Virus record (IMG/VR): IMGVR_UViG_3300033150_002199 | Coordinates: 31,296 to 67,579 of that record | DNA: 36,284 nucleotides | Direction: 5' to 3' (one strand) | DNA from: a virus | Notes under the pieces: generated by a model | What the model saw: only the letters and a program-made list of their open reading frames with translations | What the model was told of the DNA's origin: nothing | Database searches by the model: none | Program-made: the position numbers and the translations under genes | Part shown: piece by piece, positions 1-36,284 of the stretch | Position numbering within the stretch: position 1 is the first letter of the stretch | How the letters are laid out: every line of letters begins with the position of its first letter

Positions 1-23
1 CACAAACTAAAAAGGAAAAATAA

Positions 24-668
24 ATGGCATTTTCATTTGCCGATAATATTAGCAGCGAAGAGAATATGACAACGAACTTGTCTGCGGAAGCCATAAATTT
101 GTTTAGCCATGAAGTTTGGTATTTTCCACTAGTTGACTTTGATATAGAGGCCGGCGATTTCCTGGGGGAAGATACAACACCTGGATATGCTAAGGGGTTT
201 GTTATTAGGGCGTGGTCAACGTATGCGGATGCAGAGGATGAAATCTTTGATTTGATGGGTTTACACTTGGAACCAAGTATTGTTATGTATGTAGCGGTAA
301 AGACATTTAATGATATCATTAAAGCAGAATTGGAAGATACGTTTGGCGTTAGCGTATCACAGCCCAAAGAAGGAGATATTATACGAGCTCCTGGATATGA
401 ACAATCATCATGGCAAGTTAGTCATGTTCAACCACAACCTTGGTTAACCGGCCAGGATACAGTATATGTATTAACATTGACGCCGTGGTTCCAAGCTCAT
501 GAATCCTTAAATATAGATACCGGTGCTACAAGTGCTACTCAATCATTAACAGCTGGATTGACTATGATAGAAGATGTAACATCGGCGGTACAATCGGCAA
601 TATCTGAATACTCGATAGAAGAAGAAGAAAGTACAGTATTAGATGGTTTCTGGAATTTGGATATATAA
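24..668 (+). CDS. Neck protein, T4 gp14-like
   Basis: Structural protein of the head-tail junction. In T4, gp13 and gp14 form the neck that closes the filled head and accepts the tail. The match rests on a pattern remembered from T4 gp14: an N-terminal VWYFP motif (residues 31-35), a FLGED motif (46-50) as in gp14 IFGED, a central PKEGDII motif (114-120) followed by a tryptophan- and proline-rich stretch, and an acidic tail. At 214 residues it is a little shorter than T4 gp14 (256). AAAGGAAAAA at 11-20 precedes the ATG. Its TAA stop shares a base with the ATG of the next gene, which suggests translational coupling. The order neck, small terminase, large terminase is that of T4. Assignment comes from motif pattern and context, not an alignment. 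Confidence 0.72.
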   Translation: MAFSFADNISSEENMTTNLSAEAINLFSHEVWYFPLVDFDIEAGDFLGEDTTPGYAKGFVIRAWSTYADAEDEIFDLMGLHLEPSIVMYVAVKTFNDIIKAELEDTFGVSVSQPKEGDIIRAPGYEQSSWQVSHVQPQPWLTGQDTVYVLTLTPWFQAHESLNIDTGATSATQSLTAGLTMIEDVTSAVQSAISEYSIEEEESTVLDGFWNLDI

Positions 669-1237
669 TGGCGAACGAAATAATAAGCACAAATGATCTT
701 CTGGCAACGACAGATAATCCCGATATTGCCATCGGTGAAATGGAAGAGGCGCTAAGAAAAAAATGGCAAGCGCGAGTAGAAGAAGTCCGAGATTCACTAA
801 AGCGGGTTTTACAATATAATGATGAAGAGTTTGTGAAAGATACTCTACGCACAGTGGCTAATGAGGGAAGAGTATTATTACATTTGGTGATGGAAAATAT
901 ATTTGACCTGACACCCAGACAGGTTGAAACGGCGAGTACATTAGTTAATAGTATAGTAACCGCAGTTGGTAAACTATCAGAGATAAATCAAAAGGAACGT
1001 GCACTTGATCTTAAAGCATCGGAAATAGAAAGTCGTCAACAGATAGAGGGTACAGGAAATGACGGTGGCATAATGATACAAACGTCTCAACTTGTTGAGA
1101 TGATTCGGACAGCAACTGGATTTAAAAACAATGAGAATGATGCCGAAGTAGTAGATGCCCGATATACAGTAGTGGATAACTTAGTATCCTCTTCCTCTGA
1201 CAAAGGGAAACATATAGATGAGTCCGAGACGTCGTAG
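668..1237 (+). CDS. Terminase small subunit, T4 gp16-like
   Basis: Likely DNA-packaging small subunit, which forms a ring and regulates the ATPase and nuclease of the large subunit. It is 189 residues, close to T4 gp16 (164), with the same make-up: a charged N-terminus, a central helical core (about residues 60-130) with a predicted coiled coil (VGKLSEINQKERALDLKASE region), and a polar, variable C-terminus. Position directly before the large terminase, overlapping it by 20 bases, is the main argument. The start at 668 uses the TAATG junction with the preceding neck gene. Small terminases diverge quickly, so the call is mostly from context. Confidence 0.65.
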   Translation: MANEIISTNDLLATTDNPDIAIGEMEEALRKKWQARVEEVRDSLKRVLQYNDEEFVKDTLRTVANEGRVLLHLVMENIFDLTPRQVETASTLVNSIVTAVGKLSEINQKERALDLKASEIESRQQIEGTGNDGGIMIQTSQLVEMIRTATGFKNNENDAEVVDARYTVVDNLVSSSSDKGKHIDESETS

Positions 1238-2786
1238 TGGAGTAAAAATTGAGGGAGAATTATCCAAGTTCACGGACGATCGTATAGCTGAAGTACGAAA
1301 ATGCATGGATGATATTATCTACTTTGCGGAAAATTACGTTAAAATACTTCATCCTACAAAGGGATTTGGTTTAGTAAAGCTTTACGATTGTGAGAAGCGT
1401 ATCATAAGGGCACTTTGTAATGAACGATTTATCCTTCTAAATGCAAGCCGCCAAATTGGAAAAACTACATCAGCCAAAATCTACATCTTGTGGTTAGTGA
1501 CATTTCATAAAGATGTTAGTTGTGCTATATTGGCTAATAATCAACGCAGAGCAGCGACGATATTAGCAGAGATAAAGCAAATGTATGAAATCTTGCCGGA
1601 TTGGATGAAGCCTGGCGTTAGATATGATGCATATAATCGACTTCAGGTTAAATTTGATAATAATTGTAAAATTATAGTAGGGGCTACAAGCCTTGGCGCA
1701 ATAAGAGGAGAGGGCATTACTGTTTTATTCTTAGATGAGTTCGCATGGGTACCATCTCAAATTGCCGACGAGTTCTGGAGTGCTAATTATCCTACCATTT
1801 CGGAAGGTGGCCAAATAGCAATAGCATCAACACACTCTGGGCCGTCTGGCAAATTTTATGAATTATGTGAAGCCGCAAAAATAGGGGCAAACAACTTTAC
1901 CTACATAGAGATACCATGGTACGAACATCCAGAACGCGATAATAAATGGCGCGAGATGGTAATAGACGATATTGGACCCATTGTTTTCGAGAGAGAATAT
2001 AATTGTCAGGCATTAGGTTCGACAACAACATTAATTAGTGCTACCACATTGGCTAATATGGTTCCGGAAACACCTATATGGGAATCTTCTGTAAGTGATA
2101 GATTTACGGAACGAGTTTTTGCAGACCCTATACCAAATCGACTATATTTAATGGCTCTTGACCCCGCCGCCGGCACCGGGCGAAGCGAATCAGTAATTAA
2201 AATCTTTGATTATACAGAAATACCAATAGTTGAAGTATATTCTTTTGCTGATAGCCTAATTAATACATCCGATTTCAAGGCCCAAGTTTTACAAATGGGG
2301 CGAATGTATAATAACGCATACATTTTTTGTGAAAATAATGGGCTTGGTCAAGCTATAGTAACTCCGCTGTGGAATGAAGATGGCTATGAAAATATGTATA
2401 TAAATAAGGCGGGAAATCCGGGAATTGCATCTACGGTTGCCAGAAAGCGCGAAGCGTGTATTCGTCTGAAAGATGCTCTAGAGCATAACAAAATGTTGAT
2501 TCGAGATTCCGATACCATAGCACAGCTTGGTAAATTTGTCGAACACGATGGAACGTTTAGAGCCCAACATAAAAGCGATAGAGATGATCTGGTAATGGCA
2601 TCTGCTTGGGCTGCATGGGCAATGAAAGAAGAACAATGGCAACAAATTGTAATGCGAGCAAAGGAACAAATGAAAAAGGTTAAAATGGATCCACTTCACC
2701 AAGTAATAGCCGGCGTTAAAAATAAATCGTTTGCTGAGAGGATGCGGGATGAACACGAAGAACTTACACGCTGGTTGCTATCGTGA
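1218..2786 (+). CDS. Terminase large subunit, T4 gp17-like
   Basis: ATP-driven packaging motor with a headful nuclease. The N-terminal ATPase has a Walker A-like SRQIGKT (77-83), a Walker B VLFLDE (169-174) with catalytic Glu174, and the coupling motif ASTHSG (203-208). The RNase H-like nuclease follows with acidic residues Asp315 (ALDPAAGTG), Glu372 (FCENNG) and Asp456/457 (RDDLVMA), matching the D-E-D triad of T4 gp17. The length of 522 residues is somewhat below T4 gp17 (610). The ATG lies inside the preceding gene with a 20-base overlap. The stop overlaps the GTG of the next gene. No intein or intron is seen. This is the most secure protein call in the window. Confidence 0.95.
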   Translation: MSPRRRSGVKIEGELSKFTDDRIAEVRKCMDDIIYFAENYVKILHPTKGFGLVKLYDCEKRIIRALCNERFILLNASRQIGKTTSAKIYILWLVTFHKDVSCAILANNQRRAATILAEIKQMYEILPDWMKPGVRYDAYNRLQVKFDNNCKIIVGATSLGAIRGEGITVLFLDEFAWVPSQIADEFWSANYPTISEGGQIAIASTHSGPSGKFYELCEAAKIGANNFTYIEIPWYEHPERDNKWREMVIDDIGPIVFEREYNCQALGSTTTLISATTLANMVPETPIWESSVSDRFTERVFADPIPNRLYLMALDPAAGTGRSESVIKIFDYTEIPIVEVYSFADSLINTSDFKAQVLQMGRMYNNAYIFCENNGLGQAIVTPLWNEDGYENMYINKAGNPGIASTVARKREACIRLKDALEHNKMLIRDSDTIAQLGKFVEHDGTFRAQHKSDRDDLVMASAWAAWAMKEEQWQQIVMRAKEQMKKVKMDPLHQVIAGVKNKSFAERMRDEHEELTRWLLS

Positions 2787-3319
2787 CCTACAAAGATCTT
2801 TTAATATTGGCAAGAAGGGCGAAATTTGCCCCACATAATGGTGTTATTGAACGGGGCAGATGCTCTCCCATATATTATGCTGGTATTGATAGAGATGGCA
2901 TAATATATGCCGTTTCCGGCCATAAGAAAAAATACATAATAGAATTGTATATAGATGGTATGAAAGAGTGTATTGATTTAGTAAATGCCAATGTCATACG
3001 CTCTCATCGTGATGTTATTGGCCGTATGAAAAATGCAATTGCAACGGGAGATGTAGAAGTCTTTTGTTCTTGTCCGGCATTTTTGTATTGGGGTTATAGG
3101 TACATATGCTCTAAACTACATATTGGACATGATATTCGAGAATTTCGATATCCACGCATTAGAAACCCAAAGCTCGAAGGAAGTATTTGTAGACATTTAG
3201 CACAATTTCTAATATATATACCAAAGATAACTAATAAAATAGCCAGCGATATATGGATAAAGAAGTATTGTAAGCATTCGCTAAGCGAACGCATTAGATG
3301 GAGGAAACAATATGAATGA
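2783..3319 (+). CDS. SWIM-type zinc finger protein
   Basis: Unknown role. The C-terminal half holds a SWIM-like metal site, CxC (Cys95, Cys97) followed about 40 residues later by CxH (Cys136, His138), in the context FCSCPAFLYWGYRY and GSICRHLAQFL. SWIM domains bind zinc and take part in protein or nucleic-acid contacts. The N-terminal half begins MTYKDLLILARRAKF and is otherwise featureless. It starts at GTG 2783, overlapping the terminase stop by 4 bases (GTGA), and ends 8 bases inside the next structural gene, so it is co-translated with packaging and tail genes. In T4 the tail sheath gene sits after gp17; this protein does not resemble a sheath. Confidence 0.6.
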   Translation: MTYKDLLILARRAKFAPHNGVIERGRCSPIYYAGIDRDGIIYAVSGHKKKYIIELYIDGMKECIDLVNANVIRSHRDVIGRMKNAIATGDVEVFCSCPAFLYWGYRYICSKLHIGHDIREFRYPRIRNPKLEGSICRHLAQFLIYIPKITNKIASDIWIKKYCKHSLSERIRWRKQYE

Positions 3320-3809
3320 TTCTATAAAAATAACTGGTAGAGTTACTCTTAAGGTTACCAGTGAAGGCAAGGTTCGCAGGTTACGAACATATAAAAACGT
3401 TATAACCACCGATTTACTTGAAAATATTGTTCGAACATTTAATATGCAATCCAATGCCATTTCGGCTTATGATTATATTGCGCTTGGTTCTGGGGATACA
3501 GAGGCATCGGCCTCTGATGTTGGTTTAGATAATGAATTTTCGGCATCCTCTTGGGGCGCCACCGGAGCATATGGTGATAGCGGAAGAATTAATGGTACAA
3601 CAGGCATAGATCTAACATCACTGACATACACAGTGTCGGGAAATATTACTAATAATTCCGGTTCTACAATTACGGTCAAAGAAGCTGGATTATTTAGTAC
3701 TGACACTATAGGTTCTACCGGTGATATGGGGTCTCGTCGAGTTACTTCTCCAACCCCTGTGGAAGATGGCGAAAAACTATATTGCATATGGACGTATACG
3801 ATATCATAA
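3312..3809 (+). CDS. Putative virion structural protein
   Basis: 165-residue protein rich in Ser, Thr, Gly and Ile, with the composition of a beta-rich virion or fibre-associated protein. The central stretch YIALGSGDTEASASD followed by a small-residue region and NITNNSGSTITVKEAGLF resembles a family of phage structural proteins that carry an ALGxG...A/D repeat and the phrase TVKEAGLF. The exact function (decoration, tail or fibre) cannot be set. It begins with GAGGAAACAAT then ATG and overlaps the preceding SWIM gene by 8 bases. It lies directly before the tube-like gene, which supports a tail or virion role. Confidence 0.5.
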   Translation: MNDSIKITGRVTLKVTSEGKVRRLRTYKNVITTDLLENIVRTFNMQSNAISAYDYIALGSGDTEASASDVGLDNEFSASSWGATGAYGDSGRINGTTGIDLTSLTYTVSGNITNNSGSTITVKEAGLFSTDTIGSTGDMGSRRVTSPTPVEDGEKLYCIWTYTIS

Positions 3810-3823
3810 TAGGAAATTAGCAA

Positions 3824-4378
3824 ATGAGTCAACAATTTGCGGTCGCCAATCCAACGCAAGGCCAAAACTTTAAGCTTGAATTTGTCGAGATGTCTGTTGC
3901 CAACATACTATCGGATGGCGAGGAAAATAATATTCGACATTTTTTGCTTACTGTATTTAATGTGGCATTGCCAGGTGTATCATTGCCGGCAGAGCGACTT
4001 GGTAATACATTTGCCGCTGTTAATTCCCGCGGCCTACGTTTAGAGTTTGATCCGCTACAAGTATCATTTATTGTAGATGAAAATTTTATGAATTATAATT
4101 TTATGTTACTGTGGTTGTTTGCCCAAAAGTCTCCGGAAGAATTTGCCGGAATAATTGATGATGCAAACTATGCGGATTATGACTGGCATAGTGATTTGAT
4201 TCTACATATTTATGATAATAATGGAATTGAGCGAGGCTCTTACACATTCTATAATGCGCATCCAACCGCTCTTGATACCATAGATCTAAATTATCAGGAA
4301 TCTGCGCATCGCATATGCACCGTAGAATTTACATATCATTTTTTCAAACCAACCGGCGGATTTGAATTTAGTTACTAA
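3824..4378 (+). CDS. Tail tube protein, T4 gp19-like
   Basis: 184-residue protein with the layout of the gp19/Hcp tube fold: an early segment on a protein-facing strand (FKLEFVEMSV), a loop with VALPGVSLPAERLGN comparable to ATALPAGIVEKIPVG in T4 gp19, a strand with LRLEFDPLQVSFIVDE, a helix (NFMLLWLFAQ) and C-terminal strands ending CTVEFTYHFFKP, like the LALDYWE end of gp19. It would stack as rings to make the DNA conduit of the tail. No sheath gene (gp18-like) sits next to it, so this could instead be a baseplate-tube initiator of the same fold. AGGAAATTAGCAA precedes the ATG at 3824. Confidence 0.6.
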   Translation: MSQQFAVANPTQGQNFKLEFVEMSVANILSDGEENNIRHFLLTVFNVALPGVSLPAERLGNTFAAVNSRGLRLEFDPLQVSFIVDENFMNYNFMLLWLFAQKSPEEFAGIIDDANYADYDWHSDLILHIYDNNGIERGSYTFYNAHPTALDTIDLNYQESAHRICTVEFTYHFFKPTGGFEFSY

Positions 4379-4396
4379 AAAAAGAAGAGGTAAAAT

Positions 4397-5518
4397 ATGC
4401 TGACATTTAAGAGCTTTCTTGAAAAAAATAAATTAGTGGAACGCCCCGAATACATTGTATTAACACCAAAGAAAACAGGGCATGTACTGGGTATAGTAGA
4501 TACTGATTCCCCAAACTATAGTGCTGTTGTTTCGCGAGTTCAAAATGTGACTGTAGAAGATTATATTTCAGAGCAAGTAGATCGGTGGCTTGAAGAACGT
4601 AATCTAAATATACCTACTATAAAATCACAATTGCTATTGTGGATACAACGGTATTTTAGCGCGACGGCAGAGATGATGGCCGAATTTTTCGATATGGTAA
4701 TTAATTCACCGGTTAATATACCATACAAAAAAGAGGCCATAATTGAATTATCATCGATATTTGATCCATACAAAAAATATTTTAATGAGGCATTTTTCAC
4801 GAAACTACTAGATTATAAACCGGCTATACCAGGACAAACAAACATTGGCCGCGGCGAAATAGCATTAGCACTTTTAACACAACTTAAAAAATCTCCACAT
4901 GCCGGTGACCTTGTTGATGGAAATAATGTTATTGAACTTAAAGGCTATCATGGTGCTTTCTGCGGGGCATGGCAGGAAAAAATAGGTGGCGTGATCGCAA
5001 AACGTAATGTCATAGAATATATTATAGAGTGGGTTAGGGAAATTGAGCAAAATAATTCAAAATCAAAAGATCCTAAATTTAACGCCGAAATAATATATAA
5101 TATGTTAGAAGATCTTAACAAAAGAAAAGAATTTGGTAAGCAGGACCTGACACTATTACATGAACTATTAAATACTACAGATCTTCTCAAAAACAACTCG
5201 GCATTTCTTGAAGGGTTGCTTGAGAATATGGCAAATATTAGAGGTATTAGTATTACAAATGCTATGCTAACTGAATTCAAAAAGGTTCTTAATGGTCGCC
5301 CAATTGATATGCAACCATTTGTTCTGGCATTTCATTTTACTTTATATAAAACGATTGAGGCTTTTTCATATATATTCTTCTTTACTCGTGATAACTCTAA
5401 GTTTATACCATACTCGGCATCTAAATCATTTGCAGCCGATATTGCGTTTTTTAGAAAATACGCAACTGTAGGAACATGGGGCATGCGCGGGGCATTTAGG
5501 GTTATGGTAAAGTTCTAA
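4397..5518 (+). CDS. PD-(D/E)XK nuclease-like protein in the structural operon
   Basis: 373 residues. The middle holds a restriction-endonuclease-like signature: GRGE (151-154), Asp171, and ELK (180-182), the E...D-x(n)-ExK arrangement of PD-(D/E)XK enzymes. The N-terminus MLTFKSFLEK resembles the leader MKTFKxFL seen in several T4-like cyanophage virion and core proteins. The flanking regions are helical with no further recognised domain. A role in DNA processing during packaging or ejection is possible; catalytic activity is not shown. An AAGAAGAGG ribosome site precedes the ATG at 4397, and the gene is followed directly by a small gene with a strong GGAGG site. Confidence 0.5.
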   Translation: MLTFKSFLEKNKLVERPEYIVLTPKKTGHVLGIVDTDSPNYSAVVSRVQNVTVEDYISEQVDRWLEERNLNIPTIKSQLLLWIQRYFSATAEMMAEFFDMVINSPVNIPYKKEAIIELSSIFDPYKKYFNEAFFTKLLDYKPAIPGQTNIGRGEIALALLTQLKKSPHAGDLVDGNNVIELKGYHGAFCGAWQEKIGGVIAKRNVIEYIIEWVREIEQNNSKSKDPKFNAEIIYNMLEDLNKRKEFGKQDLTLLHELLNTTDLLKNNSAFLEGLLENMANIRGISITNAMLTEFKKVLNGRPIDMQPFVLAFHFTLYKTIEAFSYIFFFTRDNSKFIPYSASKSFAADIAFFRKYATVGTWGMRGAFRVMVKF

Positions 5519-5534
5519 TCCGGAGGTTTATGTG

Positions 5535-5690
5535 ATGAGTAGAAGCATAAGAAATGGCGATGGTACATTAAAGCCAAAGAAAAAGTACAATAGGTCATCG
5601 TTTAAGAATGACGCACAAGCGATAATAGAAACAGAGTTAAGTCAAATTGATGTAGTTAAAAAGGATAGTGATTATGACAAAAATAAATAG
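5535..5690 (+). CDS. Small basic hypothetical protein (51 aa)
   Basis: Short gene of 51 codons reading MSRSIRNGDG at the N-terminus, with a lysine-rich middle (KPKKKYNRSSFK) and a polar C-terminus. A strong CGGAGG site at 5521-5526 lies 8 bases before the ATG; an in-frame GTG sits directly upstream at 5532. It overlaps the next gene by 17 bases. Size, basic charge and place between structural genes recall small prohead-core proteins of T4-like phages, but no sequence match is recognised. Confidence 0.55.
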   Translation: MSRSIRNGDGTLKPKKKYNRSSFKNDAQAIIETELSQIDVVKKDSDYDKNK

Positions 5691-6579
5691 TGATTATATT
5701 GAGGAATTTGAACAACAAATGGATAGGTTGTTCGAAGATAATCGATGGGCAATGATTGTTCTACAAGGCAATCCGGATCAAACCATTTTAGGTATTGTCG
5801 ATTTACCTGATACCCTTGCTCCAGATGCATTGTTGCGAGTTATGTCGGTACATCCGGCACTAAAAGAAATACATAATAATAGTAAAATCCTTGTGATATC
5901 TAACGCAGCTATAGTTTCACATGCGGCACGTGCGGCAATGGAAGATGGATATGTGGATATTAGGAACTTCGAGTTGAGTTCAGCTATTACACCATTGATT
6001 GATATGCCATTGGGGGCCGCGCCGAAAAATAGTGGTATAATTGCAATTCCCATAGACAAGATTAAGATGTTTATTCCGGTAGATATGATTAAGACTATTC
6101 AAAGCGCGCCTCAGATTAAGGAGTATTTATTTAATGTAGTAATGGCAGAGGAAAATGGCCGGGTATCTAAGGAGATGCGTCGTATAGACCGAGAGACAGA
6201 GCGTCGAATTCGCGGACCGGTGATTGCTGCAGGAAAAAGTGTGTATCGAGCTGCGAGGGACCTTTGTCCGATAACAGAGGATATGTCGATGCTGGATGGG
6301 TCTACTATGATATTAACTATAGCAGGAGATGAACCACCAGAAAAAATTGCCAACCTTATTTTACTGGATGCCGCCATTGATGTATCAGAAAACAATCAGG
6401 AATTTGTCGCAAAATGTCAAGCATCTGCACAAGGACGGACAATAAATACCCTGGGTGATATAATTTCAATAATAGCAAATCAAATATTGGAGGCATCAGG
6501 TGCGGAACTCACAGAATCATATGACACTACTGACGGAGGTCTCAACCAACAAAGCAATTCAGCATCTGGAGCATCTTGA
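5674..6579 (+). CDS. Hypothetical protein (301 aa) of the structural operon
   Basis: Not recognised. The protein is acidic and alpha/beta in character, with MVxVHPALKEI-like and GAAPKNSGIIAIPIDKIKMFIP segments in the first half and a charged helix (RRIDRETERRIRG, about 170-182) in the middle. The C-terminus is Ser/Gln/Asn-rich. No signal peptide or membrane segment is visible. ATG 5674 is chosen because AAGGA at 5661-5665 sits 8 bases upstream; the in-frame GTG at 5668 is too close to that site. It overlaps the preceding small gene and the start of the next large one (80 bases in another frame), as expected for a compact phage operon. Confidence 0.6.
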   Translation: MTKINSDYIEEFEQQMDRLFEDNRWAMIVLQGNPDQTILGIVDLPDTLAPDALLRVMSVHPALKEIHNNSKILVISNAAIVSHAARAAMEDGYVDIRNFELSSAITPLIDMPLGAAPKNSGIIAIPIDKIKMFIPVDMIKTIQSAPQIKEYLFNVVMAEENGRVSKEMRRIDRETERRIRGPVIAAGKSVYRAARDLCPITEDMSMLDGSTMILTIAGDEPPEKIANLILLDAAIDVSENNQEFVAKCQASAQGRTINTLGDIISIIANQILEASGAELTESYDTTDGGLNQQSNSASGAS

Positions 6580-8350
6580 AGACCTGGTTATTAATAATGG
6601 CCGAGAAGGCGCTGCGCTCATATCAGATATTTTACAAGAACTTATTCAGATCATTTTGGGCATTAGTTCTGATGGTAGTATAAGTATTAAAATAGACGGC
6701 TCGCCTGCTTTAGTATTTGGTATAGATCCCAGAAAAAATGTCAAAGAGTATGGCACATTCTTTATAGGCACCAAATCGGCATTCAATAAGACCGAGCCGA
6801 AATTGGCGCACTCTAAGAAAGAGATTAGTATTCTTTACAGTAAGTCGCCAGCAGCAGTACAGGCGATACTACTGGAATGCTTCGATCCACTAAAGAAGAT
6901 AATTAAAGATGGAATATATCAGGCAGATTTTCTGTTTGGACCAAATGATAAGCGCAGGTATGAAATCGATGGCCAAAAGTATATTGTATTTACTCCAAAT
7001 ACAATAACATATGCTATACCCGTTGATAAAAAATCCAATTTATATAATAAAGTTAATGCTGCTAAAATAGGCTTAGTTATCCATACGCGCTATAGATGTA
7101 TAGACGAAAATTCAACTCAATTAATTGTTAGCCCCATCAATTTGGGAGATATAAATGATATTGAATCTTCAGCATCCTCAGTAAAGGCTTTTATAATAAC
7201 ACCAAGCGTAGATTCTCAGATAATTCGAGACACGATAGATGTCTCATTCCTCGAGATGGCACAGAAAGAACTTAAATCAAGGGCAATAAAGATTCCGGGC
7301 GTCATTGATAAAATATGGGATGCTAAAGTAAAGGCAGAAGCCAAAAAGTTTATAAATAAGCTGATTAGACAAGGCCCCTCGCAAATACGGTCTATAATTT
7401 CTACCAATGATGCCACAACTCTTACTGAATTGTTCTTTGAATATCTACGCTCTCCCGATAAAATTAGGGGGTTCGGTAAGTATGAAAATCGAATTGAATA
7501 TGTAAATTCCGTATTAGTACCACAAACGACTGCTGTTGCCCGATTATTCGATATATTTTTAGTAGCGTTGCATATTAAAGAAAGAGTACTTGAGCAATTA
7601 CAACATCTGGGAAACGTGCTGGGAAAGCATTTCATAATGAAAGGAGATGGGTTTGAGGCAACCGGACCGGAAGGGTTTGTTTTGACTACCGATAAAGGCA
7701 TTATTAAGTTTGTTGACCGGCTAAATTTTTCTCGATTTAACTTCTTAATGGGCGTGGGCGAATCCATGAACGTTACTATAGATACCATACTATCTGAGGC
7801 CGGCATATCTATTAATAGAGTATCTCGTCGTATAGGTAATAAAACGGCAGCCGTTGTACTGGGTAGATTTTCGGTACTAACAAAGGCACATCTTGAACTA
7901 TTCAAAGATGCATCACGTTATCCAGTGGATTTAGTAGTTATTTGTATAGTAATGGGTAAAAAAAGCTCGAGGGATAAAGATAAAAACCCAACCACGTTTC
8001 AATTGAGAAAGGAAATGATAGATGCTGCATTTTTATTTCCGCATAAAGTAATTAAAGCAGATACTGGCTTTATAGGTGATTTCATAAACACCTTGCGAAA
8101 TTTAAACATTGAGCCAAAATATCTTATCGTTGGCCCCGATCGGGCAAAGGGCATGCAAGCACAGGTTGATAGATATTCTGATGAACTTAATTTAGATTTA
8201 ACCGTCGTTCCCGCAGGAACAAAGGTTGGACAGGATGTCAGGGCAACATTTGCACGATTGGCTATACGTAATGGTGATAAAAAGGAATTTATGCGAATAA
8301 CACCACGAAGTATATGGTCATTTTGGGACAAACTTAGAAAAATAGTATAA
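6500..8350 (+). CDS. Two-domain protein: KxDG nucleotidyltransferase-like plus HxxH-type nucleotidylyltransferase
   Basis: 616 residues with two nucleotide-transfer signatures. The N-terminal part has KIDGSPA (64-70), a ligase-type KxDG motif, followed by FFIGTKSAFNK (87-97); this block matches a T4-like cyanophage family I recall as DUF6267, whose members read KWDGSPAIVFG...FFVGTK. The C-terminal part (from about 450) has GRFSVLTKAHLELF (455-468), the T-x-A-H phosphate-binding motif of cytidylyl/NMN-adenylyltransferases, then a KYLIVGPDRA segment. The substrate is unknown. GTG 6500 is the start because GGAGG at 6489-6493 is 6 bases upstream; the ATG at 6521 has no site. It shares one base with the next gene (TAATG). 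Confidence 0.6.
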   Translation: MRNSQNHMTLLTEVSTNKAIQHLEHLEDLVINNGREGAALISDILQELIQIILGISSDGSISIKIDGSPALVFGIDPRKNVKEYGTFFIGTKSAFNKTEPKLAHSKKEISILYSKSPAAVQAILLECFDPLKKIIKDGIYQADFLFGPNDKRRYEIDGQKYIVFTPNTITYAIPVDKKSNLYNKVNAAKIGLVIHTRYRCIDENSTQLIVSPINLGDINDIESSASSVKAFIITPSVDSQIIRDTIDVSFLEMAQKELKSRAIKIPGVIDKIWDAKVKAEAKKFINKLIRQGPSQIRSIISTNDATTLTELFFEYLRSPDKIRGFGKYENRIEYVNSVLVPQTTAVARLFDIFLVALHIKERVLEQLQHLGNVLGKHFIMKGDGFEATGPEGFVLTTDKGIIKFVDRLNFSRFNFLMGVGESMNVTIDTILSEAGISINRVSRRIGNKTAAVVLGRFSVLTKAHLELFKDASRYPVDLVVICIVMGKKSSRDKDKNPTTFQLRKEMIDAAFLFPHKVIKADTGFIGDFINTLRNLNIEPKYLIVGPDRAKGMQAQVDRYSDELNLDLTVVPAGTKVGQDVRATFARLAIRNGDKKEFMRITPRSIWSFWDKLRKIV

Positions 8351-8808
8351 TGCGATATAATGGCAATAGATATTCTGTTATACCAAAGCATCAAAATCGA
8401 TGTCGAAATAAACTTCCATTATCAGTTAAATCATCTCTGGAGCGAAAGTTTATAGAAATTTTAGATTTATCTGATAACGTAGTTATGTGGAAATATGAAC
8501 CATTTGTAATACCCTACTACTCTATAGTAACTCGATGTAAATGTAACTATATACCAGATTTTATAGTCAAGGTCAGAGACGACGATGGTAATTACCAACA
8601 CTATCTTATCGAAATAAAACCATCTGCATTCGCGAAACCCCCAAGAAGGACGAAGAATAAAAGCCGAAAGCAGCATATGCAAGAATATCTGGAATACCTA
8701 AAGAATGTTTCAAAATGGGAGGCGGCAAAGCAATTTTGTACGCGAACAACACCACCCCTTAAATTTCGTGTTGTTACAAAAAGCATGATGTCCAACAATT
8801 TTTTCTAA
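8350..8808 (+). CDS. Head completion nuclease, T4 gp4-like
   Basis: 152 residues, the size of T4 gp4 (150). The order of motifs is that of gp4 and TnsA-type nucleases: SSLERKFIEILD (28-39) with Glu31, VVMWKYEPFVIPYYS with Glu50, YIPDFIV with Asp70, and LIEIKPS with Glu88 and Lys90 (E-x-K). In T4, gp4 helps finish filled heads before tail joining and has a nuclease fold. Its position at the end of the packaging and structural block fits. The ATG overlaps the preceding stop by one base. The gene is followed by an A/T-rich spacer and a promoter for the first tRNA. Confidence 0.72.
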   Translation: MRYNGNRYSVIPKHQNRCRNKLPLSVKSSLERKFIEILDLSDNVVMWKYEPFVIPYYSIVTRCKCNYIPDFIVKVRDDDGNYQHYLIEIKPSAFAKPPRRTKNKSRKQHMQEYLEYLKNVSKWEAAKQFCTRTTPPLKFRVVTKSMMSNNFF

Positions 8809-8825
8809 ATAATCAAAAAAAATTC

Positions 8826-8853
8826 TTGACGTGCCGTTATTTCAATATATAAT
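8826..8853 (+). promoter_or_regulatory. Sigma-70-type promoter for tRNA-Ala
   Basis: The -35 box TTGACG (8826-8831) is 16 bases from the -10 box TATAAT (8848-8853), in an A/T-rich spacer. Transcription would begin near 8860, about 14 bases before the tRNA. It belongs to a repeated promoter family in this window. Confidence 0.75.
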
Positions 8854-8873
8854 ATCGTTCATTGAAAAAGAGT

Positions 8874-8950
8874 GGGGCCGTAGCCAAAACTGGAAAGGCA
8901 CTGCTTTTGCACTGCAGCTATTGTGGGTTCGAATCCCACCGGCTCCACCA
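8874..8950 (+). tRNA. tRNA-Ala(TGC)
   Basis: Full cloverleaf with encoded CCA. The acceptor GGGGCCG/CGGCTCC contains the G3-U70 wobble that identifies alanine tRNA, and the anticodon loop TTTGCAC gives TGC. The T arm GTGGG-TTCGAAT-CCCAC is canonical. The last pair of the anticodon stem is a T-T mismatch. It stands alone, ahead of the main array. Confidence 0.92.
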
Positions 8951-8992
8951 ATAATTTTTTATGGGGATAATATAGGGAATGGGGAATAGTTT

Positions 8993-9595
8993 ATGCGGCA
9001 AATAAATAATGTAAGCATGAAGGCGTTTATTTTGGGCTTCATCCTTGGGTGGTGGCTTGTTATCATTCTGGTGAGCATTATAGAAGATTCTAATGCCCGG
9101 CCAGATGAGCCCTCAATGGAAAAGTCGATATCAGTTGCACATAATAATATACACACTGTAAATAGTGCATCACCAATGTCAGATGTCCTATATTTTGGTA
9201 CTGCTGCAAATGGTATGATTAATTTAGAAGTGATAGCAATTATTGAATCCAATAAACGCGCGGATGCAGTTTCGCCAGTTGGAGCAAGGGGCATATGCCA
9301 AATTATGGAGCCCACCTGGCGAGAATTTTGCGATGCGCCATTTTCCGAAGCATTTAATCCACAACTTAACATAGAGGTTTCGCGGCGATATTACAATTGG
9401 CTATACAAATATTTTAGTACGCGAGTGCCGGATTGGCATAATCTTACTTCGTCAATAAAGATTAGGCTTTTGTTGGCTGGTTATAATTGGGGCATTGGTA
9501 ATCTACGTAAGAATAATTGGGATTGGCGATGTGCTCCTGCTGAAACGCAGGCTTATATAGTTCGTTATTTTACGGAGGTTAGCAATGTTAACTGA
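8993..9595 (+). CDS. Membrane-anchored lytic transglycosylase (endolysin candidate)
   Basis: Cleaves peptidoglycan glycan strands. The C-terminal domain is of SLT type: IESNKRADAVSPVGARGICQ with catalytic Glu85, then IMEPTW, and later LLAGYNWGIGNL, the AYNxG-like motif. An N-terminal hydrophobic segment (residues 11-30) preceded by a positive residue acts as a signal anchor, so this may be a signal-arrest-release endolysin or a tail-associated enzyme. It is 200 residues, single domain. It starts with ATG 8993, 43 bases after tRNA-Ala and probably on the same transcript. The short upstream spacer has only a weak GGGGAATAG site. The 3' end overlaps the start of a decayed small gene. Confidence 0.8.
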   Translation: MRQINNVSMKAFILGFILGWWLVIILVSIIEDSNARPDEPSMEKSISVAHNNIHTVNSASPMSDVLYFGTAANGMINLEVIAIIESNKRADAVSPVGARGICQIMEPTWREFCDAPFSEAFNPQLNIEVSRRYYNWLYKYFSTRVPDWHNLTSSIKIRLLLAGYNWGIGNLRKNNWDWRCAPAETQAYIVRYFTEVSNVN

Positions 9596-9927
9596 TGTTG
9601 ATATAGCCGAAGTAACCGGGGCGTCATAGCCAAATATCTACGAACAGCCAGAGAGCACCTCCAATTATGGAAACAATTCGCTTCCTACGGAACTGCGTCG
9701 ATGCTGCTGAGAATGCAATATTTAGTATTACGCTTGTCGCCAATTCATTAATGAATTGGCTGTGAAGATCTGCAACAGACAATAAAAAGGGTTGGCAAAC
9801 TACAAAAAAGATTATTGAAGTGAACTATAAGAAGAATGTTATGGCTGGTATGAAGCGGACAAATGAGTGGGCGCGGGAAGCTGATAAGCCCTACCATGAG
9901 TTCTTGTTTTTGATCAAGAAGAGATGA
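9584..9927 (+). pseudogene. Decayed small gene with frameshifts and an in-frame TGA
   Basis: ATG 9584 follows an ACGGAGG site inside the end of the lysis gene and reads MLTDVDIAEVTGAS, then TAG. Coding-like sequence goes on in other frames: VIAKYLRTAREHLQLWKQ in a second, then from ATG 9667 a third frame that reads METIRFLRNCVDAAENAIF to a TGA at 9763-9765 and carries on open to TGA 9925-9927 (ending ADKPYHEFLFLIKKR). Joined, these would make a protein of roughly 110 residues with a hydrophobic middle (AIFSITLVANSLMNWL). No family is recognised. A holin-like role is tempting beside a lysis gene but unsupported. Confidence 0.4.
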
Positions 9928-9955
9928 CTCGCGTTAGCGCTTGTGTCGTCTATTT

Positions 9956-10144
9956 TTATGGAGATAATTTTCCTATACTTTCGCTGTCCGCCGCGGCGGG
10001 AAGGAGTGAGAGGAAGGTCTTCCGCTCGTCGAGATGGCGTTTCCTGGCGCAGTTCGTGATCCCCCAGCAGTCCCCGACGACGATCGCGATCGTCGTCTCC
10101 TTGGCCCGGGTCACGCCAGTGTAGAAGAGGTTGCGGTAGAGCAT
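9956..10144 (-). pseudogene. C-terminal fragment of a RecD/UvrD-type SF1 helicase
   Basis: Minus-strand reading frame of 62 residues beginning MLYRNLFYTGVTRAKE and continuing AIVVGD...NCARKRHLDERKTFLSLL. This is helicase motif VI with the residues that follow it (LYTAVTRAK, VVVGD, basic NRRTFLSLL-like segment) as found at the end of RecD2/ExoV-type helicases. All earlier motifs are missing, so it is a remnant. Base composition is strikingly GC-rich (about 9985-10130) against an AT-rich background, which marks foreign origin. The 5' side of the fragment merges directly into a tRNA-Ile sequence on the plus strand. Confidence 0.65.
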
Positions 10145-10192
10145 TCGGCTGATAACCGAATAATGGGAGTTCGTTTCTCTCCTGGCCAACCA
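10135..10192 (+). tRNA. tRNA-Ile(GAT), 5' part missing
   Basis: From 10135 the plus strand reads as the 3' three-quarters of a tRNA: GGTAGAGCA (end of D arm), anticodon arm TTCGG-CTGATAA-CCGAA with anticodon GAT, T arm GGGAG-TTCGTTT-CTCTC, acceptor CTGGCCA, discriminator A and CCA (10190-10192). The matching 5' acceptor TGGCCAG and the GCTC of the D stem are absent; helicase-derived GC-rich sequence is there instead. It is probably non-functional as it stands. No other GAT tRNA occurs in the array. Confidence 0.7.
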
Positions 10193-10211
10193 AAATATTT
10201 TAATTTTTTTC

Positions 10212-10239
10212 TTGACCGTGTTGCCATATTATATATAAT
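10212..10239 (+). promoter_or_regulatory. Sigma-70-type promoter
   Basis: TTGACC (10212-10217), 16-base spacer, TATAAT (10234-10239), then TTATG. It lies 28 bases before the start of the next small gene and matches the repeated family (CTTGAC, 16 bases, TATAATTTATG). It probably also feeds the first tRNA block. Confidence 0.78.
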
Positions 10240-10266
10240 TTATGCACGAATGGTAAAGGAATAGAT

Positions 10267-10422
10267 ATGAAGGCCGAACGATTTAAGATAGATCTTCGAG
10301 CCATACTTATTGACATGGTAAAAAATGGAGAGGGTATTCGACCTACGGTTGATCCCCGTTGGGCGAATCGACCAACAATGCCAATTCGCTTCTTAACCAA
10401 GAAACAGGATGCAGCAGAGTAG
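10267..10422 (+). CDS. Small hypothetical protein (51 aa)
   Basis: 51 codons, starting MKAERFKIDL and ending FLTKKQDAAE. It is supported by a promoter directly upstream and by an AAGGA site (10256-10260) 6 bases before the ATG. The protein is basic, with a short amphipathic N-terminal helix (AERFKIDLRAILIDMVKN) and a proline/arginine-rich middle (RPTVDPRWANRPTMPIRF). No family is recognised. The next gene begins 2 bases after its stop. Confidence 0.6.
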   Translation: MKAERFKIDLRAILIDMVKNGEGIRPTVDPRWANRPTMPIRFLTKKQDAAE

Positions 10423-10424
10423 AC

Positions 10425-10655
10425 ATGATGTTGTTTTCTGAATTGAAAGCAAATTGGCCGGATGTTGAATTCAAACAGTATCCTGAAGAAATACGCAACG
10501 ACACTTATACGGTTTGTATTCGCGCATATATTAATCCGTCCATGAATTTGCCGGTTAATGAAAAAATTGAATATGATGTAATTCGCGGCAATCTCGAAAG
10601 TGCCATCGATGCTATGCATAACTTTCTCTCTCGACGGTATGGGCGGAAATCATAG
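10425..10655 (+). CDS. Small hypothetical protein (76 aa)
   Basis: 76 residues from ATG 10425, just after the preceding TAG. An upstream TTG (10359) would extend it by 22 residues into the previous gene's coding region, which is unlikely. The sequence MMLFSELKANWPDVEF...YTVCIRAYINP...SAIDAMHNFLSRRYG looks like a small alpha/beta domain of two strands and a C-terminal helix. No signal peptide, metal site or known family is visible. The gene leads into the tRNA array and is probably co-transcribed with it from the 10212 promoter. Confidence 0.5.
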   Translation: MMLFSELKANWPDVEFKQYPEEIRNDTYTVCIRAYINPSMNLPVNEKIEYDVIRGNLESAIDAMHNFLSRRYGRKS

Positions 10656-10691
10656 GAAGAAGATTTTTAGTTTAGTTCATTGACATTATAT

Positions 10692-10766
10692 CTGGGTGTA
10701 GCTCAGTAGCAGAGCACTGGTTTTGGGCACCAGGGGCCGTGGGTGCGAGTCCCACCACCCAGACCA
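10692..10766 (+). tRNA. tRNA-Pro(TGG)
   Basis: The acceptor CTGGGTG/CACCCAG starts with C1-G72, the bacterial proline identity pair. The anticodon arm CTGGT-TTTGGGC-ACCAG gives TGG. Discriminator A and CCA are encoded. It is the first tRNA of the main array; TTGACA lies just upstream (10679-10684) but without a properly spaced -10 box. Confidence 0.92.
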
Positions 10767-10779
10767 TTAAAAAAAGAAT

Positions 10780-10855
10780 GCCCGGTTAACTCAATTAGAA
10801 GAGTGCCACTCTTACAAAGTGGAAGTTGTAGGTGCAAGTCCTACACTGGGCACCA
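10780..10855 (+). tRNA. tRNA-Val(TAC)
   Basis: The acceptor GCCCGGT/ACTGGGC has one G-T wobble. The anticodon arm CCACT-CTTACAA-AGTGG gives TAC. T arm GTAGG-TGCAAGT-CCTAC, discriminator A, CCA encoded. Confidence 0.92.
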
Positions 10856-10864
10856 TAACATTGT

Positions 10865-10951
10865 GCCGTTGTACCCAAGTCTGGTTAAAGGGGCGTGACT
10901 GTAAATTACGCGACGTTGTCTTCGTAGGTTCGAATCCTACCAACGGCACCA
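10865..10951 (+). tRNA. tRNA-Tyr(GTA)
   Basis: Class II tRNA with a long variable arm. The acceptor GCCGTTG/CAACGGC is perfect, and the anticodon arm CGTGA-CTGTAAA-TTACG gives GTA. CCA is encoded. As a GUN tRNA it is a possible substrate for queuosine, relevant to the QueC and QueE genes in this window. Confidence 0.93.
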
Positions 10952-10955
10952 TTGA

Positions 10956-11140
10956 TTTAAGCGGCCAAAGTGGCAATGTAATAGAATTTGAGAAAGGGAT
11001 GTGGAGGGTCGAGCGTGGCAGTACTGCCAGGCCATAGGTCCAGTGACTTAAATAACTATAAGTATGCATTGGGTGTATCTCAAATTCGTACAGTGTGGGG
11101 CCCATATTGCATTAATGCATTATGGGGCGGCCGCCTTAAA
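10956..11140 (+). ncRNA. Candidate structured non-coding RNA A
   Basis: There is no gene here, but the stretch folds on itself through long-range helices. The outer helix TTTAAG-CGGCC (10956-10966) pairs with GGCCG-c-CTTAAA (11129-11140) with one bulge. GAATTTGAGA (10984-10993) pairs perfectly with TCTCAAATTC (11078-11087). Inside are a palindrome TGGCAGTACTGCCA (11016-11029) and a two-part arm CCAGTG-ACTTA/TAAGT-CATTGG (11040-11050 with 11059-11072). A last hairpin around TGCATTAATGCA (11101-11126) lies within the outer helix. The helices are nested and compatible. It begins 4 bases after tRNA-Tyr. No known RNA family was recognised. Confidence 0.5.
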
Positions 11141-11158
11141 ATTTATTGGAATTTTTTC

Positions 11159-11186
11159 TTACCTGGAAGAAGTTGTACTATATAAT
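11159..11186 (+). promoter_or_regulatory. Weak member of the promoter family
   Basis: TTACCT (11159-11164), 16 bases, TATAAT (11181-11186), then ATATG. The -35 box is poor, but the spacing and downstream bases fit the family. It would drive the structured stretch that follows. Confidence 0.4.
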
Positions 11187-11210
11187 ATATGATAATATAT
11201 GACAATTGAC

Positions 11211-11450
11211 AATGTGGCGGCTAAGCTCTTTGGTAAGAGCACGCTTATCGCCCTAATTATCTTGATAAGCGGAGGTTGGGAGGCACCGAGTTTATTATTC
11301 GTGAGGGCGATGGTAAATTCGACGCGCCTTAAGGGTTCGATTCCCCCCATTATAATAAGATTTATGGGGCGCGGCAAATTGGAACGGAATAAAGCGGATC
11401 GAGGAAGAAAAACATAGCAAAAGAGGTAGTATATATCCCGCGCCCCATAA
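11211..11450 (+). ncRNA. Candidate structured RNA B with tRNA-like parts
   Basis: Non-coding stretch with strong complementarity. A D-arm-like hairpin GCTCTT-tggt-AAGAGC (11225-11240) is followed by an 8-bp hairpin CGCTTATC/GATAAGCG (11242-11249 with 11264-11271). The loop of that hairpin (GCCCT) can pair with AGGGC at 11304-11308, forming a pseudoknot. A T-loop-like GGG-TTCGATT-CCC sits at 11333-11345. Then TTATGGGGCGCGG (11362-11374) pairs perfectly over 13 bp with CCGCGCCCCATAA (11438-11450); its ATGGGG could instead pair with CCCCAT at 11345-11350. It may be a decayed or insertion-bearing tRNA joined to another RNA element, or a new RNA. It is not a tmRNA: no tag frame and no CCA. Confidence 0.4.
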
Positions 11451-11469
11451 TTTATCAAAATTTGATAGA

Positions 11470-11537
11470 GCGGATATGGTGAAATGGTATCATCTTTGGC
11501 GCCAAAGGTTGCGGGTTCGAATCCGCTATTCGCTCCA
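11470..11537 (+). tRNA. Degenerate Gly-like tRNA
   Basis: The acceptor GCGGATA/TATTCGC, discriminator T and CCA match glycine tRNAs, as does the GGTGAAATGGTATCATC D arm. The anticodon arm is too short: CTTTG-GCGC-CAAAG, a 4-base loop instead of 7. The T stem lacks one base (GCGGG-TTCGAAT-CCGC). It is only 68 bases long, probably a pseudo-tRNA; an intact tRNA-Gly(GCC) exists at 16242. Confidence 0.5.
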
Positions 11538-11581
11538 AATTTTCTTAAGAGTGCTGAGTGTAGAAGTAGAATATGAATGGC

Positions 11582-11656
11582 GGTGGACGTAGCTTAATAG
11601 GAAAGCATGCGGCTGTGACCCGCAGGATAGGGGTGCAAATCCCCTCGTTCACCCCA
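11582..11656 (+). tRNA. tRNA-His(GTG)
   Basis: The G at 11582 is the extra G-1 that pairs with discriminator C73, the hallmark of tRNA-His. The acceptor GTGGACG/CGTTCAC and anticodon arm TGCGG-CTGTGAC-CCGCA give GTG. CCA is encoded. Confidence 0.93.
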
Positions 11657-11675
11657 AGATCTTTAAAAAATAAAC

Positions 11676-11869
11676 TTCTGAGTGGTAATGGTTGCGTTAA
11701 GATATGTTGGCTGATCATGTAGCCCGAGTATCAGCAGGTCAAAAGGCGACACCGTTTCCACCGACCTACAATAGTGCCCGCACAATGGCGGTCTTAACGC
11801 GGCAATCCTCATCGCCTCCGCGCTTATGACTCGATGACGATTGAGATTTATAGATGTCACCACTCAGAA
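11676..11869 (+). ncRNA. Candidate structured non-coding RNA C
   Basis: A 194-base stretch closed by a perfect 11-bp helix TTCTGAGTGGT (11676-11686) with ACCACTCAGAA (11859-11869). Inside it, GTTGCGTTAAGA (11691-11702) pairs with TCTTAACGCGGC (11792-11803) over 12 bp including two G-T pairs. CAATCCTCATCG (11803-11814) pairs with CGATGACGATTG (11832-11843) with one mismatch. Within the second helix are GCTGAT/ATCAGC (11710-11715, 11730-11735) and AGGTC/GACCT (11736-11740, 11763-11767). The result is a multi-branched fold. It sits between tRNA-His and tRNA-Asp, whose 5' end is 11 bases downstream. No coding frame and no recognised family. Confidence 0.6.
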
Positions 11870-11879
11870 TAATAATATT

Positions 11880-11955
11880 GGCCTGGTAGTATCAATAGTA
11901 AGAACGCTGTCCTGTCAAGGCAGTAGTGCGAGTGCAAGTCTCGTCCGGGCCGCCA
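11880..11955 (+). tRNA. tRNA-Asp(GTC)
   Basis: The acceptor GGCCTGG/CCGGGCC has one T-G pair. The anticodon arm CTGTC-CTGTCAA-GGCAG gives GTC, with discriminator G as in Asp tRNAs. The D stem is weak (only GT/AC pairs clearly). CCA is encoded. Confidence 0.9.
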
Positions 11956-11979
11956 GTATTATGGTGATATTGGACGCGC

Positions 11980-12053
11980 GAGTCGGTCGGTTAATGGTAA
12001 ACTTCCGGTCTCCAAAACCGGCACTGAAGGTTCAAGTCCTTCCCGGCTCGCCA
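11980..12053 (+). tRNA. tRNA-Trp(CCA)
   Basis: The acceptor GAGTCGG/CCGGCTC has one T-G pair. The anticodon arm CCGGT-CTCCAAA-ACCGG gives CCA, with discriminator G typical of Trp. The T arm GAAGG-TTCAAGT-CCTTC and CCA end are complete. Confidence 0.93.
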
Positions 12054-12089
12054 ATGTTTTTATGTAATGGAGGTATTAAAAATAACTAT

Positions 12090-12177
12090 TCCGAAGTCGC
12101 CTAATGGTATGGCAGCAGACTGTTAATCTGCCGTGGATTAATCCACATTGTAGGTTCGAATCCTACCTTCGGAGCCA
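12090..12177 (+). tRNA. tRNA-Asn(GTT) with a long variable arm
   Basis: The acceptor TCCGAAG/CTTCGGA is perfect. The anticodon arm GCAGA-CTGTTAA-TCTGC gives GTT, and the discriminator is G. Between the anticodon and T arms lies an extra hairpin GTGGA-TTAA-TCCAC, making an 88-base class II-like tRNA. Asn tRNAs are normally class I with a 4-5-base variable loop, so this is unusual. CCA is encoded. Confidence 0.85.
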
Positions 12178-12184
12178 ATTTTTT

Positions 12185-12258
12185 AGCCCCGTAGCCTAAT
12201 GGAAAGGCGCAAGATTCTGGCTCTTGTGATGTGCGTTCGACTCGCACCGGGGCTTCCA
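12185..12258 (+). tRNA. tRNA-Gln(CTG)
   Basis: Acceptor AGCCCCG/CGGGGCT, D arm GCC...GGC, anticodon arm CAAGA-TTCTGGC-TCTTG giving CTG. T arm GTGCG-TTCGACT-CGCAC, discriminator T, CCA encoded. It shares its acceptor with the Gln(TTG) tRNA at 15689, which supports the Gln call. Confidence 0.88.
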
Positions 12259-12280
12259 AATATCTATTCATCCTAATATT

Positions 12281-12372
12281 GGCGGGGTGCCAGAGTGGGT
12301 TATTGGAGCGGTCTTGAAAACCGTCGGTGTTCTACCAAACATCCGTGGGTTCGAATCCCACCCCCGCCGCCA
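12281..12372 (+). tRNA. tRNA-Ser(TGA)
   Basis: Class II tRNA with a long variable arm, acceptor GGCGGGG/CCCCGCC, anticodon arm GCGGT-CTTGAAA-ACCGT giving TGA, discriminator G, CCA encoded. It is the last tRNA of the first block; the methyltransferase pseudogene starts 27 bases later. Confidence 0.92.
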
Positions 12373-12399
12373 CCTTATTAATATATAATAGGAGTAAGC

Positions 12400-13034
12400 A
12401 TGGCACTTGCTATATTCAACGGCCACCGCTTCGATCCTTCACGCATTTACTCAAAAGCCGAGGCAGCGGTTATTGTAGATGCTGGTGCGTGTTGTGGGGA
12501 ATATTCCAGGTGGCTTCGAGACGTACAAGCATATTGCGGTAAACTGTATATGTTCGAACCCGCACATAATAATCTAAGCGATCTTGCATCCATAGTAGAC
12601 GATAGAACATTTCTAATCCCCTATGCTCTTATTGGCCGCGGCGGGTGGGTCGTTAACGATTTTGCCGAATACAAAGAGTCTCGGGAAATGGAAAGCGTCG
12701 GGAATTTATGGGGCCGAATCGACTCTATTTCGATAGAAGAGCCCACAATATATTCTGTTCCCGCGGTACCAATAAACGAAATATTTTACCGCAAATAGAT
12801 TATCTTAAAATGGATATCGAGGGCCTTGAAGGAGACGTAATAAATGCAATGAGTCACAATACGGCAAAGCGTATAAAGCAAATGTCAATTGAGATTCACC
12901 CAAACGTATCTCCGGACCAAATCATGGAAACGTTGAAGAGTCTTGGATATACTACAGCAATGTTTGTGCATGATGAAATTGGTATAGTAGAAGGAGACTC
13001 TGAAATTTTAGAATGTTATGCATATATGTCATAA
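12400..13034 (+). pseudogene. FkbM-type methyltransferase broken by a frameshift
   Basis: The first frame (12400-12798) reads VIVDAGACCGEYSRWL, a SAM-binding glycine loop, then KLYMFEPAHNN and VPINEIFYRK before a stop. Coding continues one base back in frame as IDYLKMDIEGLEGD...CYAYMS to 13034. The paralogue at 26352-26951 has the same order (LDVGVCRGETTRAL, YMFEPARNN, VPIN, DYIQFDVEGMEKE) in one frame. The break is at a TTTT run near 12785; one extra T would restore EIFLPQIDYLKMDIEG. This is a real one-base loss or a sequencing error in a homopolymer. No classical slippery heptamer for programmed -1 shifting is present. TAGGAG lies upstream of the ATG. Confidence 0.75.
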
Positions 13035-13074
13035 AATTATTTTATGATATCTTATAATATTAGTGGAGGTGTAT

Positions 13075-14088
13075 ATGTCAAAACAACAATTGGAAAAAGT
13101 CGAACTTCTGTGGTCACGCGCATGCCCGTTCAATTGTGCGGGGTGTGCTATGAAGAAAGCGGTTAATTATAATGACTCGGGTACGATAGAAGAGTGGAAA
13201 CGGGGATTTGAAAATATTAAGGCTCTTGGATGTGAATTTGTGGCCATATATGGTGCAGAGCCCCTTGTTAGATTTAATTCGCTCGTAGATATCATACGAC
13301 TAATACATACCGTTGGCATGGAATGTACTGTTATAACGGCACTATATGCTAAAGATAAAGTGCAAGAGTTGATAGATAAATCTGGGCTTAACTCCATTAC
13401 GATATCTTATGATGGGATTGCCGAAGATGACAGAACTACTAAGGGGATGAATGGACTTAAGTTGCTCAAAGACATAGAGGTAGATGATAAAGCAGTTTGT
13501 TGTACAATATCCAAATTAAATCAAACGCGACTCATCCAAACGATGGATGAAGTATTGGATACGGGTTACTGGTTTCTATTTGATATTGCGCACAAGGCGA
13601 ACCAACCCGCGCAAGTTAGTAAATGTTCTGATACACTAGAACCCGTAGAAGCGAATTGGCTTAAGCAATTTTTAACTGCGGCTATTGAGCGAAAAGAAGA
13701 TGGGGCAAAAATACATCCCAGCATACATTGGATGACCTATCTTAAAGAGCATTATGCTGATGGCCCAGGTGATGTTGCCAGAAACGTGTGGCATTGCTAT
13801 GATGAGAATACGGCAACACTTGGATGGATAACGGTGGAATTTAATGGATTGGTGTACCCATGTGACGACTATCAAATCCCGATAGTAAATCCGGCAACAT
13901 CTCACGCGCTGCGAATATGGACGCTTAATGAAATAGATGTTGAGACACTGGTGAAAGAACGAAATCGAATTGTTCGTCCTTGCCGCGGCTGCGCTTGGAA
14001 TACACATGCAGATGCGATGAGCATAACGTCTGGCGAAATTGATAGAGGTACTTATGTCCATAATCTTTTTGGAGAAGACCATGCATAA
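13075..14088 (+). CDS. Radical SAM/SPASM-like protein
   Basis: 337 residues. CPFNCAGC (Cys17, Cys21, Cys24) is the CxxxCxxC motif that holds the [4Fe-4S] cluster and SAM. The GAEPL segment replaces the usual GGEPL. Cysteines near the C-terminus (WHCYDE, VYPCDDY, RPCRGCAWN) suggest a second, SPASM-like cluster. The substrate is unknown. It overlaps the QueC-HAD gene by 8 bases, so the two likely act in one pathway; it is not itself a QueE (that gene is at 27814). ATG 13075 is chosen because GGAGG (13065-13069) lies 5 bases upstream. A TATAAT box at 13053-13058 lacks a -35 partner. Confidence 0.7.
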   Translation: MSKQQLEKVELLWSRACPFNCAGCAMKKAVNYNDSGTIEEWKRGFENIKALGCEFVAIYGAEPLVRFNSLVDIIRLIHTVGMECTVITALYAKDKVQELIDKSGLNSITISYDGIAEDDRTTKGMNGLKLLKDIEVDDKAVCCTISKLNQTRLIQTMDEVLDTGYWFLFDIAHKANQPAQVSKCSDTLEPVEANWLKQFLTAAIERKEDGAKIHPSIHWMTYLKEHYADGPGDVARNVWHCYDENTATLGWITVEFNGLVYPCDDYQIPIVNPATSHALRIWTLNEIDVETLVKERNRIVRPCRGCAWNTHADAMSITSGEIDRGTYVHNLFGEDHA

Positions 14089-15058
14089 AGTCATTTTATG
14101 CTCCGGTGGGATTGATAGTTTTATAATGTACGAATGGCTGTTGTCGAATAAACAGCTATTTGATATATTTACGCCGTTGTATATTGATTATGGGCAAAAG
14201 TATGTAAAGGCGGAATTAGAAGCATTAAATAGGTTGATACCAAATATAGAAGTAATTAGGGTACAAGGGACGCCATATGAAGAAATAAACAGTGGCTTTA
14301 CGCCGGCACGAAATTTATTTTTGGCGTCGATCGCCGTGATGTATGCAAATGCTGACATTGTTTATATGGCCGGATTGAAAGACGATAATGTATCCGACAA
14401 AAATCCGGAAGCATTTGAGCAGATGGGGTATATGCTTTCTAAGTTTAGTAGAAAGAAAATAATTGTAGATAGTCCGTTTTTTGACGTAACAAAGGCACAA
14501 ATAGTAAGCAAATATCTTGCTGCTGGTGGAAGCCCAGACAAATTACGCGAGACCTTTTCGTGTTATGCGCCCATTCGAGAAAAAGATCCTTGCTATAATT
14601 GCCCTGCATGTTTTCGTAGATGGGTCGCGTTAACAGCCAATGGTATTTCAATGCCACCAATAAACCGCGATATTGTATTAAAATACCTAAAGAAACTTAA
14701 CAATTATTGCCCGGAGCGAGTTAACGCAACACTTGCTGCCCTTAATGTACATTTTCGCGACGGGATATATTTGATAGATATAGATAATATACTAACTGCG
14801 GAGACAAGTACATCAGGGGTTCCCAATTATAAGGATTATCATGTACATGCTCATAACGCCGCGGCAGTTAGGGCAATATATCATGAGCATAAGGATGTGG
14901 CAATAATCCTTTATACCAGCAGATGGGGCATAGACCGATATATTACCGAGCAATGGCTTGCAGAAAACCAAATACCATATCATGCACTATTGATGGATAA
15001 ACCATTTGCAACTAAATATATCGATGATAAAGCAGTAAATAGTCTTGATTTTACATAG
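14081..15058 (+). CDS. queC: QueC-like 7-cyano-7-deazaguanine synthase fused to a HAD domain
   Basis: The N-terminal part (1-193) is QueC: PP-loop CSGGIDS (7-13), DYGQKYVKAE (36-45), FTPARNLFLASIA (73-85), SPFFDVTKAQIV (131-142), and a zinc site Cys161, Cys171, Cys174, Cys177 (PCYNCPACFRRW). QueC converts 7-carboxy-7-deazaguanine to preQ0. The C-terminal part (about 225-325) is a HAD-type phosphatase-like domain: LIDIDNILT with Asp233 and Asp235, ILYTSRWG with Thr279/Ser280, and KPFATKYIDDKA with Lys307 and Asp315/316. I know of no standard QueC with this extension. ATG 14081 has GGAGAAG 6 bases upstream and overlaps the radical SAM gene. Neighbouring tRNAs include GUN acceptors for queuosine. 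Confidence 0.85.
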   Translation: MHKVILCSGGIDSFIMYEWLLSNKQLFDIFTPLYIDYGQKYVKAELEALNRLIPNIEVIRVQGTPYEEINSGFTPARNLFLASIAVMYANADIVYMAGLKDDNVSDKNPEAFEQMGYMLSKFSRKKIIVDSPFFDVTKAQIVSKYLAAGGSPDKLRETFSCYAPIREKDPCYNCPACFRRWVALTANGISMPPINRDIVLKYLKKLNNYCPERVNATLAALNVHFRDGIYLIDIDNILTAETSTSGVPNYKDYHVHAHNAAAVRAIYHEHKDVAIILYTSRWGIDRYITEQWLAENQIPYHALLMDKPFATKYIDDKAVNSLDFT

Positions 15059-15072
15059 CGTAAATATATAAT
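15045..15072 (+). promoter_or_regulatory. Promoter for the second tRNA block
   Basis: TTGATT (15045-15050), 16 bases, TATAAT (15067-15072), then ATATG. It straddles the end of the QueC-HAD gene and lies 17 bases before tRNA-Lys. A member of the repeated family. Confidence 0.68.
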
Positions 15073-15088
15073 ATATGCAAATTAATAA

Positions 15089-15163
15089 GGGCCTGTAGTT
15101 CAATAGAAGAACAACCGGCTTTTAACCGGTTGGATGCGGGTGCAATTCCCGCCGGGCCCACCA
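15089..15163 (+). tRNA. tRNA-Lys(TTT)
   Basis: Acceptor GGGCCTG/CGGGCCC with a T-G pair, anticodon arm ACCGG-CTTTTAA-CCGGT giving TTT, T arm GCGGG-TGCAATT-CCCGC, discriminator A, CCA encoded. Confidence 0.93.
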
Positions 15164-15207
15164 AATAATTAGGCAATGACAGCTGATTTTGATTAGGGCT
15201 TTAATGG

Positions 15208-15293
15208 GGCCAAGTGGCGGAATTGGCATACGCGCTGGTCTTAGGAACCAGTGCCCCCGGGGCATGTGGGTTCGACTCCCACCTTGGCCACCA
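15208..15293 (+). tRNA. tRNA-Leu(TAG)
   Basis: Class II tRNA. Acceptor GGCCAAG/CTTGGCC, anticodon arm CTGGT-CTTAGGA-ACCAG giving TAG, variable arm TGCCCCCGGGGCA, T arm GTGGG-TTCGACT-CCCAC, discriminator A, CCA encoded. Confidence 0.93.
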
Positions 15294-15308
15294 TTGATTT
15301 ATAATAGT

Positions 15309-15383
15309 GCCCCCGTAGCCTAATGGATAAGGCACCTGACTTCTAATCAGAAAATGTGGGTTCGATTCCCACCGGGGGTTCCA
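15309..15383 (+). tRNA. tRNA-Arg(TCT)
   Basis: Acceptor GCCCCCG/CGGGGGT with a G-T first pair. The anticodon loop CTTCTAA gives TCT, on a 4-bp stem with a C-A mismatch at the top. T arm GTGGG-TTCGATT-CCCAC, CCA encoded. It reads AGA, a codon used often in the AT-rich phage genes. The next 100 bases to the promoter hold no gene. Confidence 0.9.
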
Positions 15384-15482
15384 TTACATATACAAAATTT
15401 ACTGGAGTGCCAATTGGGCCACATGTATTTAGCAATAATGGCTTATATAGTCTTTGATATGTAGGTTGGGCGTAAAAAGTAT

Positions 15483-15510
15483 TTGACATTTGAAATCTTA
15501 TATATATAAT
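15483..15510 (+). promoter_or_regulatory. Strong promoter for the third tRNA block
   Basis: Consensus TTGACA (15483-15488), 16 bases, TATAAT (15505-15510), then TTATG. It lies 10 bases before tRNA-Thr. This is the best member of the family. Confidence 0.82.
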
Positions 15511-15519
15511 TTATGAAAA

Positions 15520-15594
15520 GCCGGTGTAGTATAATAGAATTACGGCCGCCTTGTAAGCGGTACGATGCAGGTGCAAATCCTGTCACCGGCTCCA
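15520..15594 (+). tRNA. tRNA-Thr(TGT)
   Basis: Acceptor GCCGGTG/CACCGGC, anticodon arm GCCGC-CTTGTAA-GCGGT giving TGT, T arm GCAGG-TGCAAAT-CCTGT, discriminator T, CCA encoded. It closely resembles the Thr(CGT) tRNA at 17467, so the two probably arose by duplication. Confidence 0.92.
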
Positions 15595-15602
15595 AATATT
15601 AA

Positions 15603-15678
15603 GCCCGAGTAGCTCAGGTAGTAGAGCGCGTCCTTGGTAAGGACGAGGTCGTGGGTGCAAATCCCACTACGGGCTCCA
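15603..15678 (+). tRNA. tRNA-Thr(GGT)
   Basis: Acceptor GCCCGAG/TACGGGC with an A-A mismatch at pair 6-67. Anticodon arm CGTCC-TTGGTAA-GGACG giving GGT, T arm GTGGG-TGCAAAT-CCCAC, discriminator T, CCA encoded. Confidence 0.9.
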
Positions 15679-15688
15679 TTGATAATAT

Positions 15689-15762
15689 AGCCCCGTAGCC
15701 CAATGGTAAGGCGCGCGGCCTTGGACCGCGTAATGTGGGTTCGATTCCCACCGGGGCTTCCA
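15689..15762 (+). tRNA. tRNA-Gln(TTG) with C33
   Basis: Acceptor AGCCCCG/CGGGGCT, anticodon arm CGCGG-CCTTGGA-CCGCG. With a 5-bp stem and 7-base loop the anticodon is TTG and position 33 is C, not the near-universal T. T arm GTGGG-TTCGATT-CCCAC, CCA encoded. Confidence 0.85.
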
Positions 15763-15774
15763 AAAAATAATATT

Positions 15775-15861
15775 GGCCGAGTGGTGGAATTGGCAGACAC
15801 AACGGTTTTAAGCACCGTTGCCTGTAGAGGCGTGTGGGTTCGACTCCCACCTCGGCCACCA
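15775..15861 (+). tRNA. tRNA-Leu(TAA)
   Basis: Class II tRNA. Acceptor GGCCGAG/CTCGGCC, anticodon arm ACGGT-TTTAAGC-ACCGT giving TAA, variable arm TGCCTGTAGAGGCG, T arm GTGGG-TTCGACT-CCCAC, discriminator A, CCA encoded. Confidence 0.92.
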
Positions 15862-15870
15862 AAAAATAAA

Positions 15871-15884
15871 CCCCGAGCTCGGGG
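15871..15884. repeat. Perfect palindrome after tRNA-Leu
   Basis: CCCCGAGCTCGGGG reads the same on both strands and could form a GC-rich hairpin just after the tRNA. No T run follows, so it is not a clear terminator; an RNA-processing or protein-binding site is possible. Confidence 0.4.
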
Positions 15885-15928
15885 TATCAAAATTAAAACT
15901 TATAAACCAAAGAAGCACGTGAGTACGA

Positions 15929-16231
15929 ATGCGAACGAAGAAAAACATAAAACGATACTTACTTGAATTGCCATATATTAGCACATCACAATTTACTTTT
16001 GATCTAGAATTTGAAAAACTTAAGACACAAAGAGACTTAGAGGAATATCTACGTAGATTATTTGCTGGTGAGATATTTGTCGATAAATATGGCAATGAAA
16101 TACAATTAAACTCTCGATTGCGTCGTAATTTGTTTAAGAACTTTCTTGAGACTGATCCAATAGTTGCATATTTTTTGCTTGCATTTCCTAAGTTCGATTT
16201 GCAAAAATTTTTATCCACTATTAAATTCTAA
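15929..16231 (+). CDS. Hypothetical protein (100 aa) inside the tRNA array
   Basis: 100 residues, MRTKKNIKRYLLELPYIS at the start, then a charged helix (EFEKLKTQRDLEEYLRRLFAGE) and a hydrophobic C-terminus (IVAYFLLAFPKFDLQKFL). The residue pattern is protein-like, but no ribosome site precedes the ATG and no family is recognised. It fills the gap between tRNA-Leu and tRNA-Gly and would share their transcript, so low translation is likely. No zinc motif or membrane segment is evident. Confidence 0.45.
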   Translation: MRTKKNIKRYLLELPYISTSQFTFDLEFEKLKTQRDLEEYLRRLFAGEIFVDKYGNEIQLNSRLRRNLFKNFLETDPIVAYFLLAFPKFDLQKFLSTIKF

Positions 16232-16241
16232 GATAGAGAAC

Positions 16242-16317
16242 GCGGGTGTAGCTCAGCTGGTAGAGCACAACGTTGCCAACGTTGTTGTCGTGGGTTCGAG
16301 TCCCATCACCCGCTCCA
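16242..16317 (+). tRNA. tRNA-Gly(GCC)
   Basis: Acceptor GCGGGTG/CACCCGC, anticodon arm CAACG-TTGCCAA-CGTTG giving GCC, T arm GTGGG-TTCGAGT-CCCAT, discriminator T (usual for Gly), CCA encoded. This is the intact counterpart of the degenerate Gly-like tRNA at 11470. Confidence 0.93.
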
Positions 16318-16365
16318 TTTTATATTTAGGCTATATATGGAAATGATAAGATACCTCCATTATAG

Positions 16366-16443
16366 GGGCCCGTAGCTCAAATTAGTCAGAGCAGTGCACT
16401 CATAATGCACCGGTTGCGGGTGCAAATCCCATCGGGCCCCCCA
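16366..16443 (+). tRNA. tRNA with CAT anticodon (elongator Met or Ile2)
   Basis: Acceptor GGGCCCG/CGGGCCC, anticodon arm GTGCA-CTCATAA-TGCAC, discriminator C, CCA encoded. The anticodon stem lacks the three G-C pairs of initiator tRNA, so it is an elongator Met tRNA or, if a host TilS modifies C34, an Ile tRNA reading ATA. The T stem has a C-A mismatch. Confidence 0.85.
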
Positions 16444-16460
16444 AATTTTCAGGTGTTGAT

Positions 16461-17051
16461 GTGACCGCTACAAACAGACCAGTATTAGAGCTTAATAAAT
16501 TATGGCAACCTATTGGTGTTGTAAATGCGATATCGGCCATATCAAAAGTCTTTGTTGACCGAGCCTTGGTTATCGATACTGAGACATATCAATTATATTC
16601 ATTCGATGAATGGATAGCCAGAAAAAATCAAAGCAAATTCAGGCTTCGAACGCCAAGTATAGAAATTGATGTACCAGAAGTAATTCGACTAAACTATTAT
16701 GCGGAGTATCCAAAAAACAGAGAAGTTTTGTTTACTCGGCGCAATCTTTACATCCGTGATAATTACCAATGCCAATATTGTGGTTGTCGACCAGGTACCA
16801 AGGAATTGTCCATAGATCATGTGGTCCCCATTTCACGCGGCGGTAAAAGCTCTTGGACAAATTGTGTATTAGCATGTACTAATTGTAACTTCCTCAAGGC
16901 GGATCAGACTTTGGCTGAAGCGAGACTTAAGCTACGGCGACAACCCAAAAAGCCGGTATGGAATGTAAAGTATGCAATACGAAGGCGGCATATACCGGTA
17001 TCATGGCAATCATTTATAGATGAGGCATATTGGGATATTGAATTGGAGTAA
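16461..17051 (+). CDS. HNH endonuclease
   Basis: 196 residues. The N-terminal VLELNKLWQPIGVVNAISAI segment is typical of a bacterial and cyanobacterial HNH family. The catalytic domain has YQCQYCG (Cys104, Cys107), LSIDHVVPISRGG (Asp119-His120), WTNCVLAC (Asn134) and CTNCN (Cys139, Cys142), giving a zinc-bound beta-beta-alpha-metal nuclease. Free-standing HNH genes in phage tRNA arrays often act as homing endonucleases, which may explain its place between two tRNA blocks. GTG 16461 is the start, with AGGTG upstream. The next gene begins 3 bases after its stop. Confidence 0.85.
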   Translation: MTATNRPVLELNKLWQPIGVVNAISAISKVFVDRALVIDTETYQLYSFDEWIARKNQSKFRLRTPSIEIDVPEVIRLNYYAEYPKNREVLFTRRNLYIRDNYQCQYCGCRPGTKELSIDHVVPISRGGKSSWTNCVLACTNCNFLKADQTLAEARLKLRRQPKKPVWNVKYAIRRRHIPVSWQSFIDEAYWDIELE

Positions 17052-17054
17052 CAT

Positions 17055-17369
17055 ATGGCAAAACCACGTCGATGTTCATTGGTACGATTTATTGATAATA
17101 CTATAGACGAGCCGCGTCTATCAAACAATCGCCCTGTTGTATATATGCCATTTATACCTGGCCATATATATGTATTTCTTGGCGAAATCCCCAATATGGA
17201 CGGGCATTGTATTATTGCCGATTATGTTACTGGGAATATATATTGTGGTTATCCTACGGATATCTTCAAAGAAATTCCCGAGGAAGAAATGATGATAGAT
17301 GACAATATAAATATGGTACAAATAAAATCAACTTTTGCTGAGATAGATGTTGAATCTAAGGACAAATAA
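17055..17369 (+). CDS. Hypothetical protein (104 aa)
   Basis: 104 residues, not recognised. It is acidic at the C-terminus (EEEMMIDDNINMV...EIDVESKDK), with a hydrophobic middle of short strands (VVYMPFIPGHIYVFLGEIP, IIADYVTGNIYCGYP). This looks like a small beta-barrel or SH3-like fold, but that is inference from pattern only. A GGAG site 7 bases before the ATG and the 3-base gap from the HNH gene suggest they are translated together. The promoter of the fourth tRNA block overlaps its 3' end. Confidence 0.5.
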   Translation: MAKPRRCSLVRFIDNTIDEPRLSNNRPVVYMPFIPGHIYVFLGEIPNMDGHCIIADYVTGNIYCGYPTDIFKEIPEEEMMIDDNINMVQIKSTFAEIDVESKDK

Positions 17370-17377
17370 TTTATAAT
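17350..17377 (+). promoter_or_regulatory. Promoter for the fourth tRNA block
   Basis: TTGAAT (17350-17355), 16 bases, TATAAT (17372-17377), 6 bases before tRNA-Phe. Family member with a weaker -35 box; the start site would fall at or just inside the tRNA 5' end. Confidence 0.55.
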
Positions 17378-17383
17378 ATTACA

Positions 17384-17458
17384 GGTAACGTAGCTCAGGA
17401 GTAGAGCACTTGTCTGAAGAACAAGGTGTCGGTGGTGCGATTCCACCCGTTACCACCA
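17384..17458 (+). tRNA. tRNA-Phe(GAA)
   Basis: Acceptor GGTAACG/CGTTACC, D arm GCTC...GAGC, anticodon arm CTTGT-CTGAAGA-ACAAG giving GAA, T arm GGTGG-TGCGATT-CCACC, discriminator A, CCA encoded. Confidence 0.94.
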
Positions 17459-17466
17459 TAAATTTA

Positions 17467-17541
17467 GCCGGGCGTCGTATAATAGAATTATGACCGCCTC
17501 GTAAGCGGTAGACGCGGGTGCGATTCCCGCCCCCGGCTCCA
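17467..17541 (+). tRNA. tRNA-Thr(CGT)
   Basis: Acceptor GCCGGGC/CCCCGGC with a C-C mismatch at the last pair. Anticodon arm ACCGC-CTCGTAA-GCGGT giving CGT, T arm GCGGG-TGCGATT-CCCGC, CCA encoded. Positions 8-9 are GT rather than TA. Near-copy of the Thr(TGT) tRNA at 15520. Confidence 0.88.
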
Positions 17542-17551
17542 TTGATAATAT

Positions 17552-17625
17552 GACGTCATGGCCGATTAGTTAGGCGACGGGTTGCAAATCCGTTTAAAAC
17601 GGTGCAATTTCGGATGGCGTCTCCA
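17552..17625 (+). tRNA. tRNA-Cys(GCA) with a poor T arm
   Basis: Acceptor GACGTCA/TGGCGTC with one T-G pair, D arm GCC...GGC, anticodon arm ACGGG-TTGCAAA-TCCGT giving GCA. The T arm around CGG-TGCAATT-TCG keeps only about three pairs. Discriminator T, CCA encoded. Confidence 0.82.
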
Positions 17626-17631
17626 TATTAT

Positions 17632-17723
17632 GGAGGGATGACTGAGCGGTTTAAAGTGGCGGTTTGCTAAATCGTTGTAGGTGATAACACCTACCGCGGG
17701 TTCGAATCCCGCTCCCTCCGCCA
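17632..17723 (+). tRNA. tRNA-Ser(GCT)
   Basis: Class II tRNA. Acceptor GGAGGGA/TCCCTCC, anticodon arm GCGGT-TTGCTAA-ATCGT giving GCT, long variable arm GTAGGTGATAACACCTAC, T arm GCGGG-TTCGAAT-CCCGC, discriminator G, CCA encoded. Confidence 0.93.
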
Positions 17724-17733
17724 TTGAATATTT

Positions 17734-17813
17734 AATGGGGTAGCCAGTAGTCGGGATGGGCCGGCCTCATAAGTCGGTATTTGGTGTGGGTGCAATTCTC
17801 ATCCCCGCCACCA
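17734..17813 (+). tRNA. tRNA-Met-like (CAT), mismatched acceptor
   Basis: The anticodon arm CCGGC-CTCATAA-GTCGG gives CAT, and the T arm GTGGG-TGCAATT-CTCAT is paired. The acceptor AATGGGG/CCCCGCC pairs only at positions 3-7; A1-C72 and A2-C71 are mismatched. An unpaired position 1-72 is a feature of initiator tRNA, but the anticodon stem lacks the initiator G-C pairs. Discriminator A, CCA encoded. Confidence 0.7.
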
Positions 17814-17831
17814 ATATTGAACATGGGTAAT

Positions 17832-17906
17832 GCCCTCGTAGCTCAATGGCTAGAGTATCTGACCTTCAATCAGAAGATGCCCGTTCGATTCGGGCCGAGG
17901 GTACCA
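17832..17906 (+). tRNA. tRNA-Glu(TTC) with C33
   Basis: Acceptor GCCCTCG/CGAGGGT with a G-T first pair, anticodon arm TCTGA-CCTTCAA-TCAGA giving TTC. Position 33 is C instead of T, as in the Gln(TTG) tRNA. T arm GCCCG-TTCGATT-CGGGC, discriminator A, CCA encoded. Confidence 0.87.
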
Positions 17907-17917
17907 ATTTTTAAATT

Positions 17918-17993
17918 GAACCCGTAGCTCAGTGGATAGAGCGCAAGTCTACGGAACTTGAGGTCGCAGGTTCGAATCCTGCCGGGTTCACCA
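17918..17993 (+). tRNA. tRNA-Arg(ACG)
   Basis: Acceptor GAACCCG/CGGGTTC, anticodon arm CAAGT-CTACGGA-ACTTG giving ACG, which needs host TadA to make inosine at position 34. T arm GCAGG-TTCGAAT-CCTGC, discriminator A, CCA encoded. Last tRNA of the array. Confidence 0.93.
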
Positions 17994-18036
17994 ATTATTG
18001 GAAGACATTATTTTTTATATAATGAAAGGATGAAAA

Positions 18037-18252
18037 ATGTCTTATAATCCACATCATGGTATATGTCGAGTGAAATGTGCTAATTGTGGTATGATCTATG
18101 ATACCCCCATGATACCAACAATACATATGAATTTTCTGTCTGCGAGGTGTCCAAAATGTGGATCAAATGCCTGCGACCCAATAAAGGATGTGGCATCCAC
18201 AACACATACACTACATAAGACGTATATAGAAGAGAAGATAAATGACCATTGA
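18037..18252 (+). CDS. Small zinc-ribbon protein (71 aa)
   Basis: 71 residues with two CxxC knuckles, VKCANCGMIYDTP and ARCPKCGSNACDP, spaced as in zinc ribbons. Such small ribbons often bind nucleic acid or other proteins; the function is unknown. The AAAGGATGAAAA site lies before the ATG. A TATAAT box at 18018-18023 could serve as a promoter, but its -35 region is poor (TTGGAA at 14 bases). Confidence 0.65.
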   Translation: MSYNPHHGICRVKCANCGMIYDTPMIPTIHMNFLSARCPKCGSNACDPIKDVASTTHTLHKTYIEEKINDH

Positions 18253-18272
18253 CATATTCACGGAGAAGACTT

Positions 18273-18554
18273 ATGGATAACAAAGATATTGGGACTGGGC
18301 ATTGGAATTACCGGGTAGAACGGTATTCGGTTAAGTTAAACAATAAACCAATAATCGGATATCGAATAGTAGAGGCATATTATGAAAATGGAGAAACAAT
18401 TCCAGATAGTATTACAACGCGTCCAGTATGTTTATCTTACGATGCCGATGTGGGAGTAGATGGCATTGCTAACGATTTAGATCGTATATATGAGGCACTT
18501 TCAAAGCCCATTATTGAACAGGTCGATGGTAAAATAATAGAACTTCCCCAGTAA
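18273..18554 (+). CDS. Conserved small phage protein (93 aa)
   Basis: 93 residues. The pattern RVERYSVKLNNKPIIGYRIVEAYYENGE...TRPVCLSYDADVGVDGIANDLDRIYEALSKPI is that of a small protein common in phage genomes, which reads GYGIxEVYYDEDG...P..PYGDDLEELRxxLxxMLEALxKPV. No biochemical role is known to me. ATG 18273 follows an ACGGAGAAG site; the upstream in-frame TTG (18249) is unlikely. It lies in a run of small genes after the tRNA array. Confidence 0.6.
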   Translation: MDNKDIGTGHWNYRVERYSVKLNNKPIIGYRIVEAYYENGETIPDSITTRPVCLSYDADVGVDGIANDLDRIYEALSKPIIEQVDGKIIELPQ

Positions 18555-18891
18555 TTAAACTTCAATATATACATATGCCCATATCTATTATTCCGAGATA
18601 TCAATGATGAAAATAAAGCTATCTGCTTTTAATAAATGTAAGTTTGCATGATATCCTGTCTTTACTAATGCATGACGCAAAGGAAACTGCGGAAATTGTT
18701 CGTAAACTCGAGAATGATGGCTGGGATATTCATTGACCATTTTGCGACACCAACCAAGACAACCCCATAGGGCATTTATGGCAGAAAGGCCAGTGACATG
18801 CATTTCTCTACCAAACATCGATGAAGATAGCGGCAAAAGTTTTCAAAAGATGCTACGCGAATGGAAAAAGATTTCATGAGGAGAAAATGAT
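18555..18891 (+). other. Gap without a confident gene
   Basis: About 337 bases. Two short plus-strand frames look weakly coding: TTG 18644 to TGA 18737 (HDILSLLMHDAKETAEIVRKL...) and ATG 18778 to TGA 18879 (MAERPVTCISLPNIDEDSGK...KKIS, 33 residues). Neither has a ribosome site, and they may be parts of one decayed gene. A strong GAGGAG site at 18877-18882 belongs to the next gene. No promoter or RNA structure was seen. Confidence 0.35.
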
Positions 18892-19464
18892 ATGACATGC
18901 ATTGTTGGTTGGGTGGAGAATGAAACTGTTTGGATTGGAGGAGACAGTGCCGCTGTCGCCGATTCTACTATACAATGTCGTGTCGATACAAAAGTTTGGT
19001 CTAGAGACGATTGGGTATATGGATTCACTGATAGCTTTCGATTCGGGCAGCTTTTACGCTACTCGTTTAAGGAACCGCCGCGCAAAAAAAGCAGAGATCT
19101 CTTAGAATATATGGTAACCGATTATATTGATGCTGTACGAAGATGTCTAAAGTCTGGTGGTTATGCAGAAGCAAATAATGGAGTTGAAACTGGTGGAACC
19201 TTTCTCGTTGGCCATTGTGGCCGATTGTTTGCAATTTATGAAGATTATCAGGTTGGAGAGTATATTAATAATTATGCCGCTATCGGATGTGGAGAATCAT
19301 ATGCGTTAGGAGCATTGCATGTGCTTAAGAATATTAATAGTAATCTTTCTGGTGAAGAAATTATAACGGCAGCACTAAACGCAGTGGCGGAACACTGCAC
19401 TGGCGTTAGAAAACCATTTCATATTGTACATACTACTCCGTTACACCAAGGGAAAAATATCTAA
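18892..19464 (+). CDS. HslV/proteasome-like Ntn hydrolase
   Basis: 190 residues, close to HslV (about 175). After loss of Met1 the N-terminal Thr becomes the nucleophile. Counting from it, the protein has Thr1 (TCIVGW), Asp17 (IGGDSAA) and Lys33 (VDTKVW), the exact catalytic set of proteasome beta subunits and HslV. Later GTFLVGHCGRLFAIYEDYQV and IGCGESYALGALHVL match the core strands and the GCGxxxALGAL helix of the family. It would act as a threonine peptidase, probably as a ring. No HslU-type ATPase is in the window. GAGGAG lies before the ATG at 18892. The likely role is cleavage of host or phage proteins. Confidence 0.8.
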   Translation: MTCIVGWVENETVWIGGDSAAVADSTIQCRVDTKVWSRDDWVYGFTDSFRFGQLLRYSFKEPPRKKSRDLLEYMVTDYIDAVRRCLKSGGYAEANNGVETGGTFLVGHCGRLFAIYEDYQVGEYINNYAAIGCGESYALGALHVLKNINSNLSGEEIITAALNAVAEHCTGVRKPFHIVHTTPLHQGKNI

Positions 19465-19503
19465 ATACTCTTATATATATGTTGGTAATGGTGTTAATAT
19501 ATC

Positions 19504-19531
19504 TTGACCTTATCAACTGGGCCCTTATAAT
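19504..19531 (+). promoter_or_regulatory. Promoter for the glycosylation operon
   Basis: TTGACC (19504-19509), 16 bases, TATAAT (19526-19531), then ATAC. It lies 51 bases before the next gene and is the only good promoter before the long operon that follows. Confidence 0.75.
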
Positions 19532-19581
19532 ATACATATCATATATGACCAGTGTATGTATAGTATAGGAGTCGAAGAATT

Positions 19582-19824
19582 ATGATTATGGCCGCGGCGG
19601 AGAAGACAATTTGTAAAATGTGTCGGTATTATAAGCGAGTATCTTTGGGTTATGGATTTCAAGACATGGCATGCCACGTGGCGCGATGCACCAACGCATT
19701 AAATACATACTTTGGTCCAAATGATGACAAAGACATGCTAAAAGATGAGCATGGCAACATGATAGGCTGCCTGCGCTTTGAGGCGGATTTTGAGGGTGCC
19801 GTTAAAGCGATTATAGAAAAATAG
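19582..19824 (+). CDS. Small cysteine-rich protein, zinc-binding candidate (80 aa)
   Basis: 80 residues with CKMC, MACH and ARCTN, a set of four cysteines (and one His) fit for a single zinc. The N-terminal half resembles a short zinc ribbon; the rest is charged and ends in a helix (FEGAVKAIIEK). GGAG at 19569-19572 precedes ATG 19582; an alternative ATG lies two codons on. First gene after the 19504 promoter and 22 bases ahead of the glycosyltransferase gene. Function unknown. Confidence 0.55.
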   Translation: MIMAAAEKTICKMCRYYKRVSLGYGFQDMACHVARCTNALNTYFGPNDDKDMLKDEHGNMIGCLRFEADFEGAVKAIIEK

Positions 19825-19846
19825 AGTAGGGAAGGCAGGCCAATAG

Positions 19847-21334
19847 TTGAAATCGTCGAGCAAATATTTATCCGCATTTCTAAATATTGCATCGCCAAAA
19901 GTATCTATCATAATTTTGTCTAAAGACCACCCGGAGCTTATCAAGCGATGTATTAAAAGCATTGAAGAACATGTCCGATACGAATCGTTAGAAATAATTA
20001 TTGGTGATACGGGTAGCACAGATCGCCGCGTCATCAAATTCTATGACACACTTAAGAGCCCCAAATATAAAGTCATAAAGAATCTAGAATACCACTTCTC
20101 CAAAGCAAATAACGAACTTGCAGATATAGCATCGGGTGAGTTTTTATTATTTATGAACAACGATGTTTTTCTATCATGGGATGTTGTCTCCCGCGCCATG
20201 GAATATGCTGTTTGTTATAATATTGGCTCTATTGGTTGTCGATTGGTATTCCCAGAGACTGGGCTCATTGAGCATGATGGCCAAGTATTATTTAATTCAA
20301 AAGGAATTGTTACACCTGGACATTTGAATTTATTCAAAGATCCGGATCCACTGGATACCACCCCCATTAAGGTACATGGCGTAACCGGAGCATTTCTTCT
20401 TACACCTAAATGTTTATTCAAACATATCGGCGGTTTTAATCCAAAATATCGAGATTTATACCAAGACTGCGATTATTCCATGAAAGTCCTATCTTCGGGG
20501 CTTAGGAATATTGTAATTAGAGATCTGCCAACCTTTCATATGGGAAGTGCAACAAGGGGCAAAACACATAGCCGCGACCCCATTATGAAGCAAGATAAAG
20601 CTTTATTTCAAAGGACATGGAACGAGGCAGTTCCAGGAATAATTAAACGACCCAAACCATACCTAACAGTAATTACTGCAGTAACAAATCCAAAACTATA
20701 CAGCAATATGCTTGGTTCATTGCTAATTGGTGGCGGATCTTCTGATATAGAAGTAATTCCTATCAATAATAGAGACCTTCGATATAATATTCCACAAGCT
20801 CTTAATCGAGCGCACACTTTTGCTTCTGGTAAATATATAATGTATTGTCACCAAGACGTGCTGTTTTCGCCAGGGTGGTATAGAAATGTTAAAGCAGTGA
20901 TAAAAGCCATAAAGAATTTCGGTGTATTGGGATTTGAGGGGATAGACAAAAATGGGCATCCCCATAGCTGTAAACAAATGTCTGAAACCCAATTTAAACA
21001 AATACTAACTCTTGATGAATTAGCTATAATAGTTCCTAATGATGATATTCGATTTTCAGAAAAATTGACTTGGCACTTCTATGGTGCTGATATATGCTTT
21101 AAGTATGATACCAGGGGCATTAAGAATTTTATATGTGGTTGTAGGGTAAATCACCTATCTAACGGCAGAGTTAATATAATTAATAGCCCCGAAATAATGA
21201 AACGAGATGCAAGAATATTATGGAAGATGTGGAGCAATGCCTACGATATGGTAAGGACAACCACAACAACCTTTAGACAAGGCGAAATCGAATTTCAAAT
21301 TTGTTCAGACCTTTTAGGAACCATATCGGCATAG
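19847..21334 (+). CDS. Family 2 glycosyltransferase, two GT-A domains
   Basis: 495 residues. The first domain (about 15-260) is a GT2 enzyme: VSIIILSKDHPELIKRCIKS, IIIGDTGSTDR, FLLFMNNDVFLS (the DxD-like NND) and FNPKYRDLYQDCDYSMKVL, the ED-like acceptor region. The second (about 270-440) repeats a GT-A-like core with KYIMYCHQDVLFSPGWY. It would transfer sugars from nucleotide donors to a glycan or protein. There is no ATG near the start; TTG 19847 is the best candidate, with GGAAGG further upstream. It leads a run of sugar genes, so it likely builds a glycan on virions or host surface molecules. Confidence 0.8.
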   Translation: MKSSSKYLSAFLNIASPKVSIIILSKDHPELIKRCIKSIEEHVRYESLEIIIGDTGSTDRRVIKFYDTLKSPKYKVIKNLEYHFSKANNELADIASGEFLLFMNNDVFLSWDVVSRAMEYAVCYNIGSIGCRLVFPETGLIEHDGQVLFNSKGIVTPGHLNLFKDPDPLDTTPIKVHGVTGAFLLTPKCLFKHIGGFNPKYRDLYQDCDYSMKVLSSGLRNIVIRDLPTFHMGSATRGKTHSRDPIMKQDKALFQRTWNEAVPGIIKRPKPYLTVITAVTNPKLYSNMLGSLLIGGGSSDIEVIPINNRDLRYNIPQALNRAHTFASGKYIMYCHQDVLFSPGWYRNVKAVIKAIKNFGVLGFEGIDKNGHPHSCKQMSETQFKQILTLDELAIIVPNDDIRFSEKLTWHFYGADICFKYDTRGIKNFICGCRVNHLSNGRVNIINSPEIMKRDARILWKMWSNAYDMVRTTTTTFRQGEIEFQICSDLLGTISA

Positions 21335-21344
21335 GGGGAGATGT

Positions 21345-22115
21345 ATGGAAAGAGTGAATATATTTGTACCTATATATTTCAGAGAGCCTGTAGTAAAAGA
21401 GTGTGTCACTTCTCTAATCAAATTATGTCAATCCGACTCTCCTAAATATGCAACAAAAATAATTCTGATAGACAATCGTAGCAATGATGAACTTAGAGAT
21501 TGGTTATTACAACAATCATATGATAATGAAGTTGTAGAAACCGAGCTCTTAGATTATAATATGGGCAAGGGTTGCGCTATAAATAAAATGGCCGAGAAAT
21601 ATAGTGATTTCGATTACCTAATAAGTTGTGACTCAGATATAAAACATCTTACACAGGGATGGGCAGATAAGCTTGTTAATGCATATGTCAGGCTACCCAA
21701 TTTTGGTATGGTGTCGCCCAAATATCATGGGAGGCATAACCCAATGCCACCTCAACCCAGAAAAATAACTATACCGCTCAATTCAGATGGCCCAGAAATT
21801 ATTTGTCATTTTGGCGGCGAGGTGGCTGGGGGATGTTTCGTAACGGATGCTATTAGTTGGTCTACCTTAGGTGGTTATATAGATAGGAAGTATGGCGGAT
21901 TAGATGGTCTATATCGCATCAGAATAACAAAGGAGCTAGGGAAACAATGCGGATATGTAGACCACATAACCGTTGAACACCACGATGGCCGCGAGTATTA
22001 TCCCAATTATTTTCAATGGAAGATAGAAATTCAACGACATCTGAGTAGAATGGGCATAAGAGCAGACCCAGATATGGCAGATTTTGCAGATGCGAATGTA
22101 AAGGATTTGTCATGA
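21345..22115 (+). CDS. Family 2 glycosyltransferase
   Basis: 256 residues, single GT-A domain. VNIFVPIYFREPVVKECVTSL, KIILIDNRSND, DYLISCDSDIKHL (DSD, the metal-binding DxD) and GGEVAGGCFVTDAISW with LGGYIDRKYGGLDG, the acceptor-side signature. Donor and acceptor are unknown. A GGGGGAG site precedes the ATG at 21345, 10 bases after the preceding stop. Its TGA overlaps the ATG of the next gene (ATGA), so the genes are translationally coupled. Confidence 0.78.
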   Translation: MERVNIFVPIYFREPVVKECVTSLIKLCQSDSPKYATKIILIDNRSNDELRDWLLQQSYDNEVVETELLDYNMGKGCAINKMAEKYSDFDYLISCDSDIKHLTQGWADKLVNAYVRLPNFGMVSPKYHGRHNPMPPQPRKITIPLNSDGPEIICHFGGEVAGGCFVTDAISWSTLGGYIDRKYGGLDGLYRIRITKELGKQCGYVDHITVEHHDGREYYPNYFQWKIEIQRHLSRMGIRADPDMADFADANVKDLS

Positions 22116-23053
22116 CAAGGCCCAAACTTCTTCTGACAATTGGAGAAGGTATAGGAAATATTATCGAGGCGCTGCCGCTAATAGCAACCCTCGAGGGGCA
22201 TGGGTTCGATGTTGATATATTTATAACGCATGCTAATATACCAATTCCAAATAATTTGTTTAAGTTTAATACTGTCTTTCAGGAAGGGGACGATGCTAAT
22301 ATAGATATAGCGAAATATGATGGACGCATAGATACGATATGGGGAGCCATCCATACCAAAGAAAATTCACCAATAAAAAAATTAAAACGGCTAAACAATC
22401 TAAGGTCTCAGAAAATAACAAATGGTAGATCTGATATAAAAACATATCTAACTGCGGCCAGTGATTTGGGAATTCCCCAAAATCAATTCATTTATTACGT
22501 TCGTCATCTTCTTACAATACCACCAACAACATCTCATAAAGAATCACCAGATGTCGTAATATGTAATGGCTATAATCGTACTAATATCAGGGCGAAGTGG
22601 GTAGCCAAAAGTTACCCTTACTGGAAAGAGGTTGCAAAGAGATTAAAGGAATGCGGGTATAGAGTATGCTCTACCGGTCTTCCTGACGATTATGTGCCCG
22701 GGACTATAAACAAAACAGGAATTTCGTTAGATGAATCTATACAATTATTGGTACAAGCAAATATACTATTAGCCAATGATACTGGATTATATCATTTGGC
22801 CTGCGCATTGGAAGTCCCAGTCGTTGTTGTCTTTACGTTTACAGATCTTGCAAGATTATATGATGTAGATTTTCACCGTACGGCGACTGTTATTCAAAAA
22901 TCAGATATAGAATGTCGCAATACATGCCAACAACAAATGCGATGGATAAATTGCAATGATTGGAAATGCCGACAGATTCATCCTGATGTGATCTTTTCCG
23001 CCACGCGAAGATTATTAATAAATAATAATATAGAAGGGGAACAACATGGATAA
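22112..23053 (+). CDS. Family 9 (heptosyltransferase-like) glycosyltransferase
   Basis: 313 residues, GT-B fold. Early GEGIGNIIEALPLIATL is the GxGD-like loop of GT9 enzymes. The second half has YWKEVAKRLKECGYRV, then the donor-binding SIQLLVQANILLANDTGLYHLA and ALEVPVVVVF, the conserved NDSGxxHLAxAxxxPxVxLF of heptosyltransferases. It would transfer a heptose or similar sugar. The C-terminus has several cysteines (CRNTCQQ...CNDWKCRQ). It overlaps the preceding gene by 4 bases and the next by 8. Confidence 0.78.
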   Translation: MTRPKLLLTIGEGIGNIIEALPLIATLEGHGFDVDIFITHANIPIPNNLFKFNTVFQEGDDANIDIAKYDGRIDTIWGAIHTKENSPIKKLKRLNNLRSQKITNGRSDIKTYLTAASDLGIPQNQFIYYVRHLLTIPPTTSHKESPDVVICNGYNRTNIRAKWVAKSYPYWKEVAKRLKECGYRVCSTGLPDDYVPGTINKTGISLDESIQLLVQANILLANDTGLYHLACALEVPVVVVFTFTDLARLYDVDFHRTATVIQKSDIECRNTCQQQMRWINCNDWKCRQIHPDVIFSATRRLLINNNIEGEQHG

Positions 23054-24005
23054 AGGCTTTACAGTTTGGATGACCGGATTACCAGCCGCAGGCAAAACTA
23101 CTATCGGTACGTTAATAGCAGATAAATTTAATGCGCAATTGCTCGATGGTGATAATCTACGAAATAGCTATATTAGTGGTGACGCAGACTTCTCGCGAGA
23201 AGGTAGGAGAAAACATCTACTCAAAGTTGCCGAGATAGCAAAACTATTAAATGATAATGGAATTCCGGTAGTAGTTAGTTGTATATCGCCTTTTGGATCC
23301 GTTAGAGACGAAGCCAGAAAAATTATTGGAGTAGAGCAATTTACATTGGTCTTTGTTGATACTCCAAAAGAGTTATGCGAAATTAGAGATCCGAAGGGGA
23401 TGTGGGCCAAAGCAAGAAACGGTAAAATTAAAAATTTCACAGGCGTGGATAGTGAGTATGAAATTCCTACGAATGCCGATTTCACTTTAACAACCTATGA
23501 TATAAATCAGTCTAATGGCGATATAATTGAATATGAAAACGCGAATATTTATACGACGGTGGCATTGCTCGAAGATCATATTAGAACCAAGTTTAAATTA
23601 ACCCAACACCCTCGCACAGTTTTCATAGGTAGGTGGTCACCATTCCATTATGGTCATAAAGCACTTATCGATAAGCACATTGACAATGGAGAATATATAG
23701 CTATTTTCATTCGCGATACTAAGGTAGATGCCAATAATCCATGGCTTGCTACCGATCGGTACGAAATGATACGCTCTGTTTATCCGGACCAAGAAGTTGT
23801 GCAAATTCAAATAATTCCAGATGTTTCCGCAATTGCTATAGGTCGAAATGTTGGCTATGATGTTATAGCTGAAGACCTGCCCGATGATATTGAAATGATA
23901 AGCGGCACCGAAATTAGGAAAGCAATACGTGAGGGACGAGATATATGGAAAAAATATGTTCCAGAAGAGGTTATATCATATATAAGTTCAAAAAGAAATA
24001 TATGA
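23046..24005 (+). CDS. APS kinase fused to a nucleotidylyltransferase
   Basis: 319 residues. The N-terminal domain (1-180) is APS kinase: P-loop GLPAAGKTT (11-19), DGDNLRN (34-40), FSREGRRKHLLKVAEIAKLL (49-68), VSCISPFGSVRDEAR (77-91) and RDPKGMWAKARNGKIKNFTG (114-133). It phosphorylates adenylylsulfate to PAPS. The C-terminal domain (190-319) is an HxGH nucleotidylyltransferase: GRWSPFHYGH (195-204) and ISGTEIRKAIREG (285-297). Its ISGT motif fits ATP sulfurylase and NadM-like enzymes alike; size and the W-x(3)-VPEEV end look more NadM-like. If it makes APS, the fusion would be a compact PAPS synthase for the sulfotransferase at 26959. Confidence 0.82.
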   Translation: MDKGFTVWMTGLPAAGKTTIGTLIADKFNAQLLDGDNLRNSYISGDADFSREGRRKHLLKVAEIAKLLNDNGIPVVVSCISPFGSVRDEARKIIGVEQFTLVFVDTPKELCEIRDPKGMWAKARNGKIKNFTGVDSEYEIPTNADFTLTTYDINQSNGDIIEYENANIYTTVALLEDHIRTKFKLTQHPRTVFIGRWSPFHYGHKALIDKHIDNGEYIAIFIRDTKVDANNPWLATDRYEMIRSVYPDQEVVQIQIIPDVSAIAIGRNVGYDVIAEDLPDDIEMISGTEIRKAIREGRDIWKKYVPEEVISYISSKRNI

Positions 24006-24087
24006 TGGTACTATCGAGATAATCCCAAATGACGATAGCCATAACTTCTTTGAGCTCGTTATCAATAATTTATCCAAAGGCGAAAAA

Positions 24088-25017
24088 ATGAAAGTATTAT
24101 TAATATTTCCACAAAAAGATGGCCAAACTGGGGTTGCTATACGAACTGCTCTAGAGAAAGAGCATGACGTAGTTACCATAGACCCCAATATCAATCCAAC
24201 TAATATAACCACGATAGCAACCAAAACGAAACCACGGTTGATTATATGTTCTCGCACAATTTCACTCGCAACGCCAGTTTATCAAATAAAACAACAACTG
24301 CCAGGTACTACCATTTGCGTTTGGAATACCGATGTCCGGCCATCGCTTAAAGACTGGGCGGCTTGGTTGCCATTATTCAAACAAGTGCATTATTACTTTG
24401 GATCATCTCCATATGACGCGGATATGATGCGCCAAATCAACCCAAGTTCATATTATTTACCACAGGGGCTACAGGATGATGTATATGGCATACCAAAGAC
24501 AGCCATAACAAGAAAGGATATAGATAAATATGCATGCGATGTGTCATTTATAGGGGATATACATCAGCCCATTCATGCATTTAGACAGCCCTATATTACT
24601 GCACTTATTAAATCGAATTTAAAATTTAAAATATGGGGCTCTGAAAACCAACCACAAATATACGGTGAAGATCATAATAAGGCTGTTATACTAAGCACAA
24701 TTAATTTAGGATTATCTACAACTTTTAATGGTAAAGCGACAGGTAGTTGTAGTGTTAGAAATTATAAGATTATGGGGACTGGTGGATTTCTACTTGAACA
24801 CTACTCTAAAGCTTTAGAACAATGGTTTCCATTGGATGCGAAACATTGCATATTTGGAACCTTTACATCTCCCGCTAATATGATTAAAAAAATTGAAAGG
24901 TATATAAACAATGATAGTTTGCGACGGCAAATTGCTTTGCGTGGATTGCGGTGGGCTCGACGCAATACATATACACATCGAATACAACAAATGCTGGATA
25001 TAATGGGGTTGAAATGA
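24088..25017 (+). CDS. CgeB-like glycosyltransferase
   Basis: 309 residues, GT-B-like. MKVLLIFPQKDGQTGVA starts the first Rossmann half. The second has CDVSFIGDI, LKFKIWGSEN and SVRNYKIMGTGGFLLEHYSKALEQWF, the pattern of the CgeB/YkvP-like family (KxYEIMAxGxFLLTDY...LEE.F). Ends with a helical stretch (SLRRQIALRGLRWARRNTYTHRI). The 82 bases before the ATG hold an open, coding-like stretch in the same frame without a start codon (YDGTIEIIPNDDSHNFFEL...), perhaps the trace of an older gene fusion. AAAGG lies before ATG 24088. ATGA overlap with the next gene. Confidence 0.72.
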   Translation: MKVLLIFPQKDGQTGVAIRTALEKEHDVVTIDPNINPTNITTIATKTKPRLIICSRTISLATPVYQIKQQLPGTTICVWNTDVRPSLKDWAAWLPLFKQVHYYFGSSPYDADMMRQINPSSYYLPQGLQDDVYGIPKTAITRKDIDKYACDVSFIGDIHQPIHAFRQPYITALIKSNLKFKIWGSENQPQIYGEDHNKAVILSTINLGLSTTFNGKATGSCSVRNYKIMGTGGFLLEHYSKALEQWFPLDAKHCIFGTFTSPANMIKKIERYINNDSLRRQIALRGLRWARRNTYTHRIQQMLDIMGLK

Positions 25018-25748
25018 AAAACGCTATAGTAACATTGGCTATCGGTGAATCAGAGATTTGGGATTATACATTTCCTATTTTCAAGATGGTTTGTTATCGA
25101 CGGGGTTGGGATTTTTGTGTTATCAACAAAAGAAAATTGAACTTATTCCCTGATGCCGAAGCATATAATATTATGTTCGAAAAATTTCAGGTTGTTGACT
25201 ACTTTAAAGATTATGATAGGGTGTTATTGATAGATGGGGATATTTTACTCTCTCCCAAATATCCTGATATATTTGATGCTACTCCTATTGATGCGATAGG
25301 TTGCGTCTATGAAGATAAGGGCAGTAGACAGTTAAATCGCCGCGCGCGAATACAACAGATAAAATTAATTACTAACGATAGTCGCCTTAATGACTGGAAC
25401 ACTGGTTATATGAATGCAGGCATGTTAGTATATTCTCGAAGCCATGCAAATGCCCTAAAGATAACATCACTTGATGACATTATAAAAACCCATATATCCA
25501 GCGACCAAAACACAGTAAACTATCTATGTCATCGCTCCAATCACCCAATTTGTGACTTAGGATATAAATGGAACCATATGTCAATGTTCTCGGAAGTATG
25601 GAATGGGGCCCCAAGTCGATATGATTCATATGCAATACATTATGCAGGTGGGGCAAGGTTCCCTGGAACAACATCCCCAAATAGAAATGCAGAAGAACAG
25701 CGCATGTACCTACTTAGAAAAGATTATGCATATTGGTGGGGTCTATAG
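25014..25748 (+). CDS. Family 8-like glycosyltransferase
   Basis: 244 residues, GT-A fold with galactosyl/glycogenin-type features: FEKFQVVDYFKDYDRVLLID, GDILLSPKYPDIFD (DGD as the DxD metal site), NTGYMNAGMLVYSR, DQNTVNYLCH and HYAGGARFPG near the end. It would retain stereochemistry and transfer a hexose. ATG 25014 overlaps the preceding TGA by 4 bases; longer versions would overlap the previous gene in another frame by over 60 bases. Part of the tight sugar operon. Confidence 0.75.
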   Translation: MKNAIVTLAIGESEIWDYTFPIFKMVCYRRGWDFCVINKRKLNLFPDAEAYNIMFEKFQVVDYFKDYDRVLLIDGDILLSPKYPDIFDATPIDAIGCVYEDKGSRQLNRRARIQQIKLITNDSRLNDWNTGYMNAGMLVYSRSHANALKITSLDDIIKTHISSDQNTVNYLCHRSNHPICDLGYKWNHMSMFSEVWNGAPSRYDSYAIHYAGGARFPGTTSPNRNAEEQRMYLLRKDYAYWWGL

Positions 25749-25750
25749 CA

Positions 25751-26362
25751 TTGAAACGAGATAGCATAACTATAACGGCCGTTCCCAAGCCAGTTCTAAA
25801 ACATCAACATATTATTATGGAATTTCCACCTGAATTTAATAGCATAATAAACATCGGCTGTGGTGAATGTGCATTCGATTTATTTCTTAAGCATGACGTA
25901 CCGGAAATAAACTTAATTAGTATTGATATACGACAACCTGCCACACTTTCCATGGAACAGATATCTTACTTGGATTTTAGAGTGGGTGATATACTTGATA
26001 TATCAACAATACCAGTTAGAGGTGATGTCGTTATCGCCTCAGAAGTACTAGAACATATTGCGGACTGGAAATCTGCATTTAGAAACTTACTAGAACTATT
26101 CAATAAAACTCTCATACTAACAATACCTTGGCGGAAATCATACAATTCTCCTGGGCATATTAATTTTTGGGATGATACATGTAGCGATGGTATTATGGCA
26201 ATAGATACGTTTGTGATTGTGATGAAACAATATTTATCCAGTGCTCCAAACGTAACCCTAAAATGGAAATTCAAAAAGATATTGACTAAAGAAGAAGACC
26301 GAGAAATGCAGCAACGATGTTATTTAATAACCATAACAAAGGAACATATATGTGACAAATAA
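25751..26362 (+). CDS. Class I SAM-dependent methyltransferase
   Basis: About 203 residues. IINIGCGECAFDLFL is motif I (GxGxG-like glycine loop); LISIDIRQ holds the acidic ribose-binding residue; VVIASEVLEHIADW is the motif typical of small-molecule and sugar methyltransferases. It probably methylates a sugar or glycan intermediate of this operon. The start is uncertain: TTG 25751 has GGTGGGG 9 bases upstream and falls just after the previous stop; earlier in-frame TTG 25733 or GTG 25736 are possible. The end overlaps the next gene by 11 bases. Confidence 0.72.
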   Translation: MKRDSITITAVPKPVLKHQHIIMEFPPEFNSIINIGCGECAFDLFLKHDVPEINLISIDIRQPATLSMEQISYLDFRVGDILDISTIPVRGDVVIASEVLEHIADWKSAFRNLLELFNKTLILTIPWRKSYNSPGHINFWDDTCSDGIMAIDTFVIVMKQYLSSAPNVTLKWKFKKILTKEEDREMQQRCYLITITKEHICDK

Positions 26363-26951
26363 AAAAGATATTTACCGACATAGAATAGATATAGATTTAA
26401 TTTCTGATGATTCTATTATACTTGATGTTGGAGTTTGCCGCGGAGAAACAACACGGGCACTACGCAACGCTGTTGGCCCTGCTGTAAAAATTTATATGTT
26501 TGAGCCCGCAAGAAACAACATTATTAATTATGTAATACATCTAGTAGATGAGAATACAATATTGGTGCCGTATGCTATAGTTGGTAAAAATATATGGCGA
26601 GCATCTGGATTTATTGAATACAAACATTCAATTGGATGGAGCAATATAAATAACGTGTGGGATGGAATTCGAAATGAGGAGACCACCCAATATACGGTAC
26701 CAACAGTACCTATCAATTCACTTACTAATTTCTTAAATGTAGATGTGATTGATTACATTCAATTTGATGTTGAGGGTATGGAAAAGGAAATTGTGGACAA
26801 TATGACTCTTGAAACAGCGGATCACATAATTCAGTTTTCTATGGAGGTGCATAGGCTATCGCACATAACCCCTATCAGAAATAAACTCGAGACATTGGGA
26901 TATCTAACCGAAGTTAATTATACAAATGAACTATATGCAATAAAAAAGTGA
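26352..26951 (+). CDS. FkbM-family methyltransferase
   Basis: 199 residues. Motif I IILDVGVCRGETTRALR (23-38), KIYMFEPARNN, LVPYAIVG, VPTVPINSL and YIQFDVEGMEKEIVDNM make a typical FkbM SAM-dependent O-methyltransferase, often acting on sugars. GTG 26352 is the start, with AAAGGA 8 bases upstream. It is the intact paralogue of the broken gene at 12400-13034; the two share motif order and spacing over their whole length. It lies between another methyltransferase and the sulfotransferase in the glycan operon. Confidence 0.78.
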   Translation: MTNKKDIYRHRIDIDLISDDSIILDVGVCRGETTRALRNAVGPAVKIYMFEPARNNIINYVIHLVDENTILVPYAIVGKNIWRASGFIEYKHSIGWSNINNVWDGIRNEETTQYTVPTVPINSLTNFLNVDVIDYIQFDVEGMEKEIVDNMTLETADHIIQFSMEVHRLSHITPIRNKLETLGYLTEVNYTNELYAIKK

Positions 26952-26958
26952 GGCAAAA

Positions 26959-27717
26959 ATGATATTTATAACAGGATCTGGCCGTTCTGGTACTACTATA
27001 CATCTGGAACTATTGAGAACTTATTGCCCGGATGTGACGGTACATAAAGATGTGGAGGATAGACAATTATTCAAACGAGACCCAACAACACTACCTCTAA
27101 CATATGCGGTCAAGTTGACTACCAATTGGTATGATCTTGCGGCTATCAAAACATTTATGGCGGCGAATCCAAATATGAAAGTTATCTATACACAGCGAGA
27201 CCCACGCGATATAGTTATCAGTAAAATGTATCGCGGGTTACCTCGAGATCTTGGTGGCGATGGGTCAAACCAACTTTCAGCCGATGCCACGCCCCAGGGG
27301 GCGATATCCGACATGCAGCATGCATGGGATGTATATACATTTCTTAGAGAGACGCATCCGACCAGATTATTAGTCGTAAAATTAGAGGACACAATTCTAA
27401 ATACTGCTGCACAAATTGAACGTATCGCCGGGTTCTTGAATTTAAAGTACGTGCCATTTACGGGCGAAGTGCCGATGCGAGATAACTATAAACGAGCTCG
27501 ATATGGAACAAAAATAGATAAATCCCAAGTTGGCTTATGGCGCAGAATTGACCATATCTATAATGGTTATTTTACTGCCCCGGAATGTCGTCGGCAGCTA
27601 CTTGAGGCATTGCAATCTCCCCTTATTAAAGAGGGTATTCAAACATTTAATTATCCGGATGGGGATGTGGGGGATAAAGTGATATCAGATAAGCATCCCA
27701 CACCTGGCGATGAATAA
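26959..27717 (+). CDS. Sulfotransferase
   Basis: 252 residues. The 5'-phosphosulfate-binding loop GSGRSGTT (6-13) and the 3'-phosphate motif YTQRDPRDIVISKM (77-90), with a conserved Arg and Ser, identify a PAPS-dependent sulfotransferase. The later VKLEDTI and RIAGFLNL segments (leading to a sulfotransferase-type helix) fit. It would place sulfate on a sugar or protein hydroxyl. Together with the APS-kinase fusion at 23046 and the glycosyltransferases it suggests a sulfated glycan. Only a weak GAGG site precedes the ATG. Last gene of the operon; a new promoter follows. Confidence 0.82.
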   Translation: MIFITGSGRSGTTIHLELLRTYCPDVTVHKDVEDRQLFKRDPTTLPLTYAVKLTTNWYDLAAIKTFMAANPNMKVIYTQRDPRDIVISKMYRGLPRDLGGDGSNQLSADATPQGAISDMQHAWDVYTFLRETHPTRLLVVKLEDTILNTAAQIERIAGFLNLKYVPFTGEVPMRDNYKRARYGTKIDKSQVGLWRRIDHIYNGYFTAPECRRQLLEALQSPLIKEGIQTFNYPDGDVGDKVISDKHPTPGDE

Positions 27718-27755
27718 TAATATGATATCATTATAAGCAGAATTCATAGTATCAC

Positions 27756-27784
27756 TTGAGATTTCAACATTAATATATTATAAT
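27756..27784 (+). promoter_or_regulatory. Promoter for queE
   Basis: TTGAGA (27756-27761), 17 bases, TATAAT (27779-27784), 30 bases before the queE ATG. Spacer is one base longer than in the rest of the family. It starts the unit queE, QueC-like gene and probably tmRNA. Confidence 0.62.
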
Positions 27785-27813
27785 ATTATTAAAAGGCCCA
27801 AAAGGAGAAGTTT

Positions 27814-28587
27814 ATGAGATTGGCAGAGCGTCCCTTTGTAAGCATTCAGGGTGAAGGCCCATATGTAGGTAGGCCGAGCTTGTTTATTAGACTGCAGGGA
27901 TGCAATCTAAAACCACCTTGCGCATGGTGCGATACTGCATATGCATTGAGCAAAACCGCTGGGGAAGAAATAGATACTATAGACCTTTTTGGTATTTTCA
28001 AAGCGCTTCGTCCCCAATATGAAAATGTAGTGATAACGGGCGGGGAACCATTTCTATTTCAACATGAGATAGTAGATATTCATAGATATTTTTATGAAAG
28101 ATCGACGTACCTTGCACCAACATTTGAAATCGAAACAAATGGTTCTCTAGCTCCCGATATCGGGATATTATCTGCCGCCCTGGGGCCGGGAACCGGTATA
28201 CGTCTAAGCCCTAAATATGCACACCATGACGGCATAGTTCCTCGGGGGGCATCTAATATTGTTAGGATGTACCATGACATCCAGAGAGAACTTAAATGTT
28301 CTCTCATTATCAAGTTAGTTGCCGAAGTTACAGATATATCCGATGAATCTGTAAATTGGCTTGAAACGATATTAAAGCAAAGAATTCAATTTCTGAGGAG
28401 GATATTTAGAGAATCACAAATAGGAAATCAACTACCTCAAGCCCCTATTTATATAATGCCATTGGGTGCGACACAAGAAGAGCAACTAAACGTTATGGAA
28501 TTGATAGCCGATTTTTGTCTCAAAAATTCATATCGATTTTCTCCAAGATTACATACGCTTATATGGGGAAACGTTAGAGGAAAATAA
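27814..28587 (+). CDS. queE: QueE, 7-carboxy-7-deazaguanine synthase
   Basis: 257 residues. Radical SAM enzyme that turns 6-carboxy-tetrahydropterin into 7-carboxy-7-deazaguanine. SIQGEGPYVGRPSLFIRLQG leads to the cluster motif CNLKPPCAWCDT with Cys30, Cys36 and Cys39. The usual QueE has CxxxCxxC; here the first gap is five residues. VVITGGEPFLF, EIETNGS and RLSPKYA are the expected substrate and SAM contacts, and SPRLHTLIWGNVRGK is the QueE C-terminus. AAAAGGAGAAG precedes the ATG. Neither QueD nor FolE is in the window. Followed by a QueC-like gene. Confidence 0.9.
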   Translation: MRLAERPFVSIQGEGPYVGRPSLFIRLQGCNLKPPCAWCDTAYALSKTAGEEIDTIDLFGIFKALRPQYENVVITGGEPFLFQHEIVDIHRYFYERSTYLAPTFEIETNGSLAPDIGILSAALGPGTGIRLSPKYAHHDGIVPRGASNIVRMYHDIQRELKCSLIIKLVAEVTDISDESVNWLETILKQRIQFLRRIFRESQIGNQLPQAPIYIMPLGATQEEQLNVMELIADFCLKNSYRFSPRLHTLIWGNVRGK

Positions 28588-28598
28588 GGAGAATACTA

Positions 28599-29195
28599 AT
28601 GAAAATTGATTCTCTTCTGGACTATGATGAAATTGCCATATTAATTGACGGGGACATTCCACCGACTACTCTATTAGCAGATCTGGTCGCACATGGTATA
28701 AAACATATAACAGCGATTAGAGTCGATGATGATGAGTTGCCTGCTGATCCGGTAAAAACACGCATGGCTGAAATTCAAAGTGCATATTATGGCGCAAATT
28801 ATATTCATACTACGTCGCATGATATAACCATAGAACCTATTGACTGCGATGCAATTGTAGCGGATGTGTTGCGCGCGGCGAGTATTGCACTTGACCGTGG
28901 CATTGGCGTACTTGTTGATGCACAGTATAACCAATTTAGTGTACCACCCGATGGAGCTCTATTTAAGAATACTGATATTGTACTTGCGCGACCATATTCA
29001 AAATTAACGCTTGATGAAATTATAAAAATAGGTGTTGCATTGGGCGTCGATTATCGTTATACTATAAGTTGTATAAAAGGAAATGATTGCGGAGAATGCA
29101 GCAAGTGCAAAGACCGTATACATGCGTTCATATTAAATGGTTGCATAGATCCTCTTGAAAGCGAATATGGGGGTGAAATAGAATCGACTGTATAG
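28599..29195 (+). CDS. QueC-like protein without the PP-loop
   Basis: 198 residues. The C-terminal half is clearly QueC: SKLTLDEIIKIGVALGV, then TISCIKGNDCGECSKCKDR with zinc ligands Cys158, Cys164, Cys167 and Cys170, and HAFILNGCIDP. The N-terminal half keeps the place of the ATP-binding PP-loop but reads IDGDIPPTTLLADLV where QueC has LSGGxDSTTLL, so adenylation by the standard route seems lost. It follows queE by 11 bases with an AAGGAG site. It might act on a different 7-deazaguanine step, as subunit of the intact QueC-HAD (14081), or be a scaffold. The tmRNA 5' end overlaps its last 27 bases. Confidence 0.75.
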   Translation: MKIDSLLDYDEIAILIDGDIPPTTLLADLVAHGIKHITAIRVDDDELPADPVKTRMAEIQSAYYGANYIHTTSHDITIEPIDCDAIVADVLRAASIALDRGIGVLVDAQYNQFSVPPDGALFKNTDIVLARPYSKLTLDEIIKIGVALGVDYRYTISCIKGNDCGECSKCKDRIHAFILNGCIDPLESEYGGEIESTV

Positions 29196-29524
29196 TTGTA
29201 AGTAAAGGGTGCACAACGAGGTGTCGGATGGCCTCGTAAAACCCCGACAAACAAAATAATTGCTGACAATAGCAACTATAGAATGGCAGCTTAAAGCCAT
29301 TCCGCTACATATTTTTGCCTGTTAAAATATGCAGCGACCGGTAACAGGATAGGGCAATATTCTTAAACTCGGGAGAGTATATGCCGACAATAAACCGAGT
29401 TGCGCGTATGCTGGTCTGGTTTGGAGTCCAGTATTCGCTAAGTTTAAATCCAAACCTATTTGTGTAGACCCCTTTATAAATAAACTATAGCAGGACGTCG
29501 GGGCAGAACCGACCACCTCCACCA
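29169..29524 (+). ncRNA. ssrA: tmRNA
   Basis: Rescues stalled ribosomes and tags the nascent protein. 5' GGGGGTG (29169-29175) pairs with CACCTCC (29514-29520), including a G3-U70 pair for alanine charging, followed by A and CCA. Early AATCGAC matches the conserved TTCGAC-type 5' region, and GGTGCA...CGAGG...CCTCGTAAAA matches the region before the tag in bacterial tmRNAs. The resume codon GCT at 29262 opens the tag ADNSNYRMAA, ending TAA 29292-29294. The total of 356 bases is normal. The T stem GTCGG/CCGAC is paired, but the T loop is GGCAGAA, lacking the usual TTC. It overlaps the QueC-like gene by 27 bases. Confidence 0.92.
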
Positions 29525-29538
29525 TTTTTCTTTTTTTT
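29525..29538 (+). terminator. T-rich run after tmRNA
   Basis: TTTTTC followed by eight T residues directly after the tmRNA CCA. With the tmRNA acceptor and T stems just upstream, it could end transcription in a factor-independent way. No separate hairpin is present. Confidence 0.35.
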
Positions 29539-29551
29539 GGAGCAACATATT

Positions 29552-30142
29552 ATGAGAATCGGAGTCGATATTGATTCCGTTGTTGCAAATACTTCGCTTG
29601 CTATTAGAGATTGGTTCATATCTCATGCAGTAGAATATGATTTCAATGAAGCAGATATTATGCTTATAATACGACTACATCACCGTGGAGTATATTTCTA
29701 CGAAGATCATCATCCCAAAATTTCGAAGAAGGATATGTATAAGATGCTGCGTACGCCAGAATTCTTCAGTGGCATCAAACCATATCGTAATATGATACGC
29801 GCATTTCGGAAGATTAAGACTGACACCCCATATGTTAAATATATAATGGTGACTGGCAGACAGAAAATTAATAATGCGGTTACAAAATCTTGGCTAACAC
29901 GAGTTGGTATGCCCTGGGATGAAGTACATACGGTTGGTCGATATGATAAATCATCTAGAGTAAAAACACTAAATGGATTTGTTGAAGATTGGCCAGGCCA
30001 TATCGAAGAATATCTTAAATATTGTCCGGTAGTAATATGTGATCAACCATGGAATCAGTCTGTCAGAGTTCCCCGCGTATATCCCAATGGACCAGTAAAT
30101 GCCACAGTAAAAACACTCAAGAAAACGATTGGAATACTATGA
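29552..30142 (+). CDS. 5'(3')-deoxyribonucleotidase-like HAD phosphatase
   Basis: 196 residues. RIGVDIDSVVANT holds the HAD nucleophile and acid Asp6 and Asp8. YIMVTGR supplies motif II (Thr), and GFVEDWPGHIEEYL with VVICDQPWNQSV is the motif IV and substrate region of the NT5C family. It would dephosphorylate nucleotides, perhaps shaping the dNTP pool. ATG 29552 has GGAG 10 bases upstream; the longer TTG start contains that site and is unlikely. It overlaps the next gene by 4 bases (ATGA). Confidence 0.75.
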   Translation: MRIGVDIDSVVANTSLAIRDWFISHAVEYDFNEADIMLIIRLHHRGVYFYEDHHPKISKKDMYKMLRTPEFFSGIKPYRNMIRAFRKIKTDTPYVKYIMVTGRQKINNAVTKSWLTRVGMPWDEVHTVGRYDKSSRVKTLNGFVEDWPGHIEEYLKYCPVVICDQPWNQSVRVPRVYPNGPVNATVKTLKKTIGIL

Positions 30143-30435
30143 CAACCGACATAGATGCACATCCACTAGATATCATTGATTCTATATTGGCTATAGCCGA
30201 CGACACGCACAGCGAAGAACTACTAGTAGAGCTGGAGTCATATGCGTGGCGGTTACTGCAGGAATTTACAGAGCCACCGAAAACATTACAAAAAATGCGG
30301 AGGGCAGTTTTCATCGACCCCAAAATCGAATCCAAAACGAAGGTACCAGATAATATACTAAAGGATGCAATCAGGACTATAATATACAAGGAAATGGAAT
30401 CCATCCTGGATTATTTGGTCCAGGAGATGCCCTAA
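30139..30435 (+). CDS. Hypothetical protein (98 aa)
   Basis: 98 residues, mostly helical and acidic: DAHPLDIIDSILAIADDTHSEEL, then FTEPPKTLQKMRRAVFIDP and a C-terminal helix DAIRTIIYKEMESILDYLVQEM. No family is recognised. ATG 30139 overlaps the nucleotidase stop in ATGA fashion, so the two are translationally coupled and may act together; a partner of the nucleotidase is a reasonable guess only. After its stop come about 75 A-rich bases with no gene, then a promoter. Confidence 0.55.
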   Translation: MTTDIDAHPLDIIDSILAIADDTHSEELLVELESYAWRLLQEFTEPPKTLQKMRRAVFIDPKIESKTKVPDNILKDAIRTIIYKEMESILDYLVQEMP

Positions 30436-30513
30436 CTAAAAGAAATGCCAATTGTTTTAGCCTTATGCCATGCCATTTCTCCGAAAAATATAAAAAAAAA
30501 CTAAAAAAATGTC

Positions 30514-30541
30514 TTGATATATCATATAACTACCATATAAT
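30514..30541 (+). promoter_or_regulatory. Promoter
   Basis: TTGATA (30514-30519), 16 bases, TATAAT (30536-30541), then TATG. It lies 41 bases before a small gene with a strong AGGAGG site and probably drives the MazG-like and RNA ligase genes as well. Family member. Confidence 0.7.
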
Positions 30542-30582
30542 TATGATAATTATAAAATGGTTCTTTTTATAGGAGGCAGGGA

Positions 30583-30768
30583 ATGAGGCTTATTGACGAG
30601 CAGGCTCGAGATCGGTATGAATGTATGCTTAGAAAAAGAGAGTCGCTAATTGTCACGCTTCAATACCCAGATGGTCATCGTCGAGAAAATGTCGATATAT
30701 CGGTGCTTTCTTACGATGGTCGACAGAATCTTGAGAAAGCAGGCATTGAAATTATAGTGCAGGAGTAG
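30583..30768 (+). CDS. Small hypothetical protein (61 aa)
   Basis: 61 residues: MRLIDEQARDRYECMLRKRESLIVTLQYPDGHRRENVDISVLSYDGR and a short tail. An N-terminal charged helix is followed by a probable three-strand sheet. No known family. The AGGAGG site 7 bases before the ATG and the promoter at 30514 make it a well-supported gene. It heads a unit with the MazG-like and RNA ligase genes. Confidence 0.6.
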   Translation: MRLIDEQARDRYECMLRKRESLIVTLQYPDGHRRENVDISVLSYDGRQNLEKAGIEIIVQE

Positions 30769-30780
30769 AGGTAACCCCAA

Positions 30781-31134
30781 ATGGCATATCCAACACATGA
30801 CAAAGACCTATATGATCTTACAACCAATTCGCGAGAATATAATACTCTGAAATCCATAATGGAGGAGCTAACGAGGGCAAGAGCCATATGGCCGCGTTGG
30901 CCATCAGATATATTTGAGGCCCTTGCAATCGTAAACGAAGAACTCGGCGAATCACAACAGGCAGCCCTTCAACTTTGCCACGAAAACGGTTCAATCGAGG
31001 CCCTTAGAACAGAACTCATTCAACTTGCTGCGATGGTCATTCGAATGATAGTCGATACACCGATGACGCCATCAGATATAGAAAAATTTAAAGCAATGCA
31101 CAAACCACTTCTACCGCAAATCAATCGTTTGTAA
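30781..31134 (+). CDS. MazG-like all-alpha NTP pyrophosphohydrolase
   Basis: 117 residues, all helical. WPSDIFEALAIVNEELGESQ and ALRTELIQLAAMVIRMI are the two helices with the metal-binding EExxE and E/D-x(n)-A signatures of MazG-like enzymes, here EALAIVNEELGE and ELIQLAA. These enzymes hydrolyse NTPs or modified dNTPs to monophosphates; phage copies may clean the nucleotide pool or lower alarmone levels. In a phage making 7-deazaguanine compounds it could act on odd nucleotides, though that is inference. GAGG is 9 bases before the ATG. Confidence 0.65.
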   Translation: MAYPTHDKDLYDLTTNSREYNTLKSIMEELTRARAIWPRWPSDIFEALAIVNEELGESQQAALQLCHENGSIEALRTELIQLAAMVIRMIVDTPMTPSDIEKFKAMHKPLLPQINRL

Positions 31135-31156
31135 TTGTTATAGGAGAGTTTGTGGC

Positions 31157-32029
31157 GTGGGATATATGAAAATTCCCAATTTGTATAAGGACCAAACCAT
31201 TTTAATGTTTAAGAAATGTTTTGCAATGGAAAAAATCCATGGTACCAGCACGCACATTACATACACTCCTGATGCAAACACGCTTACATTCTTCTCTGGT
31301 GGCGTAAAGTATGAAGACTTTGTGAATTTGTTCGATGTAGAAGCATTGACTCGTACCTTCGCACAGGCGAATTTTCCAACTACAACCACTATATATGGAG
31401 AAGCCTATGGTGGAAAGTGCCAAGGGATGGCACATATATATGGAAAAGATTTGCGGTTTGTCGCATTCGAGGCACAAATAGGTAATTTGTTCTTGGCTGT
31501 TCCGCAAGCCGAAAATGTTGCTACTCGCCTTGGCTTGGATTTCGTTGACTATAAGTTGATTAATACTGATATGAATGAGATTGACGCTGAGCGTGACCGA
31601 CCATCCGCACAAGCCATAAAAAATGGAATGCCGAATGATTGCCCACGGGAAGGGATTGTATTACGCCCCCAAAAAGAATTTAGAGATAATAGCGGTAGGC
31701 GTATCATTGCCAAGCACAAGTCGGTAGATTTTTCTGAGACGGCAACGCCCCGTAAGGTAACAGACCCGAGCAAGCTTAAGCGGCTGGCAGAAGCAAATGA
31801 AATTGCCGATGAATGGGTCACTGAAATGCGCATGTCACATATCCTGGGAAAATTATCGCCAGAAAAAATTACCATCCAAAATACTGGGTTGGTTGTTCAA
31901 ATGATGTTGGAGGATATTTTAGTTGAGGCGGAAGGTGAAATTGAAGATTCCTCAGCCGCGAGAAAGGCAATTTGCCGCCGTGCCGCATTGATGTATAAGC
32001 GGCGTCTCAATCTCGGCCTCGTTACATAG
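31157..32029 (+). CDS. RNA ligase, Rnl2-like
   Basis: 290 residues. CFAMEKIHGTS holds the nucleotidyl motif I KxHG (Lys26-Gly29). IYGEAYGGKCQGM is motif III-like, CPREGIVLRP is motif IV, and RRIIAKHKSVDFSE is motif V with two lysines. The C-terminus SAARKAICRRAALMYKRRL is helical, as in T4 Rnl2. It seals nicks in RNA, for example tRNAs cut by host defence nucleases, which fits a phage with a large tRNA array. GTG 31157 is preferred because AGGAG lies 10 bases upstream; ATG 31166 is further away. Confidence 0.8.
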   Translation: MGYMKIPNLYKDQTILMFKKCFAMEKIHGTSTHITYTPDANTLTFFSGGVKYEDFVNLFDVEALTRTFAQANFPTTTTIYGEAYGGKCQGMAHIYGKDLRFVAFEAQIGNLFLAVPQAENVATRLGLDFVDYKLINTDMNEIDAERDRPSAQAIKNGMPNDCPREGIVLRPQKEFRDNSGRRIIAKHKSVDFSETATPRKVTDPSKLKRLAEANEIADEWVTEMRMSHILGKLSPEKITIQNTGLVVQMMLEDILVEAEGEIEDSSAARKAICRRAALMYKRRLNLGLVT

Positions 32030-32047
32030 GACTAACGGAGGTTTCAT

Positions 32048-32676
32048 ATGAAGATAATTGTACAACGAGCTTTATATGCATAGCAAATGCCGCAATAGTA
32101 ACCATCGAGACTTCCAGAGGACCAATAACACTAGAGATCACAGAGGTACACAGGCCACCAATTGGATTGCTTTTATGGCAACCACCTCGGCCAGACCAGA
32201 TGTTCAACTTAATTGGTACCTCACAATAAAAGAGGCATCCAGCCAAACCCCTATAACTGTACAAAACGCATGGCCGGGTTCACTCGCAGGGGAACGATTC
32301 TCACAGATGGTACCAATTTATGGAGAGCAATTTAATTGCCTTGAGTGGTTTTTCCAGCCACGCATAACAAATACCCTTACGAGCGTTGCAGATGTTGCGG
32401 CTCTTTCCAAGTGGCCAGCGAATGTTCGTTCCATGGTAGTTAATAGCGAAGTCAAAGAACATCTCCGGGAAACAGTGCCCAATCATATTATGATGGCATT
32501 TCCAGTTTGTGGGCTGGGATAATATTGTAGCCTGGCCACCGGAAACCGCATATCATGTCGCGTTTGCCAAACAATTTTCGGGATATTGCAATTTATTAGT
32601 TGTATTACCGGACAATGCAAATATAATAAAAAGGCATTTTATAAGAACAGAAGTATCTTTGGCAGGTAGATATTGA
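32048..32676 (+). pseudogene. Decayed gene with several frameshifts
   Basis: ATG 32048, after a strong CGGAGG site, reads MKIIVQRALYA then stops. Coding-like sequence continues in changing frames: ANAAIVTIETSRGPITLEI (to about 32230), then IKEASSQTPITVQNAWPG through EVKEHLRETVPNHI (about 32235-32490), then FQFVGWDNIVAWPPETAYHV to VSLAGRY and a stop at 32674-32676. Joined, they give some 208 residues. No family is recognised; the resemblance of the first residues to D-aminoacyl-tRNA deacylase does not continue. The next 77 bases have no gene. Confidence 0.5.
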
Positions 32677-32753
32677 ACATGGGCAAATGAAAATTATTGA
32701 AGAGAGAGGATTCCAAAACACATTGACATGATTGCTATAGATTGGAGGTAAAG

Positions 32754-33152
32754 ATGATTACGATTGAGGAAATACGCAAGGCGGCAAAGGCGGTGGATTG
32801 GACAGTAATAAGTCACGATGCATGGTATGAGGATGCAGCGCCGTATGATTGTACTTCAGAAATTATCTTAGCTGCGAACGCGGCAGACTCAGATCCAGTA
32901 GTATGTATAACGCGTGATATTGAGTTTCGCGGCTATGGCTCAGATCTGACCGCCGCTAAGGACCAAGCGCGCAAAAACGTCATGCTGTTTCTCGAGGCCG
33001 TCAGGCGTATGATGGGCAAAGAACCAATAACAACCAAATCAGAAGAAGTCAAACATCTACGGGAACGTATTGCTGCATATGATGCAGCTCTTACTGAAGC
33101 TGTTTTGGCATTTAGTCATTTACGAGATGAATTGCATGGAGATGTAAAATGA
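32754..33152 (+). CDS. Hypothetical protein (132 aa)
   Basis: 132 residues, not recognised. N-terminal MITIEEIRKAAKAVDWTVISHDAWYED looks like a small alpha/beta unit, followed by strands (SEIILAANAADSDPVVCITRDIEFRG) and a C-terminal coiled-coil-like helix (SEEVKHLRERIAAYDAALTEAVLAFSHLRDEL). ATG 32754 is set by GGAGG at 32743-32747, 6 bases upstream. It overlaps the next small gene by 4 bases. The helix-rich tail suggests oligomer formation. Confidence 0.55.
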   Translation: MITIEEIRKAAKAVDWTVISHDAWYEDAAPYDCTSEIILAANAADSDPVVCITRDIEFRGYGSDLTAAKDQARKNVMLFLEAVRRMMGKEPITTKSEEVKHLRERIAAYDAALTEAVLAFSHLRDELHGDVK

Positions 33153-33328
33153 TGGAATTTCGAGAATGGTTTGAGCGGACATTACGAAAGCGAACTAAAC
33201 CTGGCAGGGCAGAACCAATTGAGCATCGTCCTTCGTGCGGTGGTAGAAATGGATATGATATCCTCGAGAAACGGGCTCTTGTAAAGGAAGTTAAACAGGC
33301 ATTAAGAGAAATCAAAGAAACATTATAA
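33149..33328 (+). CDS. Small basic hypothetical protein (59 aa)
   Basis: 59 residues: MMEFREWFERTLRKRTKPGR, a basic middle and a C-terminal helix LEKRALVKEVKQALREIKETL. The ATG overlaps the stop of the preceding gene in ATGA fashion, which is the main support. High in Arg and Lys; no known family or metal site. A second ATG follows directly. It ends 14 bases before the next gene. Confidence 0.5.
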   Translation: MMEFREWFERTLRKRTKPGRAEPIEHRPSCGGRNGYDILEKRALVKEVKQALREIKETL

Positions 33329-33342
33329 CCGCGGGAAATAAT

Positions 33343-33849
33343 ATGCAAGAAATTAATGGCCTAAAACCAGGGATATCAGATGGTTTGATTTTACCATGTG
33401 CAATTTGCCATCGCCGACTACATTTCGATTATATTGTACGTGATGATATTTGGCGAGCCGTGGTACCAAAAGCATTGCGTCAAAATGTTATTTGCTTACC
33501 ATGTCTTGACCGCCTTGCAATAGCACTAGGATATGATATAGGATCTGCTATCCTATCAATTCAATGGACAGGAATTGGAAAAACATTAGTGCTTGATCCG
33601 ATTGTACTTTACCGCTATAATCCACGATGTACTAACAATAAGGATATTGAAGTGAATGAACTTATTAAAAAACAAGCAGCAGAGATTGAGCATCTTCGTG
33701 AGCAGCGTGATTACTATATGGATAGATGTCGAGATTTGCGCCGGCAAGCACGGCTACAAATTCAAGTTCCATCAATTTCGAATTCAACTAAACCGCAACA
33801 TATGTCGGGCGTTATTCCAATGACCCGACGCATTTCTAGAAATGCGTAA
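33343..33849 (+). CDS. Zinc-binding phage protein with a coiled-coil tail
   Basis: 168 residues. Two knuckles, CAICHRRLHFDYIVRDDIW and VICLPCLDRLAIALG, form a zinc site. The layout CxxC...FDYxVxDxxWxxVVP...VxCLxCLDxLA is a small family I know from phages and some bacteria, of unknown function. It extends beyond the usual end with a coiled coil (NELIKKQAAEIEHLREQRD, about 105-130) and a polar tail. A GGGAAATAAT stretch precedes the ATG. It stands among small genes of no clear shared pathway. Confidence 0.6.
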   Translation: MQEINGLKPGISDGLILPCAICHRRLHFDYIVRDDIWRAVVPKALRQNVICLPCLDRLAIALGYDIGSAILSIQWTGIGKTLVLDPIVLYRYNPRCTNNKDIEVNELIKKQAAEIEHLREQRDYYMDRCRDLRRQARLQIQVPSISNSTKPQHMSGVIPMTRRISRNA

Positions 33850-33854
33850 CGAAT

Positions 33855-33959
33855 ATGCATATTGATCAAGCTCTAAACGAAGCAAGAAAAGCACTGGCGG
33901 GAGATGAGAATGGATTGCACCAAGCCCCAAGCCCTGAATGTATTGCATGTCTGCTATAG
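33855..33959 (+). CDS. Very small hypothetical protein (34 aa)
   Basis: 34 residues, MHIDQALNEARKALAGDENG and a tail with two cysteines (ECIACLL). It lies 5 bases after the preceding stop, and its end overlaps the next small frame by 13 bases. No ribosome site is evident. The helix-like start and tight packing make it plausible, but it may be chance. Confidence 0.35.
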   Translation: MHIDQALNEARKALAGDENGLHQAPSPECIACLL

Positions 33960-34078
33960 CAGAAATTGATAGATTGCGATATGCTAATCAATTATATCAT
34001 ATGGCATTGGAGATAATAAAAGGAATTAATAATGAAACGAAGACAGAGACAGGCGGTAATTCTATCGCTGATGGATAG
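33947..34078 (+). CDS. Very small hypothetical protein (43 aa)
   Basis: 43 residues, MSAIAEIDRLRYANQLYHMALEIIKGINNET and a polar tail. It begins inside the preceding small frame and overlaps the next gene by 47 bases in another frame. No clear ribosome site is present. The helical start looks protein-like; the long overlap lowers confidence. Confidence 0.35.
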   Translation: MSAIAEIDRLRYANQLYHMALEIIKGINNETKTETGGNSIADG

Positions 34079-34568
34079 TCTTCTGGAAAAAGGAAGTTGG
34101 TGTGGAGAAATCCATATTCAGAAAGCAACCTATTTTCTGCAAAATCTCGCGGAAGTCCCATTGGATTTCAAATTCATACTATATAAGCATGGTCCCCTTT
34201 CTTTTGATTTGCGTGATGAACTAACAGCCATGTATGCTGACGGCCTCCTTGAATTTAGAATTCAGTGTTGGCCATATGGATCCAGGTTGGTAACAACTCA
34301 AGCAGGAAAAAAACTTGAGACCGATTGGCCAACAACTATTCAGCAATATACAAAATCAATTAGGTATATAACAGATAATCTTGCATCCTATAGAATTGCG
34401 CAATTGGAAAAATTAGCAATGGCCCTCTATATGAAGATGAAATATCCTGATAGCGTAGATTTGTTAAGGGCAAAAGCTATTAATGAACTTAAACCATATA
34501 TCTCTGAGGAAGAGGCAATCAACGCAATTCGGATAGTGGATGAAATATCCAGCCATATGGAGATATAG
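34032..34568 (+). CDS. YwgA/Panacea (SocA)-like protein
   Basis: 178 residues. IHIQKATYFLQNLAEVPLDFKFILYKHGPLSFDLRDELTAMYADGLLE fits the core of the YwgA/Panacea (DUF4065-like) superfamily: IxLQKxxYfxQ...FxxYxyGPxSxxLxxxLxxLxxxGLI. Panacea domains serve as broad antitoxins or adaptor proteins; in YwgA-type proteins the role is less clear. No toxin partner can be identified next to it. AAAAGGAATTAATA precedes the ATG. A phage copy might neutralise a host toxin, which is inference only. Confidence 0.6.
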   Translation: MKRRQRQAVILSLMDSLLEKGSWCGEIHIQKATYFLQNLAEVPLDFKFILYKHGPLSFDLRDELTAMYADGLLEFRIQCWPYGSRLVTTQAGKKLETDWPTTIQQYTKSIRYITDNLASYRIAQLEKLAMALYMKMKYPDSVDLLRAKAINELKPYISEEEAINAIRIVDEISSHMEI

Positions 34569-34584
34569 AAAATATATAATAATG

Positions 34585-34614
34585 TTGACTTGGTGTTTAT
34601 ATTCCTTATATAAT
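34585..34614 (+). promoter_or_regulatory. Possible promoter
   Basis: TTGACT (34585-34590) with TATAAT (34609-34614) at 18 bases, or TATATA at 16 bases. It lies 18 bases before a small gene. Weaker than the main family because of the long spacer. Confidence 0.5.
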
Positions 34615-34632
34615 ACAAAAGAAGGCGCAGAA

Positions 34633-34830
34633 ATGTATTGCCAGCATTGTGTAAAACAAATTGATGAGGTAAAATCGGTTATGGATTCGTTGGGTATGGT
34701 TCAATATCTCTCGGCGATTATTGGCACGAACATGAATGTTGGTGTCGCAATATGCGCGAGGCCGGACATACTTTATCGCTATGAACCGCGGCGCCGGTCG
34801 GCAGATGGAACGCGAAAGGAGCGTGAATGA
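34633..34830 (+). CDS. Small cysteine-containing protein at the GC-rich junction (65 aa)
   Basis: 65 residues: MYCQHCVKQIDEVKSVMDSL with a CxxC knuckle, a hydrophobic middle (YLSAIIGTNMNVGVAIC) and a tail RYEPRRRSADGTRKERE. The AT-rich 5' part looks native, while the last 20 or so codons are GC-rich, as if the end were replaced when the island arrived. GAAGGCG lies before ATG 34633 and a promoter upstream. The stop overlaps the start of the next gene. Function unknown. Confidence 0.5.
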   Translation: MYCQHCVKQIDEVKSVMDSLGMVQYLSAIIGTNMNVGVAICARPDILYRYEPRRRSADGTRKERE

Positions 34831-35990
34831 TGAAAGTGACGGTTGAACATAACGGGATGAAGTGGACAGGCACACTGACGCAGGTTGAGGCGACGCAAAA
34901 ATACAACCGCTTCTGGCCCAAGGGGATTTGGCCCTGGCTCTATCCGGGCGACAAGTACTGGCCGCTCATGGAGAAGACAGGTATTCACTTCGGTGGGATG
35001 CAGTTCTGGTCTATCAAGATGGATCCGCGCAAACGTCCCTGGGCGAGGGATTCCGTGCCCTACATTTGCGAGGTCCAGACAAAGGAACGCAGGCCGTGGG
35101 ATGACCCGGAATCGGACGAGTTCCAGCGCATCATTTCGCTTCACGCGCAATCCCCCGCCTGCTTCGGCTTTAACGTGAACTGCGAGGTGGCGTGGACTGA
35201 AAGGGCGATGCAAATCATTGATATAATCGACGAGACACAGAGCTCTTTGAAGGTATTCACCGGCCCCCTTCGCCATGACCCGGAAGAAAATGGCTTGATC
35301 CTGTGGGATTATGACAATTTTGACTCGATTCTGTCGTGGGTCAACTGCTGGCACCGCGACCGGTCAGGCAACATCGGCGACGATTTCCCCGAAGGCGATC
35401 TATGGTACCTACTCGCCGATGCCGCAAGGTGGGAGGTGCCTCTTGCCGTCTCTGTCCAGCCCTGCCGAGTGGAAGGCAATCCGGAAACCGGTGCGCCGAT
35501 AATCCTCCCGCCAGTGGAGAAGTTCCACCGCGTTCTCCAGTGCGCGGCCAACTATGCCGACGGCCTCTTCTGCTGGAAGTTCGAACAACTGATGATGGCG
35601 AAGGCGGGCGAACTGCCCTTCGAAGGTGACCTGGATGGGATCCTGGGGGCTTTGCGCGATGTCCGACAGAAGCCGCTGTACCGCGAACCGCTGGCGGTTT
35701 CGTTTTCTGCACGAGATTCTGATAGCTTCAACCGGGCTCGCGTCCTATGCCGCGCGGTTGCACGTGCAGGCTATTACCCTGAAAATTACCCTGATGATGA
35801 AAGGCTCTCGTTCACCGACCTGCCGTGGACGGCGGAGGATGAGTGGATTTTTGACCGCTTTCACCATGCGAAACACGCGGACGCGGACGGCACCGAGGGC
35901 GAGCGCCTGGCCGAAATTGAAAGGCGGCTTGCAGATTGGGTGCGCGCTGAGTTTGGGACGCCGGCCGCACCGGTTGTGATGGAGGAATGA
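34827..35990 (+). CDS. Hypothetical protein (387 aa) of the GC-rich island
   Basis: 387 residues, not recognised. Rich in Trp and aromatic residues: NRFWPKGIWPWLYPGDKYWP near the N-terminus, then FGGMQFWSIKMDPRKRPWAR, a middle with LILWDYDNFDSILSWVN, and YADGLFCWKFEQL. The C-terminus has a charged helix (GERLAEIERRLADWVRAEFG). No signal peptide or membrane segment. The aromatic-rich alpha/beta pattern might suggest a carbohydrate-active fold, but no catalytic motif is identified. A GGAG site precedes the paired ATG codons at 34827 and 34830. GC-rich codon use sets it apart from all large genes around it. Confidence 0.6.
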   Translation: MMKVTVEHNGMKWTGTLTQVEATQKYNRFWPKGIWPWLYPGDKYWPLMEKTGIHFGGMQFWSIKMDPRKRPWARDSVPYICEVQTKERRPWDDPESDEFQRIISLHAQSPACFGFNVNCEVAWTERAMQIIDIIDETQSSLKVFTGPLRHDPEENGLILWDYDNFDSILSWVNCWHRDRSGNIGDDFPEGDLWYLLADAARWEVPLAVSVQPCRVEGNPETGAPIILPPVEKFHRVLQCAANYADGLFCWKFEQLMMAKAGELPFEGDLDGILGALRDVRQKPLYREPLAVSFSARDSDSFNRARVLCRAVARAGYYPENYPDDERLSFTDLPWTAEDEWIFDRFHHAKHADADGTEGERLAEIERRLADWVRAEFGTPAAPVVMEE

Positions 35991-35991
35991 C

Positions 35992-36072
35992 GTGGTCTGC
36001 AAATCCTTGTCCTATAGGACCTGGCCGGTTGCGGAAAAGGGGTTAGTGAGCGGGGCGAGTGGTGAAGAATGA
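35992..36072 (+). CDS. Very small protein (26 aa), GC-rich island
   Basis: GTG 35992 has GGAGG (35981-35985) 6 bases upstream and gives 26 residues ending VSGASGEE. It begins right after the stop of the large gene and overlaps the next frame. The good ribosome site is its only support; it may be a leader peptide or a decayed gene. Confidence 0.3.
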   Translation: MVCKSLSYRTWPVAEKGLVSGASGEE

Positions 36073-36214
36073 GCACGTGCTGAGGCGATTCAAATACCCG
36101 AGCAAGACGGGCAGGGGACTACCGTACGAATTCGGACTGGCTAAGGATGAGTGCGAATTCGGCGCACCCGCGCGGGTCTGGCCGAAGATGGCCGGACGCA
36201 GTAGGGAGAGATAA
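36062..36214 (+). CDS. Small basic protein (50 aa), GC-rich island
   Basis: GTG 36062 to TAA 36214, 50 residues: VKNEHVLRRFKYPSKTGRG, then LPYEFGLAKDECEFGAPARVWPKMAGRSRER. Basic, with no known family. It ends exactly where AT-rich sequence resumes. No clear ribosome site; GTG start uncertain. Confidence 0.4.
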   Translation: MKNEHVLRRFKYPSKTGRGLPYEFGLAKDECEFGAPARVWPKMAGRSRER

Positions 36215-36215
36215 T

Positions 36216-36284
36216 ATGGCTATTAAAAATTTACAGATGTGCGATATATCTATGTGCGCATGGCTTGCAGGAGAGAAAACTCAG
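36216..36284 (+). CDS. Start of a gene running off the window
   Basis: ATG 36216 follows AGGGAGAG and reads MAIKNLQMCDISMCAWLAGE to the window end without a stop (23 codons seen). Composition is AT-rich, like the phage core. Too little is present for a family call. Confidence 0.55.
   Translation, partial: MAIKNLQMCDISMCAWLAGEKTQ

Follow-up and report, generated by a model that had tools for sequence, protein, structure and literature searches.

The tRNA cluster of phage T4 contains two small RNAs, rnaC (species 1) of 139 nt and rnaD (species 2) of 119 nt. RNA C and RNA D are described as late RNAs of unknown function with Northern blot support (PMC9697503). GOLLD and ROOL are structured RNAs, also of unknown function, which phages and prophages encode, in many cases close to tRNA islands; many GOLLD RNAs are longer than 800 nt, ROOL has been called large and ornate, and the profiles of both in that study came from Rfam (PMC12286853).

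The element described here, element C, occupies 194 nt (11676-11869) of a 36,284-nt window of viral DNA, which comprises bases 31296-67579 of a 67.6-kb virus record. It lies in the 223-nt gap (11657-11879) between tRNA-His (GTG; 11583-11656) and tRNA-Asp (GTC; 11880-11955), both on the plus strand and both identified by ARAGORN and Rfam, beginning 19 nt past the end of the former and ending 10 nt ahead of the start of the latter. ARAGORN makes 24 calls in the window for the surrounding tRNA array. The terminase of the phage belongs to the T4 family, and a sub-threshold match to the T4 gp19 tail-tube (E 0.00015) occurs in the same phage. The source is an uncultured, T4-like phage. Because its best public terminase matches reach only 33% identity among phages and 38% in IMG/VR, it represents an isolated lineage within the collections searched. 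Like T4 RNA C and RNA D, element C is a small non-coding RNA, in this case a predicted one, located by the tRNA genes of a T4-type phage, whereas GOLLD and ROOL are large in comparison with its 194 nt.

Helices of element C and the strength of its fold

The strand of element C was inferred from the flanking tRNAs, and its features are given here on the plus strand. In the minimum free energy (MFE) structure (-63.7 kcal/mol), the closing helix P1 joins 11676-11686 to 11859-11869 by 11 of 11 Watson-Crick pairs, and helix P2 inside it joins 11691-11702 (GUUGCGUUAAGA) to 11792-11803 (UCUUAACGCGGC) by 12 pairs, 10 Watson-Crick and 2 G-U. Both helices thus agree with the initial annotation, which had described a perfect 11-bp closing helix enclosing a 12-bp helix with smaller hairpins nested inside. 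The smaller hairpins are also present, namely GCUGAU/AUCAGC at 11710-11735 (pair probability about 0.6), AGGUC/GACCU at 11736-11767 (0.86-0.99) and CCGC/GCGG at 11778-11791 (0.65-0.76), together with an interrupted hairpin, P3 (AAUC-c-UCAUCG/CGAUGA-c-GAUU), at 11804-11842 (0.68-0.87). For P3, 11 of 12 pairs had been claimed. This complementarity does exist between 11803-11814 and 11832-11843 around a C-C mismatch, but the MFE structure has 10 of 11 pairs, because C11803 cannot sit in P2 and P3 at once. Pair probabilities are about 0.7-1.0 in P1 and P2, and the inner hairpins are less certain (0.3-0.99).

A nested fold of this kind had been judged improbable by chance, and folding against shuffled controls had been proposed. 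The 194-nt element has a z-score of -3.13, with 1 of 200 shuffles equally good. Testing the full 223-nt gap made the result independent of the ends originally chosen for the element: the gap folds at -64.4 kcal/mol (z -3.13), which is equalled by 3 of 1000 dinucleotide shuffles and surpasses the other 997, and two helices of at least 10 bp, each enclosing more than 60 nt, appear in 1 of 1000 shuffles of the gap. The judgement therefore stands, at about 0.001-0.003 per test against shuffles. All 62 predicted pairs are retained when the element is folded in 223-nt, 373-nt and 996-nt contexts, the last corresponding to a 1-kb context, and element C is predicted to fold independently of its neighbours.

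These values have to be weighed against the possibility that element C is a chance fold of non-functional spacer DNA, noticed among 36 kb for its looks. When 285 of the 373 plus-strand windows matching the element in size were scanned, 6 (2%) gave z<-3, some of them within genes; three of the six fall in the tRNA array, and the other three lie outside it, beginning at 2814, 14066 and 19207. The antisense strand of element C has a fold at least as good (z -3.69), and because both strands fold, the fold proves no strand and the plus strand was taken from context. Given the six windows and the equally well-folded minus strand, the evidence for a real structure in element C is good but not overwhelming. 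Both observations would suit a chance fold, as would the failure to find a homologue (see below), but shuffles match the energy of the gap in only 3 of 1000 cases and form two long enclosing helices in 1 of 1000, and element C is a long intergenic stretch in a compact phage array, near two more perfectly closed spacers. We consider a chance fold unlikely.

Known families, coding potential and relatives

The statement of the initial annotation that no gene fits the element holds, since the reading frames of element C include no credible gene or protein family and gave no coding match; a protein gene was rejected, as the 66-aa minus-strand open reading frame has no family. Rfam at its own thresholds placed no family on element C, a lax scan of the region placed nothing on it, and a lax scan of 11657-11879 with E up to 10 returned just two chance snoRNA matches on the minus strand (E=4.9). 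No Rfam model of a tRNA or tRNA relic, tmRNA, group I or group II intron, RNase P RNA or 6S RNA matched 11657-11879, and the GOLLD and ROOL covariance models left element C unmatched in the Rfam scans. Hence, the proposed Rfam search, including the run on the 223-nt gap with relaxed filters, assigns element C to no known family, and the intron, tRNA relic or protein gene that might have accounted for it was looked for and not found.

A decayed relic of a known element, such as a tRNA, an intron or an inverted-repeat mobile element, could be suspected because some tRNA-like sequences in the array, such as that at 11213-11356, are degenerate or unusual, and because the array also contains an HNH endonuclease gene. 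We regard such an origin as highly improbable. Up to E=10, nothing in element C matches a tRNA, an intron or RNase P, and a tRNA relic or intron was rejected on the lax scan of the gap; decay would not yield a perfect closing helix. A mobile element was rejected because the terminal repeats of the three spacer elements in the array (10984-11087, 11362-11450 and element C) differ and thus provide no common mobile-element end.

Searching phages and plasmids with element C by blastn gave nothing beyond chance. The covariance-model search of viral sequences that had been recommended could be run in so far as a model, R1, was built from the single sequence of element C, but element C itself was all that R1 found when run on the record of origin, on 99 further viral records and on 8 array regions from phages; a chance match in phiCbK had the next-best score, 8.4 bits (E=0.68). 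The helix pattern of element C gave 0 matches over IMG/VR. Relatives were sought in IMG/VR via the radical SAM protein, the terminase (alone and as an alignment), a piece of QueC and a piece of the polymerase, and the terminase alignment was also run against GTDB genomes. The collections searched contained no close relative of the phage, the nearest terminases being 38% identical, and neither phages and plasmids, nor the IMG/VR records of the nearest phages that came up, nor the contigs of T4-like relatives gave a homologue of element C.

On the T4 region, R1 gave nothing at E<=10, with no sequence or model match to rnaC or rnaD, and homology of element C to either RNA was found neither in sequence nor in structure. 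A tRNA-like T-arm (GGGTTCGAATCCC) forms the end of T4 RNA C but is absent from element C. The fold z-scores are -4.57 for T4 rnaC and -0.83 for T4 rnaD, the latter no better than its own shuffles. As T4 rnaC and rnaD have no Rfam match at E<=0.1, neither they nor element C match any Rfam family, and the missing match is thus weak evidence of novelty. The suggestion that element C could be a new phage ncRNA is partly supported by the nested fold, the lack of a gene and the lack of an Rfam family, but it overstated the novelty in kind, because T4 RNA C and RNA D, GOLLD and ROOL were already known. Element C is probably a further case of a known kind, the small, stable RNAs that phages encode within tRNA clusters, homology to T4 RNA C or RNA D not being implied.

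Among 38 inter-tRNA gaps surveyed across 12 sources, five had z<-3. Unannotated inter-tRNA gaps of phiCbK (L143:6233-6388, z -4.1) and Cronobacter phage LPCS28 (L144:1097-1216, z -3.6) have strong predicted folds like element C and no tRNA match; unlike element C, they have no long closing helix and no R1 match. The Aswh_1 gap with z<-3 holds an open frame of 115 codons. Another of the five, in Bacillus phage FADO, includes a tRNA-like sequence; the FADO segment with a 21-bp perfect inverted repeat (L137:7009-7234) was rejected as an analogue, since its 3' part reads as an unannotated tRNA-His-like sequence. The 3' arm of that repeat overlaps the 5' part of the tRNA-His-like sequence, making an antisense arm to the tRNA.

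Other spacers and tRNA genes of the array

Two other spacers, upstream of element C, are closed by long perfect helices, 10984-11087 by one of 10 bp (z -2.62 for the folded stretch) and 11362-11450 by one of 13 bp (z -3.77 for the folded stretch). Their closing helices and that of element C are unrelated in sequence, and the long helix is the sole feature common to the three. It seems to us quite doubtful that 10984-11087, 11362-11450 and 11676-11869 are separate functional phage RNAs of an undescribed type, a set of closed-stem RNAs among tRNAs that would act on host translation or defence in the course of infection.

The main rival to a stable RNA, ahead of a chance fold, is a passive processing spacer, in which the helix would serve as an RNase III-type stalk or as an insulator between tRNA precursors and the excised RNA would have no further function. 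A perfect terminal helix near both tRNAs, a fold independent of the adjacent tRNAs and the presence of three array spacers with a long closing helix but no common sequence are consistent with this explanation. On the other hand, a stalk needs neither the 12-bp second helix nor the elaborate interior of element C, and most array spacers are about 10-40 nt long and have no such stalk. On balance, we find a passive spacer rather unlikely.

Several other features of the phage were observed. The sequence at 11213-11356 resembles a tRNA in having stretches like a D-arm and a T-arm (GGGTTCGATTCCC), but it carries about 60 extra bases and is uncalled by ARAGORN; its T-arm-like stretch recalls T4 RNA C, which likewise ends in a T-arm. 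Rfam detected tRNAs missed by ARAGORN at 11470-11534 and 17468-17537, and the sequence at 17735-17812, also uncalled by ARAGORN, looks by eye like a tRNA with a CAT anticodon. The phage encodes a tmRNA at 29169-29524 (Rfam 130.6 bits) and, at 31157-32029, an RNA ligase (PF09414) that may serve in tRNA repair. QueC-like, QueE-like, FolE-like and DpdA/TGT-like genes were recognised by eye (14039-15058 and 27814-28587 in the window; L128:11339-11929 and 11945-13189) and suggest 7-deazaguanine modification of the phage DNA.

Possible release and role of element C

Our preferred explanation, to which we assign about half of our confidence, is that element C is a lineage-specific small structured RNA of a T4-like phage, which would be co-transcribed with the tRNAs and accumulate as a stable RNA. 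As a spacer, element C would be part of the array transcript, and RNase P trimming of tRNA-Asp together with 3' processing of tRNA-His would free it without a dedicated enzyme. Because the perfect terminal helix would shield the freed RNA from exonucleases, it could then build up in stable form, like T4 RNA C and RNA D. The steps of release and stability follow general knowledge of tRNA maturation. The long perfect closing helices of the two other spacers also speak for this explanation. As to its role, our best guess is that element C may be a protein-binding or decoy RNA late in infection; a simpler alternative is a passive insulator that would keep the neighbouring tRNA precursors folding apart.

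A clear and compact case in a distant T4-type phage would add to the open question of what T4 RNA C and RNA D do. Annotation of phage tRNA arrays usually stops at the tRNAs, and element C suggests a systematic screening of inter-tRNA gaps for stable RNAs.
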